Below are positions 1-64,000 of a stretch of DNA of 64,000 nt, one piece after another (position 1 is the first letter of the stretch; every line of letters starts with the position of its first letter). Location of the stretch: the NCBI GenBank assembly GCA_964058845.1, contig CAXKVR010000038.1, positions 186,001-250,000 of the forward strand. Reading direction: 5' to 3'. A program made the position numbers and the translations under genes. This DNA is from Carex sylvatica (lineage: Eukaryota; Streptophyta; Magnoliopsida; Poales; Cyperaceae). The notes under the pieces are model-generated. The model saw nothing but the letters and a program-made list of their open reading frames with translations. It was not told where the DNA came from and did not search any database.

Positions 1-1546
1 ACGAGAACTGTCATGATTGATCACAAGATCGTCAAAGCTCAGGTCTGGGATACCGCTGGTCAGGAAAGGTACCCATTCTTTACCGACTTTTGAACAATCC
101 GTTCATGAATTTTCGTTGGCTGAGTACCCATTAGTTGCATAAAATACCATGAATTCCTCTATTGAAAAGTGATGTCATTTGTTATAATTGTGTGAATTTA
201 TTAACTAGATCATTTACAAGTCTCAAGATGTCGCCACAGTCGACTATAATTAATTGAATAATTGAAACATTTATTAGGTTTGTAGTTGAGTACATGGGAT
301 TTGTCCCAGTTGTGATTTGAAATGTTCTTTAGGAGACTAAAAAGAATACTTGATGGAATTTTTGGAGCCCAATTTACATTAATTTATTGGCCAGTTGGTT
401 ATGTTGGAACTTGGAATAAGTTGGGGATTAATTCAGTATCAATTGTTTTTGTTTGAATCACTAGCATGATTGACACATTGAAAAGGGTACATGTTGGAAG
501 GATTAGCTTTTTATGTTTGGTGCTCAATACATGGCTTTCAGAACAAAATTACAGCTTTTCTTATTTTATTTTTTTATATAGAGGGATTAATTATGTTATG
601 AATACCTAGTTGCTTCTACTTCCTTTCTCTCTTTAATGAATTTTTATAATACCATTACTCTCTAGAATAAAGAAAGATGTTATGAATTATATTCAACATT
701 TTAATTTTAACTTGAATTACATAGTTTTGTGCCTTGTCTTAAAGACTAGCTGGGACTAAGTGGAACTTTGTTCAGACTTCTGTATTTTTACAGAAATGAG
801 TGGTATAATGGGGAAACTAGAACCAGTATTTAGTGACAAGAAGTTATTAATTTTTTTTTTTCTCTCTGAACTACATCAAGATTGCAATCAGTGTGAGTGA
901 AGGTTGATGAAAATATGATTCTAGACATTTGCAAACAACAGTGCTTTTAGTCCAGAATAATCTTTTTATTTAATTGCAAAACTCCATCTAAGAACAACTT
1001 ACAACTAGCTCTTTAAGTGATCATTTGCTGTTCCAGCACTGACTGCGATGACCACAACCATGCCCCAACTGACCAGTTTAATAACCATCTCTGATCAGGT
1101 ACCGTGCCGTCACCGGTGCATACTACCGTGGAGCTGTAGGTGCAATGCTGGTTTATGACATAACTAAACAACAATCTTTTGAGCACGCATCTCGATGGCT
1201 ACAAGAAATTCGGTCACATGCTGACAAGAACATAGTCATCATGTTGATTGGCAACAAGTGTGACCTGGGGACGCTACGAGCCGTCCCGACTGAAAATGCA
1301 AAACAATTTGCACAGGATGAGAACTTGTTTTTCATGGAGACGTCAGCCATGGAGTCTACAAATGTGGAGATAGCTTTTCTGATGGTTCTGTCAGAGATTT
1401 ACCGGATTGTAAGTAAGAAATCATTAATGGCGAATGAGGAATTGGAGGCCAGTAACAGTACCCGGCTGCTGAAAGGGACAGACGTTACTGTCCCCGTTGA
1501 CCAGGAGGCGGAAACCCCAGTCAAGAGTACATGTTGTTTGTACTAG
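1..1546 (+). CDS. Rab GTPase of the RABA4 (Rab11-like) group, 3' part
   Basis: Small GTPase predicted to act in trans-Golgi/endosomal secretory traffic (family knowledge). The window opens inside an exon: 1-68 codes in frame 1 and includes the G3 motif WDTAGQ; a GT donor follows at 69. The next exon starts after the AG at 1097-1098 and runs 1099-1546 (phase 2 junction), giving 171 residues without the N-terminus. Exon 2 shows the Rab motif [16 protein letters not shown]4 NKCD, G5 ETSA and a C-terminal CCLY, a double-cysteine end suited to geranylgeranylation. The stretch [17 protein letters not shown] and the tail SKKSL are typical of RABA4 rather than RABA5 or RABA6 as I remember those families. 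The intron of 1030 bp sits at the usual place just after GQER. The P-loop and switch I lie outside the window, so integrity upstream is unknown. No break seen. Confidence 0.93.
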
Positions 1547-2539
1547 CATTTTTATTGGTAATGTGTAATTTGGGTTGATCCAGGTCCTTTGTTTACTGTT
1601 TATGATATGTATTTTTTTGTACATTTTGAGAATAAGTTGATGGTAGATTTCAACTTTTGACCTTGGGCTCCGGGTGGATTGATTATGTAGTTAGATTTAT
1701 ACTCTTCTACACGTATACAGATTTTTATTAGTAGGATAAGATTTTGTAAAGGATGGTAGCATTTGGAGTATGGCTTCTTATTTGTTGTATACTACGAGGG
1801 GCTAAATGAATTATGTACATGAAAACTGCAGAGCAATGCCAGATCATATCTTTTTATGTAGCTAATCAGTCTAATACGGGTTATCTCGGAACAGCAGAGC
1901 TGTATGTTAAAAAGAGTTTGGATTGGGCTCGTTCTGCTCAAAATCACAGACCAAGGAATGACTAATTCGGGGAGATCAAGAGATGATCTCGTATCTCGGA
2001 AGTCAGATGACAGCTTAGGAGACTGAGAGACGATTCTAGAGATATCGAACTCTTTCTTATATGATATTTCTGAGCGTGTAAGTGTGTAAGCGTATAACAA
2101 GCATAAAAGAAAGATAATTTAGTTAGATTTAAACAAGAATAGCGTGATGTTAAATCGAATGTTACTTTCGATGTCCGAAATTAATTTAATGGACTTTCAT
2201 CTGTTTCATTTTATTGATATAATTGATAAGTGTGAGCATTTTAATCGAACCTCTGCCTCCATAATTAAAACCCATGAATCAGATACCTCGGACCAAAATT
2301 AAATTGACGGGCTTTGGGCTAAATCTCTCCTAATATACATCTTAAATATCTTAAATTGAATTAATTGTTCAAAAACTCTAACGATTCAGATTAATTAATC
2401 TAAATTCGAATTAAATTTGAATCTTTCAATTAAATAATCTGTCTTTTTTTTAATTAAATATATTATTTATATATGTAGAAGTTAAAATTTAATTCAAATT
2501 TAACCCACTAAATCGCCATACAATATAATACAATTAAGA
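1547..2539. other. Rab 3' flank and intergenic DNA
   Basis: The first few hundred bases are probably the 3' UTR of the Rab gene (AT-rich, no ORF). From about 2130 the DNA is very AT-rich and contains nothing I recognise. Confidence 0.5.
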
Positions 2540-2935
2540 CTGCCTTTTCGCTGAAAGTTTTTTTCTTCTCTCGCAAATCTCTTCTTCTCTGATCAGACCA
2601 AAACCCTAGACCCTACCTTCCACTCTCTCCTTTCCTCCTCTCTTTATTCGTTAGTTCCTCTCCGCTTCTCCCTTCATCCCGACTTTCTTTCTCCGACCAC
2701 CCACCCCCTCCCCCCGATTCCGATCTGGTTAGGATCTGCTCCTCCCAGCCCCACACTCGGTTTCTCACTCCGCCGCTCTCACCGTTTCACGATTCGTGCT
2801 CAAGGTAAGCGAATTTACAGTTATAATTTGTATATATTTGGTGATTGGTTAGTGATTTTAGTTACTCTTGATGTTTTCTTTTGGGAGCAGCAGCGGATCC
2901 GTCTGACGAATCAATCAAGATTATGAGGAAATTCT
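2540..2935 (+). promoter_or_regulatory. CT-rich spliced 5' leader of an unidentified transcript
   Basis: A CT-rich segment with a telo-box-like AAACCCTAGA (about 2600) runs to a good donor, CTCAAG|GTAAGC near 2803, typical of plant 5' UTR introns. An acceptor-like TTTTGGGAGCAG at about 2880-2891 is followed by CAGCGGATCCG and an ATG (MRKFSQQ) at 2922 that stays open for only about 34 codons. No coding exons follow that I can recognise, so this is either the start of a gene interrupted by inserted DNA or a leader carried along by a transposon. Confidence 0.35.
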
Positions 2936-5117
2936 CCCAACAGTATGCACATAAATCTGGGACCCATTTTTGCATAGATAAAGGAGTAACAGTTATATAT
3001 AATAAGGTAAAATCAAACAATTGAGACAAAATTATTGCTGTTCATAGTCTATTGACCAGATTCAAGTGAAGCCCAATTAATTTGAACTCATGAAATCAAG
3101 TGAATTAATAAAGAGTGCAGGATGTTGCTTCTAGCTCACTGATTTTGTTTTTATGAACTATGCATAGCTCCTTTCTGACCAATATGGTTAGAGATTTTAC
3201 CATACTGATTTCTAAAACCCGACGATTTTACCATACTGGTCAGAGATGTACCATCTCGCCTTTCTGACCAATCACTAAAGGACAGTAAAATATTTTAAAA
3301 TAAATGATATGCACTTGAATAACCCATATATCATTGTTGATGACATATGCTTATATGGTACCATGCTGTGAAACGTATGTACCAATCACTTAAATGACTG
3401 CACAAAGCCTATACAGATCCTGATGTTTGATTTACATAGGGTCTTCTGCCAATCAATGCCAAATTGGTTGATTTGTTCTTATGTCTGCTGCATATATCAG
3501 ATTTAGGTGTAACCAATAACCAAAAATACCGGTACTGGTACAAATCTATGAATACAGATTCAAAAGATGTACTACTGGCATAAACTGGCCAACAAGTGAC
3601 ACGACTGCAAAACACATGTAGCAGTCATGATATAGAAGTAAGCCCCAAAATACTAATCCATTTTTTTTTCCTTTCACAATCAATAATAATACTATCTTCC
3701 TATATAAAAACAAACAAAAGTAAATCAAAATGACTTTAGAATGCATAACCATAAAACAGTAACCCAGACCTCTTCATCAAGCTCCTGTATAGGGGAAGAA
3801 GAATTCTTGGTATCTCTGGCCGCACCACTTCTCTCGGTGGAGGCAATGTGATTAGCGCCATGTGACTCGCATAAATCCAGTTTGTATGAAAGCCAATAAG
3901 GAAAGAGTTCTCCTTTTGTTATTTACATTTGAAGGCATGGGTATAATTGTCATTTATATTTTTATCAGTAATTTAAATTTATCAAACTGTCCCCACTCCC
4001 TTATTTATATATACAGTCATACCAACAATGAATAAGTCTTTTTCACCAATGGTTTTAAGATGTAAATAATGATGGTTTTAAGATGTAAACAGGCCCATAG
4101 CACAACATTGACTGTGCTATGACTTTTTGCTCATCCTTTTTTTTATCAGTTCTCAGGTTTTCTGTACATGTCAAGATACTTATTTCATGCAGCTATATTC
4201 TAAAATGGATTTCCTACATGTTTCATAAATTTTTTATGATTTTATGCATATGTAATTCACTGTTTTTAAATTTAGGTCTCTGTTCATTGTTTTTGCACAA
4301 TTTTCACCATCTTAACCTACTTCACAATTTTAGTACAGCAAATTGGTTCTTTGTTTTTGAATGAAACTTCACAGCTTTAAATTTTAGGTACACTGATACA
4401 AATCACTTGATCAGAATTGTGAAAAGGATGAGAAATTATTTCAATTATAATTACTTATATTAGTTCACGACTGCATACTTTTTAGAAAATACATGTGCCA
4501 AACAAGCATGATCACATTATGTTTTTTTTTCTGAAAATTTAGTGTTACTGATCAAATTTGCAGTAAGTCCTCCTAATTTGCAAATAAGCTTGCTTGGTAC
4601 CTTTTATTAATTGTTGTTATTCATGGCCGATCATCATCCTCGGAGAGAATTCGTTGACATCTATGTTTTACTATAATTGAAAGAAACATCTTTAGAAAAT
4701 AAGTAAATTTTTAATACTTGAGAATAGAATGGTAACAACACATGCTGATGTAAGTGAATATGTCAATGATACCCATAACAATCTTCTAATGTTTATATTA
4801 TATAGATAGCATAACTAGGTTTGATTTGTAGTTAATTTTTGAGGCAATTTCTCTCTCTAGCAGTATAATTGATTTATTAGAGGCTATTATGTATGTTATG
4901 ATTATTTGATATTATATTCGAATCAAGCTATTATTTGATATAATTGGTATTTAAAAATACAGAATCATCACATTATTAAATTATTATCTGAGATTATGGC
5001 TTAAAGTAATTAAAATACAGTGTAAATTCTCTAATAATAAGTCTCTCAATTTTTGAATAATTATTAGTTTTATTGATATTTTTTTATAAAAATATATATT
5101 TTCTCTTATAATGTCCT
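2936..5117. other. AT-rich DNA without a recognisable gene
   Basis: Both strands were read; the only open frames are short and of low complexity. A short frame beginning MADHHPRREFVDIY near 4624 ends at once and matches nothing I know. The right part probably belongs to a non-autonomous Helitron ending at 5144. Confidence 0.4.
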
Positions 5118-5144
5118 CGTTGCAACGTACGGGCACAATACTAG
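5118..5144 (+). mobile_element. Probable Helitron 3' terminus
   Basis: A perfect palindrome CGTTGCAACG (5118-5127) is followed after 13 bases by CTAG and then T at 5145. A hairpin a short distance before a terminal CTRR abutting T is the Helitron 3' signature. The 5' end (TC after A) was not located. The stem is short, so the call is moderate. Confidence 0.5.
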
Positions 5145-5739
5145 TAATTTAATATTACTCTATTTAACAAGAAGATAACCAAACAAAACAAATCAGTTGG
5201 ATGGATTTAGGTCCATTTTGTGCTACCAGTTGATTGATAGTAATGCCGAACCCGACTATATGTCCAATAGATTTGGTCATATATTGGCAATATAAAAAAC
5301 AAACGATGACAAGCTAGCCTTTATTCCACATTCAGTGTCAGATTTGTCAGGATCATATCAGAGTTCTTCGCTTTGATTTAAATTATCTCATGTGTTCTTT
5401 CAGATCCCTTTTCTCTACATCCAAATTAAATGCTACCGCTATTGATGTCTACATTAATTCTTGCCACACAAGTTACCGAGAAACAATGTACAAAAATAAA
5501 AATAAAAAATCCAATTCTCAGGTTTCTGTCCCCTGGTTTAGCAAATCATGACAGATAGCCAGATATAGAGTTTTGAAGCACTGGGGTTAGTCCCAATGCG
5601 GTATATCACAATTATCAAATGTTTCATTATAAAATCTGTATTCTCGTGCCAAGTGGATAATTAGCTAATCTGCTAATGAAGAAACAGAGAGGCATTGGCT
5701 CTCCTTTTAGCGGAAATTAGTATTTACTCTCTTTACTTT

Positions 5740-5955
5740 ATGAGTTCCGAGAATCGGCTGATTCCGAGTTGATTCAGTTGAGCCAGATTGATAATCGGTC
5801 AGAGCCAATTCGAGTTTTGTCAAATTTACTCGCCGTTTTGTAATTTTGCGTTGAAACCTAAAATTTTCTATTGAAATCAGATAGAGTCTGAGGCTAAGTC
5901 ATTGAAACTGCTTAGAGAGTGCATAGTGAGACTAATTATACTGTTATTATAAATA
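5740..5955 (+). repeat. Left arm of a dispersed element split by the Helitron
   Basis: This stretch closely matches 19381-19575 in the same orientation (for example AGGCTAAGTCATTGAAACT and CTTAGAGAGTGCATAGT in both). The match stops near 5940, where the Helitron begins, and resumes at 16534 (TTGCTTTTCAATT, also at 19574). Its outer end (ATGAGTTCCGAGAATCGG) resembles the reverse complement of sequence ending near 17733 (ATGGTTCCAAAAATCGA), suggesting terminal inverted repeats of an old DNA transposon. No clear target duplication was found. Confidence 0.65.
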
Positions 5956-6319
5956 TCTTAAAGTACAATGGGGTGTTATGTCACATGACGTCATGGACTA
6001 ATATTAACTAGCTTGTTCGTATCTCCGACCTAACTGCTCCCGTTGCCTTCCTTTGCCCCGTCTCCTCGGGCTTCCTCTCCCTTACTCGGTAAGTCTCCTG
6101 CACCTGCCTCAATTATTCCCACTAATATTCACTATACCCCTGCACCTGCCTCAATTATTCTCACTATTTAAGACATCCTTCGAAATGCTTTCAATTGCTA
6201 CATCTTTCGCCTTCGTCCATCAAAAAATTAGTCAGCAACATTCCCCACAAAAACTTCCAATCCCATTCTTATACATTTCCATCTGCTACAAATGTAGAAT
6301 TTTTTTTCAACTTTTAGAA

Positions 6320-6605
6320 ATCTTAAATCAAAAATTCTTTACAAGAAAACCAGAAAAACATGAATTTCTTTACAACAAAAGCGTAATTTCACTTACTAGA
6401 AAACAAAAAAAAACAATATTCTTTTTTACCAGAAATCAATATTTTCTTTACCATAAATCAGAAACCAGTAATCCCTATTTTTAATATATGTTACCAAAAA
6501 CAAAAATTCCCTTACGAGAAACCAGAAAAACAGTATTTCTTTAACCAGAAAACCAGAGACCAATACTTCCTGTTTTCGTGGTATTAATAGCTGATTTCCT
6601 GGTAT
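6320..6605 (+). repeat. Imperfect short tandem repeats in the Helitron 5' region
   Basis: Loose repeats built on ACCAGAAA and TTTCTTTAC, about 30-40 bases apart, in AT-rich DNA. No coding meaning; possibly the 5' regulatory part of the Helitron. Confidence 0.5.
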
Positions 6606-8059
6606 GGACGAGAAGAACAAATTTTAGATCTTCTTGTCATATGAGAAATATTCAGCTAAGGATCAGAAATTACCCTTCAACAATCCCTATCGGCATCTAC
6701 TGCTCCCTCTTTATGATGATAGAAAATTAGTTAATTTCATATTCCTTTGTCATGGAGTTAAAGTTTTCTTCCCTTCATATGAGAAGGATTTCGTCATTTG
6801 GGTTCGGCTCCTCTCTAATGTGCATTTTGTTTGAATTACCATTTTCTAAGTTTTGCATTGTTGCCATTTCCTCACTATGTGAGTAGATGAATCAGTCTGC
6901 TCAGCTACCACTTCTACATTTCTGAGGTATTCTCCTTCCCTCCTCTCTCTCTCTCTCTCTATATCTCTTTCTCTATTATTATGTTTGGTTAGCTTCCCTT
7001 TTCTTCTGACTTAATTTGAGTTGGTAGAAGTTATGGCACAATTACCTCTGACTAAAAAAATTCAGCACTACAATTAGTACCAAGTACAATATTTGGTTAT
7101 GGATATAAGATTAAGCACAATGTTTTCATCATGTCAAATTAAGTAATTATTGGCAGCTTAGCTTGTAAAAAAAAAAGAGGCGCATAAGTAAAATAACTCA
7201 TCAACATTTCTTCTTTTGTTAGTCTGAAATTATATATATGTAGTTAGGATTGGTGTATCAATTTACTGATGATACAGAGACCTTTAGTACAACCCTCTTA
7301 AATTGTCCTGTCTGATACTCCCTCTTATATATTTTTATCGGGGCAGAAAATTCATTAAATTTGTATGGAATCCTCTACAATTCTAAGTAATAATTGAACA
7401 TATCTAAGTTTCATTCATAATCTGAAATAACCAAAATATTCCTCTCTCGACATATTTTTATAAAAAGTGATGTTTAAATATATATATTTCTCAAGTTTAA
7501 GTAATACAAACGATGCTTCCTTGCTTATTCTCATGTACTGAAAGTATTAAATACACATGCATATGCACATAAGACCAGAATAAAATGTCCAAACCATGTC
7601 CAAACCAATCGAGAATCTACCAAATGACCAAATGAACCTTACATGAGCCCTATTTAAAGCCCTATTACTCAGTTCACAACCAATAGGCACAAATCCCATA
7701 ATGAATGAGGTGTTCAGCTTGACCCGAAAGGTCTCTCTGATGTAATTAACAGTGAGGACTTGCACCCGTCGGGAGTTAAACGTCCCCACAATCGAAAATA
7801 ATAAAACCCCGACGAACCGATCATGAACGTAAGTACGTCGCAAGGGTGAATTAGGAGGAAAGCACAGAGAGAGAAAAAAGAAATCTGATACATCACATCT
7901 CCCCGCACCGTCAGTTAATCTGACGTCCAATAGAAACAAAACTCTCAGTGTGTGAATTTTTCTGCCGCCTACACCTTTACTACAGTCTCCACCCCCATTG
8001 TTGGATATGTTGTTATCACGAGCTGGCTGTAATGATTCCACTTATTTTTGCAATTTAAT
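6606..8059. other. Helitron interior upstream of the transposase, no gene seen
   Basis: Contains a CT microsatellite (about 6930-6975) and AT-rich DNA. The minus-strand frame at 7547-8041 has no family I recognise and overlaps the likely promoter and leader of the Rep/helicase gene, so it is not called. Confidence 0.45.
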
Positions 8060-11000
8060 TAGGACGTATAATTCTCTTCTTTCGATGATCTCTATAGGTT
8101 GCCATGTTGACGAACGTATAAATAATGGATCAGCTCCTTACGTATTCAAAATATCTGGTGAGTTTTACCATCGAATATGATTCCTTATTCTAGCACCGAA
8201 TTGTCGCCTATCGTTCTTGCAGTTGTACGTGTTTGACACTGAACATGAGATCCAAAATAGGCTTGTTCCCTTCTCGAATGCAACAAAATCGCGACAAATA
8301 CGTTCTGCTCTGGTCGATTCCTTGATGAAGATGCTCGATACTCACAATGTTCTAATCCGTCATTTCTGTTGTCTACGTGATCGTTATGAACAGTCCAACT
8401 TATGTGATTTCCAAATTCGAATACGTTCTGACAGAGACCATTTACTCCCTACATACTCTGTGCCAATCGCATCCGAAATTCTAGGTTTTGTTGTTGGTGA
8501 TTTATCAGCCGAGCAGAAGGAAAGGGATATCATTGTCGAACACCGTTCTCAAGGATTGAAACGTGTTAGTGTAGAGCATCCTTCCCTCATGGCGTTGCAA
8601 GGCCCTCTTATGTTCTCGTATGGTGAGGATGGTTACCACCCACACATCACTTATGTCACCGAGTCTCCTGGGGGTAGAAAAACTGATCGAAAATTTATCA
8701 CCATGTCCAAATATTATGCTTACCGTTTGCACCCTCGCCATAATGAGGCGGCAACTATTTTTCGTGGAGGTCGATTGTTTCAACAAGTTCTTGTCAACTG
8801 GTATGCCTGTGTTCAGCAATCTATGTTAGAATTCATTGAACGAAATCAATCGATCCTTCGTTGTGAAAAGCTCTGCAACATACGGGCTGCTGTTCTCGAG
8901 GGTGATATGTTTGGGGAAGAAGTTGGTAAACGTATAGTGCTACTAGCTACACACGTTGGCAGCCCACATTATATGTTCCAAAATTAGCATGATGCTATTG
9001 CACTCTGTCGTTATTTCGGCGCTCCTGATTTATTCGTCACGTTCACTTGCAACCCTCAATGGCCTGAGATCAGCAGATTGTTGTTGGATGGATAACGTGC
9101 AAATGGCCGTGCTGATGTGGTTGCCCGTGGACATTAAACAACGTAACTTTCTCAAAAAAGCAATTGCAGGTCATACTCTACTGTCATCTTTTTAATAATT
9201 CATCTTCCTTTGCTACTACATATGCCATTCCATAATTACTCATTCAATATTTTACCTCCTCATTCCTTCCAACATAGTCATTTTGTCTGTCCTTGCAGTG
9301 ATATCTCAAATTGAATTTCAAAAGAGAGGGCTACTGCATGTCCATATCGTCATCTGGCTACATTCAGACGACAAACTACGAATCCCTTCAGATGTGGATT
9401 CCATAATTTATGCTGAGTTACCTAATCCATTGATTGATCCCTCTGGGTACGATGCAGTCACAAAATTCATGCTTCATGGTCCATGCGGTTACCTCAACAA
9501 TCACAGCCCATGTATGAGAAATGACGTATGTTCAAAATAATTCCCAAAGTCCTCATCGTCTACATCTATAGCGGAGGACGGCACTGCTCTTTATCGTCGT
9601 AGGGACAACGGTACTTATTTTGAAAAAAATGGACATCTCTTTACTAACGCGCATGTAATTTCACATAACTTATCGTTAATTATTAAATACCAAGCCCACC
9701 TCAATGTAGAAAAATGCTATAGCCCTGATTTGGTAAAATATCTCTTTAAGTATCTCTGCAAAAGAAGACGATCGCCAGTTGATATATAATTCTCTCACTA
9801 CACATGATCAACCATCATCGCAACAAAAATATTTTTCTCCTAATGAAGTAAAAAATTACCTCGACTGTTGTTGTCTAACTCTTCCTGAGTCAGAATGACG
9901 TATCTTCCAATACGATTTGCACCATAGTTATCAAACTGTAGAGCGATTGTCTGTTCACTTACCCGATGAAAATAATGCACCTTCACAGATTCACAATGTA
10001 CAAGTTTCATCCCATCCAATGATGACTTAGTTCGTACGAAGTTAACCGAATGGTTTGCCTTAAATCAACATGATTCAGTTGCACATTCTTTAACTTATAT
10101 CCAGAAACCTGAGAAATTTGTTTGGGATCAAAAAGGAAAATTCTGGACCCCACAGAAGAAACAACAAAGATTATGTCGTATTTACTATGTTCATCCGAAC
10201 AAGGGGGGTTGTACTACCTACGATTGGTATTGGATCGTGTTAGTGGGACTACCTCATATGAATCACTCTGTACCATTCATGGCATCTTACATGTGACCTT
10301 TAAAGATGCGTGAAAAGCTCTTGATTTAATGAGTGATGATAACGAATGAGTTCTGTCAGTGGAGGATGCGACCTCATGGGCTTCTTCGCATCAACTACGG
10401 AAGTTGTTCATATACATTTTTCTTTATAGTGAAGTATCAAATTCTAAACATTTGTGGAACAAGACATGGCACCTGCTAGGCGATGATGTAATCCACCAAC
10501 TCAATTTTGTATATCCCAACCTAAAGTACAACTTATCTGAACACATACTAAAAAAATTATATTCTCTTTTACCTAGAAAATGACCTCACTCAACTAGGTA
10601 CATCTTTATCCAACTTTCATTTGCCGTTACCATCCCTAGATTTTACTCTCCCCTGGATAACTGTTTGTTGCGAGAACAACTTCCGTATAACCACAGCGAA
10701 TTAGTTGCGGAGGCAGCCGCTTTGTGTGTTTCTCTCAACATTGATCAACGAAGAGCATTCGATGATATCATTGCATCTGTTAATGACTGTTCCGATAAAT
10801 TATTATTTGTTTATGGCCATGGTGGTATTGGTAAAACTTTCCTTTGGCAAGCCATAATTTTCACCGTTAGGTCATCAGGAAATATAGTCTTATCTGTTGC
10901 ATCGTTAGGTCTAGCGGCTCTGTTGCATCGTCATTCGAGGTTTTGAATTCCTATTGATATATTAGAGAAAAGTACATGTGATATCAAACAAGGGACACAA

Positions 11001-12182
11001 CTTGCAAAATTGCTAATCTCACTAATAATTTGGGATGAGGCGCCAATGAATCATCGATATTATTTTGAAGCTCTAGATAGAACATTACATGACATCATGG
11101 CAACAAATTCCCCAGCTAATCGAAATAAAATATTTGGAGGCTTAATTATGGTTCTTGGAGGTGATTTCCGTCAAACTCTTCCAATTATTCCATCAGGTTC
11201 CCGTTATGAAATCATAAACTCCTGCATAACAAGGTCTAAATTATGGCCTCACTGTCAAGTGTACCACTTGCATACTAACATGCGTCTACTTTCTTCGTGG
11301 ATACCAACTAATGAAATGAAACGTGCCAAATCATTTGCCTCATGGCTTCTCGACTTAGGTGATGGCAAGATTGAGGGATAACAACTATTTGATACCGCTG
11401 AACCTAACTGGATTCAAATTCCCGAGTCGTTGTTGGTTTCGATCGAGACAAATAATTATTCTTCGATAATTCTATTTGTTTATGACAAGTTTTCACTAAG
11501 ATATGCTGATCAAGAATACTTACGTTAGAGAGCCATTGTCACTCCGAGAAATGAAGACACCGACATCATTAACAATGCTGTCGTCGAAATGGTACCTGGA
11601 GATTGGTCTACATATTACAGTGCAGACACTATTCAAGAAAATGAAAATGTTTCCGAAGAGCTTCGAGACATGTACCCCTCCGATTACTTAAACATCCTCA
11701 CTCCGAATGGCGTACCCAACCATGTGTTGTCCCTTAAAGTTGGAATTCTTGTCATGTTGTTGCGTAATATAGATCAAACATCTGGATTATGCAATGGCAC
11801 TCGTCTAATCATCACAAAATTAGGGTTGCACTACATAGAAGGGGAGATAATTACAGGACATGGAGTGGGAAATCGATATGTAATTCCTCGTATCATATTC
11901 ATCAAGAAAGAAATGAAATGACCTTTCACTTTACGAAGAAAGCAGTTCCCCATTAAAGTTTGTTACGCAATGACAATAAATAAAAATCAAGAACAAACAC
12001 TTTCAAAGATAGGTATCTACTTACCATGTCCAATTTTCTTTCACGGTCAACTTTATGTGGCGCTTTCTCATGTTAGAAGTGTAAATGGTGTAAAAGTTAT
12101 TATCCACAACCCTGACAATGAATATCCTCATTTTACTCAGAACATTGTGTACAGAGAAATTTTCAGCGATTTAGATATATAA
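8060..12182 (+). pseudogene. Helitron Rep/PIF1-helicase transposase (broken)
   Basis: Decayed RepHel protein for rolling-circle transposition. In order: the conserved N block (GCHVDERINNG, then QLYVFDTEHEI at 8218) in Helitron_like_N; TCNPQWPEI near 9050; the HUH strand as HVHIVIWL near 9340; the YLFKYLCK tyrosine block near 9745; EKFVWDQKGKFWTP and IYYVHPN near 10110-10200; then a PIF1-type helicase with Walker A GHGGIGKT (about 10830), IIWDEAP (about 11025), LGGDFRQTLPII (about 11155) and the C-terminal block YVALSHVRSV (about 12055). At least ten stops or frame changes separate these blocks (for example after HRI at 8178, at 8985, 9538, 10310, 10944, 11379 and 11919). Domain order matches intact plant Helitrons, so decay is by small lesions rather than rearrangement. 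Confidence 0.93.
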
Positions 12183-12381
12183 CTTCCCAAATGTACTCCA
12201 CTATTTTACTCTCCTTCTACCTTTAACAATTCCTCCCCCCTCCCCCTTAATTTTGAGTTAAATTAATATTTACTATGCTTTTTACCATACCTATTTTTCT
12301 CATTCATTTTATACTTCCTTTCCAAGGCCTTCTGACCAAATTTTCCTAATCTGTTTACAATGTTTTAAAAAAAATTTTGCA

Positions 12382-12525
12382 GATGGAAGCTACAGTGATG
12401 CTTGCACAGCTCAATGAGAATACTTCCAATCCATGCATTGTCTGTCGTGTAGTGAAACATGGGACGTCATATATCCATCTGGTGGACACCCACGCACCAT
12501 GCATTATCTTCTCATTGACGCGAAG
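12382..12525 (+). pseudogene. Possible RPA-like (OB-fold) fragment of the Helitron
   Basis: A short open segment begins MEATVMLAQLNENT and continues IVCRVVKHG, which resembles the start of the RPA70-like proteins many plant Helitrons carry just after the helicase. It becomes non-coding within about 50 codons. Position supports the idea; the sequence match is from memory and weak. Confidence 0.3.
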
Positions 12526-13430
12526 GTATATCCCACTGCTATACATTTTTCCAATATATTACATTGTCAATCTCTTCTTTATCCTTGAAAACTTCTACAG
12601 TTTCTTAGTTGCCCCGATACTCTTCATCGTATTTAGCACAATACAAATCAATCTTCACTTCATTCCACTTAACCATATAATTAAAATTTTATACCTGTCC
12701 TTTGTCAGAATTTCAATTTTTATATTGTAACATTTACCTTATCTACTCTGCCCAACAATGACACCAGCAACAGGTATGATAGAAAATAAAAAGTAAAATA
12801 AAACTCGATAGGCATTTAAAAATTAAGGCCTACATTCAAATGCCTTCATCTGCTGTTCTCATCATAAACAAATCAATATAGGTTATATCATTTGCACATA
12901 GTCTTATTGACAACATTTACCATACTTGAGTTACATTGCCATAAAATGTGATGGCAACTAACAACATCCACTATTTCACATCACTCAACATGATTCCCAG
13001 ACAGCATAATCATTTACTTTAAAAAGACAAATATTTGACAAATGTCGTTCCTATGCTTTCATACCACATTACATTTACATTTATATCGTTTGACACACCC
13101 TTCGCTCACCAGAAAATAACATTACTTAAATCATTCACACTGTCCTGCCCACCTTGCTCAGATTCACATCAAAACAAAGAATGTCTTCATTTATACACTA
13201 CTAAAACAATAACAACAAAATTGTACTTTCTAGAGATACAAGCAAATGTCAGCTATAATGTACATTTTCCATCGGTAATATAGGTGTCATATTATTTTAC
13301 TACCTCGACACATAGAAGCGTTAGTTCTAAATTTTGAAAATTCTATGGTGTTTCTTAAAAAACTAGGTACCGTCTGCTCCTATGTGTTGTCAATGAAGGT
13401 GTTGTGGCAAAATTTAATGCAATGAAAAAG
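12526..13430. other. AT-rich Helitron interior, no gene seen
   Basis: No recognisable coding sequence; short frames only. Confidence 0.4.
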
Positions 13431-15835
13431 CAAGAAGCCCTCAAATGACAGCCCATTAAATTCATTCCAGCCCACATTAAGCATAGGACCCAACTAAAGG
13501 TAATTCTATTACCAATTTCATTGTATAGTAAATATTTAAATATATTTCATTAGCTCTCCCACCACACATTTGTCATTAACATAAATATACTCAAAGACAT
13601 GTGTCAAACTCATAACATCACCGACAAACATCTGTCATGTTGACTACACCATCTTCATCTATTACATTATCCAATATTGTCCCTATTTAAACCAGCCTAA
13701 TTCTCCTGTCACTTCCTCAAAGAAAGTACTAGCAAAAAAAATACTATTCCTGCAGCAAAATCTAATTTATAAATGGATTTATAAATGGTTAACATTATCT
13801 TGATTATTATATCAAAAATCAAATTATTCATTTTGTACTATTTCTATTAATAAAAGAAAGCCAATTTTAAATCCGAAAAAATTCTTACGTGTGTCAATTT
13901 CATCCCACTAAGTATTTTTTATGCAGAATATTTTTCACCATGGTTAATTACAGAGACTAGGAGCTACCACTGCATTCACATCAACATTCTTCCCTAGAGA
14001 AGAACATGTATATTTTTACAAGAAAATTTCCAATTCATCTCCTTAAAAAAATTACAAATTAATAAAGAAGGGAGGGGCATATATGATAATTTATCCTCCA
14101 CAGTAAATTTTTTTCTGACTAACTTCTCTATGAACATAATTAGTTGTAGGAATTGTATGCAAATCAACTAAACAAGAAGGGTATAAACGCAAGAGATAGC
14201 GGTGCATTTACACGGGAGATCACTCCAATTGAAGAAATTAAACAACAACAAATACGAGAAGAGAATAAGATGAAAAAATAGAGATCCAATATATTTGGCA
14301 TTGCATTTCTTCATCGGTTAGTTTTTATTTAAATTTACTAATACATTTTTTTAAAGATTTAAATAATTTCTCCGCAAAAAAAAAGATTGCCAATTCAAAA
14401 TATTCCTACTGTAATCCCGCTAAACATTGTTTGTTTCTCATCTATGTCAAGAAGCCCTCAAATGACAACCCATTAAATTCATTCCAGTCCACATTAAACA
14501 TAGGACCCACCAGCTAAAGGTAATTCTATTACCAATTTTATTGTACAGTAAATATTTAAATATATTTCATTAGCTCTCCCACCACACATTTGTCATTAAC
14601 ATAGATATACTCAAAGACATGTGTCAAACTCATAACATCACCGACAAACATCTGTCATGTTGACTACACCATCTTCATCTATTACATTATCCACTCTTGT
14701 CCCTATTTAAACCAGCCTAATTCTCCTGTCACTTCCTCAAAGAAAGTACTAGCAAAAAAAATACTTTTCCTGCAGCAAAATCTAATTTATAAATGGATTT
14801 ATAAATGGTTAACATTATCTTGATTATTATATCAAAAATCAAATTATTCATTTTGTACTATTTCTATTAATAAAAGAAAGCCAATTTTAAATCCGAAAAA
14901 ATTCTTACGTGTGTCAATTTCATCCCACTAAGTATTTTTCATGTAGAATATTTTTCACCATAGTTAATTACAGAGACTAGGAGCTACCACTGCATTCACA
15001 TCAACATTCTTCCCTAGAGAAGAACATGTATATTTTTACAAGAAAATTTCCAATTCATCCCCTTAAAAAAATTACAAATTAATAAAGAAAGGAGGGGCAT
15101 ATATGATAATTTATCCTCCACAGTAAATTTTTTCTGACAAACTTCTCTATGAACATAATTAGTTGTAGGAATTGTATGCAAATCAACTAAACAAGAAGGG
15201 TATAAACGCAAGAGATAGCGGTGCATTTACACGGGAGATCACTCCAATTGAAGAAATTAAACAACAACAAATACGAGAAGATAATAAGATGAAAAAATAG
15301 AGATCCAATATATTTGGCATTGCATTTCTTCATCGGTTAGTTTTTATTTAAATTTACTAATACATTTTTTTAAAGATTTAAATAATTTCTCCGCAAAAAA
15401 AAAGATTGCCAATTCAAAATATTCCTACTGTAATCCCGCTAAACATTGTTTGTTTCTCATCTATGTCAAGAAGCCCTCAAATGACAACCCATTAAATTCA
15501 TTCCAGTCCACATTAAACATAGGACCCACCAGCTAAAGGTAATTCTATTACCAATTTTATTGTACAGTAAATATTTAAATATATTTCATTAGCTCCCTCA
15601 CCACACATTTGTCATTAACTTAGATATACTCAAAGGCAGGTGTCAAACTCATAACATCACCGACAAACATCTATCATGTGGACTACACCATCTTCATCCA
15701 TTACATTATCCACTACACAAAATTGAATATATCTACTCTTGACACTATTTAAACCAACCTAATTCTCCTGTCACTTCCCTCATGGAAAGTGCCGACAAAA
15801 AAAATACTATTCCTGCAACAAAATCTCCTGGCCCA
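13431..15835 (+). repeat. About 2.4 tandem copies of a ~1018 bp unit
   Basis: The string CAAGAAGCCCTCAAATGACA starts at 13431, 14448 and 15467, giving periods of 1017 and 1019. Units 1 and 2 are nearly identical over their full length, including AAATGGATTTATAAATGG and the run CACCATCTTCATCTATTAC. Unit 3 is partial, more diverged, and runs into the region just upstream of a small ORF at 15874. Near identity means a recent amplification inside an otherwise decayed Helitron. Confidence 0.93.
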
Positions 15836-15873
15836 CCATTCCTCCTCCCTACTATAAAAACTTTAACACCAAA

Positions 15874-16224
15874 ATGGCACTTCTTCCTCTCCAAGCCCGT
15901 CAGCTGCTTGTACAACTTACCAATGATTTTTGCTTAAAAAACCCAATATACAAGCATCATATTGACATGAGAGGTCTCATAACGGTTATGGTTACCGTTT
16001 ACGTTTAATGCCCGAATGTCGAACCGTTAGAGAAAACTTTTTCTTCTACCTATGAGGATAACATAATCATTGCTGAAGACCTAGCATCGCGCATGGCGTT
16101 GTATCTTATCCACGCCTACTACACTGGAGATGACCGTGTCGCAGCATACTTCAACATGCACATCTTTGGTCGAACGAAGAAAGCATGGCAGATGGTAGCC
16201 GACCGTCTGGCACAACAACTGTAG
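15874..16224 (+). pseudogene. Small ORF of unknown function near the Helitron 3' end
   Basis: ATG at 15874 with a TATA-like ACTATAAAAAC 15-25 bases upstream opens a 116-codon frame ending in TAG at 16222-16224, broken by one TAA at 16006. It reads MALLPLQARQLLVQ at the start and DLASRMALYLIHAYYTGDD and FGRTKKAWQMVADRL near the end. The composition is that of a globular helical protein, unlike the random frames around it. I do not recognise a family. It could be a captured host fragment or an accessory Helitron gene. The 1018 bp repeat covers its upstream region. Confidence 0.45.
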
Positions 16225-16260
16225 TAGTCCCATCTAATGCTACATCTCCATCCTCACAAT

Positions 16261-16375
16261 CTTATGAGCTTTACCCACACCTTTTGTAATATATTTTATA
16301 AATTACAGTACTATCCTTATCTTATGAGCTTTACCCACACTTTTGTAACTATATATTGTAAATTATCCTACTATC
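16261..16375 (+). repeat. 60 bp tandem duplication
   Basis: CTTATGAGCTTTACCCACAC starts at 16261 and again at 16321; the two units differ by a few bases and an indel. Confidence 0.85.
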
Positions 16376-16533
16376 TGGTGGGGAAGCAATAATAAATCAC
16401 TTTTTGCAATTTCACTGTTACAGCATTTAAAATTTGTCTCTTTTTATGTATACTGTCTTCTTTGATTTCGTATGAAATGTACATAGTTATTGTTCAGATG
16501 CATTTGCGGCAGAGCCGCAATCCAGGTCACTAG

Positions 16534-17735
16534 TTGCTTTTCAATTTTGAATCAATCAATCAAATTAGTTTTTTTTTTTTTTACGAAAACTTGGTAGTGG
16601 ATACCACAAATTAGTTTTTTTGTTTTTCTTAAACCTTCGCAGAAGCTATGAAATCGTGAGAAAAATCAAACTTTTGACCTTTAAATACAACAACTCTAGA
16701 ACATTTTTTTAGTCAATTATATTACCTTCCATTTTTCACGAAATAGTTTTAAGGAGCAAGAAATATGCTTGGTCGGAGGAGAAATTGAGAAGGAAGAAAG
16801 GAGGCGACAAAAATGAAACTTTTTTCGACTAGACTTCGTGCATAAGCGGTGTACACTTTCCTTTATTTAGATGTAATATTAATTATTAAGTAATAAAAAT
16901 AAGTACTCAATGTTGGAAGCAATACTCGATTTTTTTTTAAATAGAATTAATTTTATAACTTTCAACAGAACAAGTTTTCTTTACTTGATTTTTAAAAAAA
17001 TAGTCTCCACCGATTCCTAAAATTGGTGGAGCAAAAAAAAGTCCATAGCTATAACGATCATAGGGATAGGTGGAGCTAATTTTGATCCATTTTCGCATCC
17101 AGAAAAAAAAAGTTATAGAAAATTTGAATTTTTTTCTTTCTACACCGATCCCTAGGATCGGTGGAGGGGTCTTTTAAAAAAAATCCATTCGATGGGGTCT
17201 TTTTTAATTTTTTCACCATGTTTTTTTTTTCTCTCTACACCGATCCACAGGATCGGTGTAGGAGCTTTTTGGAGCTACACCGATCCTGTAGATCAGTGAA
17301 GGGTTTTTGTGTGGCCTTTGGTGTGTGTCAATGTAGCAGGTAGAAAAATTGCTCCACTGATCCTATTGATCGGTATAGATTTCAATTTTTTTTCTCTACC
17401 GATCTCTAGAATCGGTGGAGGCTATTTTTCTAAAAAATGAGTAAAGAAAGCTTGTTCTGTCGAAAGTTTTAAAATTAATTCTATTTAAAAAAAAATCGCA
17501 ATACTATGTGCAAATTTTCTAGTGTTTACCTTTTCTAACAAAGCCACAAACTTCAAAAAATTTATGTGCGACAATAATTTTTTTGCAATACTACTTTACG
17601 ATGTTCTCTCATTTTTCTATTACAAAATATCTTTTTTGAAAAATTCGAGTTTTTGAGTTGACTCCGTTTCAACTAATTCTGATTTTACGGTCAACCTACT
17701 TATTCTGCTTTCAATTTCGATTTTTGGAACCATAG
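16534..17735 (+). repeat. Right arm of the Helitron-split dispersed element (with MITE inside)
   Basis: 16534 onwards continues the repeat that was cut at the Helitron: TTGCTTTTCAATT, then a segment with GGAGGCGACAAAAATGA and GCATAAGCGGTGTACACTT that matches 19588-19680 (GGAGACGACAAAAAATGA, GCATAAGCGGCGTACACTT). It is interrupted by the MITE at 16927-17498 and ends near 17733 in TTTTTGGAACCAT, an inverted match to the left end near 5740. Confidence 0.6.
16927..17498. mobile_element. Foldback MITE with long inverted repeats and CACCGATC hairpins
   Basis: Ends are inverted repeats of roughly 100 bases, starting CGATTTTTTTTTAAATAG and including AACAAG/CTTGTT blocks. CAATACT flanks both sides (16920-16926 and 17499-17505), with G also before both, so the target duplication is 7-8 bp. 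The interior is a series of small palindromes around CACCGATCC and GGATCGGTG. No coding capacity. Confidence 0.88.
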
Positions 17736-19380
17736 TTGTTTGTTTACATAGAATGCTGACTCCTCTTCCAATGTAGATGCAATATATCGGGAATGATTTT
17801 GCTACGATAAATAAGTATTAAAATAGAACATTAACTTATATATTGAAGATACGAGGAAAATTACAAAATGACAAATGATACTTTTGCCATATCATTCTCG
17901 TATTTAGAAAAAATTTCTGTTATTTTGAAAAGGGTCGCGCACAATTTAACTAGTAGCAGATACAATACATTATTGTACACATTCTCAATCATCTTTGCAT
18001 ATGCAATCAAAATGACTTTTGGATGACACAAAAAATGATTATTTTCAAGAACCTAAAAATCTTTTAGTAAATACAATAATTAAACTCAGTACATACTGTC
18101 TTACATCATGTTTACGTCAATTCTCCACTTGGATAAAACTCAATACACAAACTAACTTTAGATAACTCAGACCGAGTGTTATTTCTATATCTGGATTTCT
18201 GACCATCTCTATGTTTTTCACTTCTACCATAGAGATTTCACGGAATTCAATTATGATGCTTTGGGGAAAATTCTGATTTTTTAGACTTAACATGCATGAA
18301 GCCATTTTTTTTATATAGAAAAAAAAAAAAAAACCTTGGTAGAGACTATTAAAGTTGTATTAATAGATTTGTTCACAACTTCATGTCCTAGGAATGATTA
18401 CATTATATTCTGTACTTATGAAATAAATAGTGCCCTCTTTGTTGTAACATTATTCCCTCCATTACATTGGTTCACTGCCCTTCCACAGTATCTAAACCAT
18501 AGTTTCATATCTTCCAATGCCCTTTGTGCCAGCAGCCAAGACGTACCTTTTTTGTTCCTAAAGATCACCTCGATCGGAGCCATCTTCCGCTAATTTAAAG
18601 TAAGACTGATTCAACTTAAGATTTTTTTTTAATTCACATAGAGATATAAATGTAAGATGGAAATTCAGATTTTGAGTGTGCACTCTGAATAAGAAAAATG
18701 TAATATATGACATGCTTTCTTTCTTTTTTCATTCATTAATTTATTAACATATTTTCTATGCAATCTAATATCTGGCATTATATAAATTCTCTAATAAATC
18801 AAATTTAGAACCTGAAAGAATCCACGTTTGCTGAATTATGAGATGATAGAGAAAAAATCCACGTTTGCTAAATATTGGTATCAAGTTTCTGACCTCTTCA
18901 TAATACTCATTGTTCAAAGGTGACAGTGTCATCCACTCGAGACCATACTTCATATGTTAAAAACAATGAGATAAGCTTAATTTATTTCAAGATTTGAAAC
19001 TATCGCAAACCAAAGAAAATGATGAGAGAAAAATAAATGCAAAACAGTAAGAAAAAAAAAACTAAGCTTATACACAGGATAAGCAAAGTGAGGCATCGGC
19101 TCTCAAATTTTATCTGATTCATCATTGAACTCACTTGTCCGGAGTACTATAGAAATCAACAATATGAAAAGTACATTGTTATGGCATTTAAACAGAGTGA
19201 AGCTCGTGACAGTAGTGACAGTAGATCGAACACTTAAAAAGCAGTGTGGCACATATAATAACAGGCTCTAATGAAACAAGTAACTTCCATGGCTAAAATA
19301 ATACAAGAAGAATAGATTAGGAAAAAAAACAATTTGTAAGTACATCATGTCTCCCTGATTCAAAATGCACACTCAAAATC
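17736..19380. other. Gene-poor DNA with weak exon-like pieces on the minus strand
   Basis: On the minus strand, 18953-18765 reads MKYGLEWMTLSPLNNEYYEEV and 18583 leftwards reads MAPIEVIFRNKKGTSWLLA then EDMKLWFRYCGRAVN. These look more protein-like than chance frames, and could be remains of a gene or transposon, but I know no match and see no consistent splice model. Nothing else found. Confidence 0.25.
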
Positions 19381-19705
19381 ATGGTTTCGAGAATCGACCG
19401 AGTCAGATTAGAATCGGTCGAAGCCGATCCGAGTTCTAGCGGATCGATTTACTCACCACTTTGTAATTTTGCGCAAAAATCTAAAATTTTCAGCAGAACT
19501 CAGACGGAGTACTATGAGGCTAAGTCATTGAAACTTCTTAGAGAGTGCATAGTAAAACTAATTATACTAATTTTGCTTTTCAATTAGGAAGAAGAAATAA
19601 AGGAGACGACAAAAAATGATACTTTCTAACTAAAATTTGACTGGATTTGATGCATATTGCATAAGCGGCGTACACTTCTTTTTTTGTTTAGATATACTAT
19701 CAATT
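19381..19705 (+). repeat. Second copy of the dispersed element (uninterrupted at the Helitron site)
   Basis: Starts ATGGTTTCGAGAATCGACC and matches 5740-5940 and then 16534-16860 without a gap between them, giving the empty-site version used to place the Helitron ends. Similarity fades after about 19700. Confidence 0.75.
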
Positions 19706-20711
19706 ATTGGCTCACCATGAACTCAATCAAATTCTAATTAAGTAACAAAATTGATGAGAAATCACCATCTTCATCTTCATAAGTAGGATCTTTGAATCTC
19801 CATCACAATTTCAATAACAAAGCAATATTCATTAATTTGTTATAGATCTAACACACCTAATCGCTCATGTTCTTTAGCTAAGCATATATACATGCATATT
19901 TCCAGTTCACTAAATTAAAAATAAGATTTCTTTTGTGTACCTACTACCTATTGCCACAACAATTTATTTTGTAATCCTATCAATTTGTTTTTAAATTTAA
20001 ACGGACAATTTATAAATTAGTGAGACAGCGAGTATATATATAGAGGGACAACACTGAAGACAACATTAACTAGTCATCCACCAGGGAACTCCAATCTAAA
20101 TTTTTTAGTATCCTATCTGATAATGACATTCCTAAATAAATAATTGGGAAAGAAGTAATGTTGCATCAAAATATCTGAGCTAAAACGTAGTAATGTTTAT
20201 AGGTAACAGTTCAATTTTGGTCTAATTAATTTTGATACCTGATAATGCTTCGAATATTAATTATTAATATCCACCATATTCTTTTCTACATTCTAATTAG
20301 AATTAGCATTTAACAAAAGAATGGTGTCATATATCAGTATAGTGGAAGCAACCAATGCTATTTGAAATTGGATACTTTCTTTTAATGTTATTAATTAATT
20401 TTTAAGAGACTTATTAAGAAGATTTATGATATATTGATTCTTACAACATCCCTTTAAAAGATAAATCATTGTTGAAACTAATTATTACGGGTGTAGTCTT
20501 TTAGACTATCTGGCTAGAAAAAAAAATACATAATATGTTTTAAGGAAGCTAAATGCAAATCATTGAGGTTTCTTGATTAAAAAACATATAGAGTTTACCA
20601 AATTTCTGGAGTAAGGCTAGAGGTGATGCAACTTTTTTATTTTTTTTCCTTTTCAAATTAATCATTATCATACCAAAAAATATGAGAGATGTTCCTATGA
20701 AGATAACCATT
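19706..20711. other. AT-rich DNA, nothing recognised
   Basis: No gene or structured repeat seen on either strand. Confidence 0.4.
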
Positions 20712-20946
20712 AAGGATATGTTTGGTTGCAAAACATAAATAGCTAGAATAGTCAAATTAAGAATAATTATTGTTTGTCTTATTAGAATAGTCAAATCTCA
20801 AAATATTTAGGAATAACCTATTCTAATAAGACAAAAGGTTTGAATTCACTATTCTAGCTATTCTAACTCAATTAAATACTAAATAGATTATTCCGAATAG
20901 TCTAATTCCAAAATATCTTATTCTCAATCCAACCAAACATATTCTA
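20712..20946. mobile_element. Small MITE with GTTTGGTTG ends
   Basis: GGATATGTTTGGTTG near 20714 is mirrored by CAACCAAACATATTC ending near 20945, and further in AGCTAGAATAGTC pairs with sequence such as ACTATTCTAGCT. The unit of about 230 bp folds back on itself and has no ORF. Target duplication not resolved. Confidence 0.7.
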
Positions 20947-23612
20947 AAGAGGTAGATGAGGGCATGGATGACACCTGTGAATCTGGACAAGAAAGTGAGA
21001 ATATAAATACATTTTGAAGTTGTTTTAGTATTAAAAAAAAAATTGGGATGTTTACATTTCTAGTTTCATGTATTTTATTTTTGTTATAGTGGTAAATATG
21101 TTATATTGTAGGTTGTAGCTCTTTGTAATTATAATGTTTACATTCTAGCTCTCTTTTTTTTTTGGCATGAATATTAAAGGAACTGTGTGCATTCTACCTT
21201 GAACTGAATAGATTATAGGTCCGAATTTGTATTTGACAATAGGTGAATCAAAACTCAAAATTTAGAGTTACCTCAGAGGATGTGAACTCCCTATATATGC
21301 TGCTCAACCATATTTGATTGCGCGTATACGTACAATCCGTCAGATCAAATATATTTGCAGTTCTGATTTTTTTTGTTTTAACAATATTTTTTAAAATATT
21401 AAATAGATATACCATAAAAGTAGATATACGTTATAATTAAATTTCAAATAAAATGCAAAGTCATGTGTTGTTGCATATTAATTACGTGACTGTGAGTATC
21501 ATGTATGTGGTCGGCGTGGGGCCATGTTGTCATGGCGCTAAAAACAGGGATGTCCGCATCCTGTCTGAAATCTAAATACAGATTTCAGAAATGTTTTGAA
21601 TCAGGGGTCATATCTTATATCACTTCGCTTTTCTAATTTTCCTTTTCTAATTTTCCTTCTTCTTCTTCTTCTTCTTCTTTTTTCATTTTTAGAAACTATA
21701 AAAAAATATGATATGATCGAAATATGGAATATATTGTTTTTTCCGATCAAATCAATAGTTCATAACTAATAATTTTTAGAAAAACTGAAACTGAACCATT
21801 GATTCAGCCTCAATAAAAATATGAATTTAGTATATAAATTAAATTATATTTGAATCTAAATTTTGTCTTAATCATGGGACTTGAATAATTCAATTTCCAT
21901 ATACTTTATAGAGAATTTTGTGGCCAATATTCTTTGCTGACTTGGTTCCTCGTGCCAGGTGGGTCCACTTGTTGCGGCCCTCAGTTTTTTCAATGCTGTT
22001 AAATCGACTTTAGGCCCACAAAAGAATCCACCAATCAGTACTCACATCCTACCTCGGCTAACGTTTTGTATACAACTGGCTTTGTTTACTGGTTTCTTTT
22101 ATAATTGCTACTTTCACATAACTATAACTCACTGCAGCTTGAAGATGTATATATTTTTTATAACCAACTTTTAATTTAGGTATTAACATAACCATCTCTC
22201 TGTGAAAATCCCTAGTTTTAAAATTCTTGTACATAACTAAAACTCGGTCAAGTTAATTTGACGATTTTTGCTTTTTTTTATAACTAACATTTGGTCTAGT
22301 TGTTAATTAAGATAAAGTTAGAAATTATAATTTTAAAATTCTGCTTAAGATTTTTTTTTTTGGTGAGAATTATGTTTGGTTGGAGAATGATGGAAGAAAT
22401 GGAATAAAAGAAAAGATTATTTGATAAATTTATTTTATTCTTTTGAATTTTTTATAGGAAGGGTATTGTGATAACTTATATGTGTTGAAGTTATAAATTT
22501 GAAATTTGTTATATACGTTAGGATGAGTTCGAGAACTTTAATCTTATGTTGAGGATCGGAATAAGACTTAATTTGAAGTTAAGGCGATCAAACACACTCT
22601 AGGGATCAGTTATATAAAATTTTCATGCTGAGTATGGGGTCAATTTTACTCATAATATTTTAGTCTAAATTATATAAAAAATTATGTACAAGTACAATTT
22701 TTTTAAAAATGAATGAGGTCAATTGAATTCAATTCACTTTATGTAAATTTGTCATATTTATGTTATTCTTAAGATAAACATAAATTTAAGTATATACGAA
22801 TATGAAGTATGTGTTACTAATTGGTCTTCTTGATTTTAGAAGTTTAATAAAAATTGTTCTAAATTATGGCATAATAGAAGATAATGAAAAAAAAAAATGA
22901 TCAATCAAGAGGCATGTGGATATTTTTAATTATCTCAATATTTTGATATGCTAGAATAATCAATTAAAGTTTGTTCAAAACACCTTTAGGGTGTTGGGTG
23001 TGCTCCACAAAGAGAGTGTGTAATTAATGAGAAATGAAGGAAGCAAATTCACCTCATCTATATTTCAAATCGAAAGTGAACGAAATCACCAAGTTTCTAT
23101 ACACAATTCATCATCTCCCTTCCCCTCCTTCACAATATTTTTATTTCTAAAACAAGCTAATAAACGTCTCTAACTATGATCAGAAGCCTGTTTTATTTGC
23201 TTTCCTTCCTCTTCTCTTTATTATCCTCGTTTGGAGCTGAGTCTTAGGAAATAGTAGCATAATTAGTTTGTCAATTTTAATCAAAGTCCAATAATATGCA
23301 AAAAGTCAAAAACCATATGGGTTCATATATAGGTATTCGAATCATTAATCCTTAAAAAATGAAAAATTGCTTGTAATGATACTCAAGTACTCATCCATAC
23401 CATCCTCCATTTCCCTCAACCCAACCCCCCTTACTTTCCATCCCTGGTCTCTTATTTGGCACTCTACTCTCTCTCTCCTCTCTTCATACCGCTCTTCAAC
23501 TCTCTACCAGAATCACAACAAAAAACTAATACCAACACCAGTTCTAAAAAATATATATATATATATTAGAAAAAAATAAAAATCAAAAGTCTCTGAAATT
23601 CCCCACAAAAGG
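20947..23612 (+). other. Intergenic DNA and promoter side of the gene at 23613
   Basis: No gene seen. A TC-rich microsatellite lies near 21655-21680. The last 250 bases before 23613 are CT-rich (CCCTCAACCCAACCCCCC, CTCTCTCTCCTCTC) followed by an AT tract, as expected for a plant 5' UTR. Confidence 0.4.
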
Positions 23613-24543
23613 ATGCCGACAGACCGCTCCGAGGCAGTGGCTGAGGGAGTCACCGCTCTCTACCAGACACCGCCTCCTATAAACCATGGCGATGAAATTG
23701 TCATGAAAAAGAGCAGCAAGAAAGGAGGCATGCAGAAGTTGATCAAATCTGCGTTCAAGCGGGGGGAAACCTCAAGTAAGGATTCACCATTCGGCGACAC
23801 ATATGGAAAGCCCCCTACCGGGCAGACTAGAACACGCAAGCATAGAACCACTGCAAGTGAAGATTCAGGTTCATGGGATTCTGAGAGCACTGAATCGTTT
23901 GAAGGTATGTTTAATTAGCTCGCTATTATTAATTCTTTGACATTCCTTGTTCTTGGCCAATTATATTAATTAGCAGTACATTATTTGAGAATTGTTTGCT
24001 TTGAGACATCCTGTTACTTGTTATGATACAAGGGTTTTCTCTCAGATATCAATCATTTACAGTTTAATTACATGAATTCAACAAGTTTAGTTATATATGC
24101 ATCGAAATTTGAAGATGAATAACTTCAATTATGCATTTCTTTCTTCAGTTGAACAAATATATACTTGATGAAAAGGCAAATGCAAATTAAGTGCTTGAAA
24201 GAAATTTTTTTGTAAATTTTATTAGTTGGCTGGGGCGCGCTATTTTCTAAATTTAGTGAACAAAAGCTACAGTTTGAATATTTATGTATTTTTTAAACAT
24301 TTATTCTAGAATATTTCAATACAAAAAATCATAAGCAATTATCGATGTTTCAACAAACATTAATTGACAATATTAATTGTGCGTGAGGAAATTAAACAAA
24401 TTAGATTTCTCTTAGCTACACTATTTTTTGTGGTTATGAATAAACTTAGTTATTCGACAAATAAATATCATAATGGAAAAGATAACTCTGATATTTATAA
24501 TACAATGCTTCATCTAATTACGGACGTAAATTACAAGTTAGTC

Positions 24544-24576
<33 letters not shown>

Positions 24577-24933
24577 GAGGGATCAAGTTACAACATTTTT
24601 TGAGTTACAACAAGTTACAACAAACATTTTCTACATTTTCAAAGTCCAAATCGTCGATCCAAACCGTTAGATGTGATCTCTACAATAAAATGTGTTTGGA
24701 GATAAAATTTTATATTTTTTGGATTTTTTTTATTATTTATTAACATGGGTACAAAAACTAGTCAAATTCAGACCATTGAATTATGTACCCATGTTAATAA
24801 TTAGTAAAAAAAATTCTAAAAATGTAAAATTTGGTCTCCAAACATATTTTATTGTAGATATCACATCTAACGGTTTGGATCGACGATTTGGACTTTGAAA
24901 ATGTAAAAAATACTTGTTGTAACTTGATCCCTC

Positions 24934-24970
<37 letters not shown>

Positions 24971-27900
24971 GTAGACCAATTTTATTGGGTAGGAACAATA
25001 CTAGCTAGTTGACTACATAAAAAAATATTAATTCACCTCTAGGTTTTCTTAAATATTTGTAATATATGTCGCACTTGTATCTAGCTTATAATTTATATTT
25101 ACTTCTCCATTTGTCAAAATGTACGTAATATCAGAATTTCTCAATTATTTTTTGGAAATTATAATTACTATTACTACAAAATAAATTTATGTTTTCAATG
25201 AACATTAACGGCGATTAAAACCACCTTCAACGGCTACCAACGTATATATAGTAGAGCTTGTTATATATGGGTGCACATTGTTTATTTACTAAGAAAAGCG
25301 ACCGCAAATCTAGTGCTTAAACCTTCATGAATAAGCAATTAATTAATTAATTAATGCATATCATATGATTGTTCAAATCCAGCAAACTCTTCTTTGTATT
25401 ACCAAGTTTTGTGCACCGTACGTAAGTTTAATTTGTCGAGCTACAAGCGACCATTGGCCACTTATGAGGGAATTGATTGTTTCTTGCAAATCGAGCCCTT
25501 TTATAATTAAGGTGACATTACAACAAACACTCCAATATATATATATATATATGGGGAGGCCTTTATGCATGCATTAATTAACTTAAAATTCCAGCATTAT
25601 GATATTAGTTAGGGAAAGGCTTTTGTCACGATAACTCATTTATTTTGTTTGTTTTTTTAAATATACATCATCTATGATGAGACACAATTTTGAAAAAAAT
25701 AATAATATAATTTGCATACAATTAATAAAATAATTTGACAGATCCTCTTCACAGAAACGATACCAATCAATTCGGATAAATTAAAGTTAATTGATCTTTC
25801 TCTAAGTCCCCGTTAGCTGTCAACTAGCTTGTAAGGTTCTTAATTACGTGCAGTTATATTAATTAATCTCCCTGATTAATCATATAATTAGCAATCAACT
25901 TGTAAGGTTTCTATGAATTAGCCTTATCTCATATATAATCAATATTGCAAAGTTCATATATATAATATCACACCAAAGCATATATTCTAAAGTTCACTAA
26001 TAATCTTCCTCAATAATTATTTTTTAGCAAAAAATGTTAACCAACTTCATGATGCTCCAACAGAACAAGAAAATAATTAATTAAAGTTGTTGATATATAT
26101 ATTAAATTAGTTATTTTGTTCCTAGAAAGTTAATTAGCTTAGATTACTGTCAAAAAAATAATCATGCAATAATCCTAAAATACTGCTCCTAGAAAGTTAG
26201 CTTAGATTTTTTTTTTTTTTTCAAGAAAGACTAATTATTATCTTAGATTTTATTACGTATATAATCTATCCATGCTGTCCCACCAAATGTTCAGAATCCA
26301 TTGCCAGCCTGTTAATTAGATACTTTTCTTTAAAAAAAAATCAACTTGGGATAAATTCTGGATATTTTGGGCTACCTACCTTGCATGCATGTTTTAATTG
26401 TTCATCAGTACCTAATTGGTAGGAAAATGTCTCCTAAAGCTGAGAAAATAAATATTTCTAAAACAATTGGCATCTCTGATATATATATTTCATGCATGCA
26501 CATCCAAATGGAATTTTGAAATGTACGTATAAGAGAAATAAAAGTTTGGGTACCTTCATGAATCATAATTAAAATAATTAAAGACTCAATTCGCCAGCTA
26601 CCTCAACAACAATTAACAAAACAAAAACAAAAAAACAAAAAAAAAGAAGAAGAAAATTCTTGAACTCTCTTTAAAAGGGAAAAAAAAAAAAATTAATGCT
26701 TGAAATTGAAATCAAACGATGTGGTCTCCACTAACCTACATGAAGTGTTTTATATGTTCCCCAAAGATTAGTGGCATTAATTAGCAGTTTAGTCCTTTTA
26801 GCTAAATAAATCGTCGTATAAATCAAATTTGCTTCTGAGTCATATATATATCCAGGGTTTATACTTCATACAGCTAAGTACACAACGAGGTCTAAACATT
26901 AGTCTAATATTCATAGGAATTCAAGTGATACAAGATTACGCGGTTTCATGCATGCACCATATGGCCCCTCCCCCAAATGAATGCGTATCCTCTGCATTAA
27001 CTCAAAAAGGAATCTTTTAAGTTAATGAATCTCAACCGTCTGATTTTAAACGGAGCTAATTCGGTTCCTACTTATTATATAAAGGACTCTTTAATATTAG
27101 TTCGGATCTAGATCTAGTATGCACGAATTTTAAAATAGATCGGATGGTTAAGATTCATTAACTCTAAAGAGGATACGAAATTCCACCCAAATTAATACCC
27201 TCCATGACTCCACCCCAAAAAAAGTTTAATATATAAAACCAAGAAAAAGCTAGGGTTTAATACTTCAATTATATAGTATGAATAAACACAAGTCCTAGCT
27301 TGTAGAAAACAGATTGCTACTCATCTGAAAAATAGAACTCTATATAATCTGTATGATATTAATTGTCTTTGTGTGTAACGGAATTAATTAATTAATTAAG
27401 GGACTAAAAAAGTTATTTACAAATAGTTTAACTACTCGTAGTACGTAGTTGTTTCGTAATAAGATATTACAATTTATTTATTAAAAAGGCCTGCTAACAA
27501 TACTAAGAAGGCCATAGCTTTGTCCAAGCCGGCCCCTCTCAATTAAGGGACTTAATAACACTGGTATCAGATAATAAGTTTTCAGAGGTAATAGGGGTAT
27601 AATCATTGATTGATCCAGACAATTTGAATGTAATAAAATATATATATATATATTTATACAGCAGAACTTCCAAATTAGTAAGGGAATATCCATTCAAATA
27701 GTTCGACGTGCATCTACATTTCTTTCAATACCAAACTATGATTTTTTTTTTTTTATTTACTCCAATTATTATTGGGCAATGCCATAAATGGTGTAATAAA
27801 CCCTCATCATTTCAATACAGCTCATATCTCTAGTTGGCGAATTGTGTAATTAAATCCAATATTTAATTCCTGCTCTCGGAATCCTCCTCCTTTTTTTAAT

Positions 27901-30900
27901 CTTCTATGAGGATTCAATATACATATGTAAGGTGTTGACCTAAAGATCTGTGCTTAAGATACTAAAGTATTTCCTCAACATTATATTTAATATACTTGAA
28001 TCTCTCTCTCTTTTTGAAACCTTGGGCCAAGTCTCTCTCTCTCTCTCTGTTTTTTTTTTTTTTTTTCTTAAATTGGCAGCGGCTGCCAAGGTGGGCCAAG
28101 TCTCTCTCTCTCTCTCTCTTTCTCACTCTTTTGAAAAGTCTCTCTCTTCCTCTCTTTCTCTCACACGACATGCAGACCACCCTTACATCAGCCAACTATT
28201 TTGTGAGACAAATCTCTTAGCACTGATCCCTTTTTTTACGAGCGTTGACAAACAAAAACCAAGAAAAAAAAAAAAACGAAATAAATCTTTCAGAAAGATG
28301 CATTTCTGGTTTTCTCAATGTAAATTAAATTCCTTCCCCATTTTTTAGAATCGAAGAACAATGCGAAGGTGTTAGCTGCATTGCGTAATGCAAAGATTGG
28401 CTACTCATACGAGTCATTCCCGTGGGAGAAAAAGATGAGAGAACTCCTGCTTCCATCTGGCGCCACTTCATTTCTGTCGATACTGCTCCTTCCGAGGGCA
28501 TCTGATGCATCGGCATCAAAATATAACTCATTGGAGGATACACTTGCTCGTGCCGATACTTGGCTTGTTTCGTCCCAGGCATCTGGTGTGCCGATATGTT
28601 TCATGAGTGTCCAGACTGAAGCTCTTCTTACTAAGGTACATACGCAAGATTTTATTTAATTTTTTAGTTTTTTTTTTTTTTAGGAGAGTTCAAATGTCTT
28701 CATCATGCTTTCATTTTTTAAAACTTTAATAACTCAAAATTTTAATTTAAAATGTCAAAATAAAATCGTTAGATGTGATCTATGTTATTTTATTTATATG
28801 CTCATAAAATATTATCACATTTCAATTTTGATTTTATGTGAATTAATAAGTTCAAAAATCAATGTCTAGAAATTATTCATATTAGTACATTTTTTTTACA
28901 ATATCTTGATGACAATAAAAATAAAGTTGAAATGTCATAATATTTTACATCTGCATAGATAAAATGATGTAGATCATATCCAACGGTTTTATTTTGACTT
29001 TTAAATTTTAAATTTTAAATTATTAAAAAATTTAAAAATTGAGACACCAAAAATGAAGGCATTTGTACCCTCCTCTTCTTTTTTTGAGTAAATTTTTAGT
29101 TTCTTTTTTGTCATTCAGCATTACAATTGTCTTAATGATTTTTCAATGTTACATTGTTATTGCATCTTAGTTTTAGTGCTCATTTAGCATATATTAATTG
29201 TGGCTATGGGGCATGGATCCCAGACACTCAATTAGGTCTTTAGATGCTATTTTAGACTCTAAAACTTACTAAGTGGTCGTCAAATTAGCAGGAACAAATA
29301 TGTTCTTGAACTTTCTTTTACATTAATGTTAAAAATATTTTTTTTAAATTTAAACTCAGAAATAATATGTCACACCAAAAGATACAACAAACATGAATTA
29401 TTTCAACTCACCAAAAACTATTTTTTTTTTATGGTTAACCGCAATTGCCGTTAACAAATATATTGATAAAAGATGATTTATAATATTTTTTTTTTTTGAA
29501 ATTAGAGAGACTACAGCCATTCTCATAATTACAACTAATAGCCAAAGTAACCCTTTCTCTTCGTCCCCCCCAACATGATACTATAATTTACAAATAATTA
29601 CATATTAGTTCTCTATCTCTCAATTTCTATAGCTGTGTCAATAATGAGGTAATGTACAGCTCTTCTTTTATTTGAAAAGAATATTTTGTTCCTTTTCCTC
29701 CACAGTGCCTAAGCTTCCGCCGCCCACAGGATGTTCCAAACTATTTTTTGTGTGCTTGAAAGTTGTTTGTCTGTTTCAAACCACACTCGTTGTATGTCCA
29801 CTCCTCCTAATGTCCTTATGTTATACTGTGCCAGTAGCCCTCTCCAAAATCTCACCACATACGTACATTCCCACATAATATGGTCTCTCGTTTCCAGTAG
29901 GTCGGCCTCGCCAATTAAGATGGCACCCCGATTCCACATTACTGCCTCTGTAAGTTACTATATCCTAAGTCAAAATTTTCCTATCCAACAAATATTAGTC
30001 TGATATAAATTCTGGCTTTAATTGGGACCTTTATCTTCCATAATGATTTGTGATACAGAGATAAGATCCCTGTATTGTGTAATCCTCTATATGCAGAGGC
30101 GCAGGACCCTCTCCATTTTCTCACTCCTCCCTGCATATTTGTCGATGACGAATAAAAATGTTTCAAGTCTGTCAATTCCTTTACGAAAAAAGAAGCCCTA
30201 TTTCCCAATATTAGATTTACATGCATGTATTTTTAGGACAGAACTACTAAGAACCAATTTTACAAAAAAAACATAATTTTCTAAAATGCATAGATATCAG
30301 GCGAAACAGCATCCGCTACGGTAACAATGGGTTCCCTGGCCGACCTAGCTAACATGGCAAATGTTAGTCTCTACGGGTTTGAAGATTACCATGGTGTTGA
30401 CATAGGGGTGGTAAGAGCAGTACGCCTCTGGTACACCCCTGTTGCAGGGGAGATAGCACTAGAGATCAAATTGCTACAAGGTGATACCAGGCTAGGTTTT
30501 GCAATAAGTCGAACTGAAGAGGTAAAATACCATTATTGGTTTATCACTTTCTCATTACATTCAATCAACATATCATATGGATATATAAATATTATAATCA
30601 TACTGATCTCTTGTACACTGAGATCTAGACCGGATGGTACTGAGTAGTTCATGGAACAAAAATTACAAACTTTTATGGTCATAAATGAAGTCACAGTTAA
30701 AAGGAAACAAAATAGAAGTTAAATTTTCAAATTCAAATATTATGCTTCAAAATAATGAAAATACATTGATTTACACAAGATTCACTACTTATATCATTTT
30801 TGCAGGGTTTTATCTACGTATCCTCTGTGGCAGATGAAAACAGCCACAGTGTAGCCTCCACACGCTCTGGTCTCCTCCAGCTGTACAAAGAGGCCAAGAA

Positions 30901-31321
30901 GGCATCAAAGCTTCTAATTGTCTCGCGAGTGGGCAACGAGAAAGTTCTCCCATGGATGGTCGCCACCTCTGGCGACATCAAGTGCTTCGATACAGTCTCT
31001 CTCAGCCAAAAGCTATCCTTGCACCGACATGCTTTAAAGCCCATCTTTCTGCATTTCCTCATGTGGGATAAAATCACTGTCGATGTCCCGAAGGATGAAT
31101 CAAATCAGAATGGAACCACAAAACTGTCACTTCCTCAGTCGGTGATCCCACTACCAACCACAACTGAACAAGAGGAGGTGCCGAGGGGTATGAGTTTTGA
31201 AGGCAGTATTAGGAGCAGTGTGAGCAGCGAGGATGATGGACTGGAAATCGTGAAAAGCAGCACAACTGGTGAATCTTCCTTTAGGTTTCAGAACATCAAG
31301 CTACCTGATAGTTGGGTGTGA
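23613..31321 (+). CDS. Conserved plant protein of unknown function with a PDZ-like segment (4 exons)
   Basis: Exons 23613-23904, 28349-28635, 30294-30521 and 30806-31321 join in frame (phases 1, 0, 0) with GT-AG sites to 440 residues. The N-terminus holds VTALYQTPPP and a basic stretch (KKSSKKGGMQKLIKSAFKR, about 31-50). Exon 2 contains YSYESFPWEKKMRELL; exon 3 YGFEDYHGVDIGVVRAVRLW. From about residue 244, EIALEIKL then LGFAIS across the exon 3/4 junction and GFIYVSSV with STRSGL downstream look like the strands and carboxylate loop of a PDZ fold; this is inference. The tail (about 365-440) is serine-rich and low in structure. I remember similar uncharacterised proteins in other plants but no function or symbol. 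No signal peptide or membrane segment. Introns of 4.4 and 1.7 kb are swollen by MITEs and a LINE remnant; coding parts look intact. Confidence 0.88.
24574..24936. mobile_element. Foldback MITE, shared-core family (intron 1)
   Basis: Ends GAGGAGGGATCAAGTTACAA and its inverse, flanked by TA microsatellites on both sides. Both arms carry the family core: TCCAAACCGTTAGATGTGAT and the GGTCTCCAAACATATTTTAT type block. The centre also pairs (AACATGGGTAC with GTACCCATGTT). Confidence 0.9.
26975..27190. mobile_element. Foldback MITE (intron 1)
   Basis: Left arm GCGTATCCTCT ... GTTAATGAATCTCAACCGTC is mirrored by a right arm whose complement reads CGTATCCTCT ... GTTAATGAATCTTAACCATC. About 200 bp, no ORF. 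Confidence 0.75.
28000..28165 (+). repeat. CT microsatellites with a duplicated GGGCCAAG block (intron 1)
   Basis: Three CT runs; GGGCCAAGTCTCTCTCTCTC occurs at about 28024 and 28094, separated by a poly-T tract. Frames called here are low complexity. Confidence 0.8.
28684..29075. mobile_element. Foldback MITE, diverged member of the shared-core family (intron 2)
   Basis: GAGAGTTCAAATGTCTTCAT at the left is mirrored by ATGAAGGCATTTGTACCCTC at the right; the core ATCGTTAGATGTGATCTATG pairs with ATGTAGATCATATCCAACGG. AT-rich and no ORF. Confidence 0.75.
29640..30226 (-). pseudogene. LINE reverse-transcriptase 3' remnant (zf-RVT region) in intron 2
   Basis: Read right to left: LYHKSLWKIKVPIKARIYIR (about 30075-30020), then, after frame breaks, ETRDHIMWECTYVVRFW (about 29890-29840) and IVWNILWA near 29720. 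The order LWKIKVP, then the H-x4-C end of a zinc-binding domain, then W-rich tail is that of the C-terminal region of plant non-LTR ORF2. It is antisense to the host gene and lies wholly inside its second intron. Confidence 0.8.
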
Positions 31322-31984
31322 GGTTAAATAAATAATGTGTTTCCCCTTTTGTGTACACATTGCCAGGCTTAAATGATGCATGCATTTAATCGTTAGGTTA
31401 ATAGAAATATGTGGCTTCTTCTTCTCTCCAAATTGCGCTTTGCCATCTAAACTTGTATATTATGGAGATATATGTAGTTACCTGAAAGCTTTGTTCATCT
31501 GCAAGCAAAGTATTTACTGGTAACTGCAAATGTGTTGATTTAAAATGTTCAGGTAGAAAATGTGAAATAAATGGGTAAGCAATATGTGATGCCACTTAAT
31601 TAAGTCTTAATTATATAGTTCATTTTGTACATTTTTGTGTACTTTTGAGGTGAAAGGGGACTAAATAAAAGCTTCTTGTGAGTTTAATTATTTTGTAATT
31701 TTAAGATTTACATTTGTGTTATAAAGAGTTGATATATTGCCTTAAATTTTTTATTAAAACACACCATATGGCGCGAGATACTGTCGGTATACCGTCGCAG
31801 CAGATACTACCGTCGCTAATAGAAAAAACACATTTATGATGGTATACCCTCGCAGATACTCTCCCATTCTTGTAGTCGCGTCCTAAACTTTTGTATCATT
31901 TACATATTACAGGTCGGCTTAATTAGAAAGATAATAAGTCTTTTAAAAAAAAAAATTGAAATAATAGAGTAGGGTTAAAATGCA
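31322..31984 (+). other. 3' flank of the gene ending at 31321
   Basis: Probable 3' UTR (ordinary AT content, AATAAATGGG-type signals near 31568), then AT-rich DNA. A short GC-richer patch near 31770-31850 repeats CCGTCGCAG/CCCTCGCAG with AGATACT; nothing coding. Confidence 0.4.
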
Positions 31985-32265
31985 CCATTAGTTATTTGTG
32001 CTCCAATTATACTCCACATTCTTATTTATGTTTTCAAAATCTAAACAGTCGATCTGAACTGCTCAACATGTTTTTGGAGACCAAATTTAATATTTCTTTG
32101 AATTTGTTTACTAAATTTTTTAGATAGGTACAAAATCACCGACTTCGAAAGATTCTCGACTCTCAATATGGAGATCATGTTGAATGGTTTGGATCAACTA
32201 TTTGGACTTTAAAAATAGAGATAAAAATGTAGAACACAATTAGAGTACAAAACTAATGAGTTAAT
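31985..32265. mobile_element. MITE remnant, shared-core family
   Basis: Left arm holds CAGTCGATCTGAACTG and GGAGACCAAATTTAATATT; the right arm holds GGTTTGGATCAACTATTTGG. Outer ends (CTCCAATTATACTCC, and CAATTAGAGTACAAAAC) pair roughly. The right arm has lost part of the core. Confidence 0.75.
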
Positions 32266-33264
32266 TTTAGAGAGAAAATTTTAGCTAAATATAGCTAAAT
32301 AAAAACTGGCGCATAGGTCTCATTTGTTAGATTGAGACTAAATTAGGAAAACAAATATTAAACAGATGGGTGCGGAGTAGGTCCGATGTACTTAATTTGG
32401 ATCAGATCTTTGTCCAATATCGAGAATTTGGACCGGATTTCCAAGACGGACACTATTAGAATGATATTTATGATTGTGAAATGGATCTTTAATTGTTTTG
32501 GAAATAAATATATAAATATTTTATTCTTCTCCCTTACATAACTGAAATAATTAAAACATATGGTGACTCCATTAACTCTTTTAAATTACTAATCTTTATC
32601 ATTAGCTTTATTTATACATAAATCAAGGCAAGCACAAAAAACTGATAAACCCAAATTATATATAGAGACAGAGACTATAACAGCAATATTTGCTCGTAAT
32701 TTTTTGAATTAGTTTCCATGAAAACTATATTTTCATTCGAAGAACTAATTCAACATATTTTAATTATTTATTCAATCAAAAGAAAAAAAATATTATCTGA
32801 TCTTTCTTCAATCTAGTCAGTAAAATAAATAAATAAAATGAATGTAATTAATATTAAGCTTTCAATAAATCAATTTAAGAATGAGAGGTGAATTGTTTTA
32901 ACAATCAACTAAGAGCCAACTTTAGTTACCAAGCAATAATTTTTAACAAATTAATTTATGCTTTCATATTGGTTAATATAGAATTAGAATAACATATGGA
33001 ATTGGATTTAGTCCATATTTGGCGTGACTTTTCAGAAAAATATTCTGGGGTTCAATCACTTCAGTGAAAGATTTCATAATAACATGTAGGCGTCATTTCT
33101 AATAGAGGGCCGTGATGTTGGGCTTCAACCTTTGGCATTCTTTTTAGTGAACCTCAATTTTTTTTTTTATGAGAAGCCCTTAGGCGTAATGACCCTCAAT
33201 TGGGACTATATGAGAGTCCCAGTTGCTGGGTAGTGGGTAGTATGCAAACGAAGTAATCTCCTTT
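32266..33264. other. AT-rich DNA, nothing recognised
   Basis: No gene or clear repeat found on either strand. Confidence 0.4.
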
Positions 33265-34857
33265 ACCTTTAAATGAGAGATTTCTTCCGGCCATTTTTAT
33301 TAATACCCTTAAAAAATATATAATTTTAAAATATCCTTGTATTAGATTTTTTTTCAAAATTATTCCGACCGTCAGACTCAGGGGCGGCCCAATCCCCATA
33401 GCAAACCGTCCGAACCAGGGGCGGTCCACTAGGGACCACACAGCCTCTGGTCCGGGCGGTCCTCTTTTCTTTTTCTTTTTTCTTTTTTTTTAGAGATCTT
33501 AATATTTTTTATTTAAATAATTTTGTGAATAAAAAGTTTTCTTGTTTAGAGTGTATGCCAAAAAAATAAGACATTTGATATATTTATGAAGTGATGTCGT
33601 AATTATTTATAACTTTGATTGATTTGATTTGTCAGTTGGATATCACCAAGTCTAAAGATAACACTAATTAAGGACTTGGCCTTGATTCCAAAAAATTATT
33701 TTATTCAAATATACACAAGAAAATATAGTTAGATTGCCTCAATGATACATATATACATATATACATATATATACATGTATTATATTATATATACATATAC
33801 ATATATTATACATATATACATAGCCCATGTGTTTGCATTTGCGGCGCATGCGTTTGCATTTGCGGTGCATGCGGCACATTTGACCTCTACTGATAAATCA
33901 GCAAGTCTGGATTGATACAAGGACCAAACTGCAAAAGTGATTACACCATAATGTAGAGCATTCAAAAATACACAGCATTGACACAAATTTCAATTTATTT
34001 GAATTTTTCTACAGTTAGTTATGAATTTTCAAAATTCAGCTTTCGAAAAAACTTTAAACACCCATAACTTTGGCTAGGAAAGTCGGAAGCATCAGAATTT
34101 TAAAAAAATGTCGTTTAGTGCCTCAAAAACTTAGTTTAAGTTTTTGTACGACGGAGGTATTAAAATACAGCGATTTTCAAACCATCTTAATAAATAGTAA
34201 AAAATTCCAAAAAATATAAAATTTAATCTCCAAGCATATTTTAATATAGATTAAACATCTAATGGTTTGGATCGGCTATTTGGACTTCAAAACCATAGAT
34301 ATGAGCGCAAATTAAAACATTATCTTTTAATTCACGAAGTAGCGTAGCCTTACTATATATATATATACATATATTATATTATATATACATATATTATAAA
34401 AAAATGAGTTTATAAAAATTCTATTTATAAAGCAAAAAAATACGGGGGTACTTTTGTATAATGCGGGAGTGGAAAAAAAAGATTTTACAAAAGTACCCCG
34501 CATTAAGAATCAATGCTAAGTCCTTAATTAGTGTTATATTTAGACTTGTGATATCCAATTGACAAATTAAATCAAAGTTATAAAATGTTACGGCATCATT
34601 CATAAATATATAAAATGTCTTATTTTTTTGGCATACACTCTAAACAAAAAAATTAAAATAATTTAAATTTAAAGTAGATATTTAAAAGAAGAAGAAAAAT
34701 AGAGGACTGCCCAACAGAGGAGCGGTCTGCTAGGTGTGTGGACCGCCCCCTGTCGGACGGTCGGGGCAGTTTTTAAAAAAAAAAATCAGGAACAATTTGT
34801 TAAAAATCTTTATTTTTTAGGGTATTAATAAAAATTGCCGGATTTCTTCCTTTAATC
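33265..34857. repeat. 1.6 kb inverted-repeat element with ~400 bp arms
   Basis: Left arm (33265-33690) and right arm (34505-34857) are diverged inverted copies: TTTTTATTAATACCC at the left pairs with GGGTATTAATAAAAA at the right; GGCATACACTCTAAAC near 34630 is the inverse of GTTTAGAGTGTATGCC near 33545; TCCTTAATTAGTGTTAT mirrors ATAACACTAATTAAGGA. GC-rich blocks just inside the ends (GGGGCGGTCC; GGACCGCCCC) also pair. The 800 bp between the arms contains TA microsatellites and a core-family MITE fragment (34170-34320), so something inserted in the loop. Confidence 0.85.
34170..34330 (+). mobile_element. Single-arm remnant of the shared-core MITE family
   Basis: Holds TAATAAATAGTAAAAAATTC, TTTAATCTCCAAGCATATTT and TAATGGTTTGGATCGGC, the right arm of the family, without a matching left arm core. 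Confidence 0.7.
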
Positions 34858-35270
34858 AATAGCCCGATGTACTACCGCCTTATTAAATTCTATCGTGGTA
34901 GTTATATTTCTTAAATAAGATTGAGATTGCTAATGTTGTCATCACTATGTATTATATTATAATAGCATATTTAATGGGATCGTAGGTTTTCGAGATAGAA
35001 ATGATTTGAAGGGGTATGCGTAGAACTAAACCCTAAACTCTAAATTCTAAACCCTATGAGATAGAAATAATGCTTTAACTTATATTTTTCAATGTTTCTG
35101 ACTTGTAATTTATAATGTTTAACTTATAATTCTAATTATCAATCATAATTCAAAAAACTTATTTTGATTTTAACACTAAATTTAACCCGAATTGCAAATG
35201 AAACAGTCAGAGAGGGGCAAAAAAAATTCCAGGGAGGGACAACGTCGATCGGTATCGATAAATCACCAAT
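34858..35270. other. AT-rich DNA with short CCCTAAA-like strings
   Basis: AACCCTAAACTCTAAATTCTAAACCCTA-like text (about 35026-35055) is an interstitial telomere-like patch of degenerate repeats. Otherwise nothing. Confidence 0.4.
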
Positions 35271-35807
35271 AAAACTCAAAATCCAGGGGGAACGGCTGCC
35301 CCCCTAGGTCTATGCTAGGTCCGCCCCTGGGTGTCCGATGCCCATCGGACCAAAGTCTGTTCGATGGACTGTTAGAACCGTCTGATTTAAAATCAGATCT
35401 ACATTTTGATTAACAAAACGATATTGGTTAATGGTACAGATCCATCTTTCCAATCTTGCTATTCCAATAAAATCCATTTCTGTCAATCTCACCTTCCCCA
35501 AATTATTCTTTAAAAATGCTCTCCTCCCCCAAATTAAATCACCACTAAAACTCGAAACCCAGGGGGAGCGGCCAGGTCTATGCTGGGTCCTCCCCTGGGT
35601 GTATGATGCCCATCGGACCAAAGTCTATTCGATGGACTGTTGGAATCGTCTGATTTAAAATCAGATCTACGTTTTGATTAACAAAATGATATTGGTTAAT
35701 GGTACGGATCTATCTTTCCAAACTTGCTATTCCAATAAAATCCATTTCTGTTAGTCTCTCCTTCCCCAAATTATTTTTTAAAAATGCTCTCCTCCCCCAA
35801 ATTAAAT
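35271..35807 (+). repeat. Two tandem copies of a 268 bp unit
   Basis: CCCATCGGACCAAAGTCT begins at 35341 and 35609; both copies continue through GATGGACTGTT, ATCTGATTTTAAATC-like sequence and CTCCTCCCCCAAATTAAATC. The copies differ at roughly one base in fifteen. Confidence 0.92.
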
Positions 35808-37530
35808 CTCTCTCTCGGTCGCTCTCGATCGATCTATCAATCGCGATGTATTGGAAGATAACCACATAGCCTCCGCCTCCGCTGTCCCCATAGGCACACA
35901 TCCAAAGAGGAAGGTTGATCGCTATCAAGTTGATATTTGAGACGGGAGCGATTGTCCAGCCGAACATAGGATTCGATATAGGGAGAGATGGAGAGGTATC
36001 ACCATTTCAGGACTTCAAAAGTTACTGATTTTATTTTGCTTAATGTCTAATGAAGATATTTTCTTAATGCTCATTATTTGAGTTAGATTGATACCAGATT
36101 CAAAATTCCCAAATTATAATACAAATCAGCCTTATTGATTTATAATTTAAAAATAATTGATCGATTAAATCAATTAATAAAGATCTGAAAAAATAGATGT
36201 TTGTAATGAATTGTCATTCAATTTGGGAAAAGTTATGTTCATTTAATTGTCAAATAGTTTCTCACCTGTGCAATTATTAGATTGACCTTGGTTTAGCAAA
36301 TTTGCATAACCTCTTGATCTTGCAACCAAGCATTGCTTGTTTATTTAACTTCAATTACTCTCTAATTGGCAGGTCTTCAACAGGTCAATTAAACATCACA
36401 AAGATATGGAAATTAAAATGTTCAATCAAATATTAATTAAGATTGAGCATTTCATTTATTCAATTAAAATCTGTAGCCTCAATTTAATTATATGTAGCCG
36501 CTACTTGTGTGTTGAAATTGCAAAATTTAGCTTGAATTTAAAATCAAATTAATATGGCACTATTATGGTAACACGCTATAAAAGCAGCAAGAGTCAAACT
36601 TGAATTTGTGCATGCAGTAACTATATATTTCCTTGTCTTACAGCTAAAGAAACAAATATGAGAAATGATCAAGGCAAAGCGCTCTTGACGGGGATTTACT
36701 TTACAAAGATTGACTTGATGATTTCAAGATTAAGTAAAGCTTATTAGCACATTTTGTGATTTTCTTTGTAAGAAAATTATTAAGTAATTTATGCACTTGC
36801 TATATGTATTTGTAGCAAAGATGAAGCAGTAAGTGTTAACCATCTTCAAATGGTATCCTCTTGTTATTTTAATTGGTTTGGTGTATGAACTTGTTGATGA
36901 TTTAAAGTATGTTCTTATTATTTTAGTGTTTTCTTTAATTTTGTAAAGTAAAGAGTCGAATGGCTCGGTAGTGAGCACGCAGGTGTACTGTTGCCAGCAT
37001 GGTGTTGATGAGTACTTATTTGAGTCTCCTTTTTGTTCTATTGTTCACAAGATATGTATTTCTGGTTGCACTAGTTATCTCTTTTTTTATGATGTTTCAG
37101 TTTGTTATATTAACAATTTGCAACTTAATTTTGATGCGGATTATTTTGATGATTTTGCTTCTGTGTAATACATTTGTCTCGAATATATATATTTTCTTCA
37201 TGATTAAACTTCAAGTTATTGAATTATTTTTTTATAATGTTACATTATGACTTGATAATATACATAAATAGAGCACATTACATTACAAATAAAATGTCTA
37301 TTACAGCAACAACAACTATATTACAAATAACTAAGAACAATCTTCAAAATAATCTTACATCAATGCTCAGAATCTTGATACCGATCAAACTCTATACCAT
37401 CCCAAAGAACTCAAAAGGCACTCATAAAAAAATCATAACAAACATAATAGCAACATTATTACAACATAACACATCAATATAATAAATTATATTAAATTAC
37501 AGTACATCAAAAATTAGCGATTATGCAACA
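35808..37530. other. Interior of the inverted-end element, no gene recognised
   Basis: 35810-35995 is less AT-rich (CCTCCGCCTCCGCTGTCCCC) and ends at a donor-like GAGAG|GTATCACC, so it may be a captured leader exon. The rest is AT-rich with short hydrophobic frames that I do not trust. Confidence 0.35.
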
Positions 37531-37539
37531 TTCTCCTTC

Positions 37540-38200
37540 TTTAGCGAAGCAGGAGAAAAAAATGGGGGGAGATAAAGAGAGCGAAGGTCGTCCCATGGAG
37601 AGGTGACCTGAAATAGGAGCAAACAAAAAATGCTTCTTTTGAGAGCTGAAGTAGGATCTAATTTATAGCTATTTTCTAAGTAAAATTTCAGCAGATTCAA
37701 AATTATTAAGCACCAAAATTATATAAAGATAAAAATATTTCACTATGTATTGCAACATAGCTTAAATTATCATTTGAGAAATGTTAAAACCAAAATTACT
37801 ATGCGCTACAAGCACATCATTTTTTGAAATCAAATTGAACAAAATATGAGAAAACAATTATTTGGATAATATAGAAACATTCTTTACATCAAATTGCCTA
37901 TCCTAATATCAAAATTAAACAAAATCTTAAAACCTACATACATTATTGAGGTATATATTCTCATTAGTATTATGATCCTCTTAAGCTCAAGTTACCGGGT
38001 ATAAAAAATAAATAATAATATTAGGCAGTTATAGTTTAATTACAAGACGAGAGTGAAAAAAGAAACTAAATTACCTCATGGTGGAGGTGCTTTGGAATAT
38101 ATTCAATTAGGGTTTAGGGTTTGTGCTGAGAAGGAGAAAGGCAGAGCGCGCGAGAAGAGGTACAAGTGTCGTCGGAGAAAAGTTGAGAGAGATAGAGGTG
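37540..38200 (-). pseudogene. Leader and short exons of an unidentified gene, minus strand
   Basis: On the minus strand a GC-richer leader (38200 to about 38080) with AAACCCTAAACCCTAATTG runs to CCACCATGAG|GTAATTT, an ATG followed after two bases by a donor, near 38075. An acceptor TATTTCAG near 37605 could join it to a short reading of 18 codons (SPLHGTTFALFIS) ending in TAA. The start looks like a housekeeping-type plant gene with an intron right after ATG, but no product is recognisable. Confidence 0.35.
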
Positions 38201-38483
38201 GTACAAAACTGCAAATAGAATCATAGGGGCAATATGTAAGTTGTACAAAACTTCGTAATTATGTATGTGTGTATCCTTGACAATTCCACATATTGAGTAC
38301 AGGTCAATTAGACAAAGGGCTATTATTTTGAGTACAGGTTAATTAAAGCTGAACCAGTATGACAGATCAACTCATGACCAAATTTCAAAAGGTGACAATG
38401 AGCCTTCTCATTCTCTCAAACTCAACTACTAAAGGGATCCACAGGCCTTGAGTACACAAGAAAATGTGAAACCATCAAATCTT

Positions 38484-38775
38484 AAACATCAGAAAAGCAT
38501 TATTCAATTCTTTGTTACTCTCAGTTTCTCCCAAACTAGCTATCATGGTTTTAAATGACACAAGATGAGGTGGAGAGATGTAATTAAATAGCTCTTTTGT
38601 CTCATTTACGTAACCTTCTTGCAAATAACCCGAGATCATGGTGTTTCATAATTTAGCATATTACTAAAGACCCTTAGTGCCTTGTTTACATTCCCATGGT
38701 GTGTGTAATTAGAAATCAGGTTGGTGCAAGAGGCCACATTTTTATGTGGCATTTCATCAAACAAGTTGAGCGTGT
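38484..38775 (-). pseudogene. Pentatricopeptide-repeat (PPR) protein fragment
   Basis: Read right to left: LFDEMPHKNVASCTNLI, then HGNVNKALRVFSNM, a frame change, then NTMISGYLQEGYVNETKELF and PPHLVSFKTMIASLGE. The 31-36 residue spacing and the consensus words (LFDEMP, N-x-LI, MISGY, ALRVF) are those of plant PLS-class PPR proteins that bind organelle RNA. Only about three repeats remain; intact genes are usually 400-800 residues. No ATG or organelle target peptide. It is enclosed by the inverted ends at 35331 and 39236, so capture by that element is likely. Confidence 0.88.
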
Positions 38776-39371
38776 GGGAGTGATATGCGAATCTCAAGTA
38801 GTGAAAAACACAAATTCAAAAATATATTATTACCAACTAGCCCACACCATTGGAGCTTCAGATTAAACACAGAACACCAGAAATATTAGAAAATCAGATA
38901 GAAAAATGAGAGATAAAAATAAGAAACAGATCCATTACTAAGTCGCGAGGCATGTACCTCTCTGAGTGATAACGTGCTCCTGACCGCACGGTGTGAGAGA
39001 GAGGTGACATGGAGTTGCATGTGCGAGATGGAGCAGCGATGGGACGAGAGAGAGCGAGAAGAGGTGAAAAGCAGTGTGAGTTTAATCAGTTATCGGGTTA
39101 GGAATTTTCAATAAATCAAATTCATTTCAGAAAACTCCATTAATTGGCGTGACTCTTTAATCTGATTTTGATGAAATCCAACGACAAAGACCGCCTATCG
39201 AACAGACTTTGGTTCGATGGACGTCGGACACCCCCCTCTCTCCAATTAACAATGGAGGAACCAAGCTCACAGAAATTTTTTTTTTTTGAAATATTAGGGT
39301 CAGCTAGGATGCTTTTGGAGAGAAGCCCAAAGGTCTATTTATAGAGATAGCTCCAAAAAGAGTTTTTTGAC

Positions 39372-39672
39372 TTAAACGTTACAGACGCTGGATAAAACGT
39401 TATAACGTTTTAGCTCAATTTGAATTTAGGTTTTTTTCTTTTTTTGTGAGATCGATCAAAACGTTACAAACGATTATAAAACGTTCACAACGATTTGGCT
39501 CTGTAAAACTTGATCAAAAATAGGATTTTTGAAAACATGAATTTAATTAAAACGTTACAACGTTTATAAAATGTCTGTAACGTTTGAGGTTAAATATGTG
39601 TTTGATTAAGTTATCCCTTAGCATTTTTTTATAGGTTAAATCGTTATAACGTTTTACAAACGTTATCAATAT
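39372..39672 (+). repeat. Cluster of AACGTT palindromes in a loose ~90 bp repeat
   Basis: AACGTT occurs many times (for example AAAACGTTATAACGTTTTAG, AAAACGTTACAAACG, AAAACGTTACAACGTTTAT, CGTTATAACGTTTTAC), arranged as a diverged tandem array with spacer such as TAGGTTTTTTTC. No coding content. Confidence 0.75.
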
Positions 39673-41384
39673 TTGTATTCTGTTGAAACAACATCAAACA
39701 CACTTTACCAAGTTTAAAATATTATAATTTAAAATATTGATAAGTGTCTTCATAATTTCTCCAGTTCAAGCAATTCATATTGCAATTCTAATTAACTTAA
39801 ACATGCATAACTCTAAAAATAAAAGAAATCGTAAAATTCAATAATTGTATGTTTTTGCAAATTAGCCAAATAAACGAAAAAGATTATTGCTAAAACAACA
39901 CTGTGACTAGATCTTTCGTGTATCGTGCCGTGTCAAATTTTCTAAAGATAATCACGACACACGAATGATCACAGTATGAAACACACAAATCATGACATAT
40001 GTGTCATGCTGTTCTATAACGGAGCCAACTATGTCATATTATTTTTTCTACTCTACTTGCAATAGATAACTTTGTGAGAGGAGGAAAAGTCACTCCGGAA
40101 TTCTCAATTTTTAATTCACCGTATTAAAGGTCACAACGAGTCACAGTGGTTCATAAGTTACAAAGAATCATTGTTATATGTTATGAATAAATAATCAGTC
40201 AAATATGGACTATTTTTTTCTTAATTTGATTTGATCTCCATAGATACACTGATTTCTTTTTATTTTATTGATAGTATTAAAAATTAAATATGTAGCATCA
40301 TTTTTGCAATATATCCAAACCTAACAATGCTGGAATGATTCGTTGCGGCCAATGAGCCACAATAAAATTCTGTCAGTAGATTATCATAACAATATCTAAA
40401 TATCGTTCATGTCAATAGATTTTCATAAGTTTTTAATCCTTATTAAAATAAAGTCAAAATGTAATAATATTTTATTTGTGAAAATAATAAGTGATAAGGA
40501 TGATGTCTGAAAGTTTCATATTATATTTTGAGTTTTAAAATAGAACCTATTAAACTTTTATAATGAAGATACAAAATTCGCGAGTAAATTTCTTTAGAGA
40601 TAGCTAAACATTACCTCTTATAATAAATTAATTAACCAAATTTTGGTTTAGTATCTAAAAATTGCTTATCTTAATTGAGTTATAAATTACTTGTTGAAAC
40701 AGAACTATCACAGGTTATAAATTAAAAAAAGAATCGAACATAAACAATATCTTGATAATGTTTATGCCCAACATTGACACATCAGGAGTGAATCTAGCAT
40801 CCAAATAGTTTTTTTATATAAAAATAAGAAAATATTTTTCTGAAACAATATAAAAGTTTAATGGATTATAATAAAGAATAATTAAAGTTACTAAAATTAT
40901 AGTTCAGTGCTCTCTGAAGAAATTTACTTTAATCAAATTCAGATTAAGAAGCTGTAAATTCGATAAAGTCCTGGGTACGCAGTATAAAACTCCAAAAGTA
41001 AGAATTGTCCCGAATTTTTTATTAATAAAAGATAAATTAATAAAACATCAAAAATAGGGGATTTTTTATTTTTTAAACATCGGATGGATCGGATTATACC
41101 GTCGGGTTTTTTTTTTCTCTTTTCTCTCCTCTGAGATTAATCTAGTGAGTTAATTTGATTGTTATCTGAACCATCCGCCTGAACAGAATACATTGATTCA
41201 GTCTACTTATTTCTCGAAAGCTATCCCTATTTCAATATTTTATTTATTTATTTATTTATTTATTTTCTACTAATAAAAAAATCGGAAGAATTGTTCGCGA
41301 CTAACACGGTCCTCTCTCTCTCTCTCTCTCTCTCTCGTTAATTCTTCTGGAATAGCTCTACTTCGCCACTGTCTTCGCTCGAAA
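39673..41384 (+). other. Intergenic DNA and MND1 promoter side
   Basis: Contains a CGTG-rich repeat piece at about 39905-40030 (CGTGCCGTGTCAAATTTTCT, shared with 42735) and AT-rich DNA. The MND1 leader just before 41385 includes a CT microsatellite (41311-41336). Confidence 0.5.
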
Positions 41385-44300
41385 ATGGTATTTCTCCCTC
41401 TGTTTATTCTATTCGAGAAAAGGGTAATAATTTTATCCAGAGATGAAGTGTAGCCAGATATGAACCAATCGTTCTTCTATGGAGGCTTTTTAGTTGTTTT
41501 CTTTCTAATATTTTTTTCGTTAGAGCTTATCCTTCTAGAAACATTCCAATTGTTGTAAGCCAGATGCAACACGGATATATCTCTTTATTTTCCGAACTAC
41601 CTGTTCGTGGTGATGTTCTGGTTCTGTCCAGGTGAAGGGGTTCTTTTTTTCTTTTTTGAGAAAGTCATACGGTCTGTGATTGGAAATTGGATTTCAGTAA
41701 ACCCCCAAATGATGCACACTAACCCGTTGACATTTTGTCTGAAAAGTGTTAACTATGGATAAATTTTGCTTATGTCCTAAATTGATCTTTATTTTAGCAA
41801 ACTGTTCGAACTGTTGGGGTAGAGAATATGTATTCTTACAACGCTTTGATTTTTTTTGTCAAAATTAGCAATTCAGATATAGTTTCCTCAAGTCTGTTAC
41901 TTTTTGGTAATTTATCTTTGTTTTTAAATAATTTTATTGGGCAATGTTATTTGCATTTTTACATTTCATCAACATCTTTTCTTACTTTGTAATGTGCATG
42001 TACTTCTTTTCTCTTAGTACAAGATGTAAGTAACTAGATGTTCTTCTATCTTCAATTTTTACATTTCATCAACATCTGACATACTGGCCTTTCACTACTG
42101 TCTTCTATCTTCAACTTTATACTTTCCTATTAGTCGAAGAAAAGGGGACTTTCATTGGAGGAGAAGCGTGAGCAAATGCTTCAAATATTATATGAGAGCC
42201 AAGACTTCTTTCTTGTGAGTTTATTCATTCATTTATTATGTATATTATACAGATTTTTCAGGTACATTGCTCTGAGACCTCTTAGTATTAACTTACAAAA
42301 GATGAAAAAAAAACCTGAGTTTCATGCCTTCACAAAGTGGAAAGTATTAACTATGTTTGTTATTCCTATTTTCTACAATTTGGTTCATTAGATCCCCAAC
42401 TTCCCTCCTTCCTCGATGTTTATCTCTCCGTAAGGCAGGAAAAATGAGAGTATTTTGGGTATGAATTGAACAATATTATCATAAGAGGGTAAGAGTGGAA
42501 AAAACGTGCCGCGCCGTGACTAACACGTCGTGGCTTTGGTTTCGTGCTGTGCCCTGACGTGACCAAAATGTCAAGGGGTGGTCACGGCACACGAATGGTC
42601 ACGCCGTGCCCAAACGTGTCGTGACCAAACGTGACTCGCGTAACCATTTTATCATAATTTTGGTTAGTTTATTCAAGATTCACAATTTGGTAAAGATTAA
42701 ACGGTCTTAATTACACGTGACTCGCGTGGCTACGTGCTGTGCCAAATTTTCTAAAAATGGTAACGGCACACGAATGGTCACGGAGCGGGACACGTGAGTC
42801 ACGACACGTAATCGACTCGCGTGCCGTTCCGTGACGGAGCCGGCTCCGCCGTGCCATTTTTTCCACTCTAAAGAGGACCATAAGAGATAGTTAATGTGCT
42901 TCGTAGGGTATAACAGGTGTTTCTCATTTTTAGGGTATCTACTGTCATGTGGGGTTTTTGCATGGGCACAGTTTCTATTAATCTTCACCTTGCAAATTGG
43001 AGTAAACAATGACTCCCTATTTGTTTTTCTATTAATCTTCACCTTGCAAATTGGAGTAAACAATGACTCCCTATTTGTTTGGCTCTCACAAATTGTCTTT
43101 ACCTAGTATGTACCAGGATGTACACCTGTTCCAGTTGTATTATGTAAAGTGTGTACTTTGCCTTGGTGGTTTTGAATTTAAAATATCAGGGGGTAATTGA
43201 AAAGTGTACATACATAAGTAAGTCCTGTTGGAAATATTCTATAGAATTGTTGTACATAGGCCCTATTAGAAGTAAGCCCGAAGGTTCACACCCCAAGCAA
43301 TCCTTGTAGGCTCTATGCTGTCACTGGTGGTTTATTGGATGATAACTAGTTTACTTGAACCAGTACCATAACACTCTAATCCTCACGCCTTCATATTCTA
43401 TAGCAAGTATTGGCAACAAGAGTGGGTTTACTTGGAAAATACTGCAAAGAATTATCTTCTCAAACTCCTTTTCTCTTGGTCAGTGGAAAGAGAGAAAGAG
43501 AAGATGTGTTATTTACTTATTTTGAAGGTCATGTTCTAACTATTCTTTCTGTTTGACATTAAATGAAAAAAATTGTAATAGCTAAAAGAACTCGAGAAAA
43601 TGGGGCCAAAGAAAGGTGTGATAAGCCAATCTGTGAAGGATGTCATTCAAACCCTAGTTGATGATGACCTTGTCTTGAAGGAGAAAATTGGAACTTCTGT
43701 ATATATTTCTTATCTTTGTTATGTCTTTTCTTATATGTCCATTTTATTAGAAGTTTTAGCTTACTTTATCAATGGTTTTTTTTTTACTATTTTTTTTTTC
43801 CAAAAAGAACAATTAAAAAGGTAAATTTGAGGTTACATTTAGCTGGAAAGCTTTGGCTAACACAATACTGACCAAATGAGAACCAAAACCATGAGTTATT
43901 AGGCCTCGTCAATGTGCATACAAAGAGGGCTAAAGTATATTATATGACTACTAAAAGGAATGATGTAATTTAGTATGAACTTAAACTTACCAAGATGATT
44001 GGTGAGCTCAACTTAATAATCCACTTGATCGGCTTCAAACAAATTAATTTAATATCCTTTATCTCTGTTTTCAATATCCAGACAGTTGATCCGAACTGCG
44101 CAATCCAAAAACAGTGTTTTTGTACCTATCTAAAAAAATAGTAAAGAAGTTCAAAAAAAATATAAAATTTGGTCTCCAAGCACATTTTAATATGGAGATC
44201 ATGCTAAGCGGTTCGGATCAACTGTTTGGACTTTGAAAACTGAAATAAATAATGTGAGGCGTGATGAGGCATAGAGGACATGAGGCATTTGAACCCTCTA

Positions 44301-47059
44301 ATTTTATTGTGTAAAGTCAACTGGTAAAAAAATGATAAAAAATGAATTTATTAAAGATGGTTTAGATTCGTCATTTGAAGACATCCAATAAATTCTTGAG
44401 TTAAGTGTACCAACATCTTGGTTAGCTCAAGTACATACTAGCTTCACTCACTAACAATGGCTTATGCATGTTTTCAGGTATACTTTTGGAGCCTTCCTAG
44501 CTGTGCTGGAAATCAGGTATCTCTTACATTCAATAAAGAGCAGCAAACAAGACCATTATAGCACTATATTTTATCTGGTACCATACCTGACCATTGTAGA
44601 ATCAGGGCTTAGGAAATTTATTTTCATCTTGTTTCATTTTACTCCTTTGGCAGAATTTATTGTAGAATTTTCCAAATCCTTAATTTAGTTTTGTGATAAT
44701 AGTGTCTGGTTGCACCTGTTCTTGCTGATTCTATGCTATTACTGAGTATATGATAATCCTGGTTTTGAAGTTTTTGGATTTGGAGTTGCCTATACATGTG
44801 CAGAAGTTGTAAATCTTTCCCTCAAAGATATATATATATTTTTTTTTCTGTAGTTGAGCAACACATATAAAAAGCTGGAGGCTGACCTGAAAAGTACTAA
44901 AAAACGGCATGCCGATCTGGCAGAACAAAGAGAGAGCCTCAAAAGAGGCCGTGAAGAGTCTGTAAGTGCACTAATATTTTGGGTTCTAAACAGAATACTT
45001 ACAGCACTACTATGTGCAGATAACACCCAACATTTCTTGTATGGAACTGAATTCTCTGCCCCCAGAGTCGCTGTCGGTGTCGGTGGGCCTCCTGTTCAAA
45101 AATTAAATGTGACCGGCCCCCTTTAACAGTGACCGCCCCTACATTTCAGTGACTAGGGGGCAGGTGATCTCCTTCCTTCTTGTATTCACAACTGACTGAC
45201 ACCCTTCTTTGTAAAATTATATCTAAATGTAAATGTAAGAAAAAGACTAAAGTGCCCCTGAAGTTTTCATACTAGTTAAGTTGCTTCATATTCAGGTCAT
45301 AAAAACCTGGTGCTTAACATCTATACCAATTGGCTTAATTCAGTTCAAGCTGAGCATAGGGAATGTTCCACTTGACTCAATTCTAGGGGCAAAATTGTCT
45401 ACATAAATCATAAAAGAATCATTCCCACCTAGCTGTTACTTGGATCTTATTCTCAAATGTTTCAAAGATTTGGGTCATAGACATAAATATGGCAAATGTT
45501 ATTTTTTTGAAAATATCATAAAATACTGGGTATAATTTGCAAAGAGCTTTTTTTCACATTATTTCCCTTTTACAAGGATTGATTTTCTATGCTAATGGTA
45601 CAGGATGAGAGGGAGGCTGCTCTAGAAGAGCTCAAGGCTACTGAATTAGAGCACAAAAAACTGAAGGTTGGTCCGGTTCACCCCTTTATTCCCTGTTTGC
45701 TTCAATAGTTCCCTATAAAGGTTAATTTTATGATATATTCTATGAAAATAGGATATATATTGACAAAAGAATCTGACAACCTTGATGATATATAGTTCAA
45801 TTCAAATAAAAAGTGCTTCAAAATAAAAAATAAAAAATAAAAGTTTATGGGTTCAACATGGATATGTAATTTGAGTTTATCATAATGCATTAAAACTTTG
45901 TGAATCACTCAATGAATGGTAAAACAAGTAATTTCCTATAGCCACAATATATGTATCATATAGATCAATACAAGAAGTTGATTTCTTATTTCAATTATAG
46001 TTATAACAAGTCTTGGTTGTCGAGTTAAAATATTGTCAGTGGATCCTTACGTTATTATATTTCCTGATAGGAAAATCTAGCTTGTTATGCTGACAATGAT
46101 CCAGCTGCTCTTGAGGCTATGAGTAAGAACTTACAATTCTTGTTGTTTTAATCGACTATTTTTTACTGTATTTTATAAAGTTTGCAAGTGCATCTTTACT
46201 GGTCTTAGCAATAAGACTAGTCTGTTAAAATGAGCCTTATATGATGCCAGCATAATAAGGCTTGTAGGCAAGAATTGTTTTGATACCTTTCAATTGAAAA
46301 AACGGATGTCCCAAAAGTTTTCTTTCCACCGAGTGATTGGTGACCAGATTCCACATATCCATATGTGAATCCATTAATTTTTCCTGTCTGTAACTGTTTC
46401 AAATTGCTGACATGGCAGAACAAGCAATTGAGGTTGCCCACTCAGCAGCTAACAGATGGACAGGTTCTTATCTTTGATCAGTGATTTTTATCTATTTTAA
46501 AAAAGTATATTGAAATTTTGTTATTGCGGGACATGAAACCATGTAAAATACTTTGGATGAATTTCAGATAATATATTCACGCTTCAGCAATGGTGTTCTA
46601 CCACATTCCCACAAGCTAAGGAACAACTTGAACACTTGTACAAAGAGGTAAATGTAGTTTTTCATTTCTCCATGTTCTGTTTATACTATTAAATCTATTA
46701 AATAGTATAAACAGTTTTTATAAGCTGTACAGCTATCAGAACCGTTGGGAAAATAGATCAGTTTGCCTCCAATTTACTTTTCCTCTTTTGAAAATTTAAC
46801 TCTCCTTTGCTTGGGTCAGTATAATACCAGCTGGCACCGAACCACTTACCTTTACCCAGTCTGGTACTTGTAAGATTGGAGATGTACCCAACTGGTTACC
46901 TATAGTCAGAAACCTTTGCGCACATAAAACATATCATGGTACCAGTTCAGGGTTGCTGTAGGTATTGATGAGGAATTTGAAATAGAAAGTTTATTTCACA
47001 TGCAATCTTAATCTTATATGTAGGCTGGAATAACAGAAGATTTTGATTATCTCCCATGA
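41385..47059 (+). CDS. MND1: Meiotic nuclear division protein 1 (MND1), 10 exons
   Basis: Partner of HOP2; the HOP2-MND1 heterodimer stimulates DMC1/RAD51 strand exchange between homologues in meiosis (family knowledge). Exons: 41385-41387 (only the ATG), 42134-42214, 43582-43698, 44478-44516, 44854-44961, 45604-45666, 46071-46122, 46419-46463, 46568-46647, 47024-47059; all joins keep frame with GT-AG borders and give 207 residues. Recognisable words: SKKRGLSLEEKREQMLQ at the start, MGPKKGVISQSVKDVIQ and VYFWSLPSCAGN in the winged-helix domain, then a heptad-type coiled coil (about 81-137), and ANRWTDNIF then FPQAKEQLEHLYKEAGITEDFDYL at the end. The protein is about 20 residues shorter than the Arabidopsis one as I recall it, mainly at the C-terminus. 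No lesions seen. Introns carry MITE and CGTG-repeat debris. Confidence 0.96.
42500..42865. repeat. CGTG-rich dispersed repeat in MND1 intron 2
   Basis: GGTCACGGCACACGAATGG, CACGGCACACGAATGGTCACG and GTGACTCGCGT-type words recur on both strands; related but more diverged pieces lie at 39905-40030 and 48830-49170. Much GC-richer than its surroundings. No coding frame that I trust. Confidence 0.75.
42972..43079 (+). repeat. Two tandem copies of a 54 bp unit (MND1 intron 2)
   Basis: CTATTAATCTTCACCTTGCA starts at 42975 and 43029; the copies are identical through GACTCCCTATTTGTTT. Confidence 0.95.
44060..44260 (+). mobile_element. MITE remnant, shared-core family (MND1 intron 3)
   Basis: Left arm retains CAGTTGATCCGAACTGCGC; right arm retains TTTGGTCTCCAAGCACATTT, ATATGGAGATCATGCTAAGC and GGTTCGGATCAACTGTTTGG. 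The left arm lacks the GGAGACCAAATTTTA block. Confidence 0.75.
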
Positions 47060-47600
47060 TATTATTACCGCTTCATATACTTGTGTGACTAGGACAGTTT
47101 ATCTTGCTCTCTAGAAGTTCATTTTGAAAACGTGTATATATTTTCTGCTTCAGTATTTTCCCTGACCATGTTATATACATAATGAATATGCAAATATGCA
47201 CTTCACATAGTCTACGTTGTCTTTGAGCAAGATTCTCTTAACAATTTTATCAAGAAATGTTCTGTTTATCTGAAGAATACTTCGTTTACAGAATTGCTCA
47301 TTTGGCAGATCAATACCAGAAAATATCTCAAGATTTTTTTTAATGATACTTGGGGCCTTGGTTTCCTCTCTTGTTTTGCTTATTCTTGTGAGACTTCGAC
47401 TACTAATCTTCAAATATGTTGTTACTATATATCAAAATATAAATTGGCAGTCAGTAGAGAAGTGAACTGCGGTATGTAGAACATTGACTGTGCTTCCGAG
47501 TTAGATGACGGAATAGGAATGGTCTCCTCCAATAATATCAAGCTCATTTAAATGATTTTTATCAGTTTTGGACCGAGCTTTGGTCTGGATCGAGCCTAAT
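47060..47600 (+). other. MND1 3' flank, no gene seen
   Basis: AT-rich with no recognisable coding sequence; probable 3' UTR in the first part. Confidence 0.45.
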
Positions 47601-48237
47601 CAGAGGCGGACTCTCTGTAGCACAGGAGGCGGGAGCAGCTGTCCTCTGAATTTTAAAAAATAATGCTAAAAATCTACTTATTTCAGTTCTGCTCCTCTCT
47701 AGAATTTAAATTGCTAATTTGTAGCTTTCAATAAAAAAAAAGTAAATCAATCTGTCGCTTCTAATTTTCTCCCCTGTGCGCAGCTCTCCCTCAAAATTTC
47801 TAAATAACCATTATCAATTTTGCTGAGGCTCTGACTGAAATCGCTCTCCTCTCTCTCAAGTATCCGAAGTCGGAAGCAACTTCGACTCTCTCTCTCTCTC
47901 CGCTGAAGCAATAAAGGTCAGAAATCAATGAGGTGAATTACCACAGCCGGAGAAGTGCAAAACTAGTTCTAATTGAACTGGTTTCGATTCATCCTCTATT
48001 ATTTTCCAATTTGGTATTTTTTTTTTTTGGTTTTCTAATTTGTAGTTGGATGAAAGTTTGAAATTTCAAATTAGGTTTAAATTAGAAGTTAAAGAGAATT
48101 GTAATTTGTAAATTTGGAATTAATTAGAGTTAAATTTAGGGTTTAATTTGTAACTGATTAGTTAATGGATTTGAACCCGATAAGCTATTTAAATCCGATT
48201 CTTGTCTCCTCTGGCAGAAATTTTGCGTCCACCCCTG
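47601..48237. mobile_element. hAT-type non-autonomous element with 8 bp target duplication
   Basis: AGCCTAAT at 47593-47600 is repeated at 48238-48245. The element starts CAGAGGCGGAC and ends GTCCACCCCTG, so the ends are CAG...CTG with short imperfect inverted repeats (CAGAGGCGGAC against CAGGGGTGGAC), as in hAT elements. 637 bp, with CT-rich internal sequence and no transposase. Confidence 0.9.
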
Positions 48238-48245
48238 AGCCTAAT

Positions 48246-49202
48246 CGTATATTCGTATGAGACTTAACTGCTAACAATCATCAATATAAATTAACTAGAA
48301 GATTGTGAACATGTTTTCTTTATATGTACTAATTTTGATGCATCACAAGCACGAGTACTATACAAATTTATGAATTCATATTTCATTATTTTGTTTACCG
48401 TTTGATTTTGTACTAAATGAATTTTAAAAATTTGCATATGTATGCATCACTCGTGAAGTAGATGGATTTCAACTGTTTGAATTGATTATTAAAATCAATC
48501 TAATATATTTTTTAAAATTATGTTTTCTAATTCCTCTTAGTGAACACAATACACATCAGTTTTGCTTTAAATTTATAAAAAGTTTAGATTAGTTTGATAT
48601 ATCAAGTCTTCACACTTAATTTGATACGTAAGTTTGCAATTTCTCAATTTACATGTACCACACTTGATTTTATCTGTAAATTTGTATAGGATTTACACTT
48701 GTAGCGAATCAAAATACTTGGTGATTTTTAATAAATGAATTTTTAGTTTTTAGTTAGTTAAATTAAATTTGTAATAGTTTTAATTTTAGTTGTTTGTTAA
48801 TTTTGCATGGCAAATCGAAGCATGATTTACTAAATCGTATCATGTCGTTAAACGTGTTATGTTCATTTCCGGTGTTATACAGCATGGCACATCTAAAAAT
48901 TTTAACGTGTTGATATGGCACTGTACGTATTTCAGATATGCCTAAACATGACATACATACAACACAGTACGTGTGCTGTGCTTCGGACGTATCGTGTTTT
49001 GGTCATGTGTTTAAGCGTGTCCAAAATACATGACGTGTCATGCCAATACATTAAAGTTTCTCGATGTGTCGTGTTGTGCATTGGACGTGTGTCGTGTTTT
49101 GGTGTGTCGAGAACACGTGTCGTGTTTCGACGTGTTATGCCGTGCTTCGGATGTGTGTCGTGAAAAAGTGTTTAAGTATGTTTATAATACGTAACATCAA
49201 TG
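48246..49202. repeat. AT-rich DNA followed by CGTG-rich repeat
   Basis: To about 48830 nothing is seen. 48830-49170 is full of CGTGT/ACACG words (CGTGTTTCGACGTGTTATGC, GTCGTGTTTTGG) and resembles the repeat in MND1 intron 2. Confidence 0.6.
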
Positions 49203-49438
49203 ACAACTAGTACAAGATAAAATACAACAAGAAGAACATAAAAGATAATAAGTAGAAGATGAAATACAATTAATACAAGATGAAATACAGCTAGAGAATG
49301 AAACACAACTAGTAAAATATAAAAACAAAGTAGAATATGAAAAACAACAAGTACAAGATTAAATACAACTAGAAGAATATGAAATACAACTAGTAGAAGA
49401 TAAAAGATGACCAATACAAAATGAAATACAACTAGAAG
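49203..49438. repeat. AT-rich minisatellite, unit about 21 bp
   Basis: About eleven diverged units of the type ATACAACTAGTAGAAGATGAA. The frames it opens (repeated FHLLLVV on the minus strand) are a product of the repeat, not a gene. Confidence 0.85.
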
Positions 49439-50640
49439 TGTTAGTTTGAAAATTTTAATTAATTTATTAGACTAACAAATTATAAATTTCAACTAATTTA
49501 TTTATTTAGTTAATTAAATCAATAAATTATATTATATGAAGATATTATTAAACTAAAATAACACTTTCAAATTATCAAATAAAATTTTTCAAATAATATT
49601 TTCATAAAGTAAAATAAAATAGAAATCTGTGTGACATGTTCGAAATATGTAATTTTTAAATAAAAAAAGGTTAATAGAAACTCTAATAAAAATTTGATGA
49701 AGTTATAAATAAATTATAAATGAAATAACGAACATTCAGAATGTCGAACAAATTTTAACATAAATCCCGTTGGTTTGAGTTAATTAAGTATGTTTTCATT
49801 CTAAAAGATATCAAAATTAAATACTTTGAAGTAGGAGAAATCTCAACCATTCAAATACATCCAGTACAAATCTCAAAGCCATTCTCTCTCTCCATCTCTT
49901 TTCCCTTTATCTCTATTTCTCTCTCTGTTAGTGAGCCCCCACTCCTTACCCTCTTTCATTTCCCCTTTCGCTTACAGAGATCTCTCACTCTATCTCTTTT
50001 CGTATTCTTCTTGGAGAAGAAATACGCATCTCTATTTCTCTCTCTCATGCATGATCGATTGAAAGTCATCGTTGTCTCGTCACTCGTCAGATGACCCACG
50101 CCCCTTTTACGACTTCGTTGCTCCTCGCACGAGAGTTGTCGCTGTCCTGTTGATTAGTACGTGGGTTGGTTACCCACTCTCTATATTAGCTTTTTTTGTG
50201 GTTTGATCGGTTTTTCTCTTGGCTTTTGCCATTACTACAATCTCTCCTCTCTTGCTCTCTATCTCTCTGCCTCTCTCTTGAAATTTTGGTTTTTCCAAAA
50301 TTTCAAACCGTTAGGGTTTTATTTGAAATTTTATTTTTGATTTTGTTGTGATTCTTGGGGAGGTTTCCGTTGGTGCCTTTTTTTTGGTGGTGCCGCTGTT
50401 AGTGTCTATGTGGGTTGATGTCGGTAAAATTCTTATACGGTCGTGAAGCGAGGCGACTCAAGATACTTTGGTACCGACCGTTTAAAATGGAGCAATCGAT
50501 TTTTCTGTAATAACTCTTTCTATATTCTTTCTTGTGCCTTGTCGGCTGAATGGGTGTTTTAGTGTGAAATTCTTGTGATTTGGGTTACAGGACATGGGTC
50601 GAGCCCATTCTTTAATCCAGAATTCTCGATTTGGAATGTG
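49439..50640 (+). other. AT-rich DNA then CT-rich, LTR-like leader sequence
   Basis: 49860-50640 is CT-rich and then holds GAAGCGAGGCGACTCAAG and GGTACCGACCGTTTAAAATG, wording that reminds me of the R/U5 region of plant Ty3/gypsy LTRs. No ends were found, and no ORF, so this is only a suspicion. Confidence 0.35.
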
Positions 50641-52296
50641 TGATAGGGTGGGAATCAATGCTAATAATATTTATAACCTAATGTCTACTCTACTGTCGGT
50701 TCACAAGCGTATGAATCTATCATATAAGTATAGATTGGGGTGTCGATCCGCAGGGATGGTGTATTAAGAGATCTAAGATGTAAACTAAGGTCTAGGTTAT
50801 CGGTTCTTTTAGGTTAGTTGGTTGTATTTGATTGATTGATTGTTTGGTTGCTCGGTGTAATTATTAAATTACAACAGATGAGTAGTAATAGATTAAGTGT
50901 TTAGAAGATGGGCTTCTAGGGAATTAAACATTATATCATTCAAACTTGTTTAATCTAGGTTCTGGTTTTAATAACTATAGTGCACGGTCTGTCACCAACC
51001 GCATGCTATTGCTAATACCTGTCAGTTGCAAAGTTACTCAATAACATGCGGCACTGTCATCATCCGCACATGTTTGGGCAAACCCTACAAAGACTGGGTT
51101 CAACTCCAGTCAGAATCGCACACGGTTTGGTCTGAAACGTACACGCTCTGCACTGGTATCAATGCAGTCTGAGAGCTGCTAATCTTATTCTAGTGCTGAT
51201 CTCCTATCGGTCTCACAACACTCTAACTGAATAGTACTTGTCAGATACTTATTACAATTACATTAAGATTAATGATAAGTCATAATTACTAATATTTCAC
51301 AATACCAATAATCAAGATTACTCCACCATTAGTCATAGAATGCGACATTCGTCTGCTAAATCATATCCTAATAGGTTCCTTCACTGCAATTCGAATACAA
51401 GCGGACACCCTGTCGGTCTATTCTACTTGTATTTAAGATACTTATATCCTTCAGATATTGGTTAACCTCCCAATTAAGGGTATGAATTGATTGCGCATTC
51501 CATGCATACGAGGTCACTTTAAGCACGAAATAAATGAGAATATAAGGCATAAAGATCTCAGTAAAAATTCAGATTATAGTGCAAAGATAATTATAAATGA
51601 ATAACTAGATTAAACTCATAAGAATTAAAGATTACATGTCTTCACCCTAGAATAGGGTTGTTTAGCCGCTAATGGCGAGTTCAACAGCAAAAGAAACAAA
51701 GTACATAAAGAAAGAGAGCAATAAAGAGAGATGGATGGAGAACACCTATGCTGCCCCTTATCTCATGTACGCCGTCTTTACGCCTTGTTCCTTTCTCCTC
51801 TTCTAGTAGAGACTTTATTATTTCTTAGTGATTTCTCCTTTGCATAGCCTCCACTAGAGTAAAACCCTAGTTCTAAGTGTTCTCAAATGTGTATTTTCTT
51901 CTGTGGTTCGAGAGAGATCTTTCTCAGACGTCCATTTGCTTAAATAGGCCTTGGTTGGAAAGTTAGATCTGTAACTGCTGTTCTGGCAGTTTCTGCGTGT
52001 GGATGCCGAAATAGCATGCGGTTTGATCGAGATCCGCACGAGTGGTATAACCGTCTGTGGCAACGAATCTGAATAACATGCGGATGAAGGCATCCGTGCG
52101 CATGAGGTTGAGATTTCAGAATTGCGTGTTTTATGCCTGTTTTTTCTCCAATATCATTGAAAATATGTAATTCTCTAAAATCAAGTGAAATAAAAAATGA
52201 ATATGATTCTCTATAAAGTAAGCAATTGTAACTCGATAAATGACAATAATTTAGGCTAAGTGATAGGAAAAATAACCACTATTTTGACCCCTATCA
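50641..52296 (+). mobile_element. Retrotransposon LTR (about 1.66 kb)
   Basis: Starts TGATAGGG and ends CCCCTATCA (TG...CA with a short inverted repeat), and a tRNA-Met primer-binding site follows 17 bases later. Contains repeats of GCATGCGG/CCGCACG words. Borders may be a few bases wider (TGTGATAG ... GTGTGACA). No gag-pol follows, so this is a truncated element or relic; a 585 bp piece of it recurs at 62972. Confidence 0.75.
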
Positions 52297-52313
52297 GTGT
52301 GACATCCTAAAGG

Positions 52314-52324
52314 TGGTATCAGAG
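52314..52324 (+). other. Primer-binding site complementary to initiator tRNA-Met
   Basis: TGGTATCAGAG, the usual 11-12 base start of plant retrotransposon primer-binding sites, just downstream of the LTR end. The same string lies at 63288-63298 in the second copy. Confidence 0.85.
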
Positions 52325-52581
52325 ATAGGTTTATCATGATCCTAAACACAATAAACCGAATACCATTCTTTAAACATATAAGAAGCATAGTCATAAATCC
52401 TTCATATTTTGCCCGCTTGACTTGATAGTAAATATATTCAAAACTTAAATTTTTTTATATAGATACGAAGCTATCATTAAGGATATTGGTTTGAACAGTT
52501 TAGATTTATTATTTGAAGACGATTCGATAGATTTTGAAGGCCAGAAGCATATTGTTGATATACTAGAGGAAATGCATTAGC

Positions 52582-52617
<36 letters not shown>

Positions 52618-52619
52618 TT
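52325..52619 (+). other. Short remnant of retrotransposon interior, then TA microsatellite
   Basis: 52325-52583 is duplicated at 63299-63557. It opens a short frame with LLFEDDSIDFEGQKHIVDIL, possibly leader or gag start. A TA run follows (52584-52612). Confidence 0.45.
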
Positions 52620-54081
52620 GGCATTTAATCATAAACATGGATCCTTCCGCTTGCTTTCACTCATGACCTTGTTCTGGCGCCTCTTCCTCATTACCTGGAA
52701 CCCACATAACAGTGGAACGGGTGAGAGATTCGAAAATTCTCTCAGGGCGGAATTCAGTTCTAGTCCCAGATTTTATAAAATTAACTTAATTCTCAAAAGC
52801 ATGAAAATAAAATAAATAATAAATACTCATGCGTTTCTAATGCCATGCAATCCTACAATCATAAACACTTTCATTTTCTTACAAGTTTTCTGTTAGTCCA
52901 TTTATCTTGTCATTCCAATGGGAAGTCCAACCAACATTGGAAAGCCGCTAACCCATTGGGAAGCCCAACCAACAAATGGAGGCCGCCAACTCACTGGGAA
53001 GTCCAACCAACAATGAGAGGATGTCTCACTAGACAGGGAGTCCACCCTACGCTAGATCTTGACTTGTGACGGAAAGTCCAACCAACACCACGTTAACGAG
53101 AGGTCTAGTCGAACACCGGACCCAATGTATACATCATGATATGTGAACATATCGGCCCCTGTTCACTTTAATTATCCGTTCGCATCACGTATATTAATTC
53201 AACACAACACATTTTAAAAGTTTGTTGATCAAACGAATAATCATATCCTAATATTTTGCTAACAAAATCAATCGGTCGTTCGAATTCAACATGCATAATT
53301 CAAATATATAAAAATAAATGCACACAAAATGATAAGTAATAATTTTACAATGTCCAGGAAATCCGCACCTGTTATTGTAGTAGATTCCTATTCGTTCTTT
53401 CGCTCTTTTAGCACTTCAGGATTCAAACCTAAATTACGTAAACACGACTCTAATTAACATCCCATAACAACACTTGTTTATAATATTATTATTTTTAGTC
53501 ATTGTTTTATCTACATGAACATCCGTTTAAAAATAAGTAGAAATACAATAAAATTTAAAATTGTTATCTAATTTAGTTTCTAAACAGAACCTAAAATAAA
53601 ATCAAAAGTTGGTGGCAACTCAGAAATAAATATTATATAATTAATGCATCATAAATTCATTTCACTAAGTTATTTAATCATTCCAATTTTGTCTATCTTT
53701 CATATTGAAAATAATTAAAGTATCTATTTAAAATTGATATAGTTATCTCAAAATATGATTTAGAAGTTAAAGTATAAAGATAAAATTGATGAGAGTTAAG
53801 ATCGATATTTATAAACGTTTGAAACAACAATAAACATGCTGTGTAACATTATTAGGTATAATAATATCAAGAAAATAATAAGGTGAAGACACGTTCAATA
53901 GATGCAAAACCAAAAAATGAACAACAAAGAAACGATTAACATACGATATTATTAACTAACTTATATTTACTACTAATTTATTATTTAATATAACTATGTA
54001 ATTATGACTAATAAACTCTAATTTCAGATTTTAATATAACTAAAGAAGATACTTATTAATGAGAAAATTCCAGATTTTAAT
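52620..54081 (-). mobile_element. Part of a Ty3/gypsy-type LTR, minus strand, left of the CACTA insertion
   Basis: Read on the minus strand, 53480-53100 gives AGTGCTAAAAGAGCG, GGTGCGGATTTCCTGGACAT and GGGTCCGGTGTTCGACTAG, wording typical of plant gypsy LTRs. It holds a short repeat array at 52915-53070. The CACTA element at 54082 interrupts it; the continuation begins at 59636. Left border not found. Confidence 0.6.
52915..53070 (+). repeat. Short repeats GGGAAGTCCAACCAACA in the LTR
   Basis: Five or so copies of GGAAGTCCAACCAACA, some GGGAAGCCCAACCAACA, spaced 25-45 bases apart with filler such as ATTGGAAAGCCGCTAAC. Confidence 0.85.
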
Positions 54082-54104
54082 CATTAGTAGAAAAAACCTC
54101 TTCA

Positions 54105-54285
54105 CCGATCCTTAACCACTGACTGTTTTAAGCAAAGCATCAGTGTTGCTCATACTACACTGACCCTTTTATTAAATAACAATTAGCGTTGTTGATCAAC
54201 ACTGACGCTTTTAAAAACAGTCAGTGTTGGTGTTCAACACTGACTGTTTTTCAAAAAACTGTCAGTGTTGGTTCTTAATTTTTTT
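54105..54285. repeat. CACTA 5' subterminal repeats
   Basis: Alternating CACTGACTGTTTT and AACAGTCAGTGTTGG words, able to pair with one another; likely binding sites for the element's transposition proteins. Confidence 0.88.
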
Positions 54286-54635
54286 TTCCAAATATCATAA
54301 TTAAAAATATAGTATTGGAATTATATTTGACTTTAATTGTAAAAAATATTTTGTAATGAAAATTATATTAGTAATATTTATACAATAATTAATGTTATAA
54401 CATGTTTATTGCTTAATTAAATGATTTTAACAATATAGCATTACATGCATATTGCATATATGACTCACATCTTCTATGCATGAACATGAAATATAAACTC
54501 TTGTTTCGTGAGTTAATGAAGATGCATGAGAATATATCATCCGTGTCGATCGAAAATTTATGTGGGTTGAATTTTATTTAAAAGTAATAATTTATGTGTA
54601 TTATGAAAATTTTGTAAGATATTTAACAATTATGT

Positions 54636-56044
54636 TTATTTTTCATATTTTTTTATTTCATTTTTCATTCTAATTTACATTTTTTTCCTTAATTTTTTTT
54701 CAAATATAATAATTAAAAATATACTATTTTGGTTTGAACATTTCATTGAACACATGTAATACATTAATTTATTTAATAAAATTAAGTTAACACTTCAAAT
54801 ATTTCAATTTTTTAGAAATACGAATTTAATAATTACAAGAAAATGCAAGAAGATGGAGAATCCTAAAGAAAATCACAGGTCATATGAAATGTGATTTCAA
54901 CCGGGATTTTGCGTCCGTTGACAAATTTTAGAAAGGAATCCAATTAAGTAATTTGTGGATATTTTACAATACAATTAAGTCTTCCAAAATTTATAATATA
55001 TTTTTAAACTTTAATTAGTTGTTAAGGAAGTACGTACATAAATAAATAATATGATAATATAATTTATGTTATACAAAATAAAAATAAAAATATGCTAATT
55101 AGAATCTTAGAATTTTATAAATTTAAATTGTAGATAGATTTCATGTTAGTCTTGAGAGGAAAGTGAAATTAATTTCACTTGTATATTTAAAAATAAATTG
55201 TTAGGGATGTATAACTATTTGAGAATAAAAATTTATGCATTGTGCATATTTTGTAAGATATTTAATAATTAAGTTTAATTATTTAAATTGAATTTATAGA
55301 TGCAATAAATATTTTATCGTTGTAATTCATAAAATATAAAAATAGGATTGGAATTATATTTGGAAAGACGTTCGATGTATAATGGTTAAAAGTTTGTCAA
55401 TGTTGGAATGAAAAACCTAGCTAATACAATGTAAATTACTAATTAATTATTTTATCAAAAAATTGTAATACGCGTTTATTAGAATGAACATATTCTATTT
55501 AATAAGTATGATTAGTAATTTACGTGATTAGTGAAATTTAGACAATTAACATTAAATTTTGACTTTAATTTTAAAAAATATTTTGTAATGAAAATTATAT
55601 TAGTAATTAAAAATATACGTGTTTATTTTGTAATGACAATTAACATCAAATTTTGACTTTAATTTACGTGTTTATTTTTCATATTTTTGTTTGTTTCATT
55701 TTCTATTCTAATTTATATTTTTTTCTTTAATTGTTTTTTTTCAAATATAATAATTAAAAATATACTATTTTGGTTTGAACATTTCATTGAACGCATGTAA
55801 TACATTAATTTATTTAATAAAATCAAGTTAACACTTCAAATATTTTAAGTTTTTAGAAATATGAATTTAATAATTACAAGAAAATGCAAGAAGATGAAGA
55901 ATCATAAAGAAAATCACAGGTTATATGAAATGTGATTTCAACCGGAATTTTGCATCTGTTGACAAATTTTAAAAGGAGATCAAATTAAGTAATTTGTTGA
56001 TATTTTACAATATAATTAAGTCTTCCAAAATTTATAATATATTT
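54636..56044 (+). repeat. ~370 bp direct repeat inside the CACTA element
   Basis: 54636-55004 and 55673-56044 are near-identical direct copies (for example ACTATTTTGGTTTGAACATT, GAAATGTGATTTCAACCGG, TTAAGTCTTCCAAAATTTAT), offset by about 1038 bases. A shorter copy pair (TTGACTTTAATT-ATATTAGTAAT words) occurs just outside them. Confidence 0.9.
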
Positions 56045-56144
56045 GTGGCTTAAATAATTACTCTTATTATTTGATAGAAATTTATTATTTAAGTAATAAA
56101 TTATTATTTTTAATCGAAACACATTAATAAAGCTAGAGGTGGAT

Positions 56145-56330
56145 TAACACTGACTCTTTTTTTAAAAACTACCAACACTGACTGTTTTCAAAAAGAGTCA
56201 GTGTTGATTCTTTTAAAAAAAACAATCAGTGTTGGTAGCCAACACTGACTCTTTTTAACAAACAGTTAGTGTTGGTTGCCAACACTAACTGTTTTTATAT
56301 ATTCGAAACCGTCAGTGTTTTTTGATCATT
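56145..56330. repeat. Second internal cluster of CACTA subterminal repeats
   Basis: CAACACTGACTCTTTTT, AGAGTCAGTGTTG and GCCAACACTAACTGTTTTT words as at the ends, but 2 kb inside. Together with the direct repeat it suggests that the 5' end of the element was duplicated, or that one CACTA copy inserted into another. Confidence 0.85.
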
Positions 56331-56457
56331 CAAGCCGGTGTGAATTTCATTTCCCGGGTTTATAACTCAAAATTTCGATCAACCGCGAAGCATTTCCCTT
56401 CTAAAAAACCGTGAAGCTCCATATCTCCGTATCTCATTCTAAAAATCACGAAGCTCT

Positions 56458-56612
56458 CCGCCTCCGCCTTGCTCTCCGCCTTACTATCTCCACCTCCGCC
56501 TTGCACAAACCCTTGCTCTCCTCCTCCGCCTTGCTCCCCGCCTCCGCCTTGCTCCCTGCCTCTGCCTTGCTCCCTGCCTCCGCCTTGCTCTCTGCCTCCG
56601 CCTTGCACAAAC
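56458..56612 (+). repeat. Minisatellite, 18 bp unit, in the captured leader
   Basis: About eight copies of CCTCCGCCTTGCTCCCTG. It makes spurious frames (repeated LLPASA and PPPCS) on both strands. Confidence 0.88.
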
Positions 56613-56801
56613 CCTTGCTTTCTACCCCGCCTCAGCGCCCCTTTGAAGAGTTATTTCGTAAGTTTTGTGACACAGGTCTTGCAAAAACAACTCCAAAGCT
56701 TTAGCTATTCATCAATTTTGTTTGGGCGAAGGAGAAGGAAATGGAGCTCGTGCTCGTTGTTGATTGAATTTGGTTTGTTGAATTGATTTGACCAATCAAA
56801 G

Positions 56802-57304
56802 ATGTATTGCTACTACGCAGATCTTGAGGCAATGGTAGATCCCGATTCGGTCTATCCAATCAGGCTTGAATGCAAAGAGGATGCTCCACCCACCCGATTC
56901 AAGCCCATGGTCTCTTTCCTAATTTATATTTATTTCTTACGGGGTTTTTTTTTTCTTCTTTGTTTCAATTGAAAGGTCTCAACTTTTGAGTTTATGTCTA
57001 TATCAGTACTAACACTAACCTAAATATATACAAGGAATGTGCACTAGTTCAAATAGGCAAACTAATTGATCTACTATCATAACAAGAAACAGTTCATTAT
57101 GAATTAATCTTAGTTACAAAATTTCTGGATTATATTAGTGTGATTGGATTTAGACCAATTATTGTGCACTGCTTAATCAATGTTACAATTTTTTTTTTAA
57201 TGTTGAAGCCTGGGAAAACACTAAGTGCGAGAAGATGGCATGCTTCATTCTCACCGGATGGTCACTTAGATATAGCCGCTGTGCTTCAACGGATACAGCG
57301 TGGG
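56802..57304 (+). pseudogene. Captured fragment of a TBC-domain RabGAP gene
   Basis: Two exon-like blocks: 56802-56909 from an ATG (MYCYYADLEAMVDPDSVYPI, then CKEDAPPTRFKP) to a donor GT, and 57209-57304 (PGKTLSARRW, DGHLDIAAVLQRIQRG) up to GTATAT. The combination ending KP-GKTLSARRW and DIAAVLQRIQRGG is the entry to the TBC domain of plant Gyp7/TBC1D15-like proteins, GAPs that switch Rab GTPases off. The catalytic arginine and glutamine fingers lie further downstream in that family and are absent. Intron retained, so capture was from DNA. CT-rich sequence before the ATG may be the parent gene's leader. Confidence 0.85.
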
Positions 57305-57676
57305 GTATATCTCGTGTTATGATTTTTTCAAAGATTTTAGTTTAATATAGAAATGAGAAAATTTATGTAATTTATTGAAAAGTTATACGCACCAAGTGAG
57401 CTAAACACACTAAAAGAAGCATTTGGAGGATACCCTTACAGAACTGTTCTATATGACAAGGTTTCAATATGGTATACTTATTGCTTTGTTTTTTCTTCTA
57501 TTATTACCAGTGCTTATCGGGCACCAAACACACACAAAAAATATGTTGCTATCTATTTGGTACCTCCTGGTAACCAGCATCAATATTATGGCACCACTAA
57601 ATCAGACCAAATTTTTAGTACTTTTAGCTTTTCTAAACTAAAATAGTAACATAGACCAGTATATCATTCATTTTAG
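57305..57676 (+). other. Unassigned coding-like pieces between the two captured genes
   Basis: 57380-57462 can read LYAPSELNTLKEAFGGYP then RTVLYDK up to a donor-like GT, and 57507-57620 reads SAYRAPNTHKKYVAIYLVPP then GNQHQYYGTTKS. They look protein-like; I cannot place them. They may be a third donor gene or further parts of the two named ones. Confidence 0.3.
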
Positions 57677-59207
57677 AAGAGCCTATATAGATGTTTTCAA
57701 GCATTACTTCGAGGAGAAATGAATTTATACTCAAAAACTCTTTGAACATGAAGAGAGGTTTCACAAAATTCTTCAACTTATTCCAAATAAAAGTATGCTA
57801 ATTTTGTTTTCCTTTTAGTCTTTGGACTATATTTGTAAGGCTGTATACAACTATTGTGTACTTGGCTATTATACACTAAAAGAGTTGCACATTTGGTATA
57901 CCCATTTAAGTTTTGAAACTCTTTTTTTGTGTGCTATTTGTGGCAAAATTATGAATACCTTAACACTTATGGGCTTAAAACTTATAAGATGGTAATAATA
58001 AGGTGTATGAGATGTAGCTGGCAACAAGTCAACTTTAGGATTTTGACAATTATATTTGCAGAAACTAGAGTTTGAAGCATGAGTGGGCTCAAAAAACTGA
58101 TTTAAATATGAGGTTGATTATGAGCCTTATTATTAAAATAGGAGTTGAAACCTTTAAAATTTAATTACAAAAGTTTCTAATTTGTTATTGCTTATGTTTT
58201 GATTTTTTTTGGGTATTGTTTCGGAGCTTGCTGGGAAGTGGCAAGGCAGCAGGTTAGAGCATGTAAATTATGTTCTGTGGGACCAGTTAAAGCATATGCT
58301 TCAGTCTTGAATTAAAAAGGTCTTAACTTGGGCCTTCAATTTATTTCTTTTATACTTTATGTTTATGTGTGTGTGTGTGTGTGTGTATTTCTCCCAAGAA
58401 ATGGGACCGCATTCTGCACACTATCAATAAAATTTGATGTCGAAGAGAGAATGGGTTATATATTGGTTCTTAATTCACTTTGCTTTGTTTTATTGTGTTT
58501 GAATGCTTAGACTCAAGGCCTTAGGAGGTGCACAGAGGAGATTGTTTTCTTATATACCTATCCTAGAATTGACATTCAGGTCTGGCTTTTCTGTTGTTTT
58601 ATTTATTTTTAATTATGTATATTTATTTCAGATATACCCACTTCCTTGAAATGCATTATGTTACTAGTGTTCTGCAAATAAGAGAGCAGTTAGTGCAGGG
58701 TTGGTTACGAAAAGGAACCATTTACTCTTTTGTAGGGGTATAAGGGTAAATTATTTTACATTTAAGGATTACATTTTGTGTGTGTATTTATTTAATAAAG
58801 CTGGGCTGTCTTTTTGGTAAATATAATTCTATTAGTAGCTTTTCAATTTGAAACTGTTGGAGGTTTCTCATGCATTTTTAGGTTACAAAAGGCATGAATC
58901 ATTTGTTAAAAGCGCCTTTTTGCATGCATCCTGGAACAGGTACTAACAAATTTAACAAATTATGGCTGTTAAGTAAATTTATTGTTGTTATCTTCTTATT
59001 GCAAATGCCTCAATAGAGTTTTAGATTTTCTTTTATCTAATTATATTCATCTGTACCAACACTTGCTCAGGTAAATATTTTTTTCTTTATCTAATTATAT
59101 TCATCTTTTTAGATTTTCTAAACTTTTTAATCTATAATCTAATTATAACTTTTGTCTCCAGCTACTAGAAGAGCTTAATGCAAATGCCTCAATTGAAACT
59201 GACAATT
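57677..59207 (+). pseudogene. Captured fragment of DNA primase small subunit (PRIM1/POLA3-type)
   Basis: Primase makes the RNA primers with DNA polymerase alpha. Exon-like blocks in order: about 57677-57792 (FKHYFEEK, stop, then EERFHKILQLIP), 58224-58319 (ELAGKWQGSRLEHVNYVLWD, QLKHMLQS, stop), 58511-58579 (TQGLRRCTEEIVF, LYTYPRIDIQ), 58882-58939 (VTKGMNHLLKAPFCMHPGTG), about 59055-59070 (VPTLAQ) and 59162-59207 (LLEELNANASIE), each next to fitting AG or GT signals. Together they follow the C-terminal half of the eukaryotic primase small subunit without a break in order. Two in-frame stops and the missing N-terminal half with the catalytic acids make it non-functional as primase. Introns are kept, so the capture was from genomic DNA. 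Confidence 0.9.
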
Positions 59208-59479
59208 GTATGTTGCTTAAATTTCATCTCCAAAGCTATTGCTGAAGCAAGATAAGGTCTCCATCTAGTTTAGTTTATGTGTTATGTAAATTGTTTATAT
59301 TGTTTGGATGTTTGTGAATCAATATGATATGTTGTTTATATTGTGTCTTCTTTTGTGTATATTACAATACTATTTGCATGATATTTTATTTAATGATAAT
59401 GAATGTTGAATAGTAATATATATAGCTAGCAAAAATATGGAGGCTAGCCCCGATACAAGTAGAATCATGCCAAAAATTT

Positions 59480-59615
59480 TATGCCAACACTGACTGTTTT
59501 TAGGACCTACACTGACTGTTTTTTAACAGTCAGTGTAGGGTAACCTTCACTGGCGCTAGTTTTACAGACGCCGCTATAACAGTCGGTGTAGAGGTATTTG
59601 AACAGTCAGTGAAGG
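59480..59615. repeat. CACTA 3' subterminal repeats
   Basis: CAACACTGACTGTTTTTAGG, TAACAGTCAGTGTAGGG and GAACAGTCAGTGAAGGGG words, mirror of the 5' cluster. Confidence 0.88.
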
Positions 59616-59635
59616 GGTTTTTTGTACTAGTGAAT

Positions 59636-60573
59636 GTACTTATTATTGACGACTTTTAAATTGTCTAGAAATCCAACATAATATCACTACTATCTTGATA
59701 CATATATTTGATATTGTATATGTAAAGTTTAAATTATATATATATAGCTTTAAAAGATATATTAAAAAAATTGTTAACGTTTTATTAAAATAACCACTTA
59801 TATTTCTTATTATTATAGTTCTACTCATCAATTCGGTTACTGAATCAATTCTATTTTATAAATTAATCTACTCTAGTCCTTATCATAACCTAATTGATAT
59901 AACAAAATACTCATGAATTTAAAGTACCTTGATGAAGAATTTTCAGAAGTTAAGAGAGGAGATTTTTGGGAGAGTCCTTCGGTGGTTGTGAAGAAAAAAA
60001 TGAGAGAGAGATGTGTCAGGGAACAAAATATAGGATTAAGCGTGGTTTGTAATCAAAACAGGAGAGGGGGAATGAACAGATATTGGTGTTTTAAATAGAT
60101 GGCATGAGACGGTTCAGAAAGGATTTTCATAATTTGAATTTAATAGGGAGTGAAATTAACATGAGGGGGCGCCATAAAAAGGTAGTTCACAGCAGTGGTT
60201 ATGGTTATAAAATTTCTGATGATCAATTATGAGGAAAATAATATTTGAACTGTTGTAATTTAATTAGGATGCATCGGATTTCTATTGTACTAAATATTTT
60301 TAATTAATTTTGTTGTGGTCTTTTAATCGATTATATTTATAAAATTAAAATTTTAATTCAGTGGTACCTTAAGTTACATGACGTTACATTCTCTCCCCCT
60401 TAAAAGAGAATTTTGTCCTCAAAATTCAAGCTTTAAAGTGTTATTAGTTTTGCTAATTGTGATGAAATGTTAAATCCTCTCTCTGTTTAAAAGGAATTTT
60501 GCCCTCCAAATTCAAAACATAAAATTATAAATACTATCACTACGTTACTCCGATTAAATTACGTGATGTTACA
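59636..60573 (-). mobile_element. Continuation of the gypsy-type LTR, minus strand, right of the CACTA element
   Basis: On the minus strand a purine tract CGAGGGGAGGA is followed by TGTAACATCACG (60573 leftwards); 185 bp further in, GGGGGAGAGAATGTAACGTC repeats the same layout. A polypurine tract followed by TGTAAC is the usual 3' LTR start of plant gypsy elements, so the LTR border is 60573 or about 60388. 60100-59900 resembles the middle of such LTRs. Confidence 0.6.
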
Positions 60574-60806
60574 TCCTCCCCTCGTTAAGAATCATGCTCA
60601 GTCCATTGAACAAAACTGTTCTTAGACATTTCGAATATATATATATAGAATATTTTTAAGTACTATGCATGTATGATATTTTCCAACACTCACATAAGCT
60701 GACATGAGTGACGTCTCCATCGTACTAACAATTGTTGAACAATTTTGCTCTAAAGTACAAGTTGATTTGTGTCTAGGATTTTCATGAGAAATATATATAT
60801 ATATAT
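60574..60806. other. Short unassigned stretch with TA microsatellites
   Basis: Probably residual retroelement interior; no domain seen. Confidence 0.35.
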
Positions 60807-61204
60807 AGAGGTTGGCTACTATGCATATATAAGCATATCTCCACATATACTTATAACTCATTTTTATGTTTTTAATGTCTAAATGGTCGATCTGAACCGT
60901 TAGATGTGATCTCTATATTGAAATGTACTTGGAGACCAAATTTTACATTTTTCTGAATTTTTTTAGTATTTATTAAGCCACTTTGAAAATCTTTGATCCA
61001 ACGGTGGCTTCTGATTTTACTGTTTTGTTAAGCCTCCGTTGGATCAGAGATTTTCAAAGTGGCTTAATAAATAGTACAAAGCACATTTCAATATAGAGAT
61101 CACATCTAACGGTTCATATCGACCATTTGGACATTGGAAACACAAAAATGAGTTATAAGCATATGTAGGAATATGCTTATATAATCATAGTAGCCAACCT
61201 CTCT
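60807..61204. mobile_element. Complete foldback MITE, shared-core family
   Basis: Ends AGAGGTTGGCTACTATG and CATAGTAGCCAACCTCT between TA microsatellites. Both arms carry the core (TCGATCTGAACCGTTAGATG; GGAGACCAAATTTTAC at the left), and the centre pairs through CCACTTTGAAAATCT and AGATTTTCAAAGTGG. Confidence 0.93.
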
Positions 61205-61679
61205 ATATATATATATATATTTTTTATAAACTAACATATCATTCCAGCATTGTTGGAATATTTGACAACACTGAATAGGTCTAAAATGTAATGTCGTAGT
61301 TGTGAGAGGTGGGAAACTTGTTGTACTTTATCCTGTTGGGGAAGTGCTAACACATAGATAAGTGGTTTTATACAATTTAATATCTCATAAAATCATATAT
61401 ATCTAGGGTTCTTTTTTTTTTTTGGTGACTTCGAAATGCCGTACTTCTTTTCGTGGTGACACATTTAGTCGCATGTGATCTCCTGGCTTAAATTACCTAG
61501 ATAGTCTCCGGATGTTTGCATTTTTTTTTTTTCGATCATTCTTCAAGCAGTATCTCGTTTTCTTCAAATAAGTTGAGTCATGTCTAATAACTCCAGTGCC
61601 TCTGAGCTCGCAACATGATAATCAAATAAGTTTTAGCATACCTGCCACGAGTTATGTTGCCATCTCTTCTTCCCCATAC
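61205..61679 (-). other. Likely retroelement interior downstream of gag, degenerate
   Basis: No protease or polymerase domain could be read on the minus strand; poly-T runs and short frames only. Confidence 0.35.
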
Positions 61680-62832
61680 ATTTATTTGACTTCTTCAATA
61701 ACATTTGCACAGTCACAGGTGCATTGATGCACATGTACTCCCACTCGATTGTTGCTCCGATTTCCATTCCTGTTATTGTTGTAGCCACCTGATCCTCTTA
61801 CAAAAGGTGCTCGGTTGGTAGTATTACCGGTTGAAGTCTGTGGTCTGACGTAACCTCGGTTAAGACCTTCATTTTGAATTGTTCTGCCTAACATAGCATG
61901 TCTCGGACAATCCTTGGCAAAATGTCTCGATTTGAAACACCGATGGCATAGACCGTTAAAGACACTACACTGAGAAATGGCATGGTTCTTGTTGCAGTGG
62001 TCACATTTTGCCTCACTGTTGGGTTGATAGTCGTTTCTTAGTTGGAAGGGTCTAGGATTTTTGTCGATCCTCAGTCGGACGTTTCTAGGGCCATTGTTCT
62101 AGCTAATGCGGGCCTCATATGACTCTGCGATGGAAGCCCTAGACATCAGGTCAGCAAGTTTGTCTATCCCCGGCAGGTCAATCAGTTGGGCAAGGCGAGG
62201 GTTTAGACCACCGAGATACTGTTGCCTCAGGCGAAATTCATCTTGAACAATATCAGAAGCGTACCTCATTAGGTTTTCAAATTTGGAATTGTATTATGTC
62301 ACTAGACCGTTTCCTTGTTTAAGACTAGTGAACTTCTGGCAGAGTACTTCTAGAGACCTTATATCCATATATCTTCCTTCGAATAGTCTTTCGAACTGTT
62401 CCCAAATTACCGATCTCGTGATTTGACACTTGGCTTCCTGCCACCAGAATCGAGCGTGTCTTTAAAAAAGTTGGGTAGCTAATTCCACTCTATTTTCTTC
62501 TGGGGCCCGTAGAATTTGGATTTTGTCTTTGATATTTGCAATCCAATTCTCAGCTGCTGCAAAATCACCGGTCCCATCGAATTGAATGAGCAGTAGAGCT
62601 CAAAGAATGTGTCTACTTCTCGAGGCCTTCTCTGCTTTGCATCCATGGCAACTCGAGCAATTCTCTCAAGACCTTGTAAGAGGGTCTGCAAGTGAATGGC
62701 TCCAGCTTGGGCATCGGCGGTGGGTGGGACAGGTTCTCTACTGTTGTCAGTATTTGCTCTAGTTCTAGATCGTCGTGGGACAGTTTCTCGATTGTTAGTG
62801 TTAATTCTAGTTCCGAGGCGTCCCCTCACCAT
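61680..62832 (-). pseudogene. Ty3/gypsy-type retrotransposon gag (broken)
   Basis: Read right to left from ATG at 62832: MVRGRLGTRINTNN and an acidic/basic N-terminal part; then, after a frame change near 62585, the Retrotrans_gag block (GDFAAAENWIANIKDKIQIL, ARFWWQEAK, WEQFERLFEGRYM) at about 62575-62360, QQYLGGLNPRLAQL at about 62225-62185, and a CCHC zinc knuckle CHRCFKSRHFAKDC (C-x2-C-x4-H-x4-C) near 61950-61910. Several stops interrupt it. Protease, RT, RNase H and integrase are missing. The LTR piece at 59636-60573 in the same orientation may belong to it. Confidence 0.9.
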
Positions 62833-62971
62833 GTCTATAGTTTAAGAATAAAATATTAATTTGAAATTGTTTTATATAAAAAAAAATTGACAAGAGAACT
62901 TAACAATTATTTTTTTATTTTATTTTTAATATAGAAAGATACCATGCATAAATGTACGTAGAAAAATCGAC
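62833..62971. other. AT-rich gag upstream sequence up to a retroelement junction
   Basis: Poly-A/T-rich leader; sequence changes abruptly at 62972, where the copy of the LTR piece begins. Confidence 0.5.
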
Positions 62972-63557
62972 GTGGATGCCGAAATAGCATGCGGTTTGGC
63001 TGAGATCCGCACAGGTGGTATAACCGTCTGCGGCAGTGAATCTGAATAGCATGCGGATGAAGGCATCCGTGCGCCTGAGGCTGAGATTTCAGAATTGTGT
63101 GTTTTATGCCTGTTTTTTCTCCAATATCATTGAAAATATGTAATTCTCTAAAATCAAGTGAAATAAAAAAAGGAATCTGATTCTCTATAAAATAAGCAAT
63201 TGTAACTCGATAAATATCAATAATTTAGACTAAGTGATAGGAAAAATAACGACTATTTTGACCCCTATCAGTGTGACTTCCTAAGGGTGGTATCAGAGAT
63301 AGGTTTATCATGATCCTAAACACGATAAACTAAATACCATTCTTTAAACATATAAGAAGGATAGTCATAAATCCTTCATATTTTGACCGCTTGACTTGAT
63401 AGTAAATATATTCAAAACTTAAATTTTTTTATATAGATACGAAGCTCTCATTAAGGATATTTGTTTGAACGGTTTAGATTTATTATTTGCTGACGATTCG
63501 ATAGATTTTGAAGGCCAGAAGCATATTGTTGATATACTATAGGAAACGCATTAGCCG
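62972..63557 (+). mobile_element. Second, partial copy of the 50641 LTR with its primer-binding site
   Basis: Matches 51999-52583 from GTGGATGCCGAAATAGCATG through the LTR end (CCCCTATCA at 63270), the primer-binding site TGGTATCAGAG (63288-63298) and into the interior, at over 90 percent identity by eye. The first 1.36 kb of the LTR is missing; the copy starts abruptly beside gypsy gag leader. Confidence 0.9.
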
Positions 63558-63580
63558 TACTCATATATATATATATATAT

Positions 63581-63987
63581 AGGAATATGCTAGCATGCTA
63601 TGTGTAGCATAGAGGGCCTCCGTGCAACAGCTCAATATTCGACTTTTCAAAATCCTAACAGTCGATCCGAACCGTTCATCTTGTTCTCCATATTGATATG
63701 TGTTTGGAGACCAAATTTTATATTTTTTGAAATATGTTTACTATTTTTTTAGATTTATTGAAAAATGCTGTTTTTTATGATCCAGATTTCCTGAAAACAG
63801 TGATTTTCAATAAATCTAAAAAATAGTAAAAAAATTCCAAAAAAATATAAAATTTGGTCTCCAAATACATATTAATATGGAGAACAAGATGAGCGGTTCG
63901 GATCGACCGTTAGGATTTTGAAAAGTCGAATATTGAGCCATTGCACGGAGGCCCTCTATGCTACGCATAGCATGCTAGCATATTCCT
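63581..63987. mobile_element. Complete foldback MITE, shared-core family, at the window edge
   Basis: Ends AGGAATATGCTAGCATGC and its inverse between TA microsatellites; outer arms share GCATAGAGGGCCTCCGTGCA. Both arms carry GTCGATCCGAACCGTTC and GGAGACCAAATTTTATATTT. The two arms are almost perfect complements over about 190 bases, so this copy is young. Confidence 0.95.
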
Positions 63988-64000
63988 ATATATATATATA

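Follow-up and report, generated by a model that had tools for sequence, protein, structure and literature searches.

A CACTA element of Carex sylvatica with pieces of two host genes, a TBC Rab-GAP and a DNA primase small subunit

Tgm-Express1, a CACTA element of 5.7 kb in soybean, is described as containing pieces of five host loci, which are joined by splicing in many different combinations (Zabala and Vodkin 2007, PMC1947982). Pack-CACTA elements, a kind of Pack-TYPE element, are described from Arabidopsis, rice and maize, and those of maize often hold more than one captured locus (PMC8903248). Moreover, the CACTA elements of Chenopodium are described as containing captured host gene fragments, which precede ORF1 in the 5' region (PMC8978399).

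Here, we analysed a stretch of 64,000 nucleotides of Carex sylvatica (the window; positions below are those of the window unless a contig is named), using for genome searches 64.0 Mb in 950 contigs of unstated completeness. The window contains an element that resembles Tgm-Express1, as summarised in its report (PMC1947982), in being a CACTA element with several unrelated host-gene fragments, introns included, the chimeric RNAs being those of Tgm-Express1. By contrast, Tgm-Express1 has five fragments, lies in an F3H intron and is documented by cDNA (PMC1947982), whereas the window element has two fragments, from other genes, and is known from DNA alone. Like the Pack-CACTA and Pack-TYPE elements as outlined in PMC8903248, it is non-autonomous and has CACTA ends with coding DNA inside; that set came from a genome-wide pipeline, whereas here we describe a few elements with cargo behind a family-wide leader. 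Similarly, the Chenopodium elements, as summarised in PMC8978399, are CACTA elements with host gene fragments; however, these fragments lie upstream of ORF1 whereas the cargo of the window element would lie downstream of the transposase's place. The sequence-only reading that preceded this analysis regarded multi-gene capture as known but the pairing as new to it. That the locus is a rarity is not supported, because both multi-locus capture by CACTA elements and splicing into chimeric RNAs are already published, and elements of this family on two other contigs, C60 and C109, carry other host pieces; the window element is therefore a new example of a known phenomenon. The pairing of TBC and primase in a CACTA element is not reported in the listed titles and abstract openings of the CACTA-primase, CACTA-TBC and Pack-CACTA literature.

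The element is 5,551 bp long (54082..59632, plus strand) and is delimited by its ends and by a target site duplication, AAT, with one copy at 54079..54081 and the other at 59633..59635 (no strand assigned). The left terminal inverted repeat, CATTAGTAGAAAAAACCTCTTCACCGA, starts at 54082 (54082..54108, plus strand), and the right one, the reverse complement of which is CACTAGTACAAAAAACCCCTTCACTGA, ends at 59632 (59606..59632, minus strand); the two are identical at 23 of 27 bases. The left end starts with CATTA, and overall the ends read CATTAG/CACTAG. On both strands of the window, no further matches to the right end at 20 or more of the 27 bases were detected beyond the two ends. The motif ACTGAC occurs inside the element ten times on the plus strand and six times on the minus strand, in three blocks and at a single site in the cargo at 59198. 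These blocks are the left subterminal repeat block (54118..54275, with its ACTGAC sites at 54118-54266), which is built of ACACTGAC motifs in 38-bp tandem units; an internal block of the same ACTGAC-type repeats (56140..56320, with its ACTGAC sites at 56149-56316), which adjoins the upstream side of the leader; and the ACTGAC sites near the right end (59489-59610). Subterminal repeats are present in both orientations near the element ends. Thus, the clear ends, the 3-bp duplication and the subterminal repeats that had been named from the sequence alone were all recovered. Between the left and the internal block lies a 300-bp direct repeat, with an AT-rich first copy (54680..54979, plus strand) and a second copy (55721..56020, plus strand) that is 92% identical to the first.

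A genome search with PF02992 (Transposase_21) gave 114 matches at an E-value of 0.001 or better; none of them was on C38, the contig of the window, and no transposase was matched within the element, as had been claimed. Transposase for the window element would therefore have to come from elsewhere. Based on the end sequence, the 3-bp duplication, the subterminal repeats and relatives with PF02992, the element belongs to the CACTA (En/Spm) elements. Moreover, it fits a Pack-CACTA element, in that no transposase was matched and a genomic fragment of a host gene, the TBC piece, has its donor elsewhere.

The whole element gave 384 genome matches, a good many of which fall in the 5' part; for the stretch 56330-59480 most of the 40 genome matches listed were to the 3' end. 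A block at 56334..56404 (plus strand), common to family members and presumably the native leader of the element, has matches at 16 other genomic places; we aligned the window with seven of these. It is followed by a CT-rich stretch in which units of 18 and 36 bp are repeated in tandem (56405..56705, plus strand) and which is probably part of the element leader; the aligned relatives, too, have CT-rich sequence behind the leader. At the other end, 59276..59632 (plus strand) is the 3' end that is native to the family, with family matches starting at about the first of these positions. The cargo is flanked by the family leader on its 5' side and by this common 3' end.

Judged by coordinates in elements that were not delimited, the relatives on C195, C95 and C199 have the 5' end, a PF02992 transposase and the leader in this order on one strand; those on C95 and C199 look like copies of one element. 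Behind the leader, the relatives at C93:41300 (L042) and on C195 (L043) have a common reading frame, as read by eye, and L042 has a match to the Ulp1-like domain PF02902 (23.5 bits compared to a Pfam cut-off of 20.7). We infer that the element has a second gene, of which the leader is a part, and that host DNA occupies the place of that gene in the window element. The elements on C60 and C109 both start with CACTAG and have perfect 3-bp duplications; the C109 element has CACTA at both ends and ATG duplications, and the C60 element has CACTA on the left, CACTT on the right and TTA duplications. A further element, on C8, has degenerate ends.

The first part of the cargo is the TBC (Rab-GAP) segment (56706..57449, plus strand), which by alignment with a gene on contig C43 consists of an upstream part, exons 1 and 2, intron 1 and part of intron 2. 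Among the 40 matches to 56330-59480, this part has one other genomic place, C43:628954-629723 on the minus strand. Exon 1 including the start codon (56802..56909, plus strand) is identical to the C43 gene at 102 of 108 bases, and exon 2 (57209..57304, plus strand) at 96 of 96. The TBC start had no relevant Pfam or PDB match by itself; the element holds only the first 68 residues, and the match to RabGAP-TBC (PF00566) on the C43 peptide begins at residue 99. The TBC identity of the window piece therefore follows from the homologous C43 gene, the later exons of which, joined with one exon stretch left out, score PF00566 with an E-value of 1.7e-33. As read by eye, the C43 gene runs on into further exons of its own; thus, the TBC and primase pieces are not neighbours at this locus, and the finding that would have spoken against two captures, the fragments lying side by side in the host, was not made there. 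The next C43 match among the 40 is 100 bp long, is to the element 3' end and lies 46 kb away; the element 5' end is not among the C43 matches listed in the whole-element genome search.

A protein-like reading in TBC intron 2, EKLYAPSELNTLKEAFGGYPYRTVLYDK, is open in the element (about 57377-57460) and interrupted by a stop in C43:628947-629027. We considered it as a third captured gene and rejected this, its first part being C43 intron 2, with a stop there. A protein search of the genome detected this type of reading at no place besides the window and C43. The reading looks protein-like, but its origin is unexplained and we do not claim that it is a gene.

The second part of the cargo is the DNA primase segment, which including junctions spans 57450..59275 (plus strand; primase part to about 59210) and has kept its introns. 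On the plus strand, we read a primase exon RAYIDVF...LIPNKS with one internal TGA (57677..57792; the exon-combination analysis described below set its end one base later), a primase-like exon LAGKWQG... with a TGA (58227..58319), primase exons TQGLRRCTEEIVFLYTYPRIDIQ (58511..58579) and VTKGMNHLLKAPFCMHPGT (58882..58939), both supported by Pfam and PDB, and a primase-like exon LLEELNANASIETDN with an arbitrary end (59162..59208), which is outside the Pfam match. The exon at 58227..58319 is presumably primase, from its likeness to plant primases and its position, and so, from such likeness, is that at 59162..59208. The joined primase exon peptides match Pfam PF01896 (48.4 bits, E 1.7e-12) and, in the PDB, 16 distinct sequences labelled as DNA primase or as its small subunit; thus, the lack of a primase match, which would have undone the primase claim, was not observed. 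With three extra primase pieces included and X placed at two stops, the Pfam score was 45.4 bits as opposed to 48.4 without them. Because these pieces lowered the score, their presumed assignment is based on position and on likeness to plant primases. The matched parts correspond to about residues 215-252 and 294-328 of a chain of 420 residues. Thus, what had been called the C-terminal half of primase is indeed a stretch of the second half, but not all of that half. The primase part is decaying.

DNA and protein searches of the 64 Mb genome detected neither a primase donor nor a second copy of the cargo. A Pfam search for the donor was uninformative, the window's own copy being missed by that search as well, and we rejected as donor a place on C19 with weak likeness to primase (41% identity, E 0.089, one stop). 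Since the primase donor was not found in the searched genome, capture of the primase piece from this host rests on homology. Of the parent genes sought, the TBC donor was found, on C43, and the primase donor was not; of the other copies of the element sought, family members were found, and none with this cargo. The central claim of the sequence-only reading, that two unrelated host genes were captured in the same orientation with introns, is supported, for TBC by the C43 gene and for primase by PF01896 and the PDB matches.

We consider it very likely that the locus is a non-autonomous Pack-CACTA element with pieces of two unrelated host genes, a TBC Rab-GAP and a DNA primase small subunit. An ancestor element would have taken up the TBC piece as genomic DNA, introns included, and the primase piece likewise as genomic DNA with introns (the order and route of the two captures we infer). 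Both pieces would have come to lie in sense between the leader and the 3' end common to the relatives, where these have a second gene, with the leader as the presumed start of that gene. The element would have moved in trans by means of transposase from related elements. If transcription began at the leader, the transcript could splice TBC exons to primase exons and would mostly encode the short TBC start peptide. A chimeric TBC-primase RNA from the leader through both pieces is plausible judging from the sequence, but we do not expect a chimeric enzyme.

Differences between the TBC piece and the C43 gene are unevenly spread. In the 5' part of the piece, 19 of 246 aligned bases differ from C43, and in the 3' part the number is 8 of 410 (Fisher p 0.0008; one pairwise alignment, with 56925-56975 left out and cut points set after the profile was seen). 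One simple capture does not explain this unevenness; conversion, a double capture or a second allele may lie behind it. Specifically, the TBC piece and the C43 gene might have exchanged sequence after the capture by gene conversion, or the TBC stretch might have been captured twice. We regard this as a possibility rather than a likelihood: the shift in divergence lies near 57040, with 57040-57449 being ~98% identical to C43, introns included, compared to ~92% for 56716-57039; however, it is judged by a single Fisher test on one alignment with cut points chosen afterwards, and the 5' part could stem from another allele or from a paralogue. Conversion or double capture adds to the Pack-CACTA explanation and is not a competitor to it.

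In a different account, the element is a functional chimeric gene, in which a leader-driven spliced RNA, through a short TBC or TBC-primase peptide or through small RNAs, would act on the donors. The pieces are in sense order, the ATG is kept, exon 2 equals the donor over its 96 bases, and the splice positions named by the sequence-only reading, 57304, 57677 and 58511, do sit at GT/AG boundaries; moreover, chimeric splicing is reported as demonstrated for Tgm-Express1 (PMC1947982). TBC exon 2 ends in phase 0. If 57304 is joined to 58511, so that two primase exons are skipped, the frame is preserved and the TBC-primase reading is 115 or 118 aa long. However, joining 57304 to 57677, where the first primase exon starts, breaks the frame and leads to a stop after 22 residues; therefore, the first primase exons must be skipped for a longer in-frame TBC-primase peptide. 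Even so, the longest reading over 16 combinations of the listed exons is that of 118 aa, which consists of 68 aa of TBC, 23 aa of exon 58511-58579 and a remainder that is read from 59162 on; inclusion of exon 58882-58939 yields the 115-aa reading. With other AG acceptors, located before that first exon of primase, readings reach at most 155 aa, and these pass through non-primase sequence. The TBC domain proper is absent from every chimeric reading. Finally, there are two in-frame TGA codons, in two of the primase exons, and TBC exon 1 has six changes relative to C43, four of which read as amino-acid changes. A functional chimeric gene is very improbable.

It is very improbable that a host chimeric pseudogene, with a TBC start beside a primase piece, existed beforehand and entered the element as one locus in a single capture: such a joint locus elsewhere is conceivable because the primase donor was not found in the searched genome, but the C43 TBC gene continues into its own exons and not into primase, and the cargo occupies the stretch from leader to 3' end, where other family members carry different content.

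The C60 element (L033, C60:9300-14700) contains exons of an RNA-silencing gene, that of a small RNA degrading nuclease (L033 3139-3505, plus strand); this cargo matched PDB 5z9x with an E-value of 4.3e-17 in the PDB search only, the joined peptide being without a Pfam match. The nuclease stretch is present again at C60:159944 with 93% identity; the cargo of the window element is in one place only, that of this sister in two. The C109 element (L031, C109:92400-98900) contains an exon of a LysM receptor kinase, CERK1-like (L031 5040-5177, plus strand), with an E-value of 1.1e-13, likewise in the PDB search only and with a peptide that has no Pfam match. The LysM stretches on C109, C93 and C97 are identical over the 173 bases common to all three and may be recent copies or assembly duplicates; none of these three places is among the matches of the leader search. 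Verified host cargo is in sense in three of three distinct elements (window, C60 and C109), a pattern that rests on these three elements only.

A protein-kinase piece in the C8 element (E 3.4e-4) is below the Pfam cut-off and was not counted as verified, and three other C8 peptides had no Pfam match. The C8 element has cargo parts in common with C710, C64 and C517. When the whole cargo stretches of C60 and C8 were scanned with X at the stops, no Pfam match was obtained; reading exon by exon was needed. The peptides from C70 and C91 had no Pfam match, and reading of the ORF lists gave no verified host exons in C8, C70, C262, C91, C195, C93 and C95. C48 and C233, as well as C155 and C16, are possible donors for the cargo of other elements.

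In the window element, exon shuffling by a CACTA element can be dissected cleanly, since one of the donor genes is available, and the element points to a family with different host fragments in the same slot behind the leader. It also opens the testable question of whether capture is linked to the element's second transcription unit. We tentatively propose, as an idea that is rather unlikely at present, that the family is a standing exon trap, in which host DNA in sense replaces the second gene behind its leader. If so, many members would make chimeric RNAs from one element promoter, and gene capture would be linked with a defined transcription unit instead of being random in position.

Elsewhere in the window, a Helitron remnant at 8217-8984 (plus strand) has an open frame of 256 aa that matches Helitron_like_N (PF14214, E 2e-13).
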